From contig JAHDVF020001024.1 of NCBI GenBank assembly GCA_022606425.2, forward strand, positions 124,001-188,000: a stretch of 64,000 nucleotides of DNA, given 5' to 3'. Below, piece by piece: positions 1 to 64,000 of the stretch. This stretch comes from Lepidostoma basale (lineage: Eukaryota > Arthropoda > Insecta > Trichoptera > Lepidostomatidae). The notes beneath the pieces are model-generated. The model did not search any database. It was not told where the DNA came from and saw only the letters and a list, made by a program, of their open reading frames with translations. Positions within the stretch are counted from its first letter, which is position 1. Every line of letters starts with the position of its first letter. The position numbers and the translations under genes are program-made.

Positions 1-412
1 TGGATGCAGTTGATGGCTCTAAGCTTAGCCTTAAATCCTGCTCATCTATAATTACTTTAAGAGCCTTGCTAACAACATTATTTTCATCACTGAGCATAAT
101 GTGTGTAGAGCCTTTGGCTAGAGGGCTTATGACCATGTTACTAAAGTCATCTGCAAAGGTTACATCAATTAAAGGCGATAGCTCTACCAGCCTTAAAGGC
201 AGTACGATATCTTTACCAAAATCTATTGATACGGTGACTGGAGCCGAACGTGTTATTTCTAGTGGAATGTAGAGTTCATAATATTCAAAGTCGATTGTTT
301 TATCGGTTTTTATTACTGGGGTTACCTCCGTATTAGGCTGTGTACAGCTACCTAGTAGCAATACCATAAAAGCTGTAAAAAGTAGCTTTAGCATCGTTTT
401 GTTGAATATCAT
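1..412 (-). CDS. Surface lipoprotein, N-terminal part (runs off window start)
   Basis: The reading frame starts at the ATG at 412, with AAGGAGA about 8 nt upstream, and stays open to position 1, so the 3' end lies outside the window. The first residues are a signal peptide with hydrophobic core and lipobox ending in LLLGSC, which predicts a lipid-anchored exported protein. The following ~110 residues resemble the N-terminal part of the lipoprotein at 8820-10064: both carry a beta-strand-rich stretch with a shared GKDIV-P-L-E/R motif. It is therefore probably a paralogue with Ig-like repeats. Function is unknown. The two paralogues are on the same strand and bracket the defence island. Confidence 0.8.
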   Translation of the reverse strand, partial: MIFNKTMLKLLFTAFMVLLLGSCTQPNTEVTPVIKTDKTIDFEYYELYIPLEITRSAPVTVSIDFGKDIVLPLRLVELSPLIDVTFADDFSNMVISPLAKGSTHIMLSDENNVVSKALKVIIDEQDLRLSLEPSTAS

Positions 413-608
413 GTGGTGTTCTCCTTTTTTGATCTATTGAGGATCAGGGTAGCGACTAAGAACTTATTAGTCAATGATCGTAGCATCGATTTATTTAAAC
501 TAAAATGTTGCGTAGTATTAAATTGTTTATTATCTATAATATTTTAATTCTAGAATTCGTAACAATGCTTTACAAAAAACAGATAAGCATATAGTCTCAT
601 ACTATATT
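413..608. promoter_or_regulatory. Divergent intergenic region between lipoprotein and type IIG gene
   Basis: This AT-rich spacer separates the minus-strand lipoprotein from the plus-strand restriction gene. At 454-472 there is an inverted repeat with 6-bp arms (GACTAA / TTAGTC) and a 7-nt loop. On the minus strand it lies in the probable leader or promoter of the lipoprotein, near a TTGACT hexamer. On the plus strand TTTACA at 569-574 lies upstream of TATAGT (590-595, spacer only 15) and CATACT (598-603, ending 5 nt before the ATG), so the plus-strand promoter is not resolved. No ribosome binding site precedes the ATG at 609. Confidence 0.35.
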
Positions 609-3600
609 ATGAGCACTACAATCATTACCATCACCCCTTATGTCGATAACACCCTCTACGACGCCAACTTTTTTAACAATAGCTTGCGTTACCGTGCTTT
701 AGATGCCTATGCTGATGAGATAGGGCTTAAGTTTGATGAGCTAAAGGCACTTTGGGCTAGTAATACCTATGAAAAAATGAGCGAGGCCGAGCTAGAAAAC
801 AAGCTGATACAGCCTGTTTTATCCCTTTTAAATTGGAACTTTACGGTTCAAGATAGCCGTACGGTGCATGGCCAAAACCAACGCCCCGACTACGTTCTGT
901 TTAGTTGCATAGATGATGAGAGGGAGTATCAAGAGGGTAACTACGAATCGCCCCACCTTTACTGTGAGGCCAAGGCATGGAGCATCGACCTTGATGCACG
1001 CGACAGTCAAAACCGCTCGCCCTACTACCAGCTGATTAACTACATGAATGCGGGGCGCAGGTATCAATCAATTTTAACTAATGGCCGGCAGTGGCAGTTG
1101 GTGGATACCACCGAGCTTACATCGCACAAAAAACGGGTCATCTTCAATTTAGAGGCGATTATTAATAATGATAGCGATGACGACTTTGCCCTGTTTTATC
1201 TGCTGCTTAATGCTAAAACCTTTTTAAAACAGGGTAGTAAAGCAAGCCTGCATCAAACCCTTGAGCAGAGGGATGCCTTAGCCCGTAGCGATTTAAAGGA
1301 GAATTTAAAGGATGCCATTTTTGGTAGAGGCTACAGGGAGTCGGTTTTTGAGCAGATAGGCATGGTGCTCTATCAGCAATATCCCTCTGAGAGCTTTGAT
1401 CTGCTGCACCAAAACGGCATCTATTTTTTGTTTAGAGTGCTCTTTGTCGCCTTTTTTGAGGACCAAAATTGGGATGTGATGAGCAAACATAAAAAATATC
1501 CCGACCACTCATTGCGTAGCATCATTATTAAGGCAGAAAAAGAGGCCGATGGGGCCGACTTCAATATCAACAAAGATTTGTACGAGCTATTTGAGATACT
1601 CGACAAAGGTAAACCGCGTTACGATATACCCCTGCTTAATGGTGGGCTGTTTGACATGGCAAGCGATAGGGCGACCCTGCTTGAGCATGGCGATGCGTTT
1701 TTTAATAATGCTATTATTAAGGCTATCTTTAAAACGCTTTTTTATCATTATGATGATGAGCGCCAAAAAGAGGTGCGGTCTGACTTTAAAGGTCTAAACC
1801 CTAGACACATGGGTGAAATTTATGAGGGCCTACTAGAGTGCCGTTTTAGGTTGGCCGATGAAGAGCTGCTCTATGTAGAGTATGACACCAAAGAGGGGCT
1901 AACCAATGGCTACTATGATGGCTATGATGGTGCAACTATTGATAATAAAAAGATTAAAGCAAAAAGAACCATTGCCATTCATCAATTTTACATGGACAAA
2001 GGCAACCTGATGCGTAAGCAGACGGGTAGCTACTACACGCCCCCTATGCTAAGCAGCTATTTGGCTAAGGGTGGTATCGACCGGCTAATCGACGTTAAAA
2101 AAGTCTCTCCTATCGATATTAAAATGGTCGACCCTGCCTGCGGTAGTGGCCACCTGTTGCTTGATGCACTAGACTACCTGACGGGCCGGTGCCTAACCGA
2201 CGTGGCACTGTTTGATAGCCTAAAGCCTGTTTTGTTAGATGAGCGGGCTAAAATTGAGGCCAACCTTAAGGGCTTTAATGAGCACCCCATTATTAGCGAC
2301 GAGCAGATTATTAGGCGGCTCATCATGAAAAAAGCGGTTTATGGGGTAGACATTAATAGCTTTTCGGTAGAGATTACCAAGCTATCGCTATGGCTTAACA
2401 CCTTTATTTTTGGCACACCTTTAAGCTTGATTGAGCATCATATTGTCTGTGGTAACGCCTTAATGGGCACCGACCTGCAAAGCTTTGAGCAGTTTTTTAA
2501 GCTAGATGCTACCCATGAGCTTTTTAACGATGCCATTGCCGAACGCTACGAGGGGCTAAAAGAGAAGTTTTTGCTGTTAAACGATGTTAAAGATACCACT
2601 AAGGCCGAGATAGAGCAGAGCAAGGCGCTAATGGCGAGCATACAGCCCGATTTAGATGCCCTAAATGGCTTGCTGAATCAACAAAATGTGCTAGAGCTAC
2701 AACTATCACGGGCCAGCCTGCTTAAAGGGCCACAACGCAAGGCGATGGTGGAGGTGGTAAACCAACTAATTAGCCGTGTGCGTAACGATGGACAGCATCT
2801 TATTGATTTATCGGCCGAGTTACCCCCTACGGGCGAAAAATTTGTTAACTACCAAGTATGCTTTCCTGAGGTTTTTAGTAGAGAGGCTAGCGGTTTCGAT
2901 TTAGTAATTGCCAACCCGCCATGGGAAAAAACCAAGTTTGAAGAGCCACTCTTTTTTGCCCAACTGCACAGTAGGTACAGAGGCATGAGCAATAAAGATA
3001 AGGCCACCTTTAAAAGTAACTGGCTATTTAAAGCATGGATGAAAAAACGCTACGACGATGAGAAGCAGAGGGTAGAGCTAGCCAACGCCTACTACAAACA
3101 GCACTACCCGCTAAGCCGTGGGGCAGGCGATGGCAACCTGTACCGCTTTTTTGTAGAGCGGGCATGGCAGCTGCTTAACAGCACCGGTAACGTTAGCTTT
3201 GTGGTGCCCACCGGGCTACTGACCGACGATGGGGGCGAAGGCTTGAGAAGGGCGATGGCTAGTGCCCACCCGCTTATTTATAGCCTAAACTTTGAAAATA
3301 GGGGCCATGCCTTCTTCCCTGATGTGGATAGCCGCTACAAGTTTGGGCTAAGCCAAATGGATAAAACCGGCGACCCTACGGTGCCGGTACGCACGCTGTT
3401 TATGCAGTACAACCCGCTAACAACAGCACAGCCAACGCTACCGTGGATAGGCTACCCCTTTAGCTTGGTACAAAAACTAAGCCCCAAAAACCTGGCCTTT
3501 TTGGAGGTACAATGCCAGCTAGATTTGGATTTATATGCCCGTGCAGTGCAGCTTTATAAAGGCCTGCAAAGCGATTGGCTAGACTTTAGAAGTGAGCTGC

Positions 3601-4334
3601 ATTCAACTTTTCATAAGCACCTGTTTGTTGAGCCTGCTGATAAGGTAGAGGGCTTACTACCGCTGTATGCTGGGGCAAATATTCATCAGTATAATGATCA
3701 ATATGCACCGATAGAGCAATGGATTGATCCTGTACGACTAAGAGAGCACCTAGGCCATGCCAATTTTGAACAACCGCGTATATCATTTAGGGGAATAGCC
3801 CGAGATACCGACGAACGCACCATGATATGCGCCATGCTACCCCCCAACAGCCAAATGAAACGTAATATGATAGCCCTTCCCGAGCCAATAGAAAAGCAAC
3901 TCTTTTTTATGGCCGTAGCCAATAGCATGGTTTACGACTATTTTATACGCTTTAGTGTGGGTATTGATGTAACAAAAAGTATTGTTATGCGTATGCCTAT
4001 ACCCCAGCCCACGCTAGCCCAGCTGCAAAGCCCTACCAGCCCCTACAACCAGCTGGTCGGCAAGGCGCTGTTATTGTGTGCCTACCACAACCCCATAACC
4101 TTTAGCCCCCTACTAGGGCAGTTTGGCCTAAGCCCCGCCCAGATACCGCCTACCGCCAAGCAGTACGACCACCTACTGGTAAGCATAGACCACGCCGTGG
4201 CCCGCCTGTACCACATAACCCGTGCCGAGCTTGCCCACCTGGCCAGCCCCACCTATTTTAAGGTGCTAAACAATAAACGGCCTGCTTATGTTAAATTACT
4301 TATTGACAGCTATGAAGATGGGGAGGGGGAATAG
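609..4334 (+). CDS. Type IIG restriction-modification enzyme (nuclease-methyltransferase fusion)
   Basis: This 1241-residue protein joins an endonuclease and an adenine-N6 methyltransferase in one chain. Near the N-terminus D94 followed by E120-x-K122 fits a PD-(D/E)xK nuclease core. Methylase motif I is DPACGSGHLL from residue 508 (S-adenosylmethionine binding), and the catalytic motif IV is NPPW at 769-772. The remaining ~450 residues should be the target-recognition part. Length and layout match Eco57I-type or other type IIG enzymes; a BREX-type PglX-like methylase is less likely because the N-terminal nuclease motif is present. No ribosome binding site precedes the ATG. The last 58 codons are duplicated downstream (see repeats). 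The target sequence cannot be read from the protein. Confidence 0.9.
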   Translation: MSTTIITITPYVDNTLYDANFFNNSLRYRALDAYADEIGLKFDELKALWASNTYEKMSEAELENKLIQPVLSLLNWNFTVQDSRTVHGQNQRPDYVLFSCIDDEREYQEGNYESPHLYCEAKAWSIDLDARDSQNRSPYYQLINYMNAGRRYQSILTNGRQWQLVDTTELTSHKKRVIFNLEAIINNDSDDDFALFYLLLNAKTFLKQGSKASLHQTLEQRDALARSDLKENLKDAIFGRGYRESVFEQIGMVLYQQYPSESFDLLHQNGIYFLFRVLFVAFFEDQNWDVMSKHKKYPDHSLRSIIIKAEKEADGADFNINKDLYELFEILDKGKPRYDIPLLNGGLFDMASDRATLLEHGDAFFNNAIIKAIFKTLFYHYDDERQKEVRSDFKGLNPRHMGEIYEGLLECRFRLADEELLYVEYDTKEGLTNGYYDGYDGATIDNKKIKAKRTIAIHQFYMDKGNLMRKQTGSYYTPPMLSSYLAKGGIDRLIDVKKVSPIDIKMVDPACGSGHLLLDALDYLTGRCLTDVALFDSLKPVLLDERAKIEANLKGFNEHPIISDEQIIRRLIMKKAVYGVDINSFSVEITKLSLWLNTFIFGTPLSLIEHHIVCGNALMGTDLQSFEQFFKLDATHELFNDAIAERYEGLKEKFLLLNDVKDTTKAEIEQSKALMASIQPDLDALNGLLNQQNVLELQLSRASLLKGPQRKAMVEVVNQLISRVRNDGQHLIDLSAELPPTGEKFVNYQVCFPEVFSREASGFDLVIANPPWEKTKFEEPLFFAQLHSRYRGMSNKDKATFKSNWLFKAWMKKRYDDEKQRVELANAYYKQHYPLSRGAGDGNLYRFFVERAWQLLNSTGNVSFVVPTGLLTDDGGEGLRRAMASAHPLIYSLNFENRGHAFFPDVDSRYKFGLSQMDKTGDPTVPVRTLFMQYNPLTTAQPTLPWIGYPFSLVQKLSPKNLAFLEVQCQLDLDLYARAVQLYKGLQSDWLDFRSELHSTFHKHLFVEPADKVEGLLPLYAGANIHQYNDQYAPIEQWIDPVRLREHLGHANFEQPRISFRGIARDTDERTMICAMLPPNSQMKRNMIALPEPIEKQLFFMAVANSMVYDYFIRFSVGIDVTKSIVMRMPIPQPTLAQLQSPTSPYNQLVGKALLLCAYHNPITFSPLLGQFGLSPAQIPPTAKQYDHLLVSIDHAVARLYHITRAELAHLASPTYFKVLNNKRPAYVKLLIDSYEDGEGE

Positions 4335-4342
4335 GGGGTATG
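4151..4342 (+). repeat. Tail repeat copy 1 (native 3' end of the type IIG gene)
   Basis: These 192 bp encode the C-terminal ~60 residues of the type IIG protein plus the bases just after its stop. The same sequence recurs at 5261-5452 with no indels and about 11 differences, and at 7616-7788 with about 8 differences plus a 1-bp deletion over the comparable part. Here the element contains TTGACA at 4303-4308, but the position equivalent to the -10 box reads GGGAAT, a poor promoter. The ATG at 4340 opens only an 8-codon frame that ends at 4366. Confidence 0.95.
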
Positions 4343-4373
4343 GATAAGAAAAAAGAAAAGGGGTAAAAAAGGA

Positions 4374-5153
4374 ATGGATAAGAGAATTGAAATACACGAA
4401 AGTGCATTACTTAATGACGTATTTAATGATAGTGGCTATGTTTTAGGCTTTACAAATGAAACCTTTGCAAACTTTATTAAAAGAGTGCTAAAGGTTGACC
4501 CTTATATTGATGAGCATTTAACTAAGGAGTCTTCCAAGGGTAAAAAACTACGCCTCATTTTTGATAGCTACACATCAACTAATGTTGTTAAACTGCTTGA
4601 GGCGTTGTTAGATTATGCTGATGCAATGACCATTGAGATTAGCCGACGCAATGAAGTGGAGGCTATCATTACCAAGTATGGCGGTAAATCATACAAGGAC
4701 AAAGATGAGTTTAGTCTTAGTGGTTTAACCAATAATAGCGCTTATAAAAAAGTAGAGAACTATATTAAAGATAATCTAACTAAAGAGCCACTGCTATGCC
4801 TTGATAGGACTCATACCTTAGCAACCCATATTATGGTTAACCTATGTAAGGAAACGGAAATAGCAGTGTACAAAAATAATAAAGAAGATACAAAGCCTGT
4901 AGGATGTTTGTACGAAGAGTTTATTGAGTCTAAAAAAAGAATCCTAGATAGAAGTATGAGCGAATCTTTTATTGAACAAGGGTTGCTTCACCTATTAGGC
5001 AAAGATTTTAGTAATATACGTAACAATCATAGCTATGCCCATGCTAATAAGACCTTTTTACCATCGGCTGATGCAGCTTATATTGTTAAGTCTACAATGG
5101 TAGCGTTAGAGTATCTCGTTAGCAAGTTCCCCTTGACAGCCCCTGCTCAATAA
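4374..5153 (+). CDS. Abortive-infection family protein with C-terminal HEPN-like domain
   Basis: The 259-residue product has an N-terminal helical domain (about residues 10-90; pattern VLGFTNETF followed by a dibasic region) also found in the small protein at 8451-8756. Its C-terminal domain (about 145-255) carries RNNHSYAH and a terminal ALEYL helix, as in the Abi_C family. HEPN domains with R-x4-6-H motifs are commonly RNases in abortive infection and toxin systems; RNase activity here is inference. The ATG at 4374 directly follows AAAAAAGGA. It lies 40 bp behind the type IIG stop, so it is probably cotranscribed and acts as an accessory or back-up defence gene. A promoter-like sequence sits in its last codons. 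Confidence 0.75.
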   Translation: MDKRIEIHESALLNDVFNDSGYVLGFTNETFANFIKRVLKVDPYIDEHLTKESSKGKKLRLIFDSYTSTNVVKLLEALLDYADAMTIEISRRNEVEAIITKYGGKSYKDKDEFSLSGLTNNSAYKKVENYIKDNLTKEPLLCLDRTHTLATHIMVNLCKETEIAVYKNNKEDTKPVGCLYEEFIESKKRILDRSMSESFIEQGLLHLLGKDFSNIRNNHSYAHANKTFLPSADAAYIVKSTMVALEYLVSKFPLTAPAQ

Positions 5154-5161
5154 TATAGCAT
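5133..5161 (+). promoter_or_regulatory. Promoter-like sequence inside the 3' end of the Abi gene
   Basis: TTGACA (5133-5138), a 17-nt spacer and TAGCAT (5156-5161) overlap the last codons of the abortive-infection gene. A start site here would read into the tail-repeat copy 2 region. The same coding end is found as a remnant at about 8384-8416, where it forms a perfect consensus promoter. Seen by eye only; activity is inferred. Confidence 0.5.
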
Positions 5162-5178
5162 AGCTTATTAAGAAGGAA

Positions 5179-5209
5179 TATCAAAATAGGTGCTATCTAT
5201 TACAAGCCA
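5179..5209 (+). repeat. Leader repeat a (31 bp) before tail repeat copy 2
   Basis: This 31-bp stretch matches 7588-7618 at 28 of 31 positions. In both places it lies shortly upstream of a tail-repeat copy and in the same reading frame (both would read VLSITS). Here the frame begins with GTG at 5190; in the other copy this codon is GTA. It shows that copies 2 and 3 descend from one composite unit and not from two independent duplications of the type IIG end. Confidence 0.8.
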
Positions 5210-5444
5210 GTCTGTACTTAGCAATGATACCAATATACTACTTTACCCCTCTATTCTACCTACCCCCAAGCAGTACGACCACCTACTGGTAAGCATAGAC
5301 CATGCCGTGGCCCGCCTGTACCACATAACCCGTACCGAGCTTGCCCACCTGGCCAGCCCCACCTATTTTAAGGTGCTAAACAACAAATGGCCAGCCTACG
5401 TTAAATTACTTATTGACAGCTATGAAGATGTGGAGGTAGAATAG
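5190..5444 (+). pseudogene. Detached type IIG C-terminal fragment
   Basis: The open frame of 84 codons consists of about 25 unrelated residues followed by the last ~58 residues of the type IIG protein, with changes such as R-to-W and GEGE-to-VEVE at the end. There is no nuclease, methylase or target-recognition part. It has a possible GTG start but the nearest AAGGA is about 12 nt away. It is best read as a duplicated gene end kept for its DNA (recombination site or promoter). Whether it is translated is unknown. Confidence 0.75.
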
Positions 5445-5452
5445 GGGGTATG
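5261..5452 (+). repeat. Tail repeat copy 2
   Basis: It aligns without gaps to 4151-4342 (offset 1110 bp, a multiple of three). Recombination between the two would delete exactly the abortive-infection gene and leave the type IIG frame intact. Unlike copy 1 it contains TAGAAT at 5437-5442, 18 nt after TTGACA. Confidence 0.93.
5413..5442 (+). promoter_or_regulatory. Promoter embedded in tail repeat copy 2
   Basis: TTGACA (5413-5418), 18-nt spacer, TAGAAT (5437-5442). The -10 box ends 7 nt before the ATG at 5450, so transcription would start at or next to that ATG and give a leaderless message. The corresponding site in copy 1 has no -10 box, which suggests that this function was acquired after duplication. 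Confidence 0.55.
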
Positions 5453-6133
5453 AATTGGATAGGAATTATGAGTAGTGAGTGGGTAGGAATTTTAATATCG
5501 GGCTTGCTGGGTTTAGTGGGTATTGGTATTAGTGTATGGAGCTTAAAAATTTCAATTAAAAATAGGAATGAAGATAGAGCATTAATTTTTGATGATACCA
5601 TTAATAAGTTAGACCGTATGATTAGGGACTATAATGGTCAGGCTGGAAATTTTATCTATCTAGATGACAAAAAAACGATGCATGCAAGAGATACAATGAA
5701 TACCAAGGATAATATGATGCCTAGCATGCTTCAAAGTATCATGCCTAATAAAGAACACAGAGATGAGCAGGAAAGTCAAGCAGAAAAATATAGAAAAAGC
5801 CATATAGGGTTTATAGATGAACAAGCACATACTAAAAAAGAGATGGAAACGCTCTTTCATGACATAGTAATTAAGCTAACAAGTTTGGTTACCCATAATT
5901 GTAACAAGTTATACTACCACCAACATAAAGAAAAGCTTCGTAAGATTATCGGTGAGCTTTATATTATATATTACCATGATGAAAATCTGCATTCTAATAG
6001 AAAGAGTCGAACGAAAGTCAACTATAAAAATGTTTCTGACAAAGATGCATTTGCTTCTGACAATAATTTATTTAAGGTTGATTGTGATTCATTAAAGACT
6101 ACCCTCATTAAGGGTAAGTTAAGGAGTAGCTGA
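5450..6133 (+). CDS. One-pass membrane protein of unknown function, accessory region
   Basis: I do not recognise the family. The 227-residue product begins with a short N-terminal transmembrane helix (about residues 10-30, rich in G, L, I and V), followed by a basic stop-transfer KISIKNRNE and a polar, largely helical cytoplasmic part. The ATG at 5450 fits leaderless initiation; an alternative ATG at 5468 has AGGA just upstream. The N-terminal layout matches the next gene (6193-6630), so the two are probably related. Placement between tail repeats and HEPN-type genes suggests a membrane-anchored defence component, but that is inference only. Confidence 0.65.
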   Translation: MNWIGIMSSEWVGILISGLLGLVGIGISVWSLKISIKNRNEDRALIFDDTINKLDRMIRDYNGQAGNFIYLDDKKTMHARDTMNTKDNMMPSMLQSIMPNKEHRDEQESQAEKYRKSHIGFIDEQAHTKKEMETLFHDIVIKLTSLVTHNCNKLYYHQHKEKLRKIIGELYIIYYHDENLHSNRKSRTKVNYKNVSDKDAFASDNNLFKVDCDSLKTTLIKGKLRSS

Positions 6134-6192
6134 ATAATAACCCATATCATTTACTGATAGATAGTTATACTAATGAAGGTGTGAAATAGAGT

Positions 6193-6630
6193 ATGAGTTT
6201 AGAGTTAGTAGGTATAATTATAACAATTGCTCTTGGAATATGGGGTATTGCAGATAGAAGGAAAGAGCATCAACTCTCTTTTGAGAGAGAGCTAAATGAA
6301 CTTAAAGGTGACATTGATGAACTAGGAGGTGATATAAAAAAATCAAATAAATTTAGAGTTGAAAAAGCTAACTTAATTAACATATCACTAAATTGTTCTA
6401 TGAATGGGATTTATCAGAAATATCAGGATGAAATAAAAGAATATTATGAGCGTGAGGAGTCGATTAAGAATAGGCTGAATGGAATAAACAGAAAACTAAA
6501 GACTTTAGTTGATAGTAACAAAAGCTATTCATTTTATCATCTCAAAAAAAAGGAAATAAAAGATATTGAACAGCAACTTAAACTGTTTATTGATAGCTAT
6601 GAAGTTAAGGAGAGTAGGATAGAGGGATGA
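6193..6630 (+). CDS. Small one-pass membrane protein with coiled-coil, accessory region
   Basis: The 145-residue product has an N-terminal transmembrane helix (about residues 4-20), a basic patch at RRKEH and then a charged region rich in E and K that is likely a coiled coil (about 25-130). It resembles the first part of the preceding gene. The last ~16 residues (KLFIDSYEV...) mimic the end of the type IIG protein (KLLIDSYED...), and the DNA there aligns with the tail repeat, so the gene seems to have captured that end by recombination. It overlaps the next gene by ATGA at 6627. Function is unknown. Confidence 0.6.
   Translation: MSLELVGIIITIALGIWGIADRRKEHQLSFERELNELKGDIDELGGDIKKSNKFRVEKANLINISLNCSMNGIYQKYQDEIKEYYEREESIKNRLNGINRKLKTLVDSNKSYSFYHLKKKEIKDIEQQLKLFIDSYEVKESRIEG
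6576..6629 (+). repeat. Decayed tail repeat copy 4 (last ~50 bp only)
   Basis: The sequence ending at the ATG at 6627 aligns with the last ~50 bp of the tail repeat, including TTTATTGATAGCTATGAAG and a GTAGGATAGAGGG end, at roughly three of four positions by eye. It lies directly before a gene whose relative at 7786 follows copy 3, and both genes begin ATGAAATTA. This points to a common ancestral junction, later split by insertion of the two membrane-protein genes. Confidence 0.6.
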
Positions 6631-7565
6631 AATTAAACCATAACAAATACGAGCTTGATGCTATTTTAAAGGCATTTGTAACTGAAGAAACCATCTATTA
6701 TGAGAATGATGAGGAGACGATAGTATCTGTTTTAGGCATGGATGGTAGGCAATTATACAGCTTTTTAATGGATAAGTGCCAGCTAGATTATCTTACTACG
6801 CTATATTCTTTTAAGGATGAAAGAAAGCACTATAGCGATAAGCTACAGTGGCTAATTGAAAACAACTATATTACGGCCGATGGGGCGGCATGCCAGCTTG
6901 ACCATAGGCGTATAGAAGAGTTAAAGGATTTTTATATTGACGGCAAGGATTTTTTAATTGATTTTTATGAAGAATGTCCGCAAGAGCTTGTTATAGCAGT
7001 AACAAAGGCACTACTGGACAAGGCTACCCAGCAGGAAAAGCCTATAGCACAGATGTTAAAAAATAGAATAGAGAGCATTATAACTAAGTATGGCCATAGC
7101 CTTGAGGCCGAGCAAAAGCCTATTGCAACAGTTAAGCAATATAACGATCAACTGGAGCACATAAAAAAAAATAAGAGTGCTACACCGCAATATCTTTTAG
7201 GTAATTTAACTGATGTTGCAATTTTTAAATTAAAATATATATGCACCTATATCCAACTACCACAGGATCAAATTACAGACAATAAAGGGAAAATACATGT
7301 TAGCGGTATTTTGTTTGAAAATTTATTAAAACATAACCCCCCTGTTTTTAGTGATAAAGAAGAGGATATACTAATAAAAAGGGTGCTTACAAGCCTCTTC
7401 AGTAGGGAGTTTAGCCAAGTGCGTAATAGCCAAGCACATCCTAATGTAATTAGAGAAGAGAGTCCTATGAATCCGTTAGAGGCAACATACATTATTGATA
7501 CCGTATTAAGTAGTTTGGAATATCTTGATTCAAAAATTCTAACCCTTACCCCTCCCTCTCTTTAA
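6627..7565 (+). CDS. HEPN-like protein with distinct N-terminal domain (Abi_C type)
   Basis: The 312-residue product has two parts. The N-terminal ~130 residues (pattern LGMDGRQLYSF, then a helical region) are shared with the protein at 7786-8370. The C-terminal ~130 residues resemble the end of the abortive-infection protein at 4374-5153, including RNSQAH (R-x4-H) and a final helix SSLEYLDSK, as in HEPN/Abi_C proteins. RNase or RNA-binding activity is inferred from the family motif. Start at ATG 6627, overlapping the previous stop, implies translational coupling. The C-rich/G-rich stretch at 7572-7586 just after the stop can form a 5-bp hairpin without a T run. Confidence 0.7.
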   Translation: MKLNHNKYELDAILKAFVTEETIYYENDEETIVSVLGMDGRQLYSFLMDKCQLDYLTTLYSFKDERKHYSDKLQWLIENNYITADGAACQLDHRRIEELKDFYIDGKDFLIDFYEECPQELVIAVTKALLDKATQQEKPIAQMLKNRIESIITKYGHSLEAEQKPIATVKQYNDQLEHIKKNKSATPQYLLGNLTDVAIFKLKYICTYIQLPQDQITDNKGKIHVSGILFENLLKHNPPVFSDKEEDILIKRVLTSLFSREFSQVRNSQAHPNVIREESPMNPLEATYIIDTVLSSLEYLDSKILTLTPPSL

Positions 7566-7587
7566 TAGTAGCCCCTCGATAGGGGGG

Positions 7588-7618
7588 TATTAAAATAGGT
7601 ACTATCGATTACAAGCCA
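7588..7618 (+). repeat. Leader repeat b (31 bp) fused to tail repeat copy 3
   Basis: It matches 5179-5209 at 28 of 31 positions. Here it runs directly into the tail repeat. The joint falls on the shared bases CCA, so a deletion at short homology between the leader and the tail explains why copy 3 is shorter than copy 2. Confidence 0.8.
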
Positions 7619-7788
7619 CCTGCAGGTAAGCATAGACCACGCCGTGGCCCGCCTATACCACATAACCCGTGCCGAGCTTGCCCACCTGGCCAGCCCCACC
7701 TATTTTAAGGTGCTAAATAATAAACGGCCTGCTTATGTTAAATTACTTATTGACAGCTATCAAGATATGGTGGTAGAATAGGGGTATG
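7616..7788 (+). repeat. Tail repeat copy 3
   Basis: It aligns to 4169-4342 of the type IIG gene with about 8 substitutions and one missing G near the end. The reading frame of the type IIG tail is still open to the TAG at 7779-7781. It lies 3447 bp from copy 1, a multiple of three, so recombination between them would also keep the type IIG frame. It contains the same TAGAAT as copy 2, which copy 1 lacks. Confidence 0.92.
7750..7779 (+). promoter_or_regulatory. Promoter embedded in tail repeat copy 3
   Basis: TTGACA (7750-7755), 18-nt spacer, TAGAAT (7774-7779), then 6 nt to the ATG at 7786. The geometry predicts a leaderless transcript for the downstream gene. It is the same arrangement as at 5413-5442. 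Confidence 0.55.
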
Positions 7789-8370
7789 AAATTAGAAAAC
7801 GCAACAAAAATAATGGATGCTATGTTAGAGGCATTTGTAAGAGAGACATGCCTTGAGGATGACGGGTACAATACCCACATTGAAATGAGAATATTAGGCA
7901 TGAATGGTGTACAGCTATATGATTTTTTTATTGAGTGTAAATTAAATTATATTGATGTGTTACTGCAACTACAAAACGAAACGGGGCTTTACAATTCGGT
8001 GATAGATACTCTAATTACCAACGAGCTTATTACAGAGGACTTTAAGAAAAATAAGCTTGGCTATAGGCAGAGTCAGACTTTAGATAAGATGTATATTGAC
8101 TATAGACAATTGTTAATTGATTTTCATGAATATTATCCGATGAATGACACTTTGGCTCTAACAAGTGCACTACTAACTAAAGCTGATGCATTGAACATAA
8201 TAGTTGAATGCCGTGATGATCTAGAGACCTTCATTAAACAAAACAGCACGAGTATAGAGGGAGAGCTCCAAATTAATCGGTTATTAGATGACTACCAGCA
8301 AGGAATTGATTACTACAAGGCATGGAAGAAGACTAAAAGTGATAACTTTGAGGATGATATACCCTATTAG
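7786..8370 (+). CDS. Truncated paralogue of the 6627 protein (N-terminal domain only)
   Basis: The 194-residue product matches the N-terminal part of the 6627-7565 protein (shared AFV, LGMNGVQLYDF, and LIDFHEYYP against LIDFYEECP) and lacks the C-terminal HEPN-like part. After its stop, bases ~8384-8416 resemble the 3' end of the abortive-infection gene, so the missing C-terminal half was probably lost by deletion. It may still make a folded N-terminal domain, for example an antitoxin-like or regulatory partner of the full-length protein; this is speculative. There is no ribosome binding site, and the promoter lies in the upstream tail repeat. Confidence 0.6.
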   Translation: MKLENATKIMDAMLEAFVRETCLEDDGYNTHIEMRILGMNGVQLYDFFIECKLNYIDVLLQLQNETGLYNSVIDTLITNELITEDFKKNKLGYRQSQTLDKMYIDYRQLLIDFHEYYPMNDTLALTSALLTKADALNIIVECRDDLETFIKQNSTSIEGELQINRLLDDYQQGIDYYKAWKKTKSDNFEDDIPY

Positions 8371-8383
8371 TAGGATGCACTAT

Positions 8384-8416
8384 AAGTAAGTTTCCTCTTG
8401 ACAGCACCCTAACAAA
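8384..8416 (+). pseudogene. Remnant of an abortive-infection gene 3' end
   Basis: About 30 bp align with the last codons of the gene at 4374-5153 (AAGTT-CC-CTTGACAGC followed by CCCT). No open frame is left. The remnant supplies the -35 box for the next gene. Confidence 0.55.
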
Positions 8417-8426
8417 GCGATATAAT
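8398..8426 (+). promoter_or_regulatory. Perfect consensus sigma-70 promoter
   Basis: TTGACA (8398-8403), exactly 17 nt, TATAAT (8421-8426). Both hexamers match consensus at every position. The transcript would start near 8433 and reach the GAAGGAG ribosome binding site at 8440-8446. The -35 box comes from the remnant Abi gene end. Confidence 0.85.
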
Positions 8427-8450
8427 TTAAAATTATTGCGAAGGAGTATC

Positions 8451-8756
8451 ATGAGTAACATTACCCCAGCCGACAAGGCTATTATCAAAGAGGCCTTTAT
8501 GACAGGCGACCAAGTGTTAGACTTTAACAACCTTACCTTTAGGCGTTTTACCGAAGACATTATCGGCCTAGAAAGCTCCGATATTATTTACAAAAATTTA
8601 GCTACCGACCAATGTGGCACCATCTTGTCATTCATTATCGACCATAGCCAAAGTGCCGATCTTAAAGCCATCCTTAAAGGCCTGCTGTTTTACACCAAAA
8701 AAATGCAAATTGTTGTAAGCCAAAAAGAGCAAATTGAGCTGATGCTACAAGCCTAA
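8451..8756 (+). CDS. Stand-alone Abi N-terminal domain protein
   Basis: The 101-residue product resembles the N-terminal domain of the abortive-infection protein at 4374 (VLDFNNLTFRRF against VLGFTNETFANF, followed by a similar helix pattern). It has no HEPN-like part. ATG 8451 is chosen over an upstream in-frame TTG at 8436 because GAAGGAG ends 4 nt before it. It has its own perfect consensus promoter, unlike its neighbours, so it may be made at a higher level. A role as a dominant partner or antitoxin for the full-length protein is possible but not shown. Confidence 0.65.
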   Translation: MSNITPADKAIIKEAFMTGDQVLDFNNLTFRRFTEDIIGLESSDIIYKNLATDQCGTILSFIIDHSQSADLKAILKGLLFYTKKMQIVVSQKEQIELMLQA

Positions 8757-8772
8757 TCTTTTAAACAATCAA

Positions 8773-8810
8773 AAGCCCCCATAGCCCTATTAAAAGAGCG
8801 GTGAGGGCTT
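8773..8810. terminator. Bidirectional hairpin terminator
   Basis: Arms AAGCCCCCA (8773-8781) and TGAGGGCTT (8802-8810) pair with one mismatch between the convergent genes ending at 8756 and 8820. On the minus strand the hairpin is followed by TTTTGATTGTTT, a better terminator for the lipoprotein gene than for the plus-strand gene. Confidence 0.55.
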
Positions 8811-8819
8811 AGGTTTATC

Positions 8820-10064
8820 CTATTCTACCGTTACCGTGATCATTGTTTGATCATAAATATCAAATCCACCTCCATAGTTAGGGCCACCATCGTTGCCAGT
8901 AAGCTTATTGTAAGACATAAAGCGATCAGGAGTATCAGTTGGGCTGTTTCCTCCCCTCATCTTAAATACCTTAGTAAGGCTAGTTCCTTCGATGCTACTC
9001 CAAGCATCGTTGGGGTTAGTAACACTAGCATGCCAGTTACGCATAGCGTGGTCAATATTATCTCTGGCTACGGTAAAGGCATCTTCCCCCGTAACGGTTA
9101 CGGTAATATTGCCTATTTGCCCGCTGGCTATGGTTAGTTCGGTAGGCTCGTGGCTTACTTGTATATCCCATACCTTTAAGTTGAGGGTATTGCTCTTGCT
9201 ACCATAACGATCAACAAGATGGATCACAGATTCACCACGTGAGAGTGCCGATAGGCTGTTATCGGTAGAGTTAAAGGTAGCAAGAGCGTTGTTGCCACTA
9301 TTAGTGATCAACTGGTAAGGCCCTTCAATATCTTTTCCTACGGTGAATGCCAATGTTTTATTGCTAAACTTGCCGTTCAGTTGAAGAATAAGCTGGTTTG
9401 CATTGGCCGCACTGGGTGTACCGGTAGGCTTAATGGTAAATGCAAGGTCAAGCTCTTGTACATCAATATGGGCTGTGTCACTTTCGTAGCCATTGGCATC
9501 AATAATAACTAATTCGGTTTTCCCTTTTTTTAGTCCAGTAATGGCTACTTCGTTGTTAGATTTAATTTCAGCCTTAACAATGCTTCCATCATCAATACGA
9601 ACGCTATAGGGAGCAGCATTGTCGGCACTGGTTGTAAAGTTAACTCTTACCTCTCTGTTAACTTTTGCTGAAATATGGTTGTCGATATCGATATCAAGTT
9701 TGCGTGTCGTGTTTCTAATATCGATGGCATTACTAATGATGCCATTTTGTGATCTTAAATAAAGCTTGATGTGGCCTAGGTTTTGAGCCGTAATGGTTAT
9801 TTCAGTAGGGTTTATAGCATCATCCAGCTGGGTGGTTAGAACATTTGCTATATGAGGTACGGTTACTATTTCTAACGGAGTTACAATATCCTTGCCTAAT
9901 GAAAGAGAGAGAGTTTTTGACAGATTAGTTTCATCAAGGTAGAAGGTTATATCATCTTCAGTATTGATCTGTATGTTATGGTCTAATAGTTCCCCCTTTG
10001 GGTTTGGTTGTTTGCATGCGTTAAAAGTAAGGCAGGCCATGGTGAGCAGTAGCAGTTTCGTCAT
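8820..10064 (-). CDS. Surface lipoprotein with Ig-like repeats
   Basis: The 414-residue product has a signal peptide with lipobox ending in FNAC, so it is exported and lipid-anchored. The mature part is beta-rich and made of several ~80-residue modules with recurring LTFxVGKDI-P-Y and ITxLKKGKTELVI-D patterns, as in bacterial Ig-like (Big_2-type) domains. AGGAGA lies 7 nt before the ATG. The N-terminal part resembles the lipoprotein fragment at 1-412. The C-terminal ~100 residues (W-rich, G-rich) look different from the repeats and may be a separate head domain. Surface adhesion is a guess from the architecture. Confidence 0.75.
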   Translation of the reverse strand: MTKLLLLTMACLTFNACKQPNPKGELLDHNIQINTEDDITFYLDETNLSKTLSLSLGKDIVTPLEIVTVPHIANVLTTQLDDAINPTEITITAQNLGHIKLYLRSQNGIISNAIDIRNTTRKLDIDIDNHISAKVNREVRVNFTTSADNAAPYSVRIDDGSIVKAEIKSNNEVAITGLKKGKTELVIIDANGYESDTAHIDVQELDLAFTIKPTGTPSAANANQLILQLNGKFSNKTLAFTVGKDIEGPYQLITNSGNNALATFNSTDNSLSALSRGESVIHLVDRYGSKSNTLNLKVWDIQVSHEPTELTIASGQIGNITVTVTGEDAFTVARDNIDHAMRNWHASVTNPNDAWSSIEGTSLTKVFKMRGGNSPTDTPDRFMSYNKLTGNDGGPNYGGGFDIYDQTMITVTVE

Positions 10065-10170
10065 TATTTTTCTCCTATATATTGATGTTATTGATATAAC
10101 ATTATTTGGTAAATGTCAAGGATATAACCCTACAGTAGATGATAGACAAGAGTAACTAAAAAGGTTATGA

Positions 10171-12006
10171 TTGGTTTTAATGATGACTAAACAAGACTTA
10201 ATTCGTAACTTTTGTATTATTGCCCATATCGACCATGGTAAAAGTACCCTAGCCGATCGCTTTATCCAGCTAACCGGTGTTGTTAGCGACAGAGACTTTG
10301 CCAGTGCCGGTGGTAAACAAATTCTTGACAGCATGGATATTGAGCGTGAACGGGGCATCACCATCAAAAGCCAAGCGGTCGCTATGCAATATAAGGCTAG
10401 CGATGGCTTAACCTATACCCTTAACCTCGTTGATACACCAGGCCATGTCGACTTTAGCTACGAGGTAAGCCGTGCTATTAGCAGCTGCGAAGGTGCTTTA
10501 CTTATTGTTGATGCTACCCAAGGGGTTGAGGCACAGACGCTCTCTAACCTGTTCCTCGCCATGGAGCATGACCTTTATATCATTCCTGTGGTTAATAAGA
10601 TGGATTTAGCAAGTGCCGACTTAGTTGAAACTAACCGCCAGATTGAGCACGATCTTGGCCTCGATGCCGATAACTCGGTGCCTATCAGTGCAAAGACGGG
10701 TCTTGGGGTTGATGCCCTGCTTGAGGCGATTGTCAAGCAGATTCCCCCCCCAGCCGCAGCAAGTAATGAAAAACTTAAGGTTAATATTTTTGATAGCCAT
10801 TATGATGCCTACCGTGGTGTTATCATCCATGTTAGAGTCTTTGCCGGTTGCCTTAAGGCGGGACAAACCCTGCTTTTAATGCATGAGGGTATCAAGTACA
10901 AGGTCGAAGAGGTTGGCATCTTTCGTATTAAACTTGAGCCCAAAGATAGCCTTGAGGCTGGCGAAGTAGGCTACATTGTGGCCGGTATCAAGAGCATCAG
11001 CGATGTAAGGGTAGGAGATACCATTACCGATGCCGATGAGCCATGTGAAACTGCTTTGGATGGCTTTAAGGCGGTGGTACCGGTGGTATTTTCATCAATC
11101 TACCCGGTCGATGCCAATCAGTTTGAAGAGCTAACCGATGCCATGGAAAAGCTTAAACTCAATGATGCTAGCCTGATCTACGAAAAAGATTCTAGTGCAG
11201 CCTTAGGCGTGGGCTTTCGATGTGGCTTTTTGGGGCTATTACACCTTGAGGTGGCTCAAGAGCGCCTAGAGCGCGAATTTGGCCTTAATGTTGTGCTTAC
11301 CAGCCCCAGCGTGCAGTATCGCCTTACCGACAAAAAAGGCCATGTCTCTATGCTAGATAATCCTGCTCTGTTCCCAGACCCTACACAGCTTCTACAGGCC
11401 GAAGAGCCCATTATTAGGGCACAAATTATTACTCCTACCGACTATATCGGACCAATAATGTCTCTTTGTATGACGAAAAGGGGAGTTCAAGAGAACATGA
11501 CCTACCTTGATAGTAAGAGGGTAGAGATGCATTTTATATTACCCCTTGCTGAAATTCTATTTGACTTTTATGACCGCCTCAAGAGTATTAGCCGTGGCTA
11601 TGCTAGTTTTGACTATGATGAGGCTGGTTTTCAAAATACTACACTCGTGAAGTTAGATATTTTAATTAATGGTGAACCAGTCGATGCCTTAAGCCAGCTA
11701 GTGCATAAGGATAGTGCTAGAGAGAGAGGGTTAGGAGTCTGTAGCAGGCTTAAAAATGAGATACCCAAGCATCAATTTAAAATAGCGATACAGGCAGCTA
11801 TTGGGGGTAGCATTGTTGCCCGTGAGACAATTAGTGCTTTACGCAAGGATGTAACGGCAAAATGCTATGGTGGCGATATTAGCCGTAAGAAAAAGTTATT
11901 AGAGAAGCAGAAAGAGGGTAAAAAAAGAATGAAAATGATTGGTAATGTTGAGTTGCCGCAAAATGCATTTTTAGCAGTGCTTAAAACAAGTGATGACAGC
12001 AAGTAG
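10171..12006 (+). CDS. lepA: Elongation factor 4 (ribosome back-translocase)
   Basis: The 611-residue protein is a full-length LepA. The GTPase domain carries AHIDHGKST (G1), the GITIKS effector region, DTPGH (G3) and NKMD (G4). The EF-G-like domains II, III and V follow, and the C-terminal LepA domain contains SRKKKLLEKQKEGKKRMK. It acts on stalled ribosomes in the cytoplasm. The TTG at 10171 has AAAAAGG 7 nt upstream; ATG at 10180 or 10183 are alternatives without good sites. The gene lies 18 bp before an ABC transporter operon and may be cotranscribed with it. Confidence 0.96.
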   Translation: MVLMMTKQDLIRNFCIIAHIDHGKSTLADRFIQLTGVVSDRDFASAGGKQILDSMDIERERGITIKSQAVAMQYKASDGLTYTLNLVDTPGHVDFSYEVSRAISSCEGALLIVDATQGVEAQTLSNLFLAMEHDLYIIPVVNKMDLASADLVETNRQIEHDLGLDADNSVPISAKTGLGVDALLEAIVKQIPPPAAASNEKLKVNIFDSHYDAYRGVIIHVRVFAGCLKAGQTLLLMHEGIKYKVEEVGIFRIKLEPKDSLEAGEVGYIVAGIKSISDVRVGDTITDADEPCETALDGFKAVVPVVFSSIYPVDANQFEELTDAMEKLKLNDASLIYEKDSSAALGVGFRCGFLGLLHLEVAQERLEREFGLNVVLTSPSVQYRLTDKKGHVSMLDNPALFPDPTQLLQAEEPIIRAQIITPTDYIGPIMSLCMTKRGVQENMTYLDSKRVEMHFILPLAEILFDFYDRLKSISRGYASFDYDEAGFQNTTLVKLDILINGEPVDALSQLVHKDSARERGLGVCSRLKNEIPKHQFKIAIQAAIGGSIVARETISALRKDVTAKCYGGDISRKKKLLEKQKEGKKRMKMIGNVELPQNAFLAVLKTSDDSK

Positions 12007-12024
12007 CCATTAAGAGAGTTTTTT

Positions 12025-12945
12025 GTGGGCTATCTAGTAAAACGTATAACGATATGGGCACTCTTCTTCTTCTTTTTTACTATCGCTATTTTTTTGATTG
12101 GCCATATGATGCCAGGATCAATGGCTGACTACTATTTCGGTGGTAGTAGCACACCTGCTGATACTATGGCCATTCAATCGGCTTTAACGAGTAATCACTC
12201 TCTCTTAGAGGGCTACCTTAGCTGGCTAAAGGCCTTTTTTTCGGGCGATTTAGGCTACAGCATAGGCTACCAAATGGCTATTATGGAGATTATAATAGAG
12301 AGCATGCTGGCAAGCATGGCGCTCATTGCCGTGCCCCTTACGCTATCTTTTTTCTTAGCACTCCCCCTTGGTATCGTGCTTGCTATCCATAGCCACGGCC
12401 GGCTATCCAACGCCATCCATCAAGGCAATTTAGTTGTGAGTGCTGTACCGGCACTCTTTATTGCCTTACTTGCCCAATACTTTTTGTCTATTAAGCTAAA
12501 TATTTTGCCGATTAGCAGTAGTATTGTTGCGGCTCACTACCTTACCATGCCAAAGCTTATTATTTTTATCACTAATGGCACCTTTTTTACAAGATCGATC
12601 AGGGCGTTAATGCTAATGCAACTGAGCCAACCCTACTATCAATATGGGGGCTATCTAGGACTAAAGCGATACTATTTTTATGGATACTGGCTAGTAAAAC
12701 CACTATTGTCCTCTATCATCGTCCTCTTTAATGGGCAACTGATTGCATCACTAGGTGGAATGCTTTTGATCGAGACAATTTTTGACTACCACGGGATGGG
12801 TCGGTTACTCTATCAATCAGTTTTAAGTCGTGATATTGTGCTATTGATGGCGATAACAACCATTCTATTTGTCATAAGTTCACTCCTCTACTTATTGGCT
12901 GACTGCTGCACCTTTATAATTGATAGAAGAAATAGTGATGAATAG
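12025..12945 (+). CDS. Peptide/nickel-type ABC transporter permease 1 (DppB/NikB-like)
   Basis: The 306-residue protein has an N-terminal transmembrane helix, a short periplasmic domain (about residues 35-85) and five further helices with the usual DppB/OppB/NikB pattern, ending with a GGMLLIETIFDYHGMG motif that contacts the ATPase. It forms the inner-membrane channel with the next permease. The start is GTG at 12025. This is the first gene of a four-gene set (permease, permease, ATPase, ATPase) with overlaps of a few bases. No substrate-binding protein is present next to it, so the substrate cannot be named. Confidence 0.85.
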   Translation: MGYLVKRITIWALFFFFFTIAIFLIGHMMPGSMADYYFGGSSTPADTMAIQSALTSNHSLLEGYLSWLKAFFSGDLGYSIGYQMAIMEIIIESMLASMALIAVPLTLSFFLALPLGIVLAIHSHGRLSNAIHQGNLVVSAVPALFIALLAQYFLSIKLNILPISSSIVAAHYLTMPKLIIFITNGTFFTRSIRALMLMQLSQPYYQYGGYLGLKRYYFYGYWLVKPLLSSIIVLFNGQLIASLGGMLLIETIFDYHGMGRLLYQSVLSRDIVLLMAITTILFVISSLLYLLADCCTFIIDRRNSDE

Positions 12946-13762
12946 GAGATACGGGGGAATCTATCTCTTGGGTGTCATCGTTCTTGTGTCGATGCTTGTC
13001 GCAAGCTTAAAGCCCTATCCAGACTCTAATGATCCATCTTCCCTCCTTGAGCGTGATGCCATTGTGAGGCATCCCTTAGGGGTTGATGTGATAGGGCGAG
13101 ACTACGTTACTCTACTCTTCAAGGCTACGGGGCTAACACTGTGGCTTTCGCTCTTTACCGCTTCAATTTCAGTTACCATTGCCGTTACGGTGGCATTGAT
13201 CACGGTAGGTAGCCCATCGAGGGTGTTATCATCTTTTTTGATGCGCTTGGCCGAGGCAGTCAATGCGTTGCCGTTGATGCCCATCGCTATAGGGGCTACA
13301 GCATTTATTGATATTAAAAGTTCGCCTATGACAAAAATTTACCTGGCTCTCGTGATGATAGGGGTGATCAGTTGGCCACCCATGGCGATTATCTTAAGAG
13401 AATGCCTGCTTAAGTTACGCAAGAGTAATATCATCCTTGCCGCCCGTAGTGTGGGCTACCCCTCCTACTATATTTATGGGCTCTATTACCTCCCTGAAAT
13501 TGTTCCTGTTCTTCTTGTTCATAGTAGTAGAGTTCTCAGTAGGGCATTGATGGCTGAAACAACGCTTTCGTTTTTAGGCCTTGGGGTAGTAGAGCCCTTA
13601 GTAAGTCTAGGATCTCTATTAACCCAAGCAAGAAGCTATGAGATCTTAGTCAATCATCCCTTCCAATGGATGAGCACTGGCCTAATATTGACACTTTTGG
13701 CTCTCTCCTTTCACTTAATGGCTGATGGCCTAGGACAACAGAGGAGGAAGGGCGAGCGATGA
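12938..13762 (+). CDS. Peptide/nickel-type ABC transporter permease 2 (DppC/NikC-like)
   Basis: The 274-residue protein has an N-terminal helix followed by the DRLLRHPLGVDVIGRDY-like signature of the DppC/OppC/NikC group (here HPLGVDVIGRD, residues ~45-55) and five more helices. The EAA-type loop contains AAR-S-GY and the motif TTLSFLGLGV. ATG 12938 is chosen; it overlaps the stop of the previous gene by 8 bp. An extended frame to 12920 has no ribosome binding site. It pairs with the preceding permease. Confidence 0.85.
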   Translation: MNRRYGGIYLLGVIVLVSMLVASLKPYPDSNDPSSLLERDAIVRHPLGVDVIGRDYVTLLFKATGLTLWLSLFTASISVTIAVTVALITVGSPSRVLSSFLMRLAEAVNALPLMPIAIGATAFIDIKSSPMTKIYLALVMIGVISWPPMAIILRECLLKLRKSNIILAARSVGYPSYYIYGLYYLPEIVPVLLVHSSRVLSRALMAETTLSFLGLGVVEPLVSLGSLLTQARSYEILVNHPFQWMSTGLILTLLALSFHLMADGLGQQRRKGER

Positions 13763-14544
13763 TTGCACTTGAGTGTCAACAGCTATCAAGTAACTTTAGA
13801 GATGGTACAATAATGCACCGCAAGCTTTCTTTTAGCCTTAAGGAGGGTGAAAGTCTCTCTCTTATTGGTGCCAGCGGTAGTGGTAAAAGTAGTCTACTCA
13901 GCATGATCATGGAGAGAGAAAAGAAAAATCTACGAAGGGTAGAAGGCGATATTTTAGTTGCTGAGCATAAAATTTTCTCACTCAATAAAAAGAGCTTTGA
14001 GCAGCTACGCTCTCGCTACATTGGATACCTTAGCCAGCATAGCTTCTTAACGCTCAATCCTTTATTAGCCATGCATCAGCAACTTTTGATGGTCGCTAAA
14101 AGCCACTCAGCTATTAGCCGTCATGATGCAATGGCAGAGATAGATCGATTAACAGAAGAGCTAAATTTATCATTGAGCGACCTTAAAAAATATCCGTACC
14201 AGCTTAGTGGTGGCATGGCTAGCCGATTTGCTCTAGCACAGGTACTACTCTACCGACCAAAACTGCTGATTGCTGATGAAATAACTGCAGCACTTGATGA
14301 TAGCGATGCAATCGAGCTAATAAGGCTGCTTCAACATTACCAAGCTGGTGGAATATCAATTCTATTTGTTAGCCACGACTTTAAGCGATCTCAGCAGATC
14401 TCTGATCGATTTATTCTGATGGATAAGGGGATGATCGTCGATTCTTCATCATTTAAAGACCTTTTCGATAATCCATCATCGTGCTGTGCGGTAACGGCAG
14501 AGATGGTGAGGGCTTATAATGCCTTAGGAGGTAGAAATGGGTGA
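13759..14544 (+). CDS. ABC transporter ATPase 1 (DppD/NikD-like)
   Basis: The 261-residue ATPase has Walker A GASGSGKSS, signature LSGGMASRFALAQ, Walker B LLIADEITAALD and switch histidine in VSHDF. At this length it lacks the C-terminal oligo_HPY extension of OppD/DppD and is closer in size to NikD. The ATG overlaps the permease stop as ATGA. It works as a heterodimer with the next ATPase. Confidence 0.85.
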   Translation: MIALECQQLSSNFRDGTIMHRKLSFSLKEGESLSLIGASGSGKSSLLSMIMEREKKNLRRVEGDILVAEHKIFSLNKKSFEQLRSRYIGYLSQHSFLTLNPLLAMHQQLLMVAKSHSAISRHDAMAEIDRLTEELNLSLSDLKKYPYQLSGGMASRFALAQVLLYRPKLLIADEITAALDDSDAIELIRLLQHYQAGGISILFVSHDFKRSQQISDRFILMDKGMIVDSSSFKDLFDNPSSCCAVTAEMVRAYNALGGRNG

Positions 14545-15238
14545 TGCACCGCTCCTTGAGCTAAAAAACATCTGTAAAAGTTACAGTAAAGGGAAATTGA
14601 GTAGCTCCATTTTAAACAATGTAAGTATGAGCATTGAGCAAGGTGAGATGGTGAGATTAAAGGGAAAAAGTGGTAGTGGGAAAAGTACAATTGCTAGGAT
14701 AATAGCAAGACTTGAATCATTTGATCATGGATCAATCCTCTTTCGAGGGGTCGACTACAGCAACTTTAATAACAAAAAAATGCAAAAGATAAGAGGAGAT
14801 GTCGCCTCTATATTACAGCACAGCAAGAGTAGTTTTTCACCCTATTATCGCCTAAAAACGCTGGTGATGGCTCCGGCTCTTTTTTATAATAAACGTGATA
14901 AGACAATGATAGAAAATGAATTAGAGGAGATGCTTGCATGGGTTAACTTGGATAGAGAACTTTTAAATAAAAGAATTGATGAGGTAAGTGGTGGTGAAGC
15001 TGAGTGCTTAGCACTCTTTAGAGCCCTTCTTGGAGAGCCTTCATTACTCATCATGGATGAAGGAGTGAATGGACTTGATTTAATGATAAAGCTTACAATC
15101 TTAAATAAATTACAGGAGATCAATAGAAAAAAAAATATAGCATATCTATTTGTATCACATGATTTTAATGATAAAATAATTATAAACTCTAAAACCTATG
15201 TGATCGATGGTGGGATATTGACCCAAGAGCAAGGATAG
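14537..15238 (+). CDS. ABC transporter ATPase 2 (DppF/NikE-like)
   Basis: The 233-residue ATPase has Walker A GKSGSGKST, signature VSGGEAECLALFRAL, Walker B LLIMDEGVNGLD and VSHDF. The Walker B aspartate-glutamate pair is intact, while the residue stretch after it (GVNGLD) departs from the usual PTSALD. It overlaps the previous gene by 8 bp and ends the transporter operon. Like its partner it is short and lacks the oligo_HPY tail. Confidence 0.84.
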   Translation: MGDAPLLELKNICKSYSKGKLSSSILNNVSMSIEQGEMVRLKGKSGSGKSTIARIIARLESFDHGSILFRGVDYSNFNNKKMQKIRGDVASILQHSKSSFSPYYRLKTLVMAPALFYNKRDKTMIENELEEMLAWVNLDRELLNKRIDEVSGGEAECLALFRALLGEPSLLIMDEGVNGLDLMIKLTILNKLQEINRKKNIAYLFVSHDFNDKIIINSKTYVIDGGILTQEQG

Positions 15239-15339
15239 AACTTGTTTAAAATGAAGAGAGCTAGCACTTGTTGATCGTACCTAGATTGGAATATAAGAGA
15301 GAAAATTTCATAAAAAATGAACAAAAGCGCTTAATCAGA

Positions 15340-15369
15340 TTGACAAGCTTATCTGTTATCGGCTATTAT
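15340..15369 (+). promoter_or_regulatory. Promoter for the small-protein/rpsT/hup cluster
   Basis: TTGACA (15340-15345), 18-nt spacer, TATTAT (15364-15369). The start would fall near 15376, leaving a ~28-nt leader with GAGGAG at 15389-15394 before the ATG at 15404. Confidence 0.6.
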
Positions 15370-15403
15370 TTTATAATAGTTTTATTTTGAGGAGTATATA
15401 GTA

Positions 15404-15574
15404 ATGGCACAAGCAAGTAAGAACTCACGTACGGGTTCGGTTTCTCATAAATTCATGCACAGCTGTGGTGGTGAAATTAAAATGAGGAGCATTTTTCAAG
15501 ATGGCAAAATGACCCATCTTGCTGAATGTGATAAATGTAAAAAGCAAGAGCGTAGACCGTCAGATTTTAAATAA
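15404..15574 (+). CDS. Small cysteine-containing conserved-looking protein
   Basis: The 56-residue frame has a strong ribosome binding site and a promoter of its own. It is basic and contains HSCGGEI near residue 20 and CDKCKKQ near residue 45, so the three cysteines and a histidine could bind one zinc ion. Size, charge and place next to rpsT suggest a ribosome- or nucleic-acid-associated protein, but I do not recognise a named family; it is not L33 or L31. A 5-bp hairpin (CCTGC / GCGGG, about 15583-15598) lies between it and rpsT. Confidence 0.75.
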   Translation: MAQASKNSRTGSVSHKFMHSCGGEIKMRSIFQDGKMTHLAECDKCKKQERRPSDFK

Positions 15575-15622
15575 AAACTATCCTGCAGTATTGCGGGGTC
15601 TTTCTATTATAGGAGAATAAAA

Positions 15623-15883
15623 TTGCCCAATTCAAGAGATTCATCAAAACGTGATCGTCAAGGTAAGGCTACTCGTAGTAGCAATCGTAGTGCACGGAGT
15701 GCGGTACGTACAGTTATTAAGCATGTAGAGGCTAGTATAGCTGTAACTGATAAAAACCTTTCGATAGAGAATATGAAAAAAATGGTTAAGGTTCTGGATA
15801 CTGCTGCCAGAAAAGGTTTAGTTAAAAAAAATGCAGCAGCAAGAAAAAAATCTCGTTTACAGAAAAAAATAAATAGCCTCTAA
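15623..15883 (+). CDS. rpsT: Small ribosomal subunit protein bS20
   Basis: The 86-residue basic protein has the S20 pattern: an N-terminal K/R/S-rich stretch with RQGKATRSSNRSARSAVRT, a helical hairpin, and the conserved end KGLVKKNAAARKKSRL. It binds 16S rRNA in the 30S subunit. It starts with TTG at 15623, supported by AGGAG 8 nt upstream. rpsT followed by the HU gene is the order known from Borrelia. Confidence 0.95.
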   Translation: MPNSRDSSKRDRQGKATRSSNRSARSAVRTVIKHVEASIAVTDKNLSIENMKKMVKVLDTAARKGLVKKNAAARKKSRLQKKINSL

Positions 15884-15924
15884 TTTATTGCATCGGTAAT
15901 ATTAGGATAGAGTGGAGTGAAGTT

Positions 15925-16260
15925 ATGATTGCTGAGAGTATCAATAATAAGAAGTTACCAAAATTAACAAAAGCTGAAATTATTGATAATATTTCTTGTA
16001 TATTGGCAGAGAAGTCCTTAGTTGTTAATAAAAGGGAGATACATAGTGTATTGGAATCTTTTTTTGACCAAATCAAAAATGGCTTAATTGCAGAACGTAT
16101 TGTGGAGTTAAGAGGATTTGGTACTTTTGAGCTAAGGCTGCGTAAAGGTAGAGAAAAGGCTAGGAATCCTAGGACAGGTGAGATTTTGCCTGTAGAAAGT
16201 CATAATGTTGCTGTTTTTCGTCCTGGGAAAGAGCTCAAAAAAAATGTTTGGGGACTGTAG
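15925..16260 (+). CDS. hup: HU-family DNA-binding protein
   Basis: The 111-residue protein is an HU/IHF-type histone-like protein: an N-terminal dimerisation part (KAEIIDNISCILAEK), then VELRGFGTFELRLRKGREKARNPRTGE, the DNA-binding arm. An N-terminal extension of about 15 residues precedes the usual start of the family. It bends and compacts the chromosome. It follows rpsT by 41 bp and ends at a strong terminator. Confidence 0.93.
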   Translation: MIAESINNKKLPKLTKAEIIDNISCILAEKSLVVNKREIHSVLESFFDQIKNGLIAERIVELRGFGTFELRLRKGREKARNPRTGEILPVESHNVAVFRPGKELKKNVWGL

Positions 16261-16273
16261 CTATAAAATAAAG

Positions 16274-16309
16274 AAAAACTAGTAGGTTAATGATGAGCTA
16301 CTAGTTTTT
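16274..16309. terminator. Strong bidirectional terminator
   Basis: A perfect 12-bp inverted repeat (arms 16274-16285 and 16298-16309, 12-nt loop) begins with AAAAA and ends with TTTTT. It separates the convergent hup and glgC genes and can serve both strands. Confidence 0.9.
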
Positions 16310-16314
16310 GTTAT

Positions 16315-17595
16315 TTATATGACCGTACCATCTGGTAGAATAGCATTTTTTCGTATAACGATAATTCCATCAACAATCATATGGGTGCCGTAGTCACCGT
16401 CCGTTCTCTCTCTCTTATCAACACCTATACGGCAATGTTGTCCTATACGAGCATTCTTGTCAATAATAGCACCTTTAATAATTGATCCTGCTCCAATACC
16501 TACATTGGGGCGGCCTGAATGTAGATTTAACGCAATACTGCCATCATTTTCATAGTAGTCGGCTCCCATGCATATGACTCCCTCAAGGCTAGCACCCTCT
16601 CGGATGAGAGTTCGAGCACCTACCAATGAATTTTTTATATAGGCTTCTGTTATAACTGATCCTTCTGTCGTTAGACTCTGACTAAGATTGCAGCTATTAA
16701 GCTTAGAGGGTGGTAGATCTAACCTTTGAGTGTAGAGAGGGTAAACGGCATCATACATATTAAATGCAGGCTGGAGGCTTGCTAGGTCGAGATTAGCAAG
16801 GTAGAATGATTTAATTGTTCCAATATCTTCCCAATAGCCATCATAGATATAGGCATTGACCTGATGAGTAAGGATGGCATCAGGTATTATCTCCTTACCA
16901 AAATCAGTTTTGTGATTGTCTAGACATTCATGAAGGGTATGGCGATCAAACATATAGATACCCATGCTTGCAAGATACTCTTTTTCGGGGCTTATATTGT
17001 TGGCGGCCATATAATCTTTGGACATTTTCATCTCACTGATATCCATCTCCATGCCGGGTTTTTCAATAAAATTTTTGATGAATCCCTTGCCATCAAGTTG
17101 AATAATGCCTAAATCGTGGGCAGTTGCACGGTCAACGGGGATAGCTGCAATTGAGATGTTTGATTTACTTTTTTTATGACGATTCCAAAAGTCATTAAAA
17201 TCCATACGATAGAGCTGGTCACCTGATAAAATAAGATATTGTTCATGATGGTGGCGGGCAAAATGGCCTATATTTTTTCTTACAGCATCGGCTGTTCCAT
17301 TATACCAATCAGAATGGTTAGGGGTCTGTTCTGCGGCTAAAATTTCTACAAAGCCTCCAGAGAAGCTATCAAAATGATATGTTGCATTGACATGAAGATG
17401 CAGGCTTGCAGAGTTAAACTGAGTAAGAATATATATTTTTCGTAAACCAGAGTTGATGCAGTTTGAAATGGGAATATCGACAAGGCGGTATTTACCTCCA
17501 AACTGTACCGCTGGCTTGGATCGCTCCTCTGTTAAGGGGAAAAGACGAGTTCCTTTGCCTCCTCCTAAAATGATAGATAAAATTTCCTCTTGCAT
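16315..17595 (-). CDS. glgC: Glucose-1-phosphate adenylyltransferase
   Basis: The 426-residue enzyme makes ADP-glucose, the precursor of glycogen. The nucleotide-binding start is LGGGKGTRLFPLTEERSKPAVQFGGKYR, followed by DIPISNC, GTADAV, SGDQLYRMD and YWEDIGT. A left-handed beta-helix end contains hexapeptide repeats (PNVGIGAGSIIKGAIIDKNARIG). AGGGGGT lies 6 nt before the ATG. No other glycogen gene is next to it, so it stands as a single gene between a terminator and a divergent promoter. Confidence 0.95.
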   Translation of the reverse strand: MQEEILSIILGGGKGTRLFPLTEERSKPAVQFGGKYRLVDIPISNCINSGLRKIYILTQFNSASLHLHVNATYHFDSFSGGFVEILAAEQTPNHSDWYNGTADAVRKNIGHFARHHHEQYLILSGDQLYRMDFNDFWNRHKKSKSNISIAAIPVDRATAHDLGIIQLDGKGFIKNFIEKPGMEMDISEMKMSKDYMAANNISPEKEYLASMGIYMFDRHTLHECLDNHKTDFGKEIIPDAILTHQVNAYIYDGYWEDIGTIKSFYLANLDLASLQPAFNMYDAVYPLYTQRLDLPPSKLNSCNLSQSLTTEGSVITEAYIKNSLVGARTLIREGASLEGVICMGADYYENDGSIALNLHSGRPNVGIGAGSIIKGAIIDKNARIGQHCRIGVDKRERTDGDYGTHMIVDGIIVIRKNAILPDGTVI

Positions 17596-17720
17596 TGTTT
17601 ACCCCCTATATTTATCATTGGTCTCTATTTCTTAAGTATATTAAAATTATATATCTGCTTCATGGATAATGCAACAAAAACTTATAGCAATAAAAATATA
17701 TTAATTTAAAACGATCTATC

Positions 17721-17749
17721 TTGACAAGGTGCGTACTATTAATCACAAT
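17721..17749 (+). promoter_or_regulatory. Promoter for HAD-murC-yicC-cmk operon (leaderless geometry)
   Basis: TTGACA (17721-17726), 17-nt spacer, CACAAT (17744-17749), then 7 nt to the ATG at 17757. There is no ribosome binding site, so a leaderless transcript is likely. Confidence 0.5.
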
Positions 17750-17756
17750 AACGGTT

Positions 17757-18542
17757 ATGAAATCGATAAAAATTTTAGCTCTTGACATGGATGGAACAAT
17801 TCTTAATCACTATAGTTCGATTAGTAACCCCGTGCAAATGGCTATTAGAGGGGCAATGGATAAAGGTGTTAAGGTTCTTTTTGCCACCGGGCGTACACAT
17901 ATCCACATGCTGCCATTTTTCCCCATGGTTGATCTGCATTTAACTGATACACTACAAATTAGTAATAATGGTACAACCATTGCTACACCTCAAGGTAAAG
18001 TACATTCGCTCTATCAACCTATTAGAGAGGACTATATTGAACTTATTCGTCGTCTTGAGCAAAGTGGAGCCGCCTTCACCGTGGCAACTGATTTAGTAGC
18101 CTACAGAAATAGTGCCTTTTTGATTACTGACCGTAGCTACGATAGCTATGAATTACATAGTGATTTAAAAAATCTACCTAATGCTTCAAGGATTGCACTA
18201 CAGAGTGATGATCGTATTGTCTCTGAAGCGGTCAAGGGTCTTGCCTTCGAGTATGCCAACTCGATTGCAGACTACTTTGATATCTGGCCTAGAGGGATTG
18301 ACAAGGGCACAGCCTTAAGAGAGGTAGCCAACTACTATGAGGTTAAGATGGATGATGTAATGGCGATTGGTGATAGCGACAATGACCTTGGGATGCTAAG
18401 GGTGGCGGGCTTGAGCCTTGCCATGGGGCAGGGCAGTAGTGCTGCTAAGGAGTGTGCCCACTTTACGATACCCTCCATTGATGAAGATGGGGTTGCTTGG
18501 GCGATTAATAACTACATCTTGAACGATGTGGTTAATGGATAA
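17757..18542 (+). CDS. HAD-superfamily phosphatase (Cof type)
   Basis: The 261-residue protein has the HAD motifs LDMDGTILN (nucleophile Asp), a type IIB cap, K in IDKGTALRE and GDSDNDLGML. Cof-type enzymes remove phosphate from sugar phosphates or nucleotides; the substrate is unknown. ATG 17757 is chosen because a promoter ends 7 nt upstream; the longer frame would begin inside the -35 box. The stop overlaps the murC start by one base. Confidence 0.87.
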   Translation: MKSIKILALDMDGTILNHYSSISNPVQMAIRGAMDKGVKVLFATGRTHIHMLPFFPMVDLHLTDTLQISNNGTTIATPQGKVHSLYQPIREDYIELIRRLEQSGAAFTVATDLVAYRNSAFLITDRSYDSYELHSDLKNLPNASRIALQSDDRIVSEAVKGLAFEYANSIADYFDIWPRGIDKGTALREVANYYEVKMDDVMAIGDSDNDLGMLRVAGLSLAMGQGSSAAKECAHFTIPSIDEDGVAWAINNYILNDVVNG

Positions 18543-19957
18543 TGACTTTTTTTAAGAATCAACATGTCCATATCATTGGGATCAAAGGCAGTGGCTGTGC
18601 CGCACTAGCGGAGCTTTTAGTAGCACAAGGGTGTATTGTAACGGGAAGTGATGGCCCTGAAAAGTTTTATACCGATTTGATTCTTGAAAAGCATAATATT
18701 ATCTATTTTGAAGAGTTTCTAGCTAGCCATATTACAGCCTCTATTGATCTTGTCATCTATAGTGCCGCCTATAATGAGCAGAACATTGAACTTGCTCAAG
18801 CGATCAAAGGGGGTATTAAGAGCCTTAGCTACCCACAAGCGTTGGGCCTTTTCAGTCGCCAGTTCAAGCGCCGTGTTGCTATTGCCGGAGTGCATGGGAA
18901 AACAACAACAACGGCCTTGGCCGGCTGCCTTGTTCAATCTTTAGGGCTACCCATGAGCCTTTTAGTAGGTTCTGGGGTATCAGTTTTTGATGGCTCTAGC
19001 ACCTATTGGGGTGGAGATGAGGTCTTCATCGCCGAGACCTGCGAGTACCGACGCCATTTTCTTCATTTTAGTGCAACCGATCTGTTACTAACATCAGTGG
19101 AGCTTGATCATCAGGACTACTTTACGAGCAAGGATGATATCGAGTTGGCCTTTACTGAGCTGATTCACCAACTACCCCATGGGGCGACGTTAGTCTACTG
19201 TGCTGATGATGAGGGCTGTAATAGTGTCGTTGTAAGATCTTTGTTACAACGACCCGATATCAAGGCTATTGCCTATGGGTTTAAGGCTACGGGGGCATAT
19301 CAGATTGACTCCATCATGCTAGAGAGCGGCTCTCTTTGGGCTAAAATTAGGGCCTATGATCATCCCTTCGCTTTACACGTACCAGGGCATCATACCATTT
19401 TGAACACGGTAGGGGTTATTGCACTTCTTACGGCATTAACGGGCCAATTACCCGCATTAACTCAACTACAACAAAGCCTTGACCTTTTTAAGGGGAGCAG
19501 GAGGCGTGCTGAAATTATTGGGACGACCCCTAATAATATTTTAGTGATGGATGACTATGCTCACCATCCGACAGCGATTAAAACAACCCTAGCAGGTTTT
19601 AAAGAGTTTTATCCTCATCGGCGTTTAGTCGTCAGCTTCATGAGCCATACCTATAGTAGAACAGCTGCCTTACTCGATGAATTTGCACAGAGCCTTGATG
19701 CCGCTGATTTCTTAATACTTCATAAAATATTTTCTAGTGCACGAGAGCAATATGATGGTAGCATCAGTGGCTATAGCCTCTTTGAGAAATGTAAAGAACG
19801 CAGGGGATCTCTGATCTATCTTGATGAGCCACTTGATTCATTAGCTGAGGTCATCAAAGAGTTGAAGCCTGGCGATCTTTTTTTGACGATGGGGGCTGGC
19901 GATAATTTCCCCTTAGGATGCATGGTTGTTGACTATTATAATCGAGAAAAGGGGTAG
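18542..19957 (+). CDS. murC: UDP-N-acetylmuramate--L-alanine ligase
   Basis: The 471-residue Mur ligase joins L-alanine to UDP-MurNAc in peptidoglycan synthesis. Motifs: dinucleotide-like GIKGSGCAALAE, ATP loop GVHGKTTTT, LDHQDYF, FKGSRRRAE and DDYAHHPTAI. The related Mpl ligase is an alternative, but the overall spacing fits MurC. The gene lies in an operon with a HAD phosphatase, yicC and a cytidylate kinase. murE is at 58228, so the mur genes are scattered. Confidence 0.88.
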   Translation: MTFFKNQHVHIIGIKGSGCAALAELLVAQGCIVTGSDGPEKFYTDLILEKHNIIYFEEFLASHITASIDLVIYSAAYNEQNIELAQAIKGGIKSLSYPQALGLFSRQFKRRVAIAGVHGKTTTTALAGCLVQSLGLPMSLLVGSGVSVFDGSSTYWGGDEVFIAETCEYRRHFLHFSATDLLLTSVELDHQDYFTSKDDIELAFTELIHQLPHGATLVYCADDEGCNSVVVRSLLQRPDIKAIAYGFKATGAYQIDSIMLESGSLWAKIRAYDHPFALHVPGHHTILNTVGVIALLTALTGQLPALTQLQQSLDLFKGSRRRAEIIGTTPNNILVMDDYAHHPTAIKTTLAGFKEFYPHRRLVVSFMSHTYSRTAALLDEFAQSLDAADFLILHKIFSSAREQYDGSISGYSLFEKCKERRGSLIYLDEPLDSLAEVIKELKPGDLFLTMGAGDNFPLGCMVVDYYNREKG

Positions 19958-19964
19958 GATAAAA

Positions 19965-20810
19965 GTGAATAGCATGACTGGGTTTGGCCATGCCGAAATG
20001 AGTGATCAGCAGGGTGAGCTCGTTATTGAGGTTAAGGGCTATAATAGCCGCTATCTTGATCTATCAATAAATTTACCTTCATCAATGCTAGGCTTTGAGG
20101 CCATTGTCCGCCAAGAGATTATCTCTCTTGTTAAGCGTGGCAGGGTAGAGGTCAACGTTAAGTGGCAAAGGGGTGGTCAAGAGCCATTAAATCATCGGGC
20201 AATAGAGTCATTCAAGCTTCTACTCAAGCAGTTAAAGGATGAGGGGATCGAGCCTCAGTATCACATCAATGATTTAAAGGAATGGGCCTTTTTTGGCCAT
20301 AATGACTCTATATCGCTTGATGAGCCCCTTTTTATGATGACACTTAAAAAAGCTCTTGACCAGTTTTTACTCTTTCGTCGCAGGGAAGGGCATGAGATCA
20401 TGCTTGACGTTAAGAGTCAGCTAAGCCTCATGAATGATAGTATCTCCAAGATTGAGGAGCTAGCACCTTTGGCCGATGAGATGATATCTGTGCGTCTTCG
20501 TCTCCGATTTAAAGAGATTTTAGGTAATGATATTGAAGAGAGGAGATTATTAGAAGAGATAGCACTCTATCTCGTTAAAATAAATATTAATGAAGAGATT
20601 ATACGCTTAAAAAGCCATCTGCTAGCATTGGGGTCGCTTTTAACGGAGGTAGAGCCGGTTGGGCGTCGCATCGACTTTCTAAGCCAAGAGCTAAACCGAG
20701 AGGTCAATACGATGGGCTCAAAAACCCCTCTCATCGATATCCAGCAGCTTAATATAACATTAAAAGAGTCCATCGAGAAGGTACGGGAGCAGGCACGAAA
20801 TGTGGAGTAA
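19965..20810 (+). CDS. YicC-family endoribonuclease
   Basis: The 281-residue protein begins with the typical MNSMTGFGHAE and ends in the DUF1732-type C-terminal part (EVEPVGRRIDFLSQELNREVNTMGSK). YicC/YloC proteins are endoribonucleases acting in RNA turnover. The GTG at 19965 is chosen because it sits after GGGGTAGGA and restores the usual family start. It overlaps the next gene by 11 bp. Confidence 0.88.
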   Translation: MNSMTGFGHAEMSDQQGELVIEVKGYNSRYLDLSINLPSSMLGFEAIVRQEIISLVKRGRVEVNVKWQRGGQEPLNHRAIESFKLLLKQLKDEGIEPQYHINDLKEWAFFGHNDSISLDEPLFMMTLKKALDQFLLFRRREGHEIMLDVKSQLSLMNDSISKIEELAPLADEMISVRLRLRFKEILGNDIEERRLLEEIALYLVKININEEIIRLKSHLLALGSLLTEVEPVGRRIDFLSQELNREVNTMGSKTPLIDIQQLNITLKESIEKVREQARNVE

Positions 20811-21354
20811 AAAGCTAGTAAAGCCCTTAAAAATTGCCATCTCTGGTAAAAGTGGTTGTGGTAATAGCAGCCTTGTCGATAAACTTGCATCAATGCTATC
20901 TATTACGCAGATAAACTATACCTTTAGAAACCTTGCAGCTGATCAAAATTTGAGCTTCGAGCAGTTAAGGCGTGAGGCACAGTTGGATGATAGATTTGAT
21001 CGGATGCTTGATCTGAAGCAGATAGATCTTGCCCATCAAGGTGACTGTGTTCTGGGGAGCCGTCTTGCTATTTGGCTACTTAAGGATGCCGATTTAAAGG
21101 TTTATTTAAATATTGGCATTGATGAACGTATTCGGCGTATTCACCAAAGAGAGGGTGGTCTATTTGAAGAAAAGAAAGAGGAGACCATGCTAAGAGATAG
21201 GCAAGACCATGACCGCTATTTAAAAATCTATGGCATCAATAATGACGATTTTTCCTTTGTTGATTTAATTATTTCTGACGTAACTCTTTCAGTTGATGCG
21301 ATAGCGATGGAGGTGATTAAGACGATACCTTCTGACTATTTTAAAGAGCAATAG
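20800..21354 (+). CDS. cmk: Cytidylate kinase-like protein
   Basis: The 184-residue protein looks like the archaeal/type 2 cytidylate kinase group: P-loop ISGKSGCGNSS, then a short helical lid and DRQDHDRYLKIYGI. It would phosphorylate CMP and dCMP. The P-loop lysine of the usual GxxGxGKS/T is replaced by Asn (N22); type 2 enzymes also carry a non-lysine residue there, so activity is likely kept. GGGAGCAGG precedes the ATG. Its end overlaps the convergent cheB by 14 bp. Confidence 0.72.
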   Translation: MWSKKLVKPLKIAISGKSGCGNSSLVDKLASMLSITQINYTFRNLAADQNLSFEQLRREAQLDDRFDRMLDLKQIDLAHQGDCVLGSRLAIWLLKDADLKVYLNIGIDERIRRIHQREGGLFEEKKEETMLRDRQDHDRYLKIYGINNDDFSFVDLIISDVTLSVDAIAMEVIKTIPSDYFKEQ

Positions 21355-22531
21355 CTCTTCCTGTCGACATCTGATTAATGAGTGTTATGATTTGTTGCGG
21401 ATTTAAAACCTTGTCAATGTAGCCTGCTTCAATAGCAATCTTTGGCATGCCAAAAACGACACAGCTCTCCTTATCTTGTGCAATGGTTGTGGCTCCTGCA
21501 TTGTAAAGCTCGCCCATTTGCCGCGCTCCATCTCTGCCCATACCCGTCATGATAATAGCTAAGCTATGTGCACCATAGCTCTCTACGATACTCGAAAAGA
21601 GAATATCGGCACTAGGTCTATGACCATTTACTAACTTTTCTTGATTCAAATTAATAGTCGCTTTAGAGGAGTCAAGTCGATTAACAGTCATATGATAGTC
21701 GCCAGGAGCTATATAGATGATACCTGCAGTAATCTCTTCATTATGCTCAGCCTCTTTTACCGTAAGAGGAGAGATACGATTAAGGCTTTTCGCAAACTCT
21801 AGTGTAAAGCCCGCAGGCATGTGTTGGACAATAAGGATAGGGATGGATAAATCTTTATTTAAATTTACAATAATTTCGCGTAAAATATTGGGCCCTCCCG
21901 TAGAGATGGCAATGGCAATAATATCGATACGGTGTTGTTTTTTTCTCGATCGATATCGAGGCCAGTCCTCAAATCCTGCGGGTTTAGGGCCTTGAGATGG
22001 GGGAGGTGTAACACTTAGGGCTGGAGGATTAATAGCATCATTGATACGACGCTTTTTGTCTAGAAGAGGCCGATCAATCTCCTTTTTTAAGGGGAGAGTG
22101 CTATCATTAAATTTTTTAATTCTTTTATAGTTTTCACTATATATTTTTATGAGCTCAATCAATTCATCACCAACGAGCTTAATATTAATACTAATAGATC
22201 CTGATGGTTTAGTAATAAAATCAGAGGCTCCTAGGGTTAGTGCCTCTATCGTTACAGCAGCCCCCTGCGTAGCAACGGAGGATAGAACAATGATGGGGGT
22301 ATCAATTGACCGGTTTTTTAGCTCTTTTAAAAAGCTAATACCATCCATGCGCGGCATTTCAATATCGAGGGTAATAATATCAGGTCTAAGTGCTTCAACC
22401 TTTTCTAATGCATCAATGCCATCATTGGCCTTTCCTACTAGCGTTAAACTGCTATCACTTTCGATAATACGTCCCACTAAGTTACGCATCATGGATGAAT
22501 CATCGACAACTAAAACGGTTATTTCATTCAT
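21341..22531 (-). CDS. cheB: Chemotaxis protein-glutamate methylesterase
   Basis: The 396-residue protein has an N-terminal receiver domain (acidic DD at 10-11, phosphorylation site in LDIEMPRMDG, K in the last strand), a linker of about 60 residues, and a C-terminal methylesterase domain with ISTGGP (Ser), VQHMPAGFT (His) and TGMGRDG (Asp). It removes methyl groups from chemoreceptors when phosphorylated by CheA. AGGA lies 7 nt before the ATG. It follows cheR by 8 bp on the same strand. Confidence 0.95.
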   Translation of the reverse strand: MNEITVLVVDDSSMMRNLVGRIIESDSSLTLVGKANDGIDALEKVEALRPDIITLDIEMPRMDGISFLKELKNRSIDTPIIVLSSVATQGAAVTIEALTLGASDFITKPSGSISINIKLVGDELIELIKIYSENYKRIKKFNDSTLPLKKEIDRPLLDKKRRINDAINPPALSVTPPPSQGPKPAGFEDWPRYRSRKKQHRIDIIAIAISTGGPNILREIIVNLNKDLSIPILIVQHMPAGFTLEFAKSLNRISPLTVKEAEHNEEITAGIIYIAPGDYHMTVNRLDSSKATINLNQEKLVNGHRPSADILFSSIVESYGAHSLAIIMTGMGRDGARQMGELYNAGATTIAQDKESCVVFGMPKIAIEAGYIDKVLNPQQIITLINQMSTGRAIAL

Positions 22532-22539
22532 ATTTTATC

Positions 22540-23373
22540 CTAGTTCTTAAGATCTTTCATATAAATACATGCCCAGTTAGTTTTTATAAAGTTAAATTTT
22601 GTTTCAAGCCCAAATAAACTTTCTGAGTGTCCAATAAATAGGTAAGAGTAGTTAGTCATTACTTTATAGAAGCGATCAATTAGCTCCTTTTGGTTGATAA
22701 GATCAAAATATATAAGAACATTACGACAAAAAATAATATCAAATGACCCTTTATCAATATCATACTTAAGGTTGTTATAGTCAAAGGTAATATGGTTTTT
22801 AAGAGCCTCTGATGCATAGTAGCCTCCCTTTTGCGATGGTGTAAAATATTTTTTTAAAAAATCATAGGGGATATTAGCACACCGCTCACTACTATAATAG
22901 CCCTCTTTTGCAATTTTAAGAGAGCTAAGGCTTAAATCAGATGCAACAATCTCAAAAGTAAAGTCATCTGGTAGCCATTCAGCAAGGCACATCGCATTAC
23001 TATAGGCCTCCTCCCCTGTGCTGCATCCTGCACTCCATAAACGTATTTTTCGGTTAAGGCCATGGACTTTTTTATACTCTACTAATTGAGGAATGCTATA
23101 TTTTTCTAGGGTTTCATAATGTGAAGTATTACGGAAAAACTTGGTTAAATTGGTTGTGACGGCATCTAAAAGATCTTTTAGTTCACTCTCATTTGATGTC
23201 ACAAGAAGAAAATAGTCCTCGTAGCTAGCTAAAGCGGCTAGGTGTAGGCACTCACGTAGCCGACCCTCTAAAACAGAGCGGTTGGCGTTATTAAAATAGA
23301 TACCACTTGATTCATAAATTAATAATCTAAATTGTTCATAAATTTGACTATTCAATACAGGGATACTAGGCAC
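22540..23373 (-). CDS. cheR: Chemotaxis receptor methyltransferase
   Basis: The 277-residue protein has an N-terminal CheR helical domain and a SAM-binding domain with LWSAGCSTGEEAYS, and FDIIFCRNVLIYF. It methylates glutamates of chemoreceptors, opposing CheB. It starts with GTG at 23373, behind GGAAG. It sits between parB and cheB on the same strand, and the three may be cotranscribed. Confidence 0.95.
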   Translation of the reverse strand: MPSIPVLNSQIYEQFRLLIYESSGIYFNNANRSVLEGRLRECLHLAALASYEDYFLLVTSNESELKDLLDAVTTNLTKFFRNTSHYETLEKYSIPQLVEYKKVHGLNRKIRLWSAGCSTGEEAYSNAMCLAEWLPDDFTFEIVASDLSLSSLKIAKEGYYSSERCANIPYDFLKKYFTPSQKGGYYASEALKNHITFDYNNLKYDIDKGSFDIIFCRNVLIYFDLINQKELIDRFYKVMTNYSYLFIGHSESLFGLETKFNFIKTNWACIYMKDLKN

Positions 23374-23390
23374 GGGTCAATCTTCCGTCA

Positions 23391-24251
23391 TTAGGTAGGT
23401 TTCACGGTAATACTTAGTAGCTTTAATAGATGTTCAATCTCATGCTTTGAGGAATACTCAATTTCAATTTTTCCTTTGTTCATCGTTCCTTTCATGGTAA
23501 CTTTACTACCATGTAATTGATTATTTAACTCTTTTTCAATACTTTTGATTAATGCATCGTTCTTTTTAGGAAGTGAGCTACCACTACGGCTTTTAAAGGC
23601 ATTATTAACCTGTGAAACAAGCTCTTCCGTTTGGCGAACAGAAAGCTTATCATTTATAACTTGCTTATAAATGGATTCCTGATGGGGGCCATCTTCAACA
23701 GAAAGCAGAGTGCGTGCATGGCCTGCACTGATAGTTCCATCCTCTGTTGCATGCTGAATTTTTTCAGGCAATTCTGTCAGACGTATCGAATTAGCTATAT
23801 AGCTTCTACTCTTACCCAGCCGTGTAGCAAGCTCTTGTTGGGTCATCTTCGATTGCTCTAAAAGAGCTCGATAGGCCTTTGCCTCTTCAATAGGGTGCAG
23901 ATCTTCGCGCTGAATGTTTTCTAACAAGGCAACTTCCATTCGTTGATCACTCGTGAAGGTTTTAATTATTACATCAATGGTGTTAAGTCCGGCCTCTTTT
24001 GCTGCACGGTAGCGACGTTCACCTGCGATAATACGATAGTAGTCGCCCTCAGGCTCGACGAGTATGGGTTGAATAATCCCATGGGTTTTGATCGAATCGG
24101 CCAGCTCTGTGATGAGAGCAGGGTCAAAATATTTGCGAGGTTGCTCAGGATCACTGATAATTTTTTCGATATTGATACTACTGGCTGGAGAGTGTGAGTC
24201 AAAATCTCCCAATAAAGCATCAATCCCTAGACCAAGGCGCTTTTTAGACAC
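23391..24251 (-). CDS. parB: Chromosome partition protein ParB
   Basis: The 286-residue protein has the usual start (SKKRLGLGIDALLGD), the CTP-binding motif GERRYRAAKEAG, the ENIQREDLHPIEEA box, a helix-turn-helix (TQQELATRLGKSRSYIANSIRL) and a C-terminal dimerisation part. It spreads on DNA from parS sites. GTG 24251 is chosen: it has GAGGT 8-9 nt upstream and gives the family start, while the longer frame would overlap parA by 80 bp. It overlaps parA by 8 bp. No perfect parS was found in the window. Confidence 0.95.
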   Translation of the reverse strand: MSKKRLGLGIDALLGDFDSHSPASSINIEKIISDPEQPRKYFDPALITELADSIKTHGIIQPILVEPEGDYYRIIAGERRYRAAKEAGLNTIDVIIKTFTSDQRMEVALLENIQREDLHPIEEAKAYRALLEQSKMTQQELATRLGKSRSYIANSIRLTELPEKIQHATEDGTISAGHARTLLSVEDGPHQESIYKQVINDKLSVRQTEELVSQVNNAFKSRSGSSLPKKNDALIKSIEKELNNQLHGSKVTMKGTMNKGKIEIEYSSKHEIEHLLKLLSITVKPT

Positions 24252-25017
24252 GTTCAAGTACCTCATCGGTAAGATTTTTATAGCGAATTGCCCCAATCGA
24301 TGAAGCATCGTAGAGGTTAATAGGTAGGCCATGGCTAGGTGCTTCAGCTAAACGAATATTACGCGGAATGACTGTTTTGAAAAAAAATGCACGGTTTTTA
24401 ATCGCCGTGGTAATTTTTTCAATCACCTCATTACCAAGGCGAGCACGACTATCATACATCGTAAAGACAATACCTAGTAGCCTTAAATTGGGATTTATAT
24501 TTTTTTGAATTCTTGTGATGGTGGTAAAGAGCATATTGAGAAAACCTTGTGCTGAAAAAAATTCGCACTGTATGGGGGTAATAATATAGTCGGCGGCAGC
24601 GATGCCATTGATGGTTAAAAAGTCAAGGCTTGGGGGGCAGTCGATAAGAATAAAGTCATAGCTCTCTGAGATCTCATTTATCGCCTCTTTTAAGAGGTAG
24701 TCACGATTCGCTGCGTTAGCAAGCTCGCCACTTGCTGCTGATAGATTGATTGTTGCAGGGGCTAAAAAAAGGGTGGGCATGACGGTAGGCAAAATAATCT
24801 CTTTCATGCTGCTTAATCCTGTAAGCACCTCATACATGCCTTTAGGTGCACGATGATGTCCCACTGAACTACTTAAATTACCTTGTGGATCAAAATCAAT
24901 GATCAGCACTTTAAGTGCCTTCTCTGCCATAAATGCTGCAATATTTACTGTTGTCGTGCTCTTACCAACGCCCCCTTTTTGATTTGCAAATACAATTGTG
25001 ATCGCCATAGTCGTCAT
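24244..25017 (-). CDS. parA: Chromosome partition ATPase ParA/Soj
   Basis: The 257-residue protein carries the deviant Walker A KGGVGKSTT, the switch DFDPQGN, and LIDCPPSL. It drives segregation of the replication origin with ParB. GGGAGG lies about 15 nt before ATG 25017, which is far; ATG 25008 would be further still. A chromosomal parAB usually lies near the origin, but neither gidA/mnmG nor dnaA is in this window. Confidence 0.95.
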   Translation of the reverse strand: MTTMAITIVFANQKGGVGKSTTTVNIAAFMAEKALKVLIIDFDPQGNLSSSVGHHRAPKGMYEVLTGLSSMKEIILPTVMPTLFLAPATINLSAASGELANAANRDYLLKEAINEISESYDFILIDCPPSLDFLTINGIAAADYIITPIQCEFFSAQGFLNMLFTTITRIQKNINPNLRLLGIVFTMYDSRARLGNEVIEKITTAIKNRAFFFKTVIPRNIRLAEAPSHGLPINLYDASSIGAIRYKNLTDEVLERV

Positions 25018-25093
25018 TGTATCACTATTTTTCCTCCCTTGTCTACAACACCTCGTAACATCATAGAATAAAGCTTAATTTAATATAAATTGA

Positions 25094-25122
25094 TTGATAT
25101 GAAGAGAATGCTATGCTATAAT
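25094..25122 (+). promoter_or_regulatory. Promoter for the GNAT gene, leaderless geometry
   Basis: TTGATA (25094-25099), 17-nt spacer, TATAAT (25117-25122), then 7 nt to the ATG at 25130. There is no purine-rich ribosome binding site. Confidence 0.7.
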
Positions 25123-25129
25123 TGAGACT

Positions 25130-25705
25130 ATGCAATATAATATTGAAAGAGCTAACAGTGGTGATGCTGAGAGGGTCGTTCCACTTGTGATGGAGGCTTA
25201 TGGTGACACAACCAAATTTCTTTGTGCTAGTGATGACTTACTGCTTGTACGCCAGCGTCTTACAGATGCTTTTAGCCTAAATGCTTTAACATCATACCAT
25301 AATTTTTTTGTTATTCGCCGTGGTGGTGATCCTGTAGCGGTCGTTAGCTGCGTGGCGGGTTCTAGAATTGCAGTGATGAATAACAACTTTGCTGCCTACA
25401 TCTCCTCGGTTGATCGAAGTAGTCGTGCCATGAATACAGCGATGCAGTTGAAGACGATTCAGGAGGCGAGTGAGGACTCTTACTACCTCGATGTCTTGGC
25501 TGTTGATCAACGCTACCGCGGAGAAGGACTTGCCGCAGCTTTAATTGAACATGTGGTGCAAAGAGCAAGGGCAGAAAAATTTAAATCAATTTTACTTTAT
25601 GCTGAGGATAGGCTTAAACCCTTTTATGAGCGTCATCTATTTGCTTTTTATCAAAAAGTATTGTTTGGTGGAAAAGAATACAATCAAATGTGCCGAAACT
25701 GTTAA
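25130..25705 (+). CDS. GNAT-family N-acetyltransferase
   Basis: The 191-residue protein has the GNAT acetyl-CoA motif in YYLDVLAVDQRYRGEGLAAALIEHV (the R/Q-x-x-G-x-G/A loop) and a C-terminal FYERHLF region. It transfers an acetyl group to an unknown amine. It is divergent from parA and has its own promoter predicted to give a leaderless message. Confidence 0.85.
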   Translation: MQYNIERANSGDAERVVPLVMEAYGDTTKFLCASDDLLLVRQRLTDAFSLNALTSYHNFFVIRRGGDPVAVVSCVAGSRIAVMNNNFAAYISSVDRSSRAMNTAMQLKTIQEASEDSYYLDVLAVDQRYRGEGLAAALIEHVVQRARAEKFKSILLYAEDRLKPFYERHLFAFYQKVLFGGKEYNQMCRNC

Positions 25706-25758
25706 AGTGAGGAGTCGTCATGCCTTCGGCACAAATATGATTTTAAAAAAGTGGGTCT

Positions 25759-27177
25759 ATGAAAAAAACTAAATTTGATATCTTTGTCTCAGTATATTCA
25801 TGGATAGTAGTTATTGTTATTCTATCAATTGTGGCTCATATTTTTAGTAATATTTATAACTTACGGAAGATTGAGCTTACAAAAGTTGACTCTATTACTC
25901 AAACGGTTGTTAAGCAAACATCAAATGTTTTTGATCATCAAGGTGAGATTGAAGCGATAAAGGTAGATACTCTTTTACGGAACAGCCCGCAGCTGACCTA
26001 TCTAGCGGCATCGATCGATGATCAGGTAGTTTTTACCGCCTCCAATGAGGCGTCAGGCTTACTGAAATATCGTGAGGGCTCGTTTATCAGCAATATTTTT
26101 TATCGGCAGATTGCTGAACAAACGCTTGATAGCTCAGGTCGTATTTTGCATATTGACTTCATTATTAGGTTAATTAATAACAAAGATTTTGCTAGTTTCA
26201 TTGAAAATGATATCATTATTATATTATCGTTGCTGATTTTTACCATAAGTTTAGCGATTGTACTGCTATTTATACAGCACAATCAAAATATTTCAAAGAT
26301 GGAGAATCGTTTTTCTCTAAAAGCAAAAAATAGGGCTGAAGATGATGCTGCTCTAGTTGATAGTAACTATAACCCATTTCTTTACGATAAAGAGGTGGTC
26401 GATTTTTTTGCTGTTGATACATCTGTATCTAATTTAGATTCTTTGGATCATCCTATAGATATTACTTTTGATGATATGAATTTAGAAGAGGATGATGAAA
26501 ATTTTGATCTAGAGATCCTAGACGATTCAATGGTCGGCGATGACTTTAATCTTGATCCTTTGGAGGTAGATGAGCTTGCTATAGAGGAGCTTTCATTGGA
26601 TTTGGATGATGATTTGTTAAATAGTAGTGATGACTTAGAATTTATAGACAACCTTCCTGCCTTGGATGAAAATGATGAAGCATTTTTTGATGATGCAACT
26701 TGGGAGGGTGATAATATCGACATCAATATTCCTGAGGATGAGCCATTGAATCGGGCATTAGATGAGGGTAAAACGGAAGATTTAATTGCGACGTTACTGA
26801 GTAATCATGCAGAAATGAGCATCGTTTGCTTTGAAAATAGTGAGTATGATAGTGCCTTTGAAAATGATGCTAAAGAGTTTTTTATGCAGCAGGGTAATAT
26901 TAATGTCGAAGTTTTCTCAGATAGCTTCTTGGTAGCCTTGACCGATGGTAATGAGCAGAATAAAATTAAAATAGTGAAGCAATTTACTGAACAGATGAAG
27001 CGTTATGGTAATAATGTTTCATGTGGCATTGCATCAACCTATCAAAGAAAAATAAAGGCACATCTTCTTTTACGCGAAGCCACCGTTGCTCTTGAAGAGG
27101 CGAAGGTAAGAGATGATAATAAGATTGTTTTGTTTAAACCAAATATAGAATCATATAAAAATATTTTTTACCTATAA
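25759..27177 (+). CDS. Two-helix membrane protein with acidic linker and degenerate GGDEF-like end
   Basis: The 472-residue protein has two transmembrane helices (about residues 12-32 and 147-172) enclosing a ~115-residue extracytoplasmic sensor-like region. A long, very acidic linker follows (about 200-330, rich in D and E with repeated LDxLD blocks). The C-terminal ~130 residues have the layout of a GGDEF tail (VSCGIAS ... REATVALEEAKVRDDNKIVLF) without the GGDEF catalytic motif. It may be a membrane sensor with a non-catalytic nucleotide-cyclase-like domain; no family name is assigned. Confidence 0.6.
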   Translation: MKKTKFDIFVSVYSWIVVIVILSIVAHIFSNIYNLRKIELTKVDSITQTVVKQTSNVFDHQGEIEAIKVDTLLRNSPQLTYLAASIDDQVVFTASNEASGLLKYREGSFISNIFYRQIAEQTLDSSGRILHIDFIIRLINNKDFASFIENDIIIILSLLIFTISLAIVLLFIQHNQNISKMENRFSLKAKNRAEDDAALVDSNYNPFLYDKEVVDFFAVDTSVSNLDSLDHPIDITFDDMNLEEDDENFDLEILDDSMVGDDFNLDPLEVDELAIEELSLDLDDDLLNSSDDLEFIDNLPALDENDEAFFDDATWEGDNIDINIPEDEPLNRALDEGKTEDLIATLLSNHAEMSIVCFENSEYDSAFENDAKEFFMQQGNINVEVFSDSFLVALTDGNEQNKIKIVKQFTEQMKRYGNNVSCGIASTYQRKIKAHLLLREATVALEEAKVRDDNKIVLFKPNIESYKNIFYL

Positions 27178-27271
27178 TTAAAGACTAAAGTAGTTAATAG
27201 CTCTTGACCAAGAGCTGTCGATATGGTTTAATAGAAAAGAGTTTAAGAGGTAAGGAGACTGAGAGAGCGTC

Positions 27272-27361
27272 ATGCCATGTGGAAAAAAACGTAAACGTCA
27301 AAAAATTGCAACGCACAAGCGTAAGAAAAAATTAAGAAAGAATCGCCATAAAGCTAAATAG
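27272..27361 (+). CDS. AURKAIP1/COX24-domain small basic protein
   Basis: The 29-residue, extremely basic product (15 K/R; KKRKRQKIATHKRKKKLRKN) matches the COX24/AURKAIP1 (mitochondrial mS38) motif seen as a stand-alone small protein in several bacteria, where it is expected to sit on the small ribosomal subunit. AAGGAG lies 14 nt upstream. A strong terminator follows 16 bp after the stop. Confidence 0.85.
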   Translation: MPCGKKRKRQKIATHKRKKKLRKNRHKAK

Positions 27362-27377
27362 TTTTATGATTATGGAT

Positions 27378-27411
27378 AAAACCGATACAAAGTATCGGTT
27401 TTATTATTTTT
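27378..27411 (+). terminator. Rho-independent terminator
   Basis: A perfect 11-bp stem (27378-27388 with 27392-27402) and 3-nt loop, followed by TTATTATTTTT. Confidence 0.9.
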
Positions 27412-27424
27412 AACTGCTACTAAA

Positions 27425-27453
27425 TAGACATCTCTTATCATTTGTACTATACT
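27425..27453 (+). promoter_or_regulatory. uvrB promoter, leaderless geometry
   Basis: TAGACA (27425-27430), 17-nt spacer, TATACT (27448-27453), then exactly 7 nt to the uvrB ATG at 27461. No ribosome binding site is present. No LexA box was recognised. Confidence 0.65.
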
Positions 27454-27460
27454 TATAGCT

Positions 27461-29452
27461 ATGCAAAAATTTAAAGTAGAAGCCCCCTATGAAGCAAGCG
27501 GCGATCAACCTGAAGCCATCATTAATGTAGCCAATGCGATTAATCGGGGTGAAAAATATCAAACTATTAGGGGGGTTACCGGTAGCGGTAAAACCTTTAC
27601 CATGGCTAAAATTATTGAGAAGGTACAAAAACCTACTCTTGTTATCAGCCATAATAAAACCTTGGCAGCGCAGCTGTATCGCGAGTTTAAAAATTTTTTC
27701 CCTCATAATGCGGTTGAGTATTTTGTTAGCTACTACGACTATTATCAACCTGAAGCCTACGTTGCATCACGTGATCTTTACATTGAAAAAGATGCTAGCA
27801 TCAATAGTGAAATTGAGAAGATGCGGCTGGCGGCAACTGCAAGCTTGATGGAAAGAGAGGATGTACTGATTGTCGCAACAGTTAGCTGCATTTATGGTTT
27901 AGGTAATCCTGGTAGCTTTAGAGATATGAGGCTACGCCTTCATCCCGGAGATGCTGTTGACCAAAAAAAGATTATTGAAGGCCTTATCCAAATGCAATAC
28001 CATCGCAATGACCTTACCCCTCAGGGAGGAAGTTTTCGTAAAAGAGGTGATATTTTGGATATATTTCTCCCTTATTATGAGGAGGCCTACCGTATTGAGT
28101 TTGATTTTGATCAAATTAAGAGTATAAAGCAAATTCATCCTTTAACGGCCGATACTATTGCAGAGCGTGATCATGTTGTTATCTACCCCGCTAAGCATTT
28201 TGTTATGACCCCTGAAGCAATGAGCGAAGCACTGCTTCTTATTAAAGCTGAGCTTGATGAGCGCATTGCCTATTATGAGCAAAATAATCGGCCAGTAGAG
28301 TCATTACGTATAAAGCAGCGTACCATGTATGACCTTGAAATGATGAAGGAGATGGGTAGCTGTCCTGGCATTGAAAACTACAGCCGTCAACTTAGCTATC
28401 GGCAGGAGGGTGATCGCCCTGCTGTACTTATTGACTATTTTCCTGATGACTTCTTGATGTTTATGGATGAAAGTCATGTAACACGCAGTCAAATAGGGGC
28501 AATGTATGAAGGGGATCGAAGCCGTAAACAGAGCCTTGTTGATTTTGGTTTTAGGTTGCCTAGTGCCCGCGATAATCGCCCTCTAAAGTTTAATGAATTT
28601 GAATCCATTATTCCACAGACGGTCTATGTTTCAGCAACTCCTGGGCTTTTTGAGCTAGAAAAAAGCAGTACGGTCAGTGAGTTGGTTATTCGACCAACGG
28701 GACTTCTTGACCCTTTGATTGATGTGCGTCCGACGAAGGGGCAAATCGAGGATTTATATGGTGAAATTCGTCAAAGAATTGATGCCGATGAGAGAAGCTT
28801 GGTGTTAACGCTTACTAAACGTATGGCCGAAGATATGAGTGACTATTTTGCCAATTTAGGTATTAAAGTACGCTACCTGCATAGTGAGATTGAGACGATT
28901 GAAAGAGTTGAGATTCTACGTGATTTAAGGCTAGGAAAATTTGATGTGCTTATTGGTGTTAACCTGCTAAGAGAGGGCATAGACCTGCCTGAAGTAACAC
29001 TGATTGCCATTATGGATGCCGATAAAATTGGTTTTTTAAGGAGTGCAACAAGTTTAATTCAGATTGTCGGAAGGGCGGCTCGTAATAGTAACGGTATTGC
29101 TATCATGTATGCAGATCGTCAAAGTGATGCAATGAAGCAGGCTATCGATGAGACGACAAGGAGAAGAAGCAAGCAGATAGCCTATAATAACGAACACGGC
29201 ATTACCCCAACAACCGTTAAAAAGGCGATAGATGATATGCTAGAGAGGGAAACTCATGAAAAAATTGATGCTGCAAAAGATAGTATCGATATTCTTCGTA
29301 AAGGAACGAACATGCTGGATAAAAAACAGCTAGCTAAGTTAATTAAGCGGCTTGAAAGTGATATGCTACTTAAGTCCCAAAACCTTGAGTTTGAAGAGGC
29401 TCTTATATTACGTGACGAAGTGGAACGCCTGAAAAAAGGTCAGCTTAGTTAA
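27461..29452 (+). CDS. uvrB: Excinuclease ABC subunit B
   Basis: The 663-residue DNA repair helicase-like protein has Walker A GVTGSGKT, the beta-hairpin YYDYYQPEAY, the DEAD-like DESHVT, motif VI (QIVGRAARN) and a C-terminal UvrC-binding UVR domain (LESDMLLKSQNLEFEEALILRDE). It loads onto damaged DNA with UvrA and recruits UvrC. The neighbouring 29469 gene follows by 16 bp. Confidence 0.97.
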   Translation: MQKFKVEAPYEASGDQPEAIINVANAINRGEKYQTIRGVTGSGKTFTMAKIIEKVQKPTLVISHNKTLAAQLYREFKNFFPHNAVEYFVSYYDYYQPEAYVASRDLYIEKDASINSEIEKMRLAATASLMEREDVLIVATVSCIYGLGNPGSFRDMRLRLHPGDAVDQKKIIEGLIQMQYHRNDLTPQGGSFRKRGDILDIFLPYYEEAYRIEFDFDQIKSIKQIHPLTADTIAERDHVVIYPAKHFVMTPEAMSEALLLIKAELDERIAYYEQNNRPVESLRIKQRTMYDLEMMKEMGSCPGIENYSRQLSYRQEGDRPAVLIDYFPDDFLMFMDESHVTRSQIGAMYEGDRSRKQSLVDFGFRLPSARDNRPLKFNEFESIIPQTVYVSATPGLFELEKSSTVSELVIRPTGLLDPLIDVRPTKGQIEDLYGEIRQRIDADERSLVLTLTKRMAEDMSDYFANLGIKVRYLHSEIETIERVEILRDLRLGKFDVLIGVNLLREGIDLPEVTLIAIMDADKIGFLRSATSLIQIVGRAARNSNGIAIMYADRQSDAMKQAIDETTRRRSKQIAYNNEHGITPTTVKKAIDDMLERETHEKIDAAKDSIDILRKGTNMLDKKQLAKLIKRLESDMLLKSQNLEFEEALILRDEVERLKKGQLS

Positions 29453-29468
29453 AGAGGAGAGTTGAATA

Positions 29469-30086
29469 GTGATACAAGGAGTTACGGTGATAGGTAAAGA
29501 GATTGATAGAGAGAAATTAAAAGAAAATAGTGCGAAGGTTATTACTAAAATAGGTTTGATTGAAGGGATTAAGATTGAGCAATCTGGTCGTAATGCTAGC
29601 CAAAAAGGAGATAGTGGGCAGCGCCATCAGTTTGATATTATTATATTTGTTCCCTATGAGGCTAATAATCGGAATGCCGGTAGCTACGTAGCGGTGCGGT
29701 GTCAATGTCTTGATCAGCCCGTTACGCCTTTAGCCGTCACGACACTGGCCGATGCTATTGATGATTGCCATTTTGCTAAAGGTATCATCGTATCGACTCA
29801 GCCCTTTAGTACCGAGGTTGTAACATTAGCCAAGGAGAGAGCTGTTGAACTGATTAGTTTGATAGAAAGTGATAACGACTCTACCTACCAGAAAAAATAC
29901 TACCGAAGCATCTATGCTACCTTAAAAGATGAAGAAGATCATAAAATAGCCAATATTGAGCATGCTGTAGCTCAGGCTCTGAAAACTGAGTATACAACCA
30001 AAGTAGATACCATGCATAACTTTATGGCGATCATGCATGATATTTTTAATGGTAAAGAGCATAGCAGAATCTATTCAAAAAAGTAA
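29469..30086 (+). CDS. Mrr-like restriction endonuclease-fold protein, catalytic residues degenerate
   Basis: The 205-residue protein has a central region shaped like the Mrr catalytic domain: FDIIIF, then YVAVRCQ, PVTP, and GIIVSTQPFSTEVVTLAKERAVELISL. In active Mrr-type enzymes the strand reads VQCK (Q-x-K). Here it reads VRCQ, so the two key positions are changed and the protein is probably not a nuclease. It starts with GTG at 29469 behind GAGGAGA, 16 bp after uvrB and probably in the same transcript. A DNA-binding accessory role is possible. Confidence 0.6.
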   Translation: MIQGVTVIGKEIDREKLKENSAKVITKIGLIEGIKIEQSGRNASQKGDSGQRHQFDIIIFVPYEANNRNAGSYVAVRCQCLDQPVTPLAVTTLADAIDDCHFAKGIIVSTQPFSTEVVTLAKERAVELISLIESDNDSTYQKKYYRSIYATLKDEEDHKIANIEHAVAQALKTEYTTKVDTMHNFMAIMHDIFNGKEHSRIYSKK

Positions 30087-30132
30087 AAATATTTTAGAAT
30101 CAATCTAAAATATAAAAAAGGATATTTAAACG

Positions 30133-30297
30133 ATGCTCGTTAAAGTAAAAACCGACCAACCAGCACCCGAAACGGGTGTCTATTCATGTACCAGTTGTGG
30201 TAGAGAGTACAGCTTGAAGAAAGGTGAGCTACTACCCCCTTGCGAGGGTTGTAACTGGGAAGATAGAATATTTCGTTTAGTACGTATCGAAGAGTAG
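30133..30297 (+). CDS. Small zinc-ribbon protein
   Basis: The 54-residue product has two cysteine pairs, CTSC (residues 19-22) and CEGC (residues 38-41), a layout typical of zinc ribbons. A basic KK stretch lies between them. The end is acidic. AAGGA lies about 11 nt before the ATG. Its last codons form half of a palindrome shared with the convergent methyltransferase. Function is unknown. Confidence 0.8.
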   Translation: MLVKVKTDQPAPETGVYSCTSCGREYSLKKGELLPPCEGCNWEDRIFRLVRIEE

Positions 30298-30310
30298 CCT
30301 AGGCTACTCT
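30291..30310. terminator. 20-bp perfect palindrome holding both convergent stop codons
   Basis: The 20 bp are identical to their own reverse complement. They contain the last codons and TAG stops of both convergent genes (stops at 30295-30297 and 30306-30304). On the plus strand TTTTA follows. It may act as a compact bidirectional terminator, though it has no loop outside the stem. Confidence 0.55.
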
Positions 30311-31056
30311 TTTACTGCTACTACAATCATGCGTTCGGCATCTTGGTCGTAGGCGGTGCCTTCAAGGTTACCAAAAAATTGAATATAGCTAAAGCCAGCA
30401 CGGCTTAGTAGATCACCCATCTCCCAAGCACTGTAGAGTTTATGGGCAAATATTTTTTCGTGGTATTGGTTGTCTTTAATGTAGCCCCATCGGTTTTGGA
30501 CACGGCTCCAGTTATCAACTATTTTGGCCTCTACAAGCATGATCGATCCATCTTGCCCATCGAACCACTGGCTTTCAACAAAGCTCCTAGCTAGCGTCTC
30601 CTTACCCTCTACATCGATTAAAAGCTTGCCACCCTTTTTAAGGCTGTTATAGATGTTGATAACAACGGAGAGCTCTTCGGTAGGCTCCTCAATGTAGCCA
30701 AAACTGGTAAAAAAGTTATAGATAAAGTCGTAATGGTTAGGGCGGCTAAATGTACGTATATCGCTATTTACCCATTCAACCGGTAGCTGGCGTCTATTGC
30801 TTTTGGCTTTGGCCACCTTAAGGTAGCTTTGGCATAAATCGACACCGGTTATGCTGTAGCCCCTTTCAGCAAATTCTAGAGCATGGCGACCGAAGCCACA
30901 GCAATGGTCTAAAACGGTCATACTAGGGCGTAAATTACAGAGCATAATCATTTGTTCAACATCGAGGGGGGTTCGCTCCAGCCGATCTGGATCAAACATC
31001 ATCTCTTTAAAATTTAGCCAAAAATCGTCTTCCTCAAACCATAGGAGATTAGTCAC
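30304..31056 (-). CDS. Class I SAM-dependent methyltransferase
   Basis: The 250-residue protein has SAM motif I VLDHCCGFGRHALEFAERG, GVDLCQSYL (motif post-I), NSDIRTF and FIYNFFTSFGYI. The substrate is unknown; the family includes small-molecule and tRNA/ubiquinone-type methylases. GTG 31056 is preferred because GAGG lies 6 nt upstream; an in-frame ATG at 31068 would overlap that site. It follows the threonine dehydratase gene closely on the same strand. Confidence 0.82.
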   Translation of the reverse strand: MTNLLWFEEDDFWLNFKEMMFDPDRLERTPLDVEQMIMLCNLRPSMTVLDHCCGFGRHALEFAERGYSITGVDLCQSYLKVAKAKSNRRQLPVEWVNSDIRTFSRPNHYDFIYNFFTSFGYIEEPTEELSVVINIYNSLKKGGKLLIDVEGKETLARSFVESQWFDGQDGSIMLVEAKIVDNWSRVQNRWGYIKDNQYHEKIFAHKLYSAWEMGDLLSRAGFSYIQFFGNLEGTAYDQDAERMIVVAVKE

Positions 31057-31072
31057 GATGCACCTCATATTT

Positions 31073-32272
31073 TTAGTATTTTAAAATATAGCCTATCTCC
31101 GTTAATGTTTCAATGATCTCTTGTTTGTGTGATTCACCGTAGGTTTCAAGCGTTACATCAACCGATTGATGACCTAGGGCAACATCACGGTTGACACTTG
31201 TTAGGTTGATGCTAAAAATATTGGCCTTTAGTTCATTAAGTATATGGGCTAAATCGTGAATTTGTCCAACTTTATTGGTGATATCGGTAGTAAAGTTAAA
31301 GCGCCGACCGGTAGTAATAAGACCCCGATCAATAATACGAGCGACCATATTAATATCAATATTACCACCACTAACAATCAGTGCTGCCGATTTTAGCTCT
31401 TTGGGCAGTTTACCACTAAGGGCTGCGGCAACGGCCACAGCCCCAGCACCCTCGGCCATAACCTGTGCCTTTTCAAGAAGGAGGAGGATAGCGGCGGCAA
31501 TCTCCTCCTCTTCGACGGTAATAATAGCATCAACATGCTTTTTAACCACTTCAAAGGTTTTAGTTCCAGGTTTCTTAACAGCAATACCGTCGGCAATCGT
31601 AATGGCACTATCTAGCATACAGACCCCCCCGACGGTAAGGCTTTGTGTCATGCAGGCCGCTTGTGATGCCTCGACACCAATAATTTTTATGTTGGGGTTA
31701 ATAGCCTTCGCCGCAACAGCGATACCTGCGATAAGTCCCCCCCCACCAATAGGCACGATGATGGCATCAAGATGAGGCGCTTGAGTAAGAATTTCTAAGG
31801 CGATCGTACCTTGGCCCGCCATGACACAGTCATCATCAAACGGGTGGACAAAGGTCATCCCACGCTCTTTTTGAATCTCGCAAGCCCTAGCAAAGGCATC
31901 ATCATAAACATTACCATGAAGTACTACCTCTGCTCCGTAGCCACGAGTGTTCTCTATTTTGGCTAAAGGTGCCGTGGCTGGCATGCAAATAATAGAGGGG
32001 ATGGCAAATATCTTGGCGCTATAGGCTACCCCTTGGGCATGATTACCCGCACTAGAGGCAATGACCCCTTTTAAGCGCTCTTCTAAGGTAAGGGATGCTA
32101 TTTTGTTGTAAGCCCCTCGCAGTTTAAAGCTTCCTGTTTTTTGAAGATTTTCAAATTTCAAAAAAGCCTTAAAATCCTTATTAGATAAAGAGGCACAATA
32201 CTTGAGAGGAGTATCGTAAACAATACCTTTTAAATTTTGTTCTGCTTTTTTAACATCATCAATTGTAATCAT
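31073..32272 (-). CDS. ilvA: Threonine dehydratase (threonine ammonia-lyase)
   Basis: The 399-residue PLP enzyme has the lysine motif KTGSFKLRGAYNK, SSAGNHAQG, and a glycine loop PIGGGGLI, followed by a C-terminal ACT-type domain (about residues 320-399). It deaminates threonine to 2-oxobutanoate. A single ACT domain fits the shorter biosynthetic/catabolic form; tdcB is the alternative name. GAGGT lies 7 nt before the ATG. No other isoleucine genes are near. Confidence 0.9.
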   Translation of the reverse strand: MITIDDVKKAEQNLKGIVYDTPLKYCASLSNKDFKAFLKFENLQKTGSFKLRGAYNKIASLTLEERLKGVIASSAGNHAQGVAYSAKIFAIPSIICMPATAPLAKIENTRGYGAEVVLHGNVYDDAFARACEIQKERGMTFVHPFDDDCVMAGQGTIALEILTQAPHLDAIIVPIGGGGLIAGIAVAAKAINPNIKIIGVEASQAACMTQSLTVGGVCMLDSAITIADGIAVKKPGTKTFEVVKKHVDAIITVEEEEIAAAILLLLEKAQVMAEGAGAVAVAAALSGKLPKELKSAALIVSGGNIDINMVARIIDRGLITTGRRFNFTTDITNKVGQIHDLAHILNELKANIFSINLTSVNRDVALGHQSVDVTLETYGESHKQEIIETLTEIGYILKY

Positions 32273-32319
32273 TTAATTACCTCACTTTTATTAATTACGA
32301 ATTACTAATTATAGTACAG

Positions 32320-32913
32320 TTATTTTAAAAAGTCTATTTTATTCTTTTCATCAGATAGCGAGAGATAAAGTAAGAGAGTAATGATGATTGATACCATGAG
32401 GAGAGGGAAAATAAGCAGAGAAAAGCCAGTATTGAGGAGAACAAGGTTATTATATAAATAATGCAAGATAAAGGCGATCAAAAAACCTAAACGATAAAAG
32501 GCGAGGTAAAAGGAGGATACCAGATGCATAGGAAGGCTAGTAATTAGCCTTAAAAGCGATGGAACTGATATTAGATAGAGGCTGTTTTCTAAGGTAGCAA
32601 AGATAGCGGCGATGATTAAAGCAGATAGGACTTTTGTTCTTTTATGGTAAAGATGATGAACTTTAAATATAAGAGAGAGGAGGAGATATTTTATGAGCTC
32701 TTCAGGTAGAGCAGAGGATAGAGCGGGTGAAAAATTTATTAAAATTTTATGTAAAAATGAGAGGTAGTAGCAGGAAACTATCAAAAAGTAGAGGATAGAG
32801 TATAAAAAAAGCTTGAAAAATAAATTATTATTATTTAACGATTTATTTAAAATATACAGGATGATAACTAAAATTAATATTGATAATAGCTGAAGGAGAA
32901 TGGTGATAATCAT
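32320..32913 (-). CDS. PrsW-like intramembrane metalloprotease
   Basis: The 197-residue membrane protein has about six helices. It carries the PrsW-family marks in order: EELIKY (EExxK) after the second helix, ATLEN, PMHLVSS and a late H in LHYLYNN. PrsW enzymes cleave anti-sigma factors or other membrane proteins; the substrate here is unknown. AAGGAAAACA precedes the ATG. It stands alone and is divergent from the candidate small RNA. Confidence 0.7.
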   Translation of the reverse strand: MIITILLQLLSILILVIILYILNKSLNNNNLFFKLFLYSILYFLIVSCYYLSFLHKILINFSPALSSALPEELIKYLLLSLIFKVHHLYHKRTKVLSALIIAAIFATLENSLYLISVPSLLRLITSLPMHLVSSFYLAFYRLGFLIAFILHYLYNNLVLLNTGFSLLIFPLLMVSIIITLLLYLSLSDEKNKIDFLK

Positions 32914-32937
32914 TGTTTTCCTTTTTGTATTTTTTTA

Positions 32938-32966
32938 TTGACACGAAATAATATTTATGATAGAAT
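32938..32966 (+). promoter_or_regulatory. Promoter of the candidate small RNA
   Basis: TTGACA (32938-32943), 17-nt spacer, TAGAAT (32961-32966). Expected start is near 32973. The only thing between it and the next promoter is a strong terminator at 32996-33046. Confidence 0.75.
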
Positions 32967-32972
32967 TAATCT

Positions 32973-33046
32973 ATTCAGCTTAGTTGTTGGTTACTAATCC
33001 GAAAGGTTTTGTCCTCCTTTTCATCCTTTCGGATTTTTTATTTTTT
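32973..33046 (+). ncRNA. Candidate ~70-nt small RNA with anti-Shine-Dalgarno loop
   Basis: The segment lies between a near-consensus promoter and a terminator, and has no plus-strand reading frame of note. It would comprise ~23 nt of single-stranded 5' end, then a hairpin with an 18-nt loop. The loop contains CCTCCTTTT (33013-33021), nearly the same as the anti-Shine-Dalgarno end of 16S rRNA, so it could pair with ribosome binding sites of mRNAs, like the C-rich loops of Gram-positive regulatory RNAs. I know no named family that matches. An attenuator for the next gene is an alternative, but that gene has its own promoter. Confidence 0.5.
32996..33046 (+). terminator. Rho-independent terminator of the candidate small RNA
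   Basis: A perfect 11-bp stem (32996-33006 with 33025-33035), 18-nt loop, then TTTTATTTTTT. Confidence 0.88.
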
Positions 33047-33124
33047 CAATATATTCTACTACGAATGACTATTTTTGTGAAGCCTCTCTAAGGGATAATT
33101 ATTTTGATGATTTTCTTAAATAAA

Positions 33125-33153
33125 TTGACATTTTTATTAAAGCAATTTATAGT
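33125..33153 (+). promoter_or_regulatory. Promoter of the lytic transglycosylase gene, leaderless geometry
   Basis: TTGACA (33125-33130), 17-nt spacer, TATAGT (33148-33153), then 6 nt to ATG 33160. There is no room for, and no sign of, a ribosome binding site. Confidence 0.72.
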
Positions 33154-33159
33154 AGCTAA

Positions 33160-35499
33160 ATGATACGAAATCTTATTTTTATTGTCGTATTAACAATGGT
33201 AATTTTTTCTTGTAAATCTCAAAGTAGCAAGCTATCGCTTTCTGAGAGTAATGATTTTATTCAATCATTTAGGAGCGAAGCTGTTACTCATTTGTCGGAT
33301 GGAGCATACTATCCACAGTTGAAGAGAAATGGCTTTGGTGCTTTATATTATTATAGCTATATTACTGAGCAAAAAGATAAAAATAGTGCGATGCCTTACC
33401 TGCTAGCTGAGCTACATAGCTTATCAGCCTTTAGCGAACGAGCCGCCATTCGTTATGCTTTACTTGCATTTAATGGTGCGAAGTTTGACCCGTTGTTTGC
33501 TAGGCATCTTGATCAAATGCTATTAATGCGGCAGTACAAAAATAGTAGTGCACTACTCTTTGCACGGGCTACCATCTTTTTTCTACAAAAAAATTATAGT
33601 AGTGCTGATAGGCTACTGAATAATATCGATACAGATAGAATCAATTATTACAGTATAGCCAATGAAGTTGATGCCCTTCGTGCTTTAACGGCGAAGGGGG
33701 TAGGCGATGCTAATAGCAGGCTACTATTAGATGATTTTTTTCTTAATCGTAAAACTACTCCGCTGACGACCATCGCCTTTAAGCATCTTAATAGCATCAC
33801 GAGGATGAATGATTCTTCATCTTATGATCTTTATAAAGCAATGGATTTGAAGCAGCAAGGCTTGACTCAACAGGCCTTTAAAGTGGCTAATAGCTATTTG
33901 AATGGTGGTGATGATCTTAGTTTTTTAAATAATAATGAGCATTTTTTTACTCAGTACGCTAACTTGGCTGAGCGATCAGGCCATCGATCGTTGGCCTCAA
34001 TGACACTCGAAACTAAACTCAATGTTTTTATTGATCAAAGCTATGCTACGGCGGCTTTAGCCATTGCTAAACTGAATCGCTCGATGGGTATTAACAACTA
34101 TGACAAAGCCTTAGCCTATATCGAACGATCACTGACGAGCTCTTTAAGTAAGAGTGACTTTGATCGAGCTCTTTGGTATCATCTTGATATATCAAAAAAT
34201 ATTTATCTTAAAAATAATAGTGGGAGCTACTTTAGCGACCTAGAGGAATTTGCTCCTTTATGGTATCGTCAAGCCTACTTCAATGATATTTTAGAGTCTA
34301 CCCTAGCAATTTTAGTACAAAAACGAGACTTTAAATCAATTTATCGTCTCTATTATTCGGTTGTCAAACCTTTTGCAGATCGAGTTAGTATTGCTGATTA
34401 TGCTTGGGTTCTGTCGCAGGCTCTTGAGCATGGGATAGAACTAGGCAGTAATACACCACAGATGAGTAGTTTAGAAAAAAAAAGGAATAATCAGGCCTTA
34501 CATCAATCATTAATGGATGATACGCTTGTTGACCCTTCTAGCTATGCAGCCTTTATGCATGCGGCGGTTACTAGAAAGCTACCAAAACCGCTTAGCACGA
34601 TGAGTAGAGTAACAAAGGATAGCCGCTTTCATATTGATGGTAGAGAGCAATCAGTAAAAATAGTCCCTGAAGACCTAGCGAGTAGTGCCTTTAAGGTTTT
34701 TAGGAGCATGGCTGGTGGTAAGGAGCCAATAAGTAATGATCTGCATCTATTGGGTTTTTTTTACTATGCTACGATGAAAGATGCTAAAATTTTAGCAATG
34801 GTTAATGCGAAAATAGAGCAGCAGCTACCACTTTTCTCAACTGATTTGATTCGCCTGATTGCACGACAATATAATTTAGAAGGGAACTATTTAAAGGCTA
34901 TTAGAGTGATGCACCGGATAAAGTGGCGCCATGATTTTAATCCTAATTTTTTTGATTATCAGATCATGTACCCCAAGGTTTTTTCAGATGAGGTTGAAAT
35001 GGCGGCAAAGAAGTATAGTCTTAACCATCATATTTTTTATGGACTTATTAGGCAAGAGTCAGGTTTTACCGCTTCAATTGTCTCTAGTGCCCAAGCTGTT
35101 GGTCTTGCACAAATTATGCCAGCGAGTGCTGATGAGTTTAGCCGTCAACTAGGGATGGAGTTTTATGATCTGACCGATCCTTCCACCAATTTAATATTTG
35201 GAGCCTATTACCTGAACTGGATGAATAGACGACAAAATGATGGGATGTACAGTGTTTTAATGGGCTATAATGCAGGCCCGACACGAGCAAGGAGATGGAT
35301 GCGAGACTGGATAGATCTATCATCAGCTATTGCCGTTGAGGCTATTCCTTATCATGAAACAAGAAATTATATAAAAAATATTGTGGTTTCGAGTGCCATT
35401 TATGGCTATATCTATGATGGCGTAGAGCCCTATGTAACCATTGGTGAGATCTTCCCTGAGTCACTTAAAAGCTATAATGACTTTATGGCGACTGAATGA
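33160..35499 (+). CDS. Lytic transglycosylase lipoprotein (Slt70-like)
   Basis: The 779-residue protein starts with a lipoprotein signal peptide (lipobox IFSC, Cys at 18). Residues ~30-600 are helical, superhelix-like repeats. The C-terminal SLT domain (about 615-750) has the catalytic Glu in GLIRQESGF, then AVGLAQIMPASA, NLIFGAYYLNWM and GYNAGPTRARRW. It cleaves peptidoglycan between MurNAc and GlcNAc in the periplasm. It overlaps the convergent hydF by 28 bp. Confidence 0.92.
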   Translation: MIRNLIFIVVLTMVIFSCKSQSSKLSLSESNDFIQSFRSEAVTHLSDGAYYPQLKRNGFGALYYYSYITEQKDKNSAMPYLLAELHSLSAFSERAAIRYALLAFNGAKFDPLFARHLDQMLLMRQYKNSSALLFARATIFFLQKNYSSADRLLNNIDTDRINYYSIANEVDALRALTAKGVGDANSRLLLDDFFLNRKTTPLTTIAFKHLNSITRMNDSSSYDLYKAMDLKQQGLTQQAFKVANSYLNGGDDLSFLNNNEHFFTQYANLAERSGHRSLASMTLETKLNVFIDQSYATAALAIAKLNRSMGINNYDKALAYIERSLTSSLSKSDFDRALWYHLDISKNIYLKNNSGSYFSDLEEFAPLWYRQAYFNDILESTLAILVQKRDFKSIYRLYYSVVKPFADRVSIADYAWVLSQALEHGIELGSNTPQMSSLEKKRNNQALHQSLMDDTLVDPSSYAAFMHAAVTRKLPKPLSTMSRVTKDSRFHIDGREQSVKIVPEDLASSAFKVFRSMAGGKEPISNDLHLLGFFYYATMKDAKILAMVNAKIEQQLPLFSTDLIRLIARQYNLEGNYLKAIRVMHRIKWRHDFNPNFFDYQIMYPKVFSDEVEMAAKKYSLNHHIFYGLIRQESGFTASIVSSAQAVGLAQIMPASADEFSRQLGMEFYDLTDPSTNLIFGAYYLNWMNRRQNDGMYSVLMGYNAGPTRARRWMRDWIDLSSAIAVEAIPYHETRNYIKNIVVSSAIYGYIYDGVEPYVTIGEIFPESLKSYNDFMATE

Positions 35500-36668
35500 G
35501 AAAGCTGTCCACTCAGAAAAGCCAGAAGAACCCCGTAATTTGTTACAGGTAGATTGAGGCGTTTTAATTCATTTAACCGATTAATATTTTGTGTGCTACT
35601 TATCATGCAGCTACCACACTGCACGACAAGCTTAATATTATCCATGTCACTGGGCAGGTCACCCCCTGAATGGTGAATGATGGTCAGAGGCCCACCCACT
35701 TGAGCCTCTAACTGCTGAGGAATTTGAACCCGCCCTATATCATTTTTTAGTGCATGGTGGCTACAAGCCTCTAATATAAGCACTCGATCCAGTGGTTTGA
35801 GCTGGTTAATGGCCTCCGTGCTTTGGATGTAATAGGATAAATCACCTTTTTTCCCTGCCATCAAAATAGAGAAAGATGTGAGGGATTGCATGGGGGAAAT
35901 CAGTAATTTTATTTGTCGAAAGAGCTGTGAGTCGGTAACAATGAGAGCAGGGGGCTCCTTGAGGAGCACTAAAGTCTGACTAAAATCATCAAAAGTAGTA
36001 CACAGAGCTCGATGATTAAAGTCCAGTAGCTCTCGAAGCAGCTGCACCTGGGGTAAGATAAGGCGCCCTTTAGGAGCTTGAATATCTTGAGGCATTACTA
36101 AAAGAACGACCGATCCCTTAGGTAAAGTGTGGGCAATCATGGGCTCTTCTGCGGTGGTCAGTCGATCGGTGAGTAAGAGCTTGAGTTTGTTGATCGATTC
36201 TTCACTGTTTTGACTGATCATCCTCAGAGGTAAGTTAAGTTGATCCTTTACCATCTTTTCAATCTGATTACTATTTTTTACTAGATCACAGGCAGTGATG
36301 ACGACAAAAATTACTGGATTTAATGGTTTAATCGACTCTACCCATGCAATTTCATGACGAACCTCTTCTTGGTCGCAGCGAATGAGTAAAAGAATAGCAT
36401 CAGCTTTTTTAAGTGCCTCAAAGCTTTTTTTCACCCTAGTAGTACCCAGATCACTCTCATCATCAAGGCCTGCGGTATCAATATAGAGGACGGGGCCAAG
36501 CGGATGAAGCTCACTGGTTTTATAGACAGGGTCAGTTGTTGTACCGGCCTGTGGTGATACAATAGCACTATTTTGGCCGGTTAAGAGATTTAAGAGGGTC
36601 GATTTACCGGCATTACAGCGCCCTATAAGAGCAATGGTGGTACGACTTGATTGGGGTGTTGTCATCAT
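35472..36668 (-). CDS. hydF: [FeFe]-hydrogenase maturation GTPase HydF
   Basis: The 398-residue protein has an Era/TrmE-like GTPase domain (GRCNAGKSTLLN, DTAGLDD) and a C-terminal part with the FeS-cluster ligands of HydF (EACSHH and QCGSCM). It is the scaffold on which the 2Fe subcluster is assembled before transfer to the hydrogenase. AAGGAG lies 7 nt before the ATG. It is the last gene of the ymdB-hydE-hydG-hydF operon. The hydrogenase itself is not in the window. Confidence 0.93.
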   Translation of the reverse strand: MMTTPQSSRTTIALIGRCNAGKSTLLNLLTGQNSAIVSPQAGTTTDPVYKTSELHPLGPVLYIDTAGLDDESDLGTTRVKKSFEALKKADAILLLIRCDQEEVRHEIAWVESIKPLNPVIFVVITACDLVKNSNQIEKMVKDQLNLPLRMISQNSEESINKLKLLLTDRLTTAEEPMIAHTLPKGSVVLLVMPQDIQAPKGRLILPQVQLLRELLDFNHRALCTTFDDFSQTLVLLKEPPALIVTDSQLFRQIKLLISPMQSLTSFSILMAGKKGDLSYYIQSTEAINQLKPLDRVLILEACSHHALKNDIGRVQIPQQLEAQVGGPLTIIHHSGGDLPSDMDNIKLVVQCGSCMISSTQNINRLNELKRLNLPVTNYGVLLAFLSGQLSHSVAIKSL

Positions 36669-36680
36669 TTTTAGCTCCTT

Positions 36681-38081
36681 TTAAATAAAAAGATCTCTTT
36701 TTCCTTGCTCTAGTTGGTTAAGATATTTTTTTGTCGTTTGACGAAGAGTCTCATCGCCAATGTGAGCCAGCTGCTCTTCAATAAAGCTATCACTCGTGAT
36801 GCTTGGGTCAAAATCAAGCGAAAACTCCTTGAGGGTAATAAGAGCATTAGGGGTACAAACCTTTTGAATCTCACCCGATTTAGCAAGCTCCATAAAGCGG
36901 TCACCTGTCCGTCCTTGGCGATAACAAGCGGTACAAAAGCTAGGCATAAAGCCTCCCTCGCAGAGGCTTCGTGCTACCTCAATAGGGCTACGTTCATCAC
37001 TTACGCTAAATTGCTCTGTCTTTTCATCTTTATAAACCATGTAGCCGCCTACTCCCGTGCAGCTACCTGCGCTAATTTGGCTAACACCTAGGTTTAGGGC
37101 TTTATTACGCATCTCGATGCTCTCTCGTGTCGATAAAATGAGGCCTGCATAGGGTAGGCTTAAGCGTAAGACGGCTACAAGTTTATAAAAATCATCATCA
37201 CTTAAAGCATAGGGGTAGTCCGATAACTCCATCCCTTCAGCCTTTTTAAGGCGTGGTACACTGATGGTATGAGGGCCGACACCGTAGTCTTCTTCCAGAA
37301 TATTGGCATGATGCAGCATCGACAGTGCTTCATAGCGGTAGTCATAAAGACCAAAAAGGGCCCCAAAGCCAACATCATCAATCCCGCCCGCCATTGCTCG
37401 ATGCATTGCTGAGGTATGGTAGGTAAAGTTACTTTTAGGGCCGGTAGGATGCATTTTTTTATAGGTGTCGGCATGGTAGCTCTCTTGAAAGAGAATGTAA
37501 GTACCAATATTTGCCTCATGCAAAAGCCGGTACTCCTCTACCGTTGTTGCCGCAATATTGATATTAATACGCCGCATATTAAGCCCTTTATAGTCGACAC
37601 TATAGATGGCTTTGATGGCATCGATGATATAGTCAATAGGCAGATTGACACGATCCTCTCCACTCTCTAATACAAGGCGTTTATGGCCTAGTGACAGCAG
37701 GGCTTGGGTTTCAACCTTAATTTGATCCATCGTTAACTTAATACGCTTCATCGAGCTGTTTTGATGCTGGTAGCCACAATAGGTACAACCATTGACGCAG
37801 AAATTTGAGACATAGAGGGGAGCAAAGAGGACAATACGGTTACCATAAATTTTTTCTTTAACACTGTGTGCTGCCTCATAAAGGAGGGCAATGTCATCAG
37901 GCTGGCTTAGGTTGAGGAGAGTTGCCGACTCCTCTAGAGTAAGACCCTGAGCCTCTGTTGCTTTGAGTAGAATTTTTTTAATGGAGAGGGGATCCAATGC
38001 CATTTTTCTACCTTGATCTAAGGTGTGGTTAATAAGGGTTGGGTTAATAACCCGATCACAAATGTCTTGGTTGGTCATCAT
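36681..38081 (-). CDS. hydG: [FeFe]-hydrogenase maturation radical SAM enzyme HydG (tyrosine lyase)
   Basis: The 466-residue enzyme has the radical SAM motif CVNGCTYCGY (C-x3-C-x2-C), a ThiH-like barrel, and the second FeS site near the C-terminus (SFCTACYRQGRTG), which distinguishes HydG from ThiH. It splits tyrosine to deliver CO and CN- for the H-cluster. AGGAGA lies 7 nt before the ATG. It overlaps hydE by 26 bp. Confidence 0.93.
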   Translation of the reverse strand: MMTNQDICDRVINPTLINHTLDQGRKMALDPLSIKKILLKATEAQGLTLEESATLLNLSQPDDIALLYEAAHSVKEKIYGNRIVLFAPLYVSNFCVNGCTYCGYQHQNSSMKRIKLTMDQIKVETQALLSLGHKRLVLESGEDRVNLPIDYIIDAIKAIYSVDYKGLNMRRININIAATTVEEYRLLHEANIGTYILFQESYHADTYKKMHPTGPKSNFTYHTSAMHRAMAGGIDDVGFGALFGLYDYRYEALSMLHHANILEEDYGVGPHTISVPRLKKAEGMELSDYPYALSDDDFYKLVAVLRLSLPYAGLILSTRESIEMRNKALNLGVSQISAGSCTGVGGYMVYKDEKTEQFSVSDERSPIEVARSLCEGGFMPSFCTACYRQGRTGDRFMELAKSGEIQKVCTPNALITLKEFSLDFDPSITSDSFIEEQLAHIGDETLRQTTKKYLNQLEQGKRDLFI

Positions 38082-39111
38082 TTATTTCTCCTGGATAGTC
38101 TCCCCTGTCAGTGGAGACAAAGCGTCCCATTCCAACAATCAGCTGGCTAATAGCCGCCCTTTTTTCGGCAATGGTGCGGTTATCCTCTGCTTTGGGGTAG
38201 ATTTCATACATTTTTTGATTGGCAACAGGCTCTGCTTTCTGCATTAAAACATTGGCTCCCGCCTCAAGCATCAGGTTAGGCTTCCCTGTTAGGGCAATAA
38301 AGGCACTGGTAGAGGGGATAAGGGCATAGGGACATAGGAGTCGTGCTAAGGCGACTGCCCGTAAAACGGTTGTTAAGTTACCATGAGGCATATCCGCCAG
38401 AGCCGTTTGTGGGTGGCTAATAAAGGGCCCCACACTAACCATATTTAACCCCAGTCGTTTAATAAGCAGTAGGTCATGAGCGATTGTTTGGGTTGTTTGC
38501 CCCTTGAGGCCAACCATAAGCCCTCCCCCCGTTTGGAAGCCCAGGCTAATAAGGTTTTTTGTTGCTGCTATCCGATCTGCTAACTCATCGCCATTATGAA
38601 GGTGGCGATAGATCAGTGGGTCAGAAATTTCATGCTTTATTAAAAATCGGTCGGCTCCCGCTGCTTTAATCGCTTGATAGTCCTCCACAGGGCGTTCACC
38701 AATACTAATGGTTAGGGCAATAGAGGGGAAAAGAGACTTAATACGGCTAATCATCGATGACATACGCTCTTTGGTAAAAAAAAGGTCTTCACCACATTGA
38801 AGCACGATGGTACGATATCCTGCTTGATGGATCTCCCTGGCTGTTGCAATGATTGACTCTTCACTCATACGGTAGCGCTCGACACTGCTATTAAGAGCAT
38901 GAAGACCACAGTAGCTGCAGTGGCAACGGCAATAGTTGGAAAACTCGATAATAGCCCGTAAATGGACACCATCACCCACATAGTCTTGACGTATTTTATC
39001 GGCTGAAGCAAGTAATGCATCATGACTTTCATCAGTGTTGAGTAAAAAATCTAGCTCATCTAAGGTAGCCTGGTGGCTACTTTCTAGCTTGCACAGAAGC
39101 TGATCAATCAT
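38056..39111 (-). CDS. hydE: [FeFe]-hydrogenase maturation radical SAM enzyme HydE
   Basis: The 351-residue radical SAM protein has CRCHCSYCG containing C-x3-C-x2-C, and the BioB/HydE barrel (LQCGEDLFFTKERM, GFQTGGGLMVGLKGQT, NMVSVGPFI). HydE helps build the bridging dithiomethylamine of the H-cluster. It sits between ymdB and hydG on the same strand. Confidence 0.92.
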   Translation of the reverse strand: MIDQLLCKLESSHQATLDELDFLLNTDESHDALLASADKIRQDYVGDGVHLRAIIEFSNYCRCHCSYCGLHALNSSVERYRMSEESIIATAREIHQAGYRTIVLQCGEDLFFTKERMSSMISRIKSLFPSIALTISIGERPVEDYQAIKAAGADRFLIKHEISDPLIYRHLHNGDELADRIAATKNLISLGFQTGGGLMVGLKGQTTQTIAHDLLLIKRLGLNMVSVGPFISHPQTALADMPHGNLTTVLRAVALARLLCPYALIPSTSAFIALTGKPNLMLEAGANVLMQKAEPVANQKMYEIYPKAEDNRTIAEKRAAISQLIVGMGRFVSTDRGDYPGEINDDQPRHL

Positions 39112-39120
39112 CCTCTTACC

Positions 39121-39903
39121 CTAGCAGCTAACATTGATACGTTCGATATGCTCTGCCAGACCTTTTTCGTTAGCACTAATAATAACCCCACTAAAGAAAG
39201 AGGGACCATCGGCAATTTCGATGCGTAAAGGCATTTGAGTAAGACTACGTTCAACCGATATCTCAGGCTTACTGCCAATAACACTACGCCTAGCACCACA
39301 CATCCCTAGGTCACCCACATGGGCGGTTCCCTTGGGTAGAATGGTTTCATCAGCAGTGGGGACATGGGTATGGGTACCCACGAGTGCCGTGATTTGTCCA
39401 TCAAAATAGAGTGCGATTGCTTCACGTTCGGCTGAATCTTCAGCATGAAAATCAACAAAAATATAGGGAGTTTCGCTAGCTAGTTTTTTAATTAGTGCAA
39501 GCCCAACTTTAAAGGGGCAGTCAACCATATGGCTCATACGTAGGCGCCCTTGTAGATTAACCACCGCCATTTTTATCCCTTTTACTGTTAAGAAAGTATA
39601 GCCCTTACCAGGGGCCGGTGATGGATAGTTATGGGGTCTTAAGAGGCGATCACAGCTATCTAAAAAAGGGTACACCTCCTCTCTCTGCCAAACATGATTT
39701 CCCGTTGTAATAACATCAACCCCACAGTTAAAAAGTTCGTTGGCAATGGGCTCTGTGATACCAAAGCCATCATCTGCATTTTCAGCATTGACAATACAAA
39801 GATCAATTTTGTTCTCTTTACGGTAGGATGCAAGATTAAAAAAAAGAGCTCTTCTACCAGCTTGGCCTACGACATCGCCTATCATCAATATTCGTTGTAA
39901 CAT
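39121..39903 (-). CDS. YmdB-family metallophosphoesterase
   Basis: The 260-residue protein has the TIGR00282/YmdB pattern with intact metal ligands: MIGDVVG (Asp), NAENADDGFG, TTGNHVW, VDFHAE and GTHTHVPTAD. Family members hydrolyse 2',3'-cyclic nucleotides and act on RNA and biofilm control. ATG 39903 is chosen because TAAAAT ends 7 nt upstream of it with no ribosome binding site, so it is probably leaderless. It leads the hyd operon. A paralogue with lost ligands lies at 50611-51417. Confidence 0.88.
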   Translation of the reverse strand: MLQRILMIGDVVGQAGRRALFFNLASYRKENKIDLCIVNAENADDGFGITEPIANELFNCGVDVITTGNHVWQREEVYPFLDSCDRLLRPHNYPSPAPGKGYTFLTVKGIKMAVVNLQGRLRMSHMVDCPFKVGLALIKKLASETPYIFVDFHAEDSAEREAIALYFDGQITALVGTHTHVPTADETILPKGTAHVGDLGMCGARRSVIGSKPEISVERSLTQMPLRIEIADGPSFFSGVIISANEKGLAEHIERINVSC

Positions 39904-39910
39904 AAGCAAT

Positions 39911-39940
39911 ATTTTACAATATTACCCAAGAGCTATACAA
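39911..39940 (-). promoter_or_regulatory. Promoter of the ymdB-hydEGF operon, leaderless geometry
   Basis: On the minus strand TTGTAT (39940-39935), 18-nt spacer, TAAAAT (39916-39911), then 7 nt to ATG 39903. The -35 box is weak. Confidence 0.45.
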
Positions 39941-40003
39941 TGCTTTTACCATGAAATATCAATGAATTTTTTGATAAAAATTATAAAAAAATATTAAAGA
40001 TAC

Positions 40004-40033
40004 TTGACCATTATAGGCATCTAGGGGCATAGT
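40004..40033 (+). promoter_or_regulatory. htpG promoter
   Basis: TTGACC (40004-40009), 18-nt spacer, CATAGT (40028-40033). A ~30-nt leader follows and carries AGAGGA at 40059-40064. No CIRCE inverted repeat was seen. Confidence 0.45.
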
Positions 40034-40068
40034 AAAGATACAGATATTAATATGTTAAAGAGGAAATG

Positions 40069-41934
40069 ATGTCAAAGAAGAAGTTCAAAGCCGAGGTTGA
40101 TCGCCTGCTAAAGTTAATTATTCATTCGCTTTACAGCCACAGCGAAATTTTTTTAAGAGAACTTATCAGTAATAGCAGTGATGCTATTGACAAGATGAAA
40201 TTTTTAAGCCTGACTGATGAGCAATTTAAGCAAGAGGGATTTGATGGACAAATTGATATTTATCTTAATGCAAAAAACAATACATTAACCATTGCTGACA
40301 ATGGTATTGGTATGAATAGTGAGGATCTTGAAAACTACTTAGGACAGATTGCCCATAGTGGTACTAAAGAGTTTTTAGATGCTCTAGAGGCAGGTGCTAA
40401 AAAAGATAGTAACCTTATAGGCCAGTTTGGTGTAGGCTTTTATAGTGTTTTTATGGTGGCAACAGATGTAACGGTGACAAGCCTTAAGGCGGGTGAAGAG
40501 CAAGCCTTTAGTTGGCACAGTGATGGTGAAAGTGGCTATACCCTTACGAAGGCCACACGTGAAGGACACGGAACAACGATTGTTATTAATTTAAATGATG
40601 AAAACAAAGAATATGCCGAACGCTATCGTATTGAGGGTTTAGTAGAAAAATATAGTAATCATATGGCTTTTCCTATCTTTTTGCACTATGAAGAGAGTAA
40701 ATTTGAGGGAGAAGGCGACGATAAGGTAGAAAAAACTGAGCAGGTTACTAAGCAGGCCAATAGTGCTAAGGCTCTATGGAAACGCTCTAAAAATGATTTA
40801 AAAGAGGAAGACTATAGCGAGTTTTACCATAGTATTAGCCATGATCAAGAGAGTCCACTTTTCTATAGCCACACTCATGCTGAAGGCAGTTTAGAGTATA
40901 CCACACTATTTTATATTCCGGCCAAGGCTCCTATGGATCTTTTTCAAGCAAACTACAAACCTGGGGTTAAACTTTATGTCAAAAGAGTTTTTATCACTGA
41001 TGATGAAAAGGAATTACTTCCTGTATGGCTCCGATTTATCCGTGGTATTATTGATAGCGAAGATCTCCCTCTCAATGTAAGCCGAGAAATTTTACAGCAG
41101 AACCGTGTTTTAGAGACTATTCGTAGTGCTTCGGTAAAAAAACTTTTGAGCGAGTTTAAGAAACTTTCAGAAAAGGATTCTACCAAGTATACTACATTTA
41201 TCAATAATTATAATAAAGTACTCAAAGAGGGGCTCTATATTGATTTCAACCATCGAAAAGAGTTGCTTGATGTTGTACGTTTTAAAACGACATCTAGTGA
41301 TGAGTGGTCCTCACTATCGGATTACAAAGGGCGCATGCCTGATGAGCAAAAATCAATCTACTATCTTACCGGCGAGAAGGAATCGATCATTCGCAGTAGC
41401 CCTCTCATTGCAGCCTATAGAAAGAAAGGTTTTGAGGTATTGATACTGAGTGATGAGGTTGATGAATTTATCATGCCAATGGTGGGTGAATATGAAGGGC
41501 TACCCTTCAAGGCTATCAACCGAGCATCTGATGACGAGGTCTTTAATGATGAAAAGGCCATAGAGACTGAAGCAACCAAAAAAATTATTGAAAAAATTAC
41601 TAAAGCTTTAGGTGATAAGGTTAAAGAGGTACGGTTATCATCGCGTCTTGATGATGCCCCCAGCTGCATTGTAAGCAGTGAAGATGGCATGAGCCTTCAA
41701 ATGTCGCAAATGTTTCGAATGATGGGGCAGGAAGCACCTGAAAATAAACCTATTTTAGAGATTAATGGAAATCATTCCTTGACAATTGCACTGGCTGATG
41801 TTGTAGATGAAAATGATATTAATGATTATGCGACCTTATTACTTGATGGAGCCTACCTAAGTGAAGGTGTCCTACCGAAGGATCCTAATCTATTTGCCAA
41901 TCTTATGTTTAAGTTATTAAAAAAACCAGAGTAG
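40069..41934 (+). CDS. htpG: Chaperone HtpG (Hsp90)
   Basis: The 621-residue protein has the Hsp90 motifs: LRELISNSSDAIDK, TIADNGIGM, GQFGVGFYS and DLPLNVSREILQ, with a usual-length C-terminal dimerisation domain. It folds client proteins in the cytoplasm using ATP. Two ATGs follow each other; 40069 is preferred since AGAGGA lies 4 nt upstream, against 1 nt for 40066. Confidence 0.96.
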   Translation: MSKKKFKAEVDRLLKLIIHSLYSHSEIFLRELISNSSDAIDKMKFLSLTDEQFKQEGFDGQIDIYLNAKNNTLTIADNGIGMNSEDLENYLGQIAHSGTKEFLDALEAGAKKDSNLIGQFGVGFYSVFMVATDVTVTSLKAGEEQAFSWHSDGESGYTLTKATREGHGTTIVINLNDENKEYAERYRIEGLVEKYSNHMAFPIFLHYEESKFEGEGDDKVEKTEQVTKQANSAKALWKRSKNDLKEEDYSEFYHSISHDQESPLFYSHTHAEGSLEYTTLFYIPAKAPMDLFQANYKPGVKLYVKRVFITDDEKELLPVWLRFIRGIIDSEDLPLNVSREILQQNRVLETIRSASVKKLLSEFKKLSEKDSTKYTTFINNYNKVLKEGLYIDFNHRKELLDVVRFKTTSSDEWSSLSDYKGRMPDEQKSIYYLTGEKESIIRSSPLIAAYRKKGFEVLILSDEVDEFIMPMVGEYEGLPFKAINRASDDEVFNDEKAIETEATKKIIEKITKALGDKVKEVRLSSRLDDAPSCIVSSEDGMSLQMSQMFRMMGQEAPENKPILEINGNHSLTIALADVVDENDINDYATLLLDGAYLSEGVLPKDPNLFANLMFKLLKKPE

Positions 41935-41959
41935 AATATTATTCTGGATATTAAATTTT

Positions 41960-42007
41960 AAAAATAGATATGGACGAGCTTAAATAAACTCATCCATATC
42001 TATTTTT
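41960..42007. terminator. Long hairpin terminator shared by htpG and the convergent small gene
   Basis: Arms 41960-41978 and 41989-42007 pair over 19 bp with one mismatch, with a 10-nt loop and a T run on both strands. The right arm is also the last codons of the minus-strand gene at 41980-42204, so coding sequence doubles as terminator. Confidence 0.85.
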
Positions 42008-42204
42008 TCTTCCTCTTCTTTTTCTACTGATGTTTTCTGCTGGAAATTGTTCATTTGAGAGGGCGGATTTTCCATTATTTCTGGAACCTTATTAATTATT
42101 TTAATTACTAGAAATACTAGAAGTACTAGAAGGTATCCTATTAAAATAATTGGGTTGGTCAGTAGCTGTAGTAGCATAAAAAAATCATCTAAAAACATCT
42201 TCAT
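41980..42204 (-). CDS. Small membrane protein of unknown function
   Basis: The 74-residue product has one transmembrane helix (about residues 17-37) and a polar, acidic cytoplasmic end (KEEEEKIDMDEF). The family is not recognised. The start at 42204 has only a weak upstream GAG-rich site. It lies between htpG and the CPBP protease gene. Confidence rests on the intact frame, the helix and the terminator at its end. Confidence 0.55.
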   Translation of the reverse strand: MKMFLDDFFMLLQLLTNPIILIGYLLVLLVFLVIKIINKVPEIMENPPSQMNNFQQKTSVEKEEEEKIDMDEFI

Positions 42205-42249
42205 GCTCTCTATTATCGGCTATTAAAAGAGTAAAAATGATCTTAGCAG

Positions 42250-42834
42250 CTAATTTAATAGCAGTACTAAAAAGTTGTAGAGACCATGACTTAAAGCATT
42301 GAGATGAATATTTCTGTACCTTATGTAGATAATACTCAGTAGAGAACCTAGAATAGCAGATATGATAATGGAATAAAAACCTTGACTACTATGAGCAATA
42401 GTAAATAGAATATTTGTTACTAAAACTGCTTGAGAACGATATTTTTGTACAATATGAAAAGGGGTCATGCGAAAAAAAAATTCCTCATCATAGCCAATCA
42501 TCAGCATTATTACAAGCATGGTGGTTATACTGTCGTGGTAGTACTCTACCGCTTGGGTGGGATGAAAGAGAGATAGCATGAAGTTTACTCCGTAGCTTAA
42601 TAGGAGAAGAAGAAAAGTTAGTAGGGCTATATGTAGGAGGTATTTTCTTTTAAAAGAGTCAACACTAGCGGGATATATCATGAGAAGTGAAAAGCTTACT
42701 CTTATGAAGCTGATGACTAGCATAGTTATGATGGTGCGACTATCTGTAAAGTCCACACTAGAGGTGATGGGACTGTTATAGGCCGGAAAATAAAAAAAAA
42801 TGAAAAAACAGATATAAATAGCTATTTTAAGCAT
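42250..42834 (-). CDS. CPBP-family intramembrane metalloprotease
   Basis: The 194-residue protein has about six helices and the CPBP/Abi motifs: EEFFFR (EExxxR) near residue 120, FTIAHSS and HLNALSHGLYN. The family includes the Rce1-type CAAX proteases and bacteriocin-immunity proteins. The ATG overlaps the end of the fused ABC transporter gene, so it is probably in that operon. Substrate is unknown. Confidence 0.82.
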   Translation of the reverse strand: MLKIAIYICFFIFFYFPAYNSPITSSVDFTDSRTIITMLVISFIRVSFSLLMIYPASVDSFKRKYLLHIALLTFLLLLLSYGVNFMLSLFHPTQAVEYYHDSITTMLVIMLMIGYDEEFFFRMTPFHIVQKYRSQAVLVTNILFTIAHSSQGFYSIIISAILGSLLSIIYIRYRNIHLNALSHGLYNFLVLLLN

Positions 42835-44362
42835 AGAGTAGATGCTTTAATACCTTTTTTTCAATAGTGAGTGCTAAATTATAGTAGCTGAGAGTGAGGA
42901 TGATAATCCAACTAAGAGCGACAAACATCATCGGAATATCAAAGCTAGCTTTTGCTATGATAATTTTACTACCAAGCCCATTGGATCCACTGACAAATTC
43001 ACTGACGATGGCACCCATAATAGAGCCTGATAGGGCTACCTTTATGCCAGAGAATAGCTGAGGTAGGGCGGTGGGGAGCTCGAGCTTTGTAAAGAGATAA
43101 AAAATTGTCGGTTTAAAAAAGTTTTTTTGGCTCTCTATTTTTATTCTAGCATTAGTAAATGCCTGCATGGCCGTAATGAAAAGAGGGAAAAAGATAATAA
43201 GAAAAACAATTAATATTTTAGTAGCTAAACCTATACCAAGCCATAATAGTAAAAGAGGTGCAATAGCAATAATAGGGATACCACTCATTATAATGATAAT
43301 AGGCATTGTTAGCTCTCTTATTTTTATAGATTTACTAAGAAAATAGGCAAGTGGTATGGTAACGATAACGGCAATAATAAAGCCACAAATACTTTCTGTA
43401 ATGGTATAGGATAGATCCTTGATAATGGCACCTGAGAGCGTTGTCTTTAAAAATAGGTTCAAAACATCTAAGGGGTAGGGTATTAAATAGTCGGGGATTG
43501 AGGCTATTTTTTTAATTACTGTGACAAGGAAGAAAAAGATAAGGAGACTAAGCAGATTGATATATATATTTTTTTTGGGTGGGTGCATCGTACTATAGAA
43601 TACTTTATTTTGCTCATCACTCTTCGTCGTTAACTCGGTAGTAAGGATCTTTCGTAGCTCTTGTATTTGACATTCTTGATCATGGGTCAAGCGATAGTCG
43701 GTAGTAGCATAATTTTCTTGTGTGATGCAGCTATAGTATAAAATATCGGCGGGAGATGTAGTTAGTACAATAATCTGATTTGCTAAAAAGATCGCCTCTT
43801 CAATAGAGTGAGTTACAAAGATGATTGTTAATTGTTTGGTTTGGTTGATTACTTTCGATAAGACATTAAGGCGCTCTCTTGTTAGCACATCAAGTGCGGA
43901 GAATGGTTCATCAAGGAGGAGTAGATCTGGTTCGTAGGCAAGAGCTCTTGCAAGTTCAACACGTTTTTTCATCCCTCCAGATAGTTGGTGAGGATAATAG
44001 TCTCGAAATGCGGTGAGGTCCATCAGCTCAATGGCTTCATCAATGGCATCGATGGATTTTTTTGTGAGCTTTTCACCAGCTAAATCATAGGGAAGTGCAA
44101 CATTCTCAACAATATTTTTCCAGTGTAGTAAACCATCTTCTTGGCTAACATAGGCACATCTTTTGGCCTGAGATCTAATCTCACCGGCTGATGGTTTAAT
44201 TATATTAGCGATAATTTTTAGTAAGGTACTTTTACCGCATCCGGATGGTCCCGTTATGGCCAGAATATCGGCTTTTTCAACGGAGAATGCAATACTATCT
44301 AATACCTTGTTATTGTGATAGCTAAACTCGATATTGCTAACTTCTATGAATGATCTACTCAT
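42827..44362 (-). CDS. Fused ABC transporter ATPase-permease (nitrate/sulfonate/HMP type)
   Basis: The 511-residue protein joins two parts that are usually separate. Residues ~1-215 are an ATPase of the SsuB/TauB type (GPSGCGKSTLL, LSGGMKKRVELARAL, LLLLDEPFSALD, VTHSIEEA). Residues ~265-505 are a SsuC/TauC/ThiX-type permease with about six helices and the GAIVSEFVSGSNGLG loop. It would work as a homodimer. ATG 44362 follows the stop of the upstream gene by one base. No binding protein is adjacent, so the substrate cannot be told. Confidence 0.83.
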   Translation of the reverse strand: MSRSFIEVSNIEFSYHNNKVLDSIAFSVEKADILAITGPSGCGKSTLLKIIANIIKPSAGEIRSQAKRCAYVSQEDGLLHWKNIVENVALPYDLAGEKLTKKSIDAIDEAIELMDLTAFRDYYPHQLSGGMKKRVELARALAYEPDLLLLDEPFSALDVLTRERLNVLSKVINQTKQLTIIFVTHSIEEAIFLANQIIVLTTSPADILYYSCITQENYATTDYRLTHDQECQIQELRKILTTELTTKSDEQNKVFYSTMHPPKKNIYINLLSLLIFFFLVTVIKKIASIPDYLIPYPLDVLNLFLKTTLSGAIIKDLSYTITESICGFIIAVIVTIPLAYFLSKSIKIRELTMPIIIIMSGIPIIAIAPLLLLWLGIGLATKILIVFLIIFFPLFITAMQAFTNARIKIESQKNFFKPTIFYLFTKLELPTALPQLFSGIKVALSGSIMGAIVSEFVSGSNGLGSKIIIAKASFDIPMMFVALSWIIILTLSYYNLALTIEKKVLKHLLYA

Positions 44363-44363
44363 T

Positions 44364-45704
44364 TTAATTAATAGCTGGTAGAATAAAGTCACCTATAGCT
44401 TCAATCCGTTCCAGATGCACATAGCCACCAACATATCTGCTACGGAGCCTAGTAGGGCTATTTACTTTATTTCGATCATATATTCTAATGTGGAAAGTAC
44501 CATCTTGATCAAAGTAAGGGAAAAATACTGCTGTATGCAGGTGCTGCCTTAACGTTGGGTTACTTCCAAACTCTTTATTAATTGACCCCAGGTAGAATGA
44601 ATTAGGATACTGAATTGCCTGTAGATAGAGGATTGCCTCAAGATTATTAAGTGAGTAGCCAACATCGGGAATATAGCTAAAAAAGGGTGTATTATTGACA
44701 TCCATGCTATCGTAGGCTAGTTTTTTATAGGGATACTGCGAACGTGCTATTTCGTAGGCAATATTACGAACCCAGTCTAATCCAAAGTAGGGATCGCGTT
44801 CTGGGTATTGATTATTAACTGAATCAGTCTTTCGTACCTTGGGAGCTTGCTTGATCACTTGAGGATCCATGAGTTTACTATTATTTAAGGGGGCGTAGAG
44901 TGCATCAGCGACCCACTTAGAAAAGCCCGAGCAGTTGAACCCGCCACTAAAGGGTTGCTCTTTGTTCTGTAACTTACCAGTAGCAATAAAAATAAAACGG
45001 CCATCTGGGTCTTGTGCACCATCATCTTCGTCATTCTCTCTAAGATAGGCGAGGTGGGGATCGATGTGCGAACTAATATGCTTGATTTTTTGCCAATCAT
45101 CCCACCCTTCATGGGGTAGTAAACCCGCCCAGTTGACGCGGCTTTTGGTACTTGCCATCACCTTGGCGAGTGGGCTGATCGCTACAGATACAAAGCTCAT
45201 CGGTATTTTGACATTTCGGTAGAGAGGAGTGTTATGAACATAGATATCCATATTTGATCGGCGAAGGCCATCGGGTTTGACTTGAATATATGAGAGGCCA
45301 TCATCTTGAATAAAAATACGAAGATGGTCAATTATTCCAGTACTGAGATTTTTTTTAAAAACATAGTTACCTCGACCATGAATAGTAAAGCGATCAATAC
45401 CGGCCAATTTTGTTTCATTAGCAAAAATGATATTGACACTTGAGGGCTCTCGCCACTGGTAAAGTTTAACAACTGAGTTGTTACCCATCTGCTGAATCTC
45501 AATATCTTCAAAACTAAAATCTTGTAGATGGGTTGATTCGATAATACGTTTATAGGTAGTTCTTACTTCATCATTTTCAATAAAAAAAGCCTTTTCTAGT
45601 AGAATCTGTTCCTCTGTATAGTCAACTTGGCTTTGCCCATGCAGATAATTTAAGGAGTAAAAAATCATAACAGACAACATCATTGCTTTACTAAACATGC
45701 TCAA
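44364..45704 (-). CDS. Secreted NlpC/P60-like protein
   Basis: The 446-residue product has a signal peptide (about residues 1-23, cleavage after LHG/GQS). Its middle is beta-rich. C258 in GGFNCSGFSKW is like the catalytic cysteine motif of NlpC/P60 cysteine peptidases, and H388 or H390 (RQHLHTAVFF) could be the partner histidine. This would make it a cell-wall peptidase, though the spacing of 130 residues is longer than usual. It overlaps der by 14 bp and leads to the ABC gene. Function is inferred. Confidence 0.55.
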   Translation of the reverse strand: MSMFSKAMMLSVMIFYSLNYLHGQSQVDYTEEQILLEKAFFIENDEVRTTYKRIIESTHLQDFSFEDIEIQQMGNNSVVKLYQWREPSSVNIIFANETKLAGIDRFTIHGRGNYVFKKNLSTGIIDHLRIFIQDDGLSYIQVKPDGLRRSNMDIYVHNTPLYRNVKIPMSFVSVAISPLAKVMASTKSRVNWAGLLPHEGWDDWQKIKHISSHIDPHLAYLRENDEDDGAQDPDGRFIFIATGKLQNKEQPFSGGFNCSGFSKWVADALYAPLNNSKLMDPQVIKQAPKVRKTDSVNNQYPERDPYFGLDWVRNIAYEIARSQYPYKKLAYDSMDVNNTPFFSYIPDVGYSLNNLEAILYLQAIQYPNSFYLGSINKEFGSNPTLRQHLHTAVFFPYFDQDGTFHIRIYDRNKVNSPTRLRSRYVGGYVHLERIEAIGDFILPAIN

Positions 45705-47061
45705 CCTCCAAGGTTAAAGGTACCGATTTAAATCCAAATTCAGCTCTTAGTTTATTTTGTAGGAAGCGTAGGTATGAATCATCAAGATGGCCATGAACCC
45801 TCAAGGTAAAGCGTGCTGGGGCACAATCCATCTGTCTTAAACTTTTAAACCATGTTATACTCCGACCTCGGCGTGCAGGTGGGCGCTCTTCTGTCCACTC
45901 CTTCAGGGCTAAATTGAGCTCTAACTCATTAGCCTTCTTATGATTTTCACTGTAAAGTCTTACCACACTGGACAAGAGATTATCGATGCCCCATGCATAG
46001 GTTGCTGAGACCGCAACAACGGGAATGTAGGCTAGGACGGGAAAGTCAAAGCGGAGCTGATCAATAGCTTTACTCAGTAGATCACTACTTTGACCTCTTA
46101 CTTTAACCGTAGGATCAATTTTTTCCTGTAAATCCCATTTATTTAAAACAAAGATAAATGGCTTTTTTTCTCTTACAATAATATCAGCAATTTTTTTATC
46201 TTGATCGGCTAAGCCCTCTGTTGCATCAATCATTAGTAGAATAATATCTGCTGCCTTCGCCGCATCTTCGCTTCGTTTAGATGAAAAATACTCAAGGCGC
46301 TCATCGACCTTTGCCTTGCGACGTAGACCCGCAGTATCGAGGAGTTCAAAATGATGCTGGTCGCTTGTAAAATGAGAGATAACGGTATCACGGGTAGTTC
46401 CGGCAATTGATGAGACGATAGAGTTTTCTTGCCCGCAAAGACGGTTAGCCAGGCTTGACTTCCCTACATTGGGTCGACCTAGCATGGTAATCTTAATGCC
46501 TTTCGCTTCTTGATGAGCAACATCGATCCCTGCCTCCTGTTGAGATGGCATGAGAGGGGCAATCCTTTCACCTAGTAAATGATAGAAGTTATCGAGCCCT
46601 CTATTATGCTCTGCAGAGATAAAAATGACATCACCCAGCCCAAGACGGTAGAGATCATTGGCTAAAAGCTCCTTCTCCATGCTATCACACTTATTGGCCA
46701 CAAGCATCAGCTTTTGACGATAGCGTCGCAATTGATCGATCAGTAGGTAATCCTCTGCTGTTAGTCCATTGGCATCAACAACAAGAACAATAAGATCGGC
46801 ACGTTTGGCCTCAAAGAGACTTTTAGTTATGGACATCTCCTCTAACTCACCCTCTGCATCGGGTCGGCATCCACCGGTATCAAGGAGAAGGAAGGCTTGA
46901 TTGTTAAGTAAGCATAGGCGTGCAACTGCATCGCGTGTTGCTCCCGGTTGGCTATCAGTAATAGCAATACGCTCGTTCATTAAACGATTAAATAGGGTTG
47001 ATTTACCAACATTAGGGCGACCCGTAATGGTTACACGCAGTAGATTATCTTTTTGTATCAA
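45691..47061 (-). CDS. der: Ribosome-assembly GTPase Der (EngA)
   Basis: The 456-residue protein has two tandem GTPase domains (GRPNVGKSTLFN with DTGG, and GRPNVGKSSLAN with DTAGL and NKWD) followed by the KH-like domain. It is needed for 50S subunit maturation. It starts with TTG at 47061, with GAGG 7 nt upstream, overlapping the end of ptsI by 17 bp. Confidence 0.95.
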   Translation of the reverse strand: MIQKDNLLRVTITGRPNVGKSTLFNRLMNERIAITDSQPGATRDAVARLCLLNNQAFLLLDTGGCRPDAEGELEEMSITKSLFEAKRADLIVLVVDANGLTAEDYLLIDQLRRYRQKLMLVANKCDSMEKELLANDLYRLGLGDVIFISAEHNRGLDNFYHLLGERIAPLMPSQQEAGIDVAHQEAKGIKITMLGRPNVGKSSLANRLCGQENSIVSSIAGTTRDTVISHFTSDQHHFELLDTAGLRRKAKVDERLEYFSSKRSEDAAKAADIILLMIDATEGLADQDKKIADIIVREKKPFIFVLNKWDLQEKIDPTVKVRGQSSDLLSKAIDQLRFDFPVLAYIPVVAVSATYAWGIDNLLSSVVRLYSENHKKANELELNLALKEWTEERPPARRGRSITWFKSLRQMDCAPARFTLRVHGHLDDSYLRFLQNKLRAEFGFKSVPLTLEVEHV

Positions 47062-48817
47062 TATGGGCCTCTTTAAATTGCCTTAATAGGGTTATGATCT
47101 CTTTTTGATTTTTTAACGTTAAAGCCTCAGATGCCAAGATTTTAACCTGCTCATAATTGATTTTACGAACAAGATCCTTCGCCATTGCTATCCGTGAGGG
47201 ACTCATACTAAATTCTTGAACACCCATACCAATTAATAGAGGCATCGCTTGCAGATCACCTGCCAATTCTCCACAGATACTACATGGAATATGGTGGGCA
47301 CTTGCCGCTTCAAGCGTTATAGCTATAAGCTTTAACAGGGCAGGATGCAGAGGTTGGTAGTGCCTTTTAACTTTTTCGTTCGTACGATCCACAGCAAGAC
47401 TATATTGAGTTAAATCATTGGTACCAATAGAAAAAAAGTCAACATAGGGGGCAAGGTCTTTACTGGTCAACGCTGCACTTGGAATCTCAATCATAATACC
47501 GATGGCGACATCTTCATCGAAGGCTATCTGCTCACTCCTCAGTTGCTCCCTTACGCTATTCATGATCGCCAAGGCCTCAAGGAGGTCATCAACACCCGAC
47601 ACAAAGGGTAGCATGATACGCAACTTACCAAAGGGAGATGCACGATAGAGAGCTCTTAACTGGGCTCTAAATATAGTGGGGTGATCAAGGCACATGCGTA
47701 AGGCACGATGGCCTAATAGCGGATTGAGCTCGCTCTCTTTAGCTCCTAGGCTAAGCACTTTATCCCCCCCCATATCAAGGGTTCGGATCGTAGTCACCCT
47801 GCCTTCGGCTAGAACAAGAGCCTGGCAGTAGTCAGCAAATAGCTGCTCTTCGGTAGGTTGTGCCTTAATTGAGTGGAGAAGATAGAGAAACTCACTTCTA
47901 AATAAACCAATGCTATCGCAGTTTTGATCGATGCCACTAACGATATCGTCCAGTTTTTGGGCATTACTTTTGAGTATAATATTTTTTTGATCAAGCGTCT
48001 GTGCAGGGAGCAGTAACAGTTTATTGAGATGATTTTGGTGCTCTTTTTCTTCCCTTATTTTTTGGTTATAATGATTTCTTACTTGAGTGGTAGGCCTTAC
48101 AAAGACAATACCTTCATTAGCATCGATGATGAGGTTGTCACCTGTTTTTATTGATGCTAAAAGATCATCAATATTAAAAATGGATACGACAGCCATCGTA
48201 CGAGCAATAATGGCTGTATGGCTTGTGGTACCCCCCTCCTGAAGGAGGATTGCTTTAACTTGGTTTTTTTTAAGCTGCATGACTGTAATAGAGGGTAGCT
48301 CTTGAGCAACCAAGGCGACGGAGTCACTGACTGCATCAAGCTCTGCGATCAACTGGCTATTACGACCAAAACTAAGGTTTTCCATCAGCCTATGCTTGAC
48401 ATCCATAAAATCGGTAACTCGCTCTTGCATGAGTTTATTATCACTTTTAGAGAGTTTATCGATCATTCTATCCATATATTGTGTTAATGGTTGCTCAACA
48501 TTGATCAGTTGCTTAGGAAGCTCTTCTGTAATGTAACCAATGAGATCGGGGTCATCAACCATCATGATATGAACATTGATTAAATTAATGGCACTATGAT
48601 CTATTTGAGTATGATAGTTTTTCTTCAGTGCGTTAAGTTCTTGTTTAGTAAGCTCTATAGCTTTAATCAGGCGATTAATTTCATGCGAAACATCACTTTT
48701 TTTAATGGAGTATGATGGGTTTATATTTTTTTGCCTAGTAAAAACTAACGCTTTAGTGATGGTAATACCGGCTGATATCGAAGTACCTGATAGTTTTTTC
48801 ATGGTTGAATTATTCAT
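47045..48817 (-). CDS. ptsI: Phosphoenolpyruvate-protein phosphotransferase (PTS enzyme I)
   Basis: The 590-residue enzyme transfers phosphate from PEP to HPr. It has the phospho-histidine motif GGTTSHTAIIARTM, TLDMGGDKVL, LFRSEFLY, and SIGTNDLTQYSLAVDR with the active-site CGELAGD near the C-terminus. A promoter-like TTGACT, 17 nt, TATGTT lies upstream on the minus strand. No HPr or enzyme II gene is adjacent, so it may serve a regulatory or partial PTS as in several spirochaetes. Confidence 0.94.
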   Translation of the reverse strand: MNNSTMKKLSGTSISAGITITKALVFTRQKNINPSYSIKKSDVSHEINRLIKAIELTKQELNALKKNYHTQIDHSAINLINVHIMMVDDPDLIGYITEELPKQLINVEQPLTQYMDRMIDKLSKSDNKLMQERVTDFMDVKHRLMENLSFGRNSQLIAELDAVSDSVALVAQELPSITVMQLKKNQVKAILLQEGGTTSHTAIIARTMAVVSIFNIDDLLASIKTGDNLIIDANEGIVFVRPTTQVRNHYNQKIREEKEHQNHLNKLLLLPAQTLDQKNIILKSNAQKLDDIVSGIDQNCDSIGLFRSEFLYLLHSIKAQPTEEQLFADYCQALVLAEGRVTTIRTLDMGGDKVLSLGAKESELNPLLGHRALRMCLDHPTIFRAQLRALYRASPFGKLRIMLPFVSGVDDLLEALAIMNSVREQLRSEQIAFDEDVAIGIMIEIPSAALTSKDLAPYVDFFSIGTNDLTQYSLAVDRTNEKVKRHYQPLHPALLKLIAITLEAASAHHIPCSICGELAGDLQAMPLLIGMGVQEFSMSPSRIAMAKDLVRKINYEQVKILASEALTLKNQKEIITLLRQFKEAHIDTKR

Positions 48818-48880
48818 CGTAATAGCTTAAACATAACATAATAAATGGGTTGAGTCAAATACAATCTAACTTTTAGTCTG

Positions 48881-49828
48881 TCAGTCTCGTGGTGCTATTT
48901 TGGGATTGATCGGATTACCATCCTTGAAAACTGAAAATATAATATTACTATTAACAGATACCTTGCCTAAACTTGTCCCAGCTTCAACACTATCACCTAT
49001 CTTGACATAGGCGTTGTCAAAGCCACTATAGAGGTAGGTATAGCCTCCCGCATGCTCTATAACAATGATTTGTCCAAGCTCTCTGTAGCTTCCTTTGTAG
49101 ACAACGGTCCCACGCGATAGAGCTTTGATGCTCTGCTCACCATTAATAGCAATGCTTACTCCGCGTTGTCTTCCATTGTGGTTAGATATAACTCCATTAA
49201 CGGGCCAAGTTACTCCATCAATAACCGCTAGCTCAGATGGTCTAGCACGTGGAGGGTTGATTGTAGCCTGTTCCAAAGATCGATTACTAGGCTGGGCTGT
49301 CGATTGTTGACTGCTATTATTAACAAGGGTAGGACTAACGACAACACTACTGTTTATGGGTGTGTTTTCCAACGATTTGGTATGATCAGTAGGCTGGGGG
49401 GAGTCAGCTTGCTTAAAGACAACCAGTCGATCGCCAATAAGCAGAGGTTTATTACTATTTTTACTTGATAGCTGCAATAGCTCATCAACCTTCATTCCAT
49501 GATTTCTAGCGATGCTGTAGTAGGTGTCTCCCTTTTTTGCATAGTAGACTGCTGTATTTCTACTCGTACGGCTACTACTTGCAATCGTCGTACTAGTAAC
49601 CGAAAGAGCCTCTTGTCCTGTAGAGGGAATAATTAGTGTGATGCCTTGAGGGAGCATCGAGGCATCTGAAATATTATTAATCTCAAGAAGGGTAGTGAGT
49701 GAAACTCCATAGCGACGTGCTAGACTGTAAAGTGTTTCACCGGCTCTTAAGGTATGTGTCCGGCTTTGTGATAGAGTAGGTAGAGTGATTATTAATGCTA
49801 ACAAAAGAATAAGAAGCAAATTTTTCAT
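48881..49828 (-). CDS. LysM / M23-like exported protein with missing catalytic residues
   Basis: The 315-residue protein has a signal peptide (cleaved after ~20), two LysM domains (about 24-68 and 93-138) that bind peptidoglycan, an S/T-rich linker and an M23 peptidase-fold end (about 207-310). The zinc site is lost: the usual HxxxD region reads HNGRQRG, the YxHL position reads YTYLYSG and the HxH position reads IIFSVF. It is likely a non-enzymatic activator or scaffold, in the way of EnvC and NlpD. AGAAGG precedes the ATG. Confidence 0.82.
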   Translation of the reverse strand: MKNLLLILLLALIITLPTLSQSRTHTLRAGETLYSLARRYGVSLTTLLEINNISDASMLPQGITLIIPSTGQEALSVTSTTIASSSRTSRNTAVYYAKKGDTYYSIARNHGMKVDELLQLSSKNSNKPLLIGDRLVVFKQADSPQPTDHTKSLENTPINSSVVVSPTLVNNSSQQSTAQPSNRSLEQATINPPRARPSELAVIDGVTWPVNGVISNHNGRQRGVSIAINGEQSIKALSRGTVVYKGSYRELGQIIVIEHAGGYTYLYSGFDNAYVKIGDSVEAGTSLGKVSVNSNIIFSVFKDGNPINPKIAPRD

Positions 49829-50033
49829 AGATACCCTTCTTGTCGTCCTCAGGTGATATAAAATTAATGGCTAGCAGACTTTTTATCTGCTATTTAATAG
49901 GGATAGTCTAACGGGGTAAAAGTGTAATAAAAATGAGCCTCCAAAGTGCTTATTAGTAGCGATAAGTATCATGGCCTCTGATGATGATAACCCTTTACAA
50001 AACAAACTATCTGTGATAGGGTTAACCATATAA
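49829..50033. promoter_or_regulatory. Divergent intergenic region with two inverted repeats
   Basis: A 7-bp inverted repeat (TAGCAGA / TCTGCTA, about 49872-49892) and a second, TAACCCT / AGGGTTA, about 49988-50024, lie between the LysM gene and maf. The second encloses the maf promoter region (TTTACA at 49994-49999), so it could be an operator. There is no T run that would make either a good terminator. Confidence 0.3.
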
Positions 50034-50618
50034 ATGAATACAATAATGTTAGCATCATCATCACCACGTCGTCAAGAGCTATTACGCCAAGCGGGTCTAC
50101 CTTTTCGTGCTGCGCCTAGCAGGCTTATTGAAGAGTTGATCTACGATGAAGAGCCGATGGCTGCAGCTAAACGTATTGCCCAAGAAAAATTAGATGTTTT
50201 TCTTAAAAATGAGCATAGCATGGGCTGTCACTGGGCATTGGCAGCCGATACATTTGTATCCTTTCAAGGCCATAACTACGGTAAGCCAACTGATCAGGAA
50301 AAGGCTAGAGAGCTGCTCATGCTTTTATCTGGCCAAACTCACCAGGTTTATACAGGAGTTGTTCTTTGTAACCAAAGGAGCCATGAGCTTATTATTGAAG
50401 CTGAGATAACAGAGGTAGAATTTATGAGGCTTAGTGACGAAGATGTAGCTTGGTATATGGAGACAGGCGAATGGCAGGACTCGGCAGGGGGCTATAAAAT
50501 TCAAGGCAAGGGGCAGTGCTTGATTAAGTCAATTACCGGAAGCTACAGTAACGTACTAGGGTTGCCTCTCAATAGGCTCTACATGATGCTTAGAAAGCTA
50601 GGATATGCTATTACTTAG
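50034..50618 (+). CDS. maf: Maf-like nucleotide pyrophosphatase
   Basis: The 194-residue protein has the Maf start LASSSPRRQELL, AADTFV, KP-DQEKARELLMLLSGQTHQVYTGV and the end GLPLNRLYMML. Maf proteins hydrolyse modified or canonical nucleoside triphosphates such as dTTP and UTP, and m7GTP. There is no clear ribosome binding site (AGGG lies 12 nt upstream). It overlaps the convergent gene by 8 bp. Confidence 0.92.
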   Translation: MNTIMLASSSPRRQELLRQAGLPFRAAPSRLIEELIYDEEPMAAAKRIAQEKLDVFLKNEHSMGCHWALAADTFVSFQGHNYGKPTDQEKARELLMLLSGQTHQVYTGVVLCNQRSHELIIEAEITEVEFMRLSDEDVAWYMETGEWQDSAGGYKIQGKGQCLIKSITGSYSNVLGLPLNRLYMMLRKLGYAIT

Positions 50619-51417
50619 CCTCTTTTTCAGTTGATGGGCTCTGACAAGCTCTTCGTACCGCAGTTATTGAGGTAGCCTTTCCTAGCTCATTAATGGTCAC
50701 GACAACCGCATTGAGTTCGAGGCCATCCCAGGCATCTTTACTACGATGAGGGCGGCTAGAAATTAATTTTTTAATCTCTTCCTCCTTGTTAAGACCTATA
50801 ACAGAGTGGCGCGATCCAATACGCCCACAGTCACTAATATAGGCGGTACCATCCATTATTTGATCATCGGCTGTTAGGCTTCTCAGGCCATAGCCAATCA
50901 CCGCTGCCACTTTACCCGCCAGATGGTAGCCAAAACTCTGCTTTTCAGCAGTAGCGAGAGCGTGAAAAACAACAATATTGGTCAAGTTATCGGCTAGCTT
51001 GTGGTTGATTAAATCCTTGGTAAAGGTAAAAGGGTTTGATGCATGTGCGCGATGGTAACCAGACTGACCCATGACATTAACCATACCTAAGCGTTTTTCA
51101 TGGATGTTTACGGTGGTGAAGCCCCTTCCTGATGCTTTGGAGGGGAAATTAGCAGGGCGTAAAATAAAGTTCATCTGTGATAGTTCGCTGGCTAAATCTT
51201 TCTTGAAGTAGATGGCGTCTGTACCTGTAATGAGGTTAACGCCTAGTTTACGCAGATACAGTGCGTGGTTTTTGCCAATGCCAAAGCCCCCTGTTGTAGC
51301 ATTGCCTGAAACAACGGTGTAATCGATGGAGAGCTCTTTTTTGAGATCTGCCAGTAGAGTCTTCAAGACATAAATTCCGCTATTACCAACAACTTCACCC
51401 AAAAAAAGAATATTCAT
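50611..51417 (-). CDS. YmdB-family paralogue lacking metal ligands
   Basis: The 268-residue protein aligns along its length with YmdB phosphoesterases and with the gene at 39121 (start MNILFLGEVVG, middle RPANFPSKASGRGF, end RIGSRHSVIGLNKEEE). The ligands are replaced: GDVVG is GEVVG, NAEN is SGNA, GNHVW is GTDAI, GTHTHV is GYGLRS. It has presumably lost phosphodiesterase activity and may act as a regulator or RNA-binding pseudoenzyme. It is convergent with maf. Confidence 0.85.
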   Translation of the reverse strand: MNILFLGEVVGNSGIYVLKTLLADLKKELSIDYTVVSGNATTGGFGIGKNHALYLRKLGVNLITGTDAIYFKKDLASELSQMNFILRPANFPSKASGRGFTTVNIHEKRLGMVNVMGQSGYHRAHASNPFTFTKDLINHKLADNLTNIVVFHALATAEKQSFGYHLAGKVAAVIGYGLRSLTADDQIMDGTAYISDCGRIGSRHSVIGLNKEEEIKKLISSRPHRSKDAWDGLELNAVVVTINELGKATSITAVRRACQSPSTEKEAK

Positions 51418-51597
51418 TATATGGCTACTTTAGCCTAAAATAGCATAATAATCAATAGAGGGTAGTGATTATAGGGATAAATTAAATTTAAGATAGTTGA
51501 CCTAACTTTATTTTTATGTAACTATAGCTGATAGGCTAATGCGGCTTTAGGCTGAGTAAAGATGATATAAAATAAGAAGAAGGGGTAATGTAACAAT

Positions 51598-52350
51598 ATG
51601 AGAACAAAACTAATTGCTGGTAACTGGAAGATGAATAAAACACCTAGCGAGACGAAGCTATTACTCAGTGAAATTATTCCCCTCGTCAAGGGTAGTGATG
51701 TTACCGTGGCTATTGCTCCAAGCTTTCTTTCTTTACCCACTGCAGCTGAAATGCTAAAGGGTACTAATATTATTCTTGCTGCTCAAAATATGGCAGAGCA
51801 TGACGAAGGTGCCTACACGGGTGAAACATCACCCTTAATGCTTAAGGATCTTGGAGTGAAGATGGTCATTTTAGGCCATAGTGAGCGTCGACAGTATTAT
51901 GGTGAGACAAATAGTGTTATCAATAATAAAGTAAAACTAGCATTAAAGCATGGTTTTATGGTGAATCTATGTGTTGGAGAAACATTGCAAGAGAGGGAGG
52001 CTGGCGAGGCCTTTGATGTTGTAAAAAGCCAGCTTGAGCAAGGACTTAAAGATGTAACGAGTACAGAGATGGCTCATGTTGTTGTTGCCTATGAACCGGT
52101 GTGGGCAATAGGTACGGGAAAAACCGCAACAAGCAGCGATGCTGAGGCTGTGCATCTTGTTGCTAGGGGTAAGATAGAGGCTCTTTTTAATGCAGATGTA
52201 GCAAAAAATGTTATTATACAGTATGGTGGTAGTGTTAATCCTACTAATGTGAAAGAGTTAATGGCTATGCCAAATATTGATGGTGCACTCGTTGGTGGTG
52301 CAAGTTTAAAGGCTGAATCATTTAGTGCTCTGGTAAATTATCTGAAGTAG
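51598..52350 (+). CDS. tpiA: Triosephosphate isomerase
   Basis: The 250-residue enzyme has GNWKMNK (K13), LGHSERR (His), AYEPVWAIGTG (Glu) and the phosphate loop GGSV. It interconverts DHAP and glyceraldehyde 3-phosphate in glycolysis. AAGAAGG lies about 12 nt upstream. It lies 51 bp before secG, as in many bacteria. Confidence 0.97.
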   Translation: MRTKLIAGNWKMNKTPSETKLLLSEIIPLVKGSDVTVAIAPSFLSLPTAAEMLKGTNIILAAQNMAEHDEGAYTGETSPLMLKDLGVKMVILGHSERRQYYGETNSVINNKVKLALKHGFMVNLCVGETLQEREAGEAFDVVKSQLEQGLKDVTSTEMAHVVVAYEPVWAIGTGKTATSSDAEAVHLVARGKIEALFNADVAKNVIIQYGGSVNPTNVKELMAMPNIDGALVGGASLKAESFSALVNYLK

Positions 52351-52401
52351 GTAGATGGCACTACTCTTAGGGAACTATATCTACAGTAAAGGAAAGGGAT
52401 C

Positions 52402-52722
52402 ATGTTTGTAAATATTATTTTTGTTTTATCGATGCTATGTGCAGGTTTTATTATATTGCTGGTTTTGGTGCAAGATGACCAAGGCGAGGGGATGGGCGGA
52501 ATTTTTTCTGGTGGTAGTGGTAGTCCATTTGGTAGTGGTGGGGGCAATTTTTTGCAACGAGCAACAGCTGTTTTAGCTCTCTTTTTTCTGATTACTGCCT
52601 TGGGTTTTGCCTATCTAAATAAAAAATCAATCATTACTGACGATGGTGCGGAGGCAGGAAACTGGCTTAAAAGTGAATTTACTATTGACGATGCATCGGC
52701 TAGTAGTAGTGTAGAGGAGTAG
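52402..52722 (+). CDS. secG: Preprotein translocase subunit SecG
   Basis: The 106-residue protein has two transmembrane helices (about 3-23 and 54-72) linked by a G-rich loop with GSGSPFGSGGGNFL, the typical SecG layout. It is part of the SecYEG channel. AAAGGGA precedes the ATG. The end is acidic (ASSSVEE). Confidence 0.92.
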   Translation: MFVNIIFVLSMLCAGFIILLVLVQDDQGEGMGGIFSGGSGSPFGSGGGNFLQRATAVLALFFLITALGFAYLNKKSIITDDGAEAGNWLKSEFTIDDASASSSVEE

Positions 52723-52728
52723 CCTAAC

Positions 52729-53772
52729 TTGATATTAAAAAAAATAGTAGTCTTCATGCTAGTGGTGGTTACTGTGCCAGTGGTGTCTGCGCAGTCTTTG
52801 ATTAAAAACTTGGCTACCGTTACCTACATTAAAACTGAGGCTATCTCTGAGCAGAGCTTCATGAGGACACTTAGTGCAACCGAGGCTCAGCTAGGCAAGA
52901 AGCTCACTAATAGTGAGCGTAAGGTAATATTGGATTCTCTAGTTAATTCTATTATCTTGTTGGAAGAGGCAAATAAAGAAAAGACTCAAATTACTAATGA
53001 GGAACTTTTGCGAGGTCTGCAGATGATGTTTCAGGCTCCTAGAGCGACGATGAGTGAGATTGAAGCTCTTTATAATAACTCGCCTGGAGCGAGTGTCCAA
53101 AGTTGGAAACTTTTCTTAGAGGAGCTTAAGAAGCAGGGGATTAAGGAGAAATATCTTAGTAGTAAGATTATTCCTCCCGTACCCAGTGATGCGGAGGTGC
53201 AAAAAATCTATGATGAGAATAAAGATGATTTTGTTGTACCTAAGATGGCTCGTGTAAGTCATATATTTTTTTCATTTAAAGCGATGACTGATGGCGAGAA
53301 AAAGGATGTTTTAGTTCGTGCGAATAGAGCTTTGAATCAGATTCAGTCTGGATCATCGACATTCGAGCAGCTGGTGAGAAGTAGCAGCGAGGATAGTGTT
53401 AGTTCGCAACGCCTTGGGGATATTGGCTACATGTTTGATAGTAATGACCATCGGCAGGCCTACGGAAAGGAGTTTGTCGACGAGATTTTCGCATTAAAAC
53501 CGGGTCAAATTTCAAAAGTTGTTGCAAGTTCAGAGGGCTATCATATTCTAAAGGTGACTGAGGCAGATGGTGCAAGGCTGTTGAAGCTGAGTGATATCAA
53601 TCCTTCTAATAATCAGCAGACGGTGAAGCAGATGGTTATCATGCAGCTTCAGGCTCAGTATTTTCAGACTGAGGTAGTAAATTTGGTTGAGCGGTTAAGG
53701 AAAAATGCTAGAATAGAGATTAATGAAGCAAACTGGGGTCCTTGGGTAAGAGGTGAGAAAGATCCATCCTAA
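52729..53772 (+). CDS. Exported PpiC-type peptidyl-prolyl isomerase (SurA/PrsA-like)
   Basis: The 347-residue protein has a signal peptide (about 1-20, VSAQ), a SurA-like helical N-terminal part, and one parvulin/rotamase domain (about 165-275: RVSHIFFSF, GDIGYMF, GYHILKV). It helps fold exported proteins, such as outer-membrane proteins, in the periplasm. It starts with TTG at 52729, supported by AGGAG 9 nt upstream within the secG end. The operon order is tpiA, secG, this gene. Confidence 0.85.
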   Translation: MILKKIVVFMLVVVTVPVVSAQSLIKNLATVTYIKTEAISEQSFMRTLSATEAQLGKKLTNSERKVILDSLVNSIILLEEANKEKTQITNEELLRGLQMMFQAPRATMSEIEALYNNSPGASVQSWKLFLEELKKQGIKEKYLSSKIIPPVPSDAEVQKIYDENKDDFVVPKMARVSHIFFSFKAMTDGEKKDVLVRANRALNQIQSGSSTFEQLVRSSSEDSVSSQRLGDIGYMFDSNDHRQAYGKEFVDEIFALKPGQISKVVASSEGYHILKVTEADGARLLKLSDINPSNNQQTVKQMVIMQLQAQYFQTEVVNLVERLRKNARIEINEANWGPWVRGEKDPS

Positions 53773-53895
53773 ATGATTATTAGGGTTTTTCCTATACTTT
53801 AAGTAGCAAAAATGTTTACTTATCATGATATAGTTAGTTAAATAATAAGGGGGGCATTAAAGTTATGGCGTGCCCTACGTCAGAGGGAAGCGGTA

Positions 53896-55560
53896 ATGAA
53901 TGGTATATTAGCCAAAATAGCTCTTTTTCTAGCGATCACTATGTTTGTAGTGGCGGCACTCTATGTATTTGTCATACAGAACCTTAGTAGTGATATTAGT
54001 AGTATACTCAAAGAGGTCGATCATCAAATTTCGTTAAATCAATTTCAGTATGCAGATCACCGGCTTGTGCAGGTGGCAAAAAAAAAATTAAGTAGCTATG
54101 ACTGGCTTAGAGTAATCAAACGAGCCTATGAAATAGCGATGAAAACCAATGATTATAGGTTACTTGAGAAAATATCCAAAAAGGCTGTGAAGAGTTTGCC
54201 CGGTGCAGAAGAGCTTTGGGCTTTTTATATCAAGGCTCTTATTGAGCAAAAAAAGTATAAAGAGGCGAGTGATCTATCTGAGAAGTATTTAAAAAGTAGT
54301 AAATTTCACCCGATAAGGGCGGAGGCTCTTTTGCTCTATAGTCATAATGGTGATCTATCGATTGTTGATGAAAAACTGAAGGCAAGCAGTGATCCGGAAA
54401 CCTATCTGGAGATTGCTTATCAGTTACAAAATCCTATTCTTTTTTATGATGCGGCACTTCTCTTTTTAGAACAGGGTCAAAGGGAGAGAGCAAGGCAACT
54501 ATTACCCCTCATGAGGAGTGATATTACACCATCCTTGGGGGTAGCGACGATTGCATATGATAGCATGAGCTATGGTGATGCATTGCATGAGTTACAAGAA
54601 TCGGCTTCAAATGTTTTAGTTCCCTATAATATGGCTAAGGGGCAAGTCAGCCTTTCTGATAGTGACAAAGAGGCGATTGATCAACGTGCAATTTTTTTAG
54701 AGGCAGCTCTCACGGGGGACACACTCATTCAGTTGAATGACCGTTATGGCGCATATGAAGCCTATCTAAAGGCTAATTCAATTGATAGTAAACGCTCATG
54801 GGAGATATGGCAAAATATTGCTGTTTTAGGTGAGGAAGTTAGTAGTGGTATTGATATAGAGGATCATTATCGTACTGCATTACTTCATTTTCCTCAGAGG
54901 AAGGAGCTAGTACTTTCCTTAGTCAATAAAAGTTTAGATACAGCCCATGCTGAGACACTAATTAGTAGTTTTTTAGATATTGCCCCCTTCGATCCTGAGG
55001 CAAATATTTTGTGGATTGAATCTTTTGATAAAGATAGCACACCTCAGCATCGGTCGTCACAGCTATGGAATATTTTTAATAGTCAGCATACAGCCAATAA
55101 AAGGCTGTCGCAATATATGATTTGGTTTTTTCTTGGGATAAAGAATTATGATGATCCTCTGATCGTACTTGATCGTTATAGTGGAGAAGATAGAGGCTGG
55201 ATTGCTACTTACCAAGCATTAGTTGAAGCAGTTAAAGGTAATTTGGCCAATGCGTTGGAGATTTTTGGTGATGAAGGTGACTCTTCTTGGCAGGTTCCTT
55301 TCAATATGGCACTGATTTATAGTGATCAAAACAATGATCGTATGGCTCTTAACCTCTTAACACGAGCTGAGTCAATGTTTTCTGATCGTGATAGAGAGTT
55401 ACGTTATCAAGATTTATCAATAATTTTTAGTAAAAAAGGGATGGCCTACGTCAGAATGAACCAAAATAGTTTAGCTGTCGGTATGGCTGAAAAGGCTCTT
55501 GAAATTGATGAAAATAATATGGAGGCACTTCGGATCTTACGTGATTCGGCATATATATAG
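53896..55560 (+). CDS. Membrane-anchored TPR-like protein
   Basis: The 554-residue product has one N-terminal transmembrane helix (about 8-27), and the rest is helical and fits tetratricopeptide-like repeats (for example AYVRMNQNSLAVGMAEKALEIDENNMEALRILRD at the C-terminus, and FYIKALIEQKKYKEASDLSEKYL). It should face the periplasm or the cytoplasm as a protein-interaction scaffold. The family is not recognised more closely. It ends 2 bp before map, so the two are coupled. Confidence 0.75.
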   Translation: MNGILAKIALFLAITMFVVAALYVFVIQNLSSDISSILKEVDHQISLNQFQYADHRLVQVAKKKLSSYDWLRVIKRAYEIAMKTNDYRLLEKISKKAVKSLPGAEELWAFYIKALIEQKKYKEASDLSEKYLKSSKFHPIRAEALLLYSHNGDLSIVDEKLKASSDPETYLEIAYQLQNPILFYDAALLFLEQGQRERARQLLPLMRSDITPSLGVATIAYDSMSYGDALHELQESASNVLVPYNMAKGQVSLSDSDKEAIDQRAIFLEAALTGDTLIQLNDRYGAYEAYLKANSIDSKRSWEIWQNIAVLGEEVSSGIDIEDHYRTALLHFPQRKELVLSLVNKSLDTAHAETLISSFLDIAPFDPEANILWIESFDKDSTPQHRSSQLWNIFNSQHTANKRLSQYMIWFFLGIKNYDDPLIVLDRYSGEDRGWIATYQALVEAVKGNLANALEIFGDEGDSSWQVPFNMALIYSDQNNDRMALNLLTRAESMFSDRDRELRYQDLSIIFSKKGMAYVRMNQNSLAVGMAEKALEIDENNMEALRILRDSAYI

Positions 55561-55562
55561 TA

Positions 55563-56330
55563 ATGATAAAATTAAAAAACAAGGAACAAATAGATGGTAT
55601 TAGATCAAGTTGTCGCCTGCTAGCGGAGGCAATGAGGATGCTGGAGAGTGAGCTTAGGGTTGGTGTCACAACTAATGATCTTAATAGATTAGCCGAAAAT
55701 TTTATTAAAAAGCATGGTGCACAGCCATCATTTAGTAAGTACGGGGGCTTTCCTACTGCTCTGTGCAGTTCGGTTAATGAGGTGGTTATTCATGGATTAC
55801 CCAATGATAAGCCTCTGAAGGAGGGTGATTTGGTTGGGCTTGATCTAGGCATTGCTCTCAATGGCTACTTTTCTGACATGGCAAAGAGCTTTGCTGTCGG
55901 CAGTATTAGTGAGCAAAACAGGAAATTACTGGAAGATACGGAAAAAAGTCTTTACCTAGGAATTAGCTCTGTAAAGGCTGGAGGACGCATTAATGATATA
56001 GGGAAAGCCATCTCCCGCTACTTAAAGCCATTAGGATATGGTGTTGTTTATGAGTTCTGTGGCCACGGCGTAGGGCTTGCGGTTCATGAAGAGCCACAAA
56101 TATCTCATGATTATCCTTGCCATGGCCCAAATCCTCGCATCCAACCTGGAATGGTTTTAGCGATCGAACCCATGGTTACTCTGGGTAAAGCGGAGGTAGC
56201 CATTGATAAAAAAGATGGCTGGAGTGTCTGTAGTATCGATAAAACAATGACAGCCCATTTCGAGCATACGATAGCAGTTTTTGATGATCATGTTGAAATT
56301 CTTACTATTGCAGGTGATCCCGTTGAGTGA
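55563..56330 (+). CDS. map: Methionine aminopeptidase
   Basis: The 255-residue enzyme removes the starting methionine from new proteins. It has the metal ligands in GLDLGIALNGYFSDMA (Asp, Asp), FCGHGVGLAVHEEPQ (His), AIEPMV (Glu) and EHTIAV (Glu). It starts 2 bp after the stop of the preceding gene without a ribosome binding site. The dgt start lies inside its last codons. Confidence 0.96.
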   Translation: MIKLKNKEQIDGIRSSCRLLAEAMRMLESELRVGVTTNDLNRLAENFIKKHGAQPSFSKYGGFPTALCSSVNEVVIHGLPNDKPLKEGDLVGLDLGIALNGYFSDMAKSFAVGSISEQNRKLLEDTEKSLYLGISSVKAGGRINDIGKAISRYLKPLGYGVVYEFCGHGVGLAVHEEPQISHDYPCHGPNPRIQPGMVLAIEPMVTLGKAEVAIDKKDGWSVCSIDKTMTAHFEHTIAVFDDHVEILTIAGDPVE

Positions 56331-57465
56331 GAATCTATTTTTTAATAACCCACTCAATGAATATGACTTAAGGCAGAGAGTGAAATCTAGGCCCGATGAG
56401 CAGAGTGACTTTAGAACAGCCTACTTTCGTGATGCTACTGCTATTATTCATAGCTACCCATTTAGGCGGCTAAAGCATAAAACACAGGTATTTTTTTCCC
56501 CTAAAAATGATCATATTAGCACACGTATTGAGCATGTTATGCATGTAGCCTCAATTTCTGCAGCTGTTTGTCGAGCTTTAGGACTTAATAGTGATTTGGC
56601 TTGGGCGATTGGCTTAGGCCATGATCTAGGCCATACACCTTTTGGGCATGCGGGTGAATATATTTTACAAGATTTAACTAAAAAATCGTTTAGTCATGAA
56701 TGCTATGGCCTTAGGGTTGTCGATCTTTTGGCTAATCGTGGTGTTGGATTAAATCTATGTTATGCGGTACGAGATGGGATTGTCAACCACTGTGGTGAGC
56801 GCTTTGAACAATCGATTCTACCCGATTTTCAAATTAAAGAGTTAACTAAATTAGCTCCACGTAGTAGCTATCCGGCCACTTGGGAGGCATGTGTTATGCG
56901 TATGTCGGATAAAATGGCCTACCTTGGACGTGATCTAGAGGATGCGATTAGTCTTAAGATTATTACTAAAAATGATTTACCTGGCTCTATACGTAAGGTA
57001 TTAGGAGATAGTAACGGTGAAATCATCGATAAATTGACTAACGATTTAATACAGGTGAGTCTTAAAACAGGAAAAATAGGCTTTTCGGATGACATTTTTG
57101 AAAAATTTACGATGTTTAAGAACTTTAACTATGACTATATTTATAAGAGTAGCATGGTAGAGCAGTGGCAAAATCACTTTAGAAGGCTATTATCACTTTT
57201 GTATGACTATTTATTTGAAATTTATTCCAGATATAGTGATGATATTGAAGGCTATAGAAAAGAGAATAATAAGCTGGCAGATGGCTTTAGTGGCTATCTT
57301 ACAACAATGAATCTTTTTTATAGAGATGAGGGTGGGTTTGACCAGGCACCTTTTGACTATATCGCAGGGATGACGGACGATTTTGCTATTAGCTGTATCA
57401 ATGATCTATTTGTGCCTTCTAGGGTTGACATCCCCTTTGCAGCGAATCTATTTGATGAACATTAA
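56323..57465 (+). CDS. dgt: Deoxyguanosinetriphosphate triphosphohydrolase-like protein
   Basis: The 380-residue HD-domain protein has SYPFRRLKHKTQVF, RIEHVMHV, GLGHDLGHTPFGHAGE (the HD pair) and a late RMSDKMAYLGRDLEDA. Such proteins hydrolyse dNTPs to nucleoside and triphosphate. The start is taken at TTG 56323 since AGGTGA lies 5 nt upstream; the longer frame to 56281 has no ribosome binding site. It overlaps map by 8 bp. Confidence 0.9.
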   Translation: MSENLFFNNPLNEYDLRQRVKSRPDEQSDFRTAYFRDATAIIHSYPFRRLKHKTQVFFSPKNDHISTRIEHVMHVASISAAVCRALGLNSDLAWAIGLGHDLGHTPFGHAGEYILQDLTKKSFSHECYGLRVVDLLANRGVGLNLCYAVRDGIVNHCGERFEQSILPDFQIKELTKLAPRSSYPATWEACVMRMSDKMAYLGRDLEDAISLKIITKNDLPGSIRKVLGDSNGEIIDKLTNDLIQVSLKTGKIGFSDDIFEKFTMFKNFNYDYIYKSSMVEQWQNHFRRLLSLLYDYLFEIYSRYSDDIEGYRKENNKLADGFSGYLTTMNLFYRDEGGFDQAPFDYIAGMTDDFAISCINDLFVPSRVDIPFAANLFDEH

Positions 57466-57656
57466 TATTACTCATTATATTGAAGATCGCTAAAGTTAAA
57501 GGATATAACTAGACGATAGTTTAGTATAGAAGAAGAGTGAAGGCAATACCTCCTCCAAGTTTTCTTGTGATACTCTCTTTTTTTATTTCTAACAGTGAAG
57601 GCCGATTTTATCGGCCTTTCTATCAATATATAGAGTATAACGCCGATAAAATTATT
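57466..57656 (+). promoter_or_regulatory. Leader region of the rhomboid gene with a hairpin
   Basis: TTGAAG (57480-57485), 18-nt spacer, TATAAC (57504-57509) looks like a promoter. A perfect 9-bp hairpin with a 3-nt loop lies at 57598-57618, 39 bp before the rhomboid ATG, and is not followed by a T run. The ~140-nt leader also has a CCTCCTCC run at 57549-57556. The hairpin could end dgt transcription or control the rhomboid gene. Confidence 0.4.
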
Positions 57657-58250
57657 ATGCGCATTACATATAACGCTCCCATAACCTTAACCTTCTCTCT
57701 TTTTACTGTTTTAGTCTATTTTAGTGACCAGTATCTATCACCCGGACTCATCGAGAATATTTTTACACTCGATGGTCGTGGTACCTTCAATATGCAAGAT
57801 CCTACCAGCTACATAAAGCTCTTTACCTATATATTTGGCCATGCCGATGTTAACCATTTGGTTAGTAATTTAATGCTGATGCTTCTGCTAGGGCCTCTGA
57901 TTGAGGAACGCTATGGTTCATCCACTCTTTTGGGGATGATTTTTTTTGCAGCTGTACTTAATGGCTTTATTAATATACTTTTTTTCCCTAGCCAGCTGAT
58001 AGGGTCAAGTGGAATTGTTTTTATGCTCATGCTCCTAAGCTCCTTTGCTAATGTACGCCGAGGCGATATTCCATTGACCTTTATTTGCATTGTCTTTCTC
58101 TACCTCACCCAAGAATTTACCTCATTTTTTGATAGCTCAAGTGATATTAGTAACATTTCGCACCTGCTGGGGGGGCTCTGTGGAGCTATTTTTGGTTTCA
58201 TCGAAGGATCGTGGAAAAGAGCACCAACTACCGGACGGCCCGACTACTAA
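57657..58250 (+). CDS. Rhomboid-family intramembrane serine protease
   Basis: The 197-residue protein has about six helices, with HADVNHLVSN, the catalytic Ser in IGSSGIVF (GxSG) and the catalytic His in SHLLGG. It cleaves transmembrane substrates in the inner membrane. ATG 57657 is chosen because the longer frame to 57537 would read through a hairpin and begins with a sequence not seen in the family; no ribosome binding site is present. It overlaps the convergent murE by 23 bp. Confidence 0.85.
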   Translation: MRITYNAPITLTFSLFTVLVYFSDQYLSPGLIENIFTLDGRGTFNMQDPTSYIKLFTYIFGHADVNHLVSNLMLMLLLGPLIEERYGSSTLLGMIFFAAVLNGFINILFFPSQLIGSSGIVFMLMLLSSFANVRRGDIPLTFICIVFLYLTQEFTSFFDSSSDISNISHLLGGLCGAIFGFIEGSWKRAPTTGRPDY

Positions 58251-59703
58251 GCAAGCCTCTTGCAACAGTCTCTTCATCCCAATCCGTTTTACCATGGGGA
58301 CCAATAATCGATCCCTCATGCCCCTTACCAAGAAGTAGTACAATATCATCAGTTTTCGCTAGGCTGAAGGCTTTATCCATAGCTTCTGTTCGGTTACTGA
58401 TGAGGTAAAGAGTTTGATTGAGCACTTTACCTTTAATACCTGCAGCGATGTCATTGAGGATATTAGTTGATGGCTCCAGCCTTGGATCTTCATCAGTGAG
58501 GATGATAATATCGGCCCATTGGTCAGCTAATTGACCTTGAATGGGACGTTTTTCTATGTTGCGCTCCCCTCCACTTCCAAATAGAGTAATGAGTCTTCCC
58601 TTACAACTTTTTTTTATCGCTGGTAGTAGCTTTTCAAAGCTACCTGGGGTGTGTGCATAGTCAACAATGACCGTAAAAGGGCTATCTTGCACCACAACCA
58701 TTCGCCCTTTAGGGCCCTTTAGGTGATTGAGTAGAGGTGCCATTTTAAGGGGGGATTTTCCTAAAAGAGTTGATACCAAAAGAAGTGCCCCCAAGGCATT
58801 TTCCACATTAAAGAGGCCAGGTAACTTACAAAACACCTCGACAGCACCCTGCTGGTTAGTTACATTAAATCTATTGCCTGCAGAAAGTTGTTGAATATTG
58901 GTGGCATATAGATCGCTAGGGGGAGTGTTATAGCGTAGGATGGTGCTCCCTTGAGCGGCCTCAATAAAAATATCTTTATGAGGATCAGCATCATTAATAA
59001 CCGATATACCTTTTTGCTTAGCTACTTTGCGGAAAAGATTAGCTTTATCGTTACGATACTGCTCAAGCGTACCATGAAACTCAAGGTGCTCAATGGTAAC
59101 ATTGGTAAAAAGAGCTGCACAAAAATCGATCTGGCTGAGGCGTCCTGTTCGCTCCGATAGACCATGGCTGGTTGCTTCAACCACCGCATATTCAAGGCCA
59201 TGATCAATCATCTGCTGCAGGGCTTCCTCAATTTGCGGTGCCTCTGGTGTGCTTTGACGCATGTTATTCTCTTCTATTGTAGAGCCTGTCTTTACATTAA
59301 CGGTGGATATTAAGCCCGTTGGGTGGCCTGATAACTCAAGCAATTGTTCTATTAAATAGACGCAAGTACTTTTACCATCTGTTCCAGTGACACCAATTGT
59401 CTTGATATGGTGGCTAGGCTGGCTATAGAGTGTTGAGGCTAGAGTAGCCATGGCCTTTCGGCTATCGGCGGTTAGCAGGTAGATTAAATCATCGCTAGCG
59501 TAGTCGGGATTGCTAATGAGAAAGACTTTAGCTCCCGCCAACCGAGCGGCATCAATGTACTGGTGTCCATCGGTGTGGGTACCCATTAGGGCACAAAAAA
59601 GTGAATCACTGGTTACATCGTGGCTATCAAAAACAATTTTTTTAATACCCCATTCGGTTAACTGCTGTAGAGTAGGGGGGAGTGTATCAATGTTAATAAT
59701 CAT
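58228..59703 (-). CDS. murE: UDP-N-acetylmuramyl-tripeptide synthetase MurE
   Basis: The 491-residue ligase adds the third amino acid to the peptidoglycan stem. It has GVTGTDGKST (ATP loop), NVTIEHLEFHGT, EATSHGL, DYAHTPGSFEKLL, LTDEDPRLEPSTNI and GKGHEG. The DEDPR-like motif in place of the DNPR motif of diaminopimelate-adding enzymes suggests a different diamino acid, such as lysine or ornithine; ornithine is used by spirochaetes, but this is inference. No ribosome binding site is present; the upstream promoter predicts a leaderless mRNA. Confidence 0.92.
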   Translation of the reverse strand: MIINIDTLPPTLQQLTEWGIKKIVFDSHDVTSDSLFCALMGTHTDGHQYIDAARLAGAKVFLISNPDYASDDLIYLLTADSRKAMATLASTLYSQPSHHIKTIGVTGTDGKSTCVYLIEQLLELSGHPTGLISTVNVKTGSTIEENNMRQSTPEAPQIEEALQQMIDHGLEYAVVEATSHGLSERTGRLSQIDFCAALFTNVTIEHLEFHGTLEQYRNDKANLFRKVAKQKGISVINDADPHKDIFIEAAQGSTILRYNTPPSDLYATNIQQLSAGNRFNVTNQQGAVEVFCKLPGLFNVENALGALLLVSTLLGKSPLKMAPLLNHLKGPKGRMVVVQDSPFTVIVDYAHTPGSFEKLLPAIKKSCKGRLITLFGSGGERNIEKRPIQGQLADQWADIIILTDEDPRLEPSTNILNDIAAGIKGKVLNQTLYLISNRTEAMDKAFSLAKTDDIVLLLGKGHEGSIIGPHGKTDWDEETVARGLLSSRAVR

Positions 59704-59710
59704 GCTGTTT

Positions 59711-59739
59711 AGTCTAGCATAAAGATGTTAATTTGGCTA
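59711..59739 (-). promoter_or_regulatory. murE promoter, leaderless geometry
   Basis: On the minus strand TAGCCA (59739-59734), 17-nt spacer, TAGACT (59716-59711), then 7 nt to ATG 59703. Confidence 0.5.
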
Positions 59740-59796
59740 GATTAACTATTGAGTAAATTATATTAAATATATTACAGTAAGAAAGAGGTATGTAAT

Positions 59797-62040
59797 ATGG
59801 TAAAAGAACAAAAAATAGTTTTTGGTCATCTTTCTTTTGAAAATGTTTTTAGGGGCACGGGCAGTGCTGATACTGCAGAGACGTACGTAACCCCTACTGA
59901 CCCATTCAATCCGTTTAAAAAAAATAATACAATAGATGTATCAAAAAAGATAGCGATTATTTATGCCCCTAACGGTGTGGGTAAAACAAGCCTTGTACGG
60001 GTGCTTGACGGAGAGGTTGGTAGCTATGCAACAGCTAACAATGAGACATTTTATTGCATAAAGGATCAAAACAGTAGAGATAATATCCACGTGGGTAGTG
60101 ATGATATTTTAGGTGATCATTTAGCTAAAGAGATGACCTTGAGAAAAAAGCTTCAAACCCAGATAAAAGTGATTAATGAAATATTTGGGCTTATTTTAAA
60201 AGATCATGGTATTACAGCAAAGAAAAGCCCCTTGATTACTATGATCAATGGTGAGGAGTTTAAAAAATATATCTCAGATTTAGTCAATAATCAAAATAAG
60301 GGTAAGGATTATGATGTAGAGAAAGATAAGGAAAGCCTTGCTGAACTACTAAAAGAGACCAATGGCTTTAGTACTGCAGAACTAGTTATTGATGAGCAGA
60401 AGATGAAGTTTTTTATAGAAAACTATGAAAATATTAAAAAGTTTTTTCTCAGTGATGCTAGCAATCCTCCTAGTGATAGTATTACCACTAGCTTACAAAA
60501 AGCTAACCGTAGCGAACGTGCCGTATCAGGGCTGGAAGAGTTTGGTGCTATGGATGACTGCTTTGTTTGTGACCAATCAATTAATTACGATCTTTTACTC
60601 GTTAAAAAGAAAGAGCATAACGAAGCGATAAAAAAAGCAATAGAGGGTAACTGGGCAGGATGGTTAGCATGGCAAAATGAGACATTAAATAAAAATGACC
60701 CCTTTGGCTTACAAAATTTACTAACACAGATGAATAATGGCGGCGATATTGCCACCTATTTTGATAGCCTAAAACAGGGTTTTGAAGAATACAAGGTTCT
60801 GTTTAACAGCAACCTAGAGAAAGAGTTTAAGGGTTTTGTTGATGGCTGTCGTATTAATAAAGACTTGGATGACTACCAAGCATTGATAGACAAAAAATAC
60901 CGCCCTGAAACTGAAGATATTAAGTTTCTGCAACAAATGTGTGTTAACTACCTTGATCGTAAGCTTGAATTTGTGGCTAGAGGAGATAGCTTTAACTATG
61001 ACATAAAACTAGGTGGAAAGGAGGTAACAGGTAAAGACCGAAAAGAGCTGCAGTTAAGTACGGGCGAGCAAAATTTTTTATCGCTCGCGTTTGAACTGTT
61101 AAAGGCTAAAGCTATTGCCTGTAAAGAGGGTAACTACATTGTGATTGATGACCCCATCTCTAGTTACGATTCCATCTATAAAATTAAGGTTACCTACCTT
61201 ATTTGTGACTATTTAAAGAAGTGTAAAACAATCATTTTTACCCACACGCTCGATTTACCCAAAGCCGTTGAAGCCCAACACTCGGGAATATTTAGCCTAG
61301 CTATTTTTAATAACCGGCAAAATAGCTATAACGGCTTTATTCCTATAAACAAAGAAGAAATAGGATATGTTTTAGAGGTAGATAAGTTTATTGGCTTGCT
61401 TGCAAATCCCCCCTCTAAAATAGAACAAGAATACTATTTATGGAGCTTGGTGCCTTTTATGAGGGACTACGCCAAAATATGCCGACAAGATGCTATATAT
61501 AATCAATTATGTAAAGTAATGCATGCTAACAGTAATGAAGAGGTTGAACTTACTGCTATATACGATAAGCTTTTTGGCCACCAGTTTGCCAAACCAATGG
61601 TTGCATCAAGCAGTAACATCCCGGCTATTATAGCATCATCACCCTTTGATATTTTACCAGCTTGCTACCCCTTGCTTAATAAAACACTGGTGCATAACTT
61701 TAGCTACCTCTACCTTAGGTTATTTGTAGAAAAAGAGCTTTTAGCCTATGCAGAAACCAAAGAAAAAGAAACTAAAGAAAAAGTGCCAAAATATGAAAAG
61801 TTATATGATCTTATTAAAAAAGTTTTACCCTGTGATACTAAGGATGAAGAAAAGCAAGGGGCTAGGCGCTTTTTAATGTCAAAAAAATCTTTACTTAATC
61901 AGTTTGCCCATTTTGGGGGTAACTTTGATATTTTTCAGCCAGCACTTGATATATCGGATAGCCTGTTGTCTCAAGAAAGGGATGCCATTTTAAAAGGGCG
62001 AACACATTGGGTTACATCATCTCATAGCCTTGACGCCTAA
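59797..62040 (+). CDS. AAA_13-type ATPase, RloC/PrrC-like
   Basis: The 747-residue protein has an ABC-type ATPase split over the chain: Walker A APNGVGKTS (57-65), signature LSTGEQNFLSLA (420-431), Walker B VIDDPISSYD (449-458) and switch His in FTHTLDL. Between Walker A and signature lies a helical region with a CFVC pair (C255, C258), a possible zinc hook as in RloC. The C-terminal ~150 residues have R641-x3-E645 and H705, reminiscent of the Arg-Glu-His set of PrrC-type anticodon nucleases (HEPN-like); the His is further away than in PrrC. It sits 49 bp before a type IIG gene, as RloC/PrrC genes lie by restriction systems. AGAGGT precedes the ATG. Confidence 0.65.
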   Translation: MVKEQKIVFGHLSFENVFRGTGSADTAETYVTPTDPFNPFKKNNTIDVSKKIAIIYAPNGVGKTSLVRVLDGEVGSYATANNETFYCIKDQNSRDNIHVGSDDILGDHLAKEMTLRKKLQTQIKVINEIFGLILKDHGITAKKSPLITMINGEEFKKYISDLVNNQNKGKDYDVEKDKESLAELLKETNGFSTAELVIDEQKMKFFIENYENIKKFFLSDASNPPSDSITTSLQKANRSERAVSGLEEFGAMDDCFVCDQSINYDLLLVKKKEHNEAIKKAIEGNWAGWLAWQNETLNKNDPFGLQNLLTQMNNGGDIATYFDSLKQGFEEYKVLFNSNLEKEFKGFVDGCRINKDLDDYQALIDKKYRPETEDIKFLQQMCVNYLDRKLEFVARGDSFNYDIKLGGKEVTGKDRKELQLSTGEQNFLSLAFELLKAKAIACKEGNYIVIDDPISSYDSIYKIKVTYLICDYLKKCKTIIFTHTLDLPKAVEAQHSGIFSLAIFNNRQNSYNGFIPINKEEIGYVLEVDKFIGLLANPPSKIEQEYYLWSLVPFMRDYAKICRQDAIYNQLCKVMHANSNEEVELTAIYDKLFGHQFAKPMVASSSNIPAIIASSPFDILPACYPLLNKTLVHNFSYLYLRLFVEKELLAYAETKEKETKEKVPKYEKLYDLIKKVLPCDTKDEEKQGARRFLMSKKSLLNQFAHFGGNFDIFQPALDISDSLLSQERDAILKGRTHWVTSSHSLDA

Positions 62041-62088
62041 GCAATAATATCTTAAAATATTTTACTATATTAACTAAAGGATTGATTG

Positions 62089-64000
62089 GTGATAAAAGAA
62101 GAAGGTTTAGAAAAAGTTAAAAGTTTATGCCTGCAGTTTACGGCCGATTTAGACAAAGTAATGGCCACTTCGTACTCAGAAGAGGATGTAAAGCAGCACT
62201 ATGTAACCCCATTTTTTGAGGCGTTGGGTTGGGATACCAAGCAGCTGCGCTATGTAAAGATGGAAAAGCGTGCTAAAACAACCTACAGTAAAACAGGCTA
62301 TGGTAGGATAGACTATATCTTTAGGCTTAACGAGCGTCAGCATGCCTTTTATGTTGAGGCCAAAAAGCCTTTTGTTAAAGTTGATGTAACCGAGCCTGTT
62401 ATTCAAGCAAAGTCTTACTCTTATTCTAACCCAAGCACCCCCTTGGCTGTACTTTCTAACTTTAAAAGCCTACAAATTTGGTATGTTACCAAAAACCCCG
62501 TATCTAAAAAATATATTAATAATTTAGACCACGATAAAGTACTACCCAAAAAAGGCGAACTAGGCTACCTAGAGTATGAAAAATATTGGGATAGCATCTG
62601 GAATCTTCTATCGTTTGAGGCACATAGCCGTAGAAGCTATCTTGACCATATTAAAGAGGGGCTTAAAAAGACTGCTGAGGATAAAGAGTCTCTTAATCTA
62701 TCTTTTGTTAACTTTTTGTTAGAAAAACGTATTACCCTTATTAAGCATCTAAAGGTACGCAACCCTTTGCTTAGTGATAATGAGCTTGAAGAGGTAGCCC
62801 AGCGTTTGATTGACCGTATTCTATTTATTCAAAATGCTGAAGACCGAGCCATCTTCGACAATCAAGTTAATGGCTACGAGCCTCTGCTTGCCTTGGCCGA
62901 CCGTGAAAATAGTTATAACGAATTTTTAAGCCGTATCTATGAAAACCCCCCCCAATATCTTGAGCTATTTAATGGTGCTATCTTTAAGAAGCACACCCTG
63001 TCGGATAACGTAACAGTTGATGATAAACTGTTTAATAGCTTTATTAAAGGCTTCTATCCGCCAGAATCGCCCTACCGCTTTGATGTTATCGAAAGTGAAA
63101 TTTTGGGGCAGGTTTACGAGCTATTTTTAGGAAGCCGTGTTAGGGTAACCGAGCAAAGAGCCACCGTCGAGCAGAGTAAAGAGGCCAGAAGCAAAGGAGG
63201 TGTTTTCTACACACCATCATACATTGTAGAGTATTTGGTTGAAGATACGGTTGCTAAAATTTTTGAAGGGAAGAAGATAAAAGATATTGAGCATATCAAA
63301 ATTATCGACCCATCATGCGGCTCTGGCTCATTTTTACTAGGGGTTTACGACTACCTGTGCCGGTGGTATGCACAAAGCTACGAAGACGACCCTAAGCAGG
63401 GGGTTCTAGATGGCAATAGAGGCGACTACATGGTAAAAGGGGGTTTAACCTTTTTAACCATGAAAAAACGGGGCGATATTTTACAGCGCCATATTTATGG
63501 TATCGATATAGATAAACAGGCGGTAGAAATAGCCATGTTTTCGCTCTACATTAAAACCATGGATATCGAAGAGGAGATGAAGGGTGAGCTACCCTTTATA
63601 GAAGATAAAAGCATTAAAGCACTACCAACGCTAGACAATAACATTAAGTGTGGTAACGCTTTGCTTGGTTACGATGACTACAGCCTTGCACTACCAGCCC
63701 TAGCAAAGATGGCCGACTATAACGATCTTATTGCTCTTAAACTGTTAAACTATCGTGAAGCATTTCCAGAGGTAATGGCCAGCGGGGGCTTTGATGTGGT
63801 ACTAGGTAACCCGCCCTACCTTAGGGTGCAAGGCATTACCGAGCACTGGGGCGATAGCATTAAAAAACTCTATAGTGCCACCTATCAAAGTGCCCAGAGT
63901 GGTAATTACGACCTTGCCAATCTGTTTATAGAAAAAGGGCTTAGCATTATTAAACCCGATGGCTACTTTGCCTACATTGTTTCATCAAAATTTTTAAATG
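62089..64000 (+). CDS. Type IIG restriction-modification enzyme 2 (3' end beyond window)
   Basis: The frame is open from GTG 62089 (AAAGGA 7 nt upstream) to the end, 637 codons. D75 and E90-A-K92 (IDYIFRL ... YVEAKKPF) form a PD-(D/E)xK-like nuclease core. Methylase motif I DPSCGSGSFLL is at residue 407 and catalytic NPPY at 574. The specificity domain must lie beyond the window. It is not closely similar to the enzyme at 609 and lacks the tail repeat. It follows the RloC/PrrC-like gene by 48 bp and likely forms one defence operon with it. Confidence 0.9.
   Translation, partial: MIKEEGLEKVKSLCLQFTADLDKVMATSYSEEDVKQHYVTPFFEALGWDTKQLRYVKMEKRAKTTYSKTGYGRIDYIFRLNERQHAFYVEAKKPFVKVDVTEPVIQAKSYSYSNPSTPLAVLSNFKSLQIWYVTKNPVSKKYINNLDHDKVLPKKGELGYLEYEKYWDSIWNLLSFEAHSRRSYLDHIKEGLKKTAEDKESLNLSFVNFLLEKRITLIKHLKVRNPLLSDNELEEVAQRLIDRILFIQNAEDRAIFDNQVNGYEPLLALADRENSYNEFLSRIYENPPQYLELFNGAIFKKHTLSDNVTVDDKLFNSFIKGFYPPESPYRFDVIESEILGQVYELFLGSRVRVTEQRATVEQSKEARSKGGVFYTPSYIVEYLVEDTVAKIFEGKKIKDIEHIKIIDPSCGSGSFLLGVYDYLCRWYAQSYEDDPKQGVLDGNRGDYMVKGGLTFLTMKKRGDILQRHIYGIDIDKQAVEIAMFSLYIKTMDIEEEMKGELPFIEDKSIKALPTLDNNIKCGNALLGYDDYSLALPALAKMADYNDLIALKLLNYREAFPEVMASGGFDVVLGNPPYLRVQGITEHWGDSIKKLYSATYQSAQSGNYDLANLFIEKGLSIIKPDGYFAYIVSSKFLN

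What the first reader, a model, noticed from the sequence alone, without database searches (positions are those of the whole stretch)
4151..7788. The 3' end of a restriction-modification gene is repeated as a cassette element in front of different accessory defence genes
Seen: 192 bp covering the last ~58 codons of the type IIG gene recur at 5261-5452 (no gaps, ~94% identical) and 7616-7788 (~8 changes, one deletion), with a decayed copy at 6576-6629. Each copy ends at the ATG of another gene (Abi-like region, 5450, 6627, 7786). The copies keep their frame. Offsets of 1110 and 3447 bp are multiples of three. Inference: the tail acts as a recombination site at which downstream genes are added, swapped or lost while the restriction enzyme stays intact, like a cassette array without an integrase. 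An alternative is decay of tandem full-length restriction genes.
Basis: partly seen in the sequence, partly recalled or inferred. Interest (0 to 1): 0.88.

Follow-up and report, generated by a model that had tools for sequence, protein, structure and literature searches.

The report
Restriction-gene tail repeated before defence-like genes
The last 190 or so bases of a bacterial restriction-enzyme gene are repeated in front of a row of unusual defence-like genes; it looks as if new genes were slotted in behind the restriction gene by ordinary DNA recombination, though nobody has seen it move.

Summary
The repeats are real: copy 2 is 94% identical over 197 bp, copy 4 is 92% over 185 columns, copy 3 is a relic of about 55 bp. 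The tail is the conserved C-terminus of a type IIG family, so the copies derive from the enzyme gene. The genes behind them are diverged paralogues (25-32% protein identity) of two families, one weakly Abi_C/HEPN-like, one membrane-type; two are truncated. Flanks stay about 90% alike while cargo DNA hardly aligns, which fits modules added by recombination in the flanks. Two of 69 IIG relatives tested, both of one Pseudomonadota branch, repeat the IIG end as direct repeats (157 and 46 bp) around a toxin-type module; two more cases are doubtful; one relative has tandem full-length IIGs. Copies 2 and 4, not the genuine gene end, carry an 11/12 sigma-70-like promoter just before the next ATG. Precedents: restriction genes inserting with long target duplication, and CDI/Rhs orphan arrays. 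Movement was not shown: the genome search tool did not complete (29 calls), so no strain comparison exists. First reading partly supported; new variant of a known kind.

The parts
609..4334 (+). Intact type IIG restriction-methyltransferase gene (1241 aa)
   Evidence: PADLOC PDLC03613 E 7e-200; PF07669 E 6e-23; closest proteins about 34-36% identical
4149..4345 (+). Tail copy 1: genuine 3' end of the IIG gene plus 11 bp
   Evidence: conserved C-terminus in alignment A1 of 25 sequences, the window's included
4374..5153 (+). Cargo A1, 259 aa, weakly Abi_C-like C-terminus (RNNHSYAH)
   Evidence: PF14355 17.8 bits, below its cut-off of 24; 25% over 195 aa with A2, E 7e-14; no homologue at E<=0.001
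5179..5209 (+). 31-bp flank fX behind A1
   Evidence: 90% identical to 7588-7618
5259..5455 (+). Orphan tail copy 2; promoter-like TTGACA-18-TAGAAT at 5413-5442
5450..6133 (+). Cargo B, 227 aa; N-terminal membrane segment (by eye)
   Evidence: 25% with C, E about 1e-5
6193..6630 (+). Cargo C, 145 aa, B-like; its last codons run into tail relic copy 3
6578..6631 (+). Decayed tail copy 3, at the ATG of A2
6627..7565 (+). Cargo A2, 312 aa, homologous to A1 (RNSQAH)
   Evidence: low-confidence model; HEPN structures among the top matches
7588..7618 (+). 31-bp flank fX behind A2
7616..7799 (+). Orphan tail copy 4; promoter-like TTGACA-18-TAGAAT at 7750-7779
7786..8370 (+). Cargo A3, 194 aa, like the N-terminal part of A2, C-terminal part missing
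   Evidence: 32% over 181 aa with A2, E 5e-24
8398..8426 (+). Promoter-like TTGACA-17-TATAAT before A4
8451..8756 (+). Cargo A4, 101 aa, like the N-terminal part of A1, rest missing
   Evidence: 27% over 93 aa with A1, E 5e-8

Best explanation
The region 4149-8756 is a head-to-tail array behind an intact type IIG restriction gene. Most modules consist of a copy of that gene's 3' end, ending at the start codon of a toxin-like or Abi-like gene. The modules most likely came from related IIG loci that had other downstream genes, and were added by host homologous recombination in the manner of insertion with long target duplication; some modules have since decayed (copy 3, A3, A4). Shown: the anatomy, the direction (copies come from the enzyme gene), diverged cargo between conserved flanks, and similar direct repeats in two relatives. 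Inferred: the recombination route, the foreign origin of the modules, and that orphan tails are kept because their ends serve as promoter and start region of the next gene. The A genes most likely encode HEPN-type RNA-cutting proteins that kill or arrest the cell when restriction fails; this is inference from weak similarity.
For: Copies 94% and 92% alike beside cargo at 25-32% protein identity. The 31-bp flank fX behind both full A genes is 90% identical, so both sides of the variable gene are conserved. No other IIG-coding stretch above noise between 4335 and 10000. The tail is the conserved C-terminus of the family. Core codon changes of copies 2 and 4 against copy 1: 8 of 11 synonymous (p 0.0024), as if they had diverged inside working genes. 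Relatives: L018, a 157-bp repeat at 96% over the end of the IIG and the start of the next gene, around a short ORF; L025, a 46-bp repeat at 98% around a Pfam Zeta_toxin gene and a short ORF related to that of L018 (62% over 34 aa). Partial direct copies reaching within 15 bp of a gene's end: 4 of 69 IIG genes against 2 of 748 other genes in the same loci (p 0.0006). Of 20 downstream genes scanned (of 34 selected), 8 are toxin or defence types by their family names. On the + strand of 4335-8456 three promoter-like sites reach 11/12 or better against 0.13 expected, 0 of 500 shuffles.
Against: No strain or read shows gain, loss or exchange; the genome search did not complete 29 times. The synonymous excess depends on leaving out the last codons, chosen after seeing the data: with them it is 8 of 20 (p 0.16), and with one further change at 4155 that lay outside the compared stretch 8 of 12 in the core (p 0.0055) and 8 of 21 in all (p 0.20). 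The 4 of 69 rests on two doubtful upstream cases (L004, L031); with L018 and L025 alone p is 0.038, and 0.084 if two further non-IIG rows are also counted (a copy ending 26 bp from a stop, and an antisense frame over the same repeat). L018 and L025 lie on one fully supported Pseudomonadota branch, so they may not be independent. L018's repeat reaches 45 bp into the next gene, so the tail as such may not be special. Copy 4 lies further downstream than copy 3 but is better kept, so age does not simply rise along the array. L070 and L031 fit decay. The promoters of copies 2 and 4 are copies of one sequence and the region was chosen after seeing them; sites of 9/12 and more are no commoner than chance in 400-9000 (20 against 23.5). 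The Abi_C match is below its cut-off and the A2 model is poor (mean pLDDT 53).
Confidence: 0.48

Rival explanations
1. Decay of tandem full-length IIG-plus-cargo units: whole units were duplicated or imported, then the bodies of the later IIG genes were deleted, leaving 3' stubs.
For: L070 carries two full-length IIG genes in tandem at 74%; L031 has a frameshifted 235-bp tail at 80%, about 0.9 kb upstream of an intact IIG, with a transposase-like frame (by eye) before it. Explains the synonymous excess equally well.
Against: No IIG remnant other than the tails above noise between 4335 and 10000. Copies 2 and 4 share the left flank fX, so the same deletion end would be needed twice, or one deletion followed by duplication. 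L018 and L025 show short repeats around an insert with no second IIG body.
Confidence: 0.26
2. Tandem duplication of a tail-plus-A unit inside one lineage by unequal crossing-over, then divergence of A under selection while tails were homogenised by gene conversion.
For: A1, A2, A3 and A4, and B and C, are paralogues; differences between copies 1 and 2 are clustered, 5 within 20 bp (p 0.025 for the first 165 bp, 0.11 over all 197), as conversion tracts would be.
Against: Cargo at 25-32% protein identity beside flanks at 90-94% DNA identity needs conversion that stops at the gene borders.
Confidence: 0.15
3. The orphan tails are small genes: they encode a free C-terminal IIG domain (84 aa from GTG 5190) that regulates or partners the enzyme.
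For: The frame runs through flank and tail of copy 2; by eye copy 4 lacks 72 bp of it in frame; a promoter-like site of 10/12 at 5133-5161 lies upstream; 8 of 11 core changes are synonymous.
Against: Copy 4 has GTA where copy 2 has the GTG start; copy 3 is only about 55 bp; with all codons the synonymous excess is not significant.
Confidence: 0.1

Closest known systems
Insertion of restriction-modification genes with long target duplication (Nobusato et al. 2000; Furuta et al. 2010)
   Same: Inserted genes at restriction loci lie between direct repeats of the order of 100 bp (passages in PMC3874152, PMC3031569, PMC1643837). L018, with its 157-bp repeat, looks like such a case.
   Different: There the R-M genes are the reported insert; here the R-M gene's own end is the repeated target, toxin-like genes are the insert, and the repeat recurs in series. 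The 2000 paper was not looked up and the 2010 paper is not held; both are known to me only through citing passages.
Duplication of part of a PabI-family restriction gene in Helicobacter pylori
   Same: A 1577-bp duplicated segment holding part of a restriction gene, explained by recombination with incoming DNA (passages in PMC4615327).
   Different: It flanks a large integrative element, once; no array of small genes.
CDI/Rhs orphan toxin-immunity arrays
   Same: Displaced modules in tandem behind a main gene, many still carrying sequence homologous to it, proposed to arise by serial integration and to recombine with it (passages in PMC4927057).
   Different: There the module replaces the toxin end of the main protein and arrays often include transposase and integrase genes; here the enzyme's end is unchanged and the cargo is a separate gene.
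HEPN/Abi proteins linked to restriction systems (Anantharaman et al. 2013)
   Same: HEPN RNases in R-M neighbourhoods proposed as suicidal back-up; AbiJ has N-terminal domains joined to HEPN (abstract and passages in PMC3710099).
   Different: The passages seen speak of gene neighbourhood, not of repeated gene ends; Abi_C does not occur in the text.
Integron gene cassettes
   Same: Head-to-tail accessory genes, each with a repeated element (recalled).
   Different: The repeat here is coding sequence of the leading gene; no integrase family matched the 8 proteins scanned around the array; attC-like structure was not tested.

Membership tests
Type IIG restriction-modification enzyme | N6-adenine methylase core with NPPW motif in one chain with a restriction part | tested here: met
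   PF07669, and PADLOC REase_MTase_IIG over residues 47-1231; NPPW at 769-772 invariant in 25 sequences. Nuclease activity not testable here.
Insertion with long target duplication | Direct repeats of about 100 bp at both ends of the insert | tested here: met
   Copies 1/2 197 bp, copies 2/4 176 bp; L018 157 bp; L025 only 46 bp
[quoted passage not shown]
   No close relative found; the genome search unanswered in 29 tries
Integron or other site-specific cassette array | Integrase gene and recombination-site structure | tested here: inconclusive
   No integrase family among the 8 proteins scanned from 609-10064; other window genes were not scanned, the genome was not searchable, attC folding was not tested
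Abi_C abortive-infection proteins | Match to the family model at its curated cut-off | tested here: not met
   A1 17.8 bits against 24; A2 no match
HEPN superfamily | R-x4-6-H motif in a HEPN fold | tested here: inconclusive
   RNNHSYAH in A1, RNSQAH in A2 (motif recalled); HEPN entries at Foldseek ranks 1, 3, 7, 8, 12, best E 0.61, none at E<=0.001, model mean pLDDT 53
CDI/Rhs-type orphan array | Repeat runs into the toxin-coding end, so that recombination swaps the main protein's end | tested here: not met
   Copies 2 and 4 end in a stop codon before the cargo frame

The most novel reading that the evidence does not exclude
An integrase-free cassette array in which the 3' end of a restriction gene is both the homology handle for capturing defence genes and, after two base changes, a portable promoter and start site for each captured gene, so that a strain can stack and rotate suicide genes behind an unchanged restriction enzyme; a general habit of this IIG family.
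Probability: 0.22. Interest if true: 0.78.

Novelty: new variant of a known kind. Interest (0 to 1): 0.5.

Why it matters
If the 3' end of a restriction gene serves as a recombination handle, defence islands can grow beside R-M genes by ordinary recombination alone, and the repeats give a search signature: partial copies of a restriction gene's end beside it. In the small survey here that signature was 5 to 22 times as frequent at this IIG family as at neighbouring genes, depending on which doubtful cases are counted, on very small numbers (2-4 of 69 against 2-4 of 748). That makes the idea testable on public genomes.

Tried and rejected
Cargo relatives: A1 alone (E<=0.001) and a profile of A2, A1 and A3 (E<=1) against 5.8 billion proteins gave none; the profile in viral contigs none, A2 in plasmids none, A1 in phages one weak match, E 0.003. 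B, C and A4 were compared only with family libraries, without useful match. PDB sequence search: no match for the IIG at E<=0.001, one meaningless match for the A profile. Structure of A1 alone: mean pLDDT 39, not used. Tail DNA in plasmids: none. The genome-contig scan with the single IIG found nothing; the profile scan gave 79 loci.

Leads dropped: L074 32-bp match (AT-rich, inside an Mrr-type gene); L009 and L021 matches of 24-26 bp; L065 downstream repeats (low-complexity by eye). L004's 41-bp upstream repeat stays in the 4 of 69 although it may be an intergenic repeat. Six Borreliella loci (L071, L073, L076-L079) were set aside before the 69/748 count because their plasmids carry whole paralogues. 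Two L018 rows were left out of the 2 of 748: a copy ending 26 bp from a stop and an antisense frame over the same repeat; the effect of counting them is. Comparing 215 related IIG pairs showed in many that similarity ends near the stop codon, but in many it also begins near the start codon, so it only suggests that the gene moves as a unit.

The IIG tree puts the window on a long branch (2.19) beside 4 Thermodesulfobacteriota, 3 Myxococcota and 1 Bacteroidota rows and does not identify the host. No tRNA or Rfam match in the window.

Papers: 7 text searches answered. Nothing in the listings, abstract openings or passages that I saw described R-M gene ends repeated before defence genes; most listed papers were not opened, and the library lacks many journals.
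Full report
OBSERVATION. Copy 1 (4149-4345) is the true end of a 1241-aa reading frame at 609-4334; copy 2 (5259-5455) matches it at 185 of 197 positions without gaps; copy 4 (7616-7799) is 92.4% identical over 185 columns with two single-base gaps; copy 3 (6578-6631) is a relic, 80% over 55 columns against copy 2. With exact seeds of 14 and length 40 or more they are the only repeat family in the window. The tails have 49-53% G+C; A1, B, C, A2 and A3 have 30-36%, A4 40.5%, the whole IIG 46.6%.

THE LEADING GENE. It is a single-chain type IIG enzyme: PADLOC REase_MTase_IIG over residues 47-1231, Pfam Eco57I, NPPW motif. The closest proteins are 34-36% identical. On a tree the window sits on a long branch beside Thermodesulfobacteriota, Myxococcota and one Bacteroidota row. 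The tail peptide is the conserved C-terminus of the aligned family (25 sequences), so the copies derive from the enzyme gene and not the reverse.

THE CARGO. A1 (4374-5153) and A2 (6627-7565) are homologous over 195 aa (25%, E 7e-14); A3 (7786-8370) matches the N-terminal part of A2 (32%, E 5e-24) and A4 (8451-8756) that of A1 (27%, E 5e-8), both lacking the C-terminal part; B (5450-6133) and C (6193-6630) are related (25%, E about 1e-5). DNA before A4 resembles the end of A1 (p 0.001 by base shuffling) but not that of A2 (p 0.43), as if the end of an A gene had been left there. A1 touches Pfam Abi_C below its cut-off; A2 does not. Both carry R-x4-6-H motifs of the HEPN type (motif recalled). 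A low-confidence model of A2 (mean pLDDT 53) brings up HEPN structures at ranks 1, 3, 7, 8 and 12, none at E<=0.001. No protein homologue of A1 or of the A2/A1/A3 profile was found; B, C and A4 were compared only with family libraries. HEPN proteins are commonly linked to restriction systems and proposed as suicidal back-up (PMC3710099, abstract and passages).

FLANKS AGAINST CARGO. Behind both full A genes lies the same 31-bp stretch fX (90% identical) followed by a tail. By eye, copy 4's flank equals copy 2's with 72 bp missing between two CCA triplets. Cargo with only short stretches of DNA similarity thus sits between flanks about 90% alike. Plain divergence of a tandem duplication does not give that; import of modules with different cargo by recombination in the flanks does. 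Core codon differences from copy 1 are mostly synonymous (8 of 11, p 0.0024), as if the copies had diverged inside working genes. That is fragile: the compared stretch starts at 4170 and the core leaves out the last codons; with the change at 4155 it is 8 of 12 (p 0.0055), with the last codons 8 of 20 (p 0.16), with both 8 of 21 (p 0.20).

PROMOTER. Copies 2 and 4 carry TTGACA-18-TAGAAT (11/12) with the -10 element 6-7 bases before the ATG; the genuine gene end has GGGAAT there and gives no site; copy 3 has a weaker version with a 19-base spacer. On the + strand of 4335-8456, a region chosen after seeing the sites, three reach 11/12 or more against 0.13 expected (0 of 500 shuffles); for 10/12 or more it is 4 against 1.6 (p 0.1). 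Two of the three are copies of one sequence. Sites of 9/12 and more in 400-9000 are no more than chance (20 against 23.5). The tail ends of copies 1, 2 and 4 also hold AGGGG(G) before the ATG, a possible ribosome-binding site on read-through transcripts. Function is inferred.

RELATIVES. A profile scan gave 79 loci, a viral scan 5 more. A first test used 72 loci. In the control test, Borreliella set aside, 69 IIG genes and 748 other reading frames of the same loci were compared: direct partial copies reaching within 15 bp of the 3' end occur at 4 IIG genes (L004, L018, L025, L031) and 2 others (L054, 28 bp; the repeat protein in L027); p 0.0006. With L018 and L025 only, p is 0.038; counting also two L018 rows that I had left out, 0.0025 (4 of 69) or 0.084 (2 of 69). 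L018 (Comamonadaceae MAG): a 157-bp repeat at 96% spans the end of the IIG and the start of the next gene, around a short ORF. L025 (Thiomicrospira MAG): a 46-bp repeat at 98% flanks a Zeta_toxin gene and a short ORF; the two short ORFs are related (62% over 34 aa). Both belong to one Pseudomonadota branch of the tree. L031 and L004 have the copy upstream and are doubtful. L070 has two full-length IIGs in tandem at 74%. Of 34 selected downstream genes 20, picked by hand, were scanned: 8 are toxin or defence types by family name (L006, L013, L015, L052 AAA/AbiEii-like; L012 Fic; L025 Zeta; L035 DUF4145, my reading; L074 Mrr), 11 matched other families, 1 had no match.

MECHANISM AND RIVALS. The best account is serial insertion behind the IIG by homologous recombination with long target duplication, a pattern already described for restriction genes (PMC3874152, PMC3031569, PMC1643837, passages) and for part of a PabI-family gene (PMC4615327, passages), producing an array like the orphan modules of CDI/Rhs loci (PMC4927057, passages). 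The order of decay does not simply follow position: copy 4 is better kept than copy 3, which lies before it. Decay of tandem full-length units is the main rival; in-lineage duplication with gene conversion, and translated tails, follow. No step of movement was observed.

L018 and L025 are metagenome assemblies. Several tests were framed after seeing the data.

Noticed in passing
L057 (Helicobacter baculiformis), 27-832 bp behind the IIG stop: Three tandem units of about 270 bp with small antisense ORFs; one reads like a short hydrophobic peptide of a type I toxin (resemblance recalled, not tested).
   Followed up: partly
L070, 7141-11239 and 12725-16757: Two full-length type IIG genes in tandem, 74% identical, 1.5 kb apart.
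   Followed up: partly
window 4342-4383: ATGGATAAGA occurs twice, 32 bp apart, leaving a very short frame directly behind the IIG gene before A1.
   Followed up: no
window 7575-7600: GATAGGGGGGTATTAAAATAG before flank fX resembles the end of a tail copy; it may be a further relic (by eye).
   Followed up: no
Borreliella plasmids, hits H71, H72, H58: Fragments covering only the C-terminal 25-40% of the IIG protein; two are annotated as hypothetical proteins, one has no annotation.
   Followed up: no
window 8820-10064 (-): Reading frame of 414 aa with matches to a pilus N-terminal domain and BiPBP_C beside lepA; apparently unrelated to the array.
   Followed up: no
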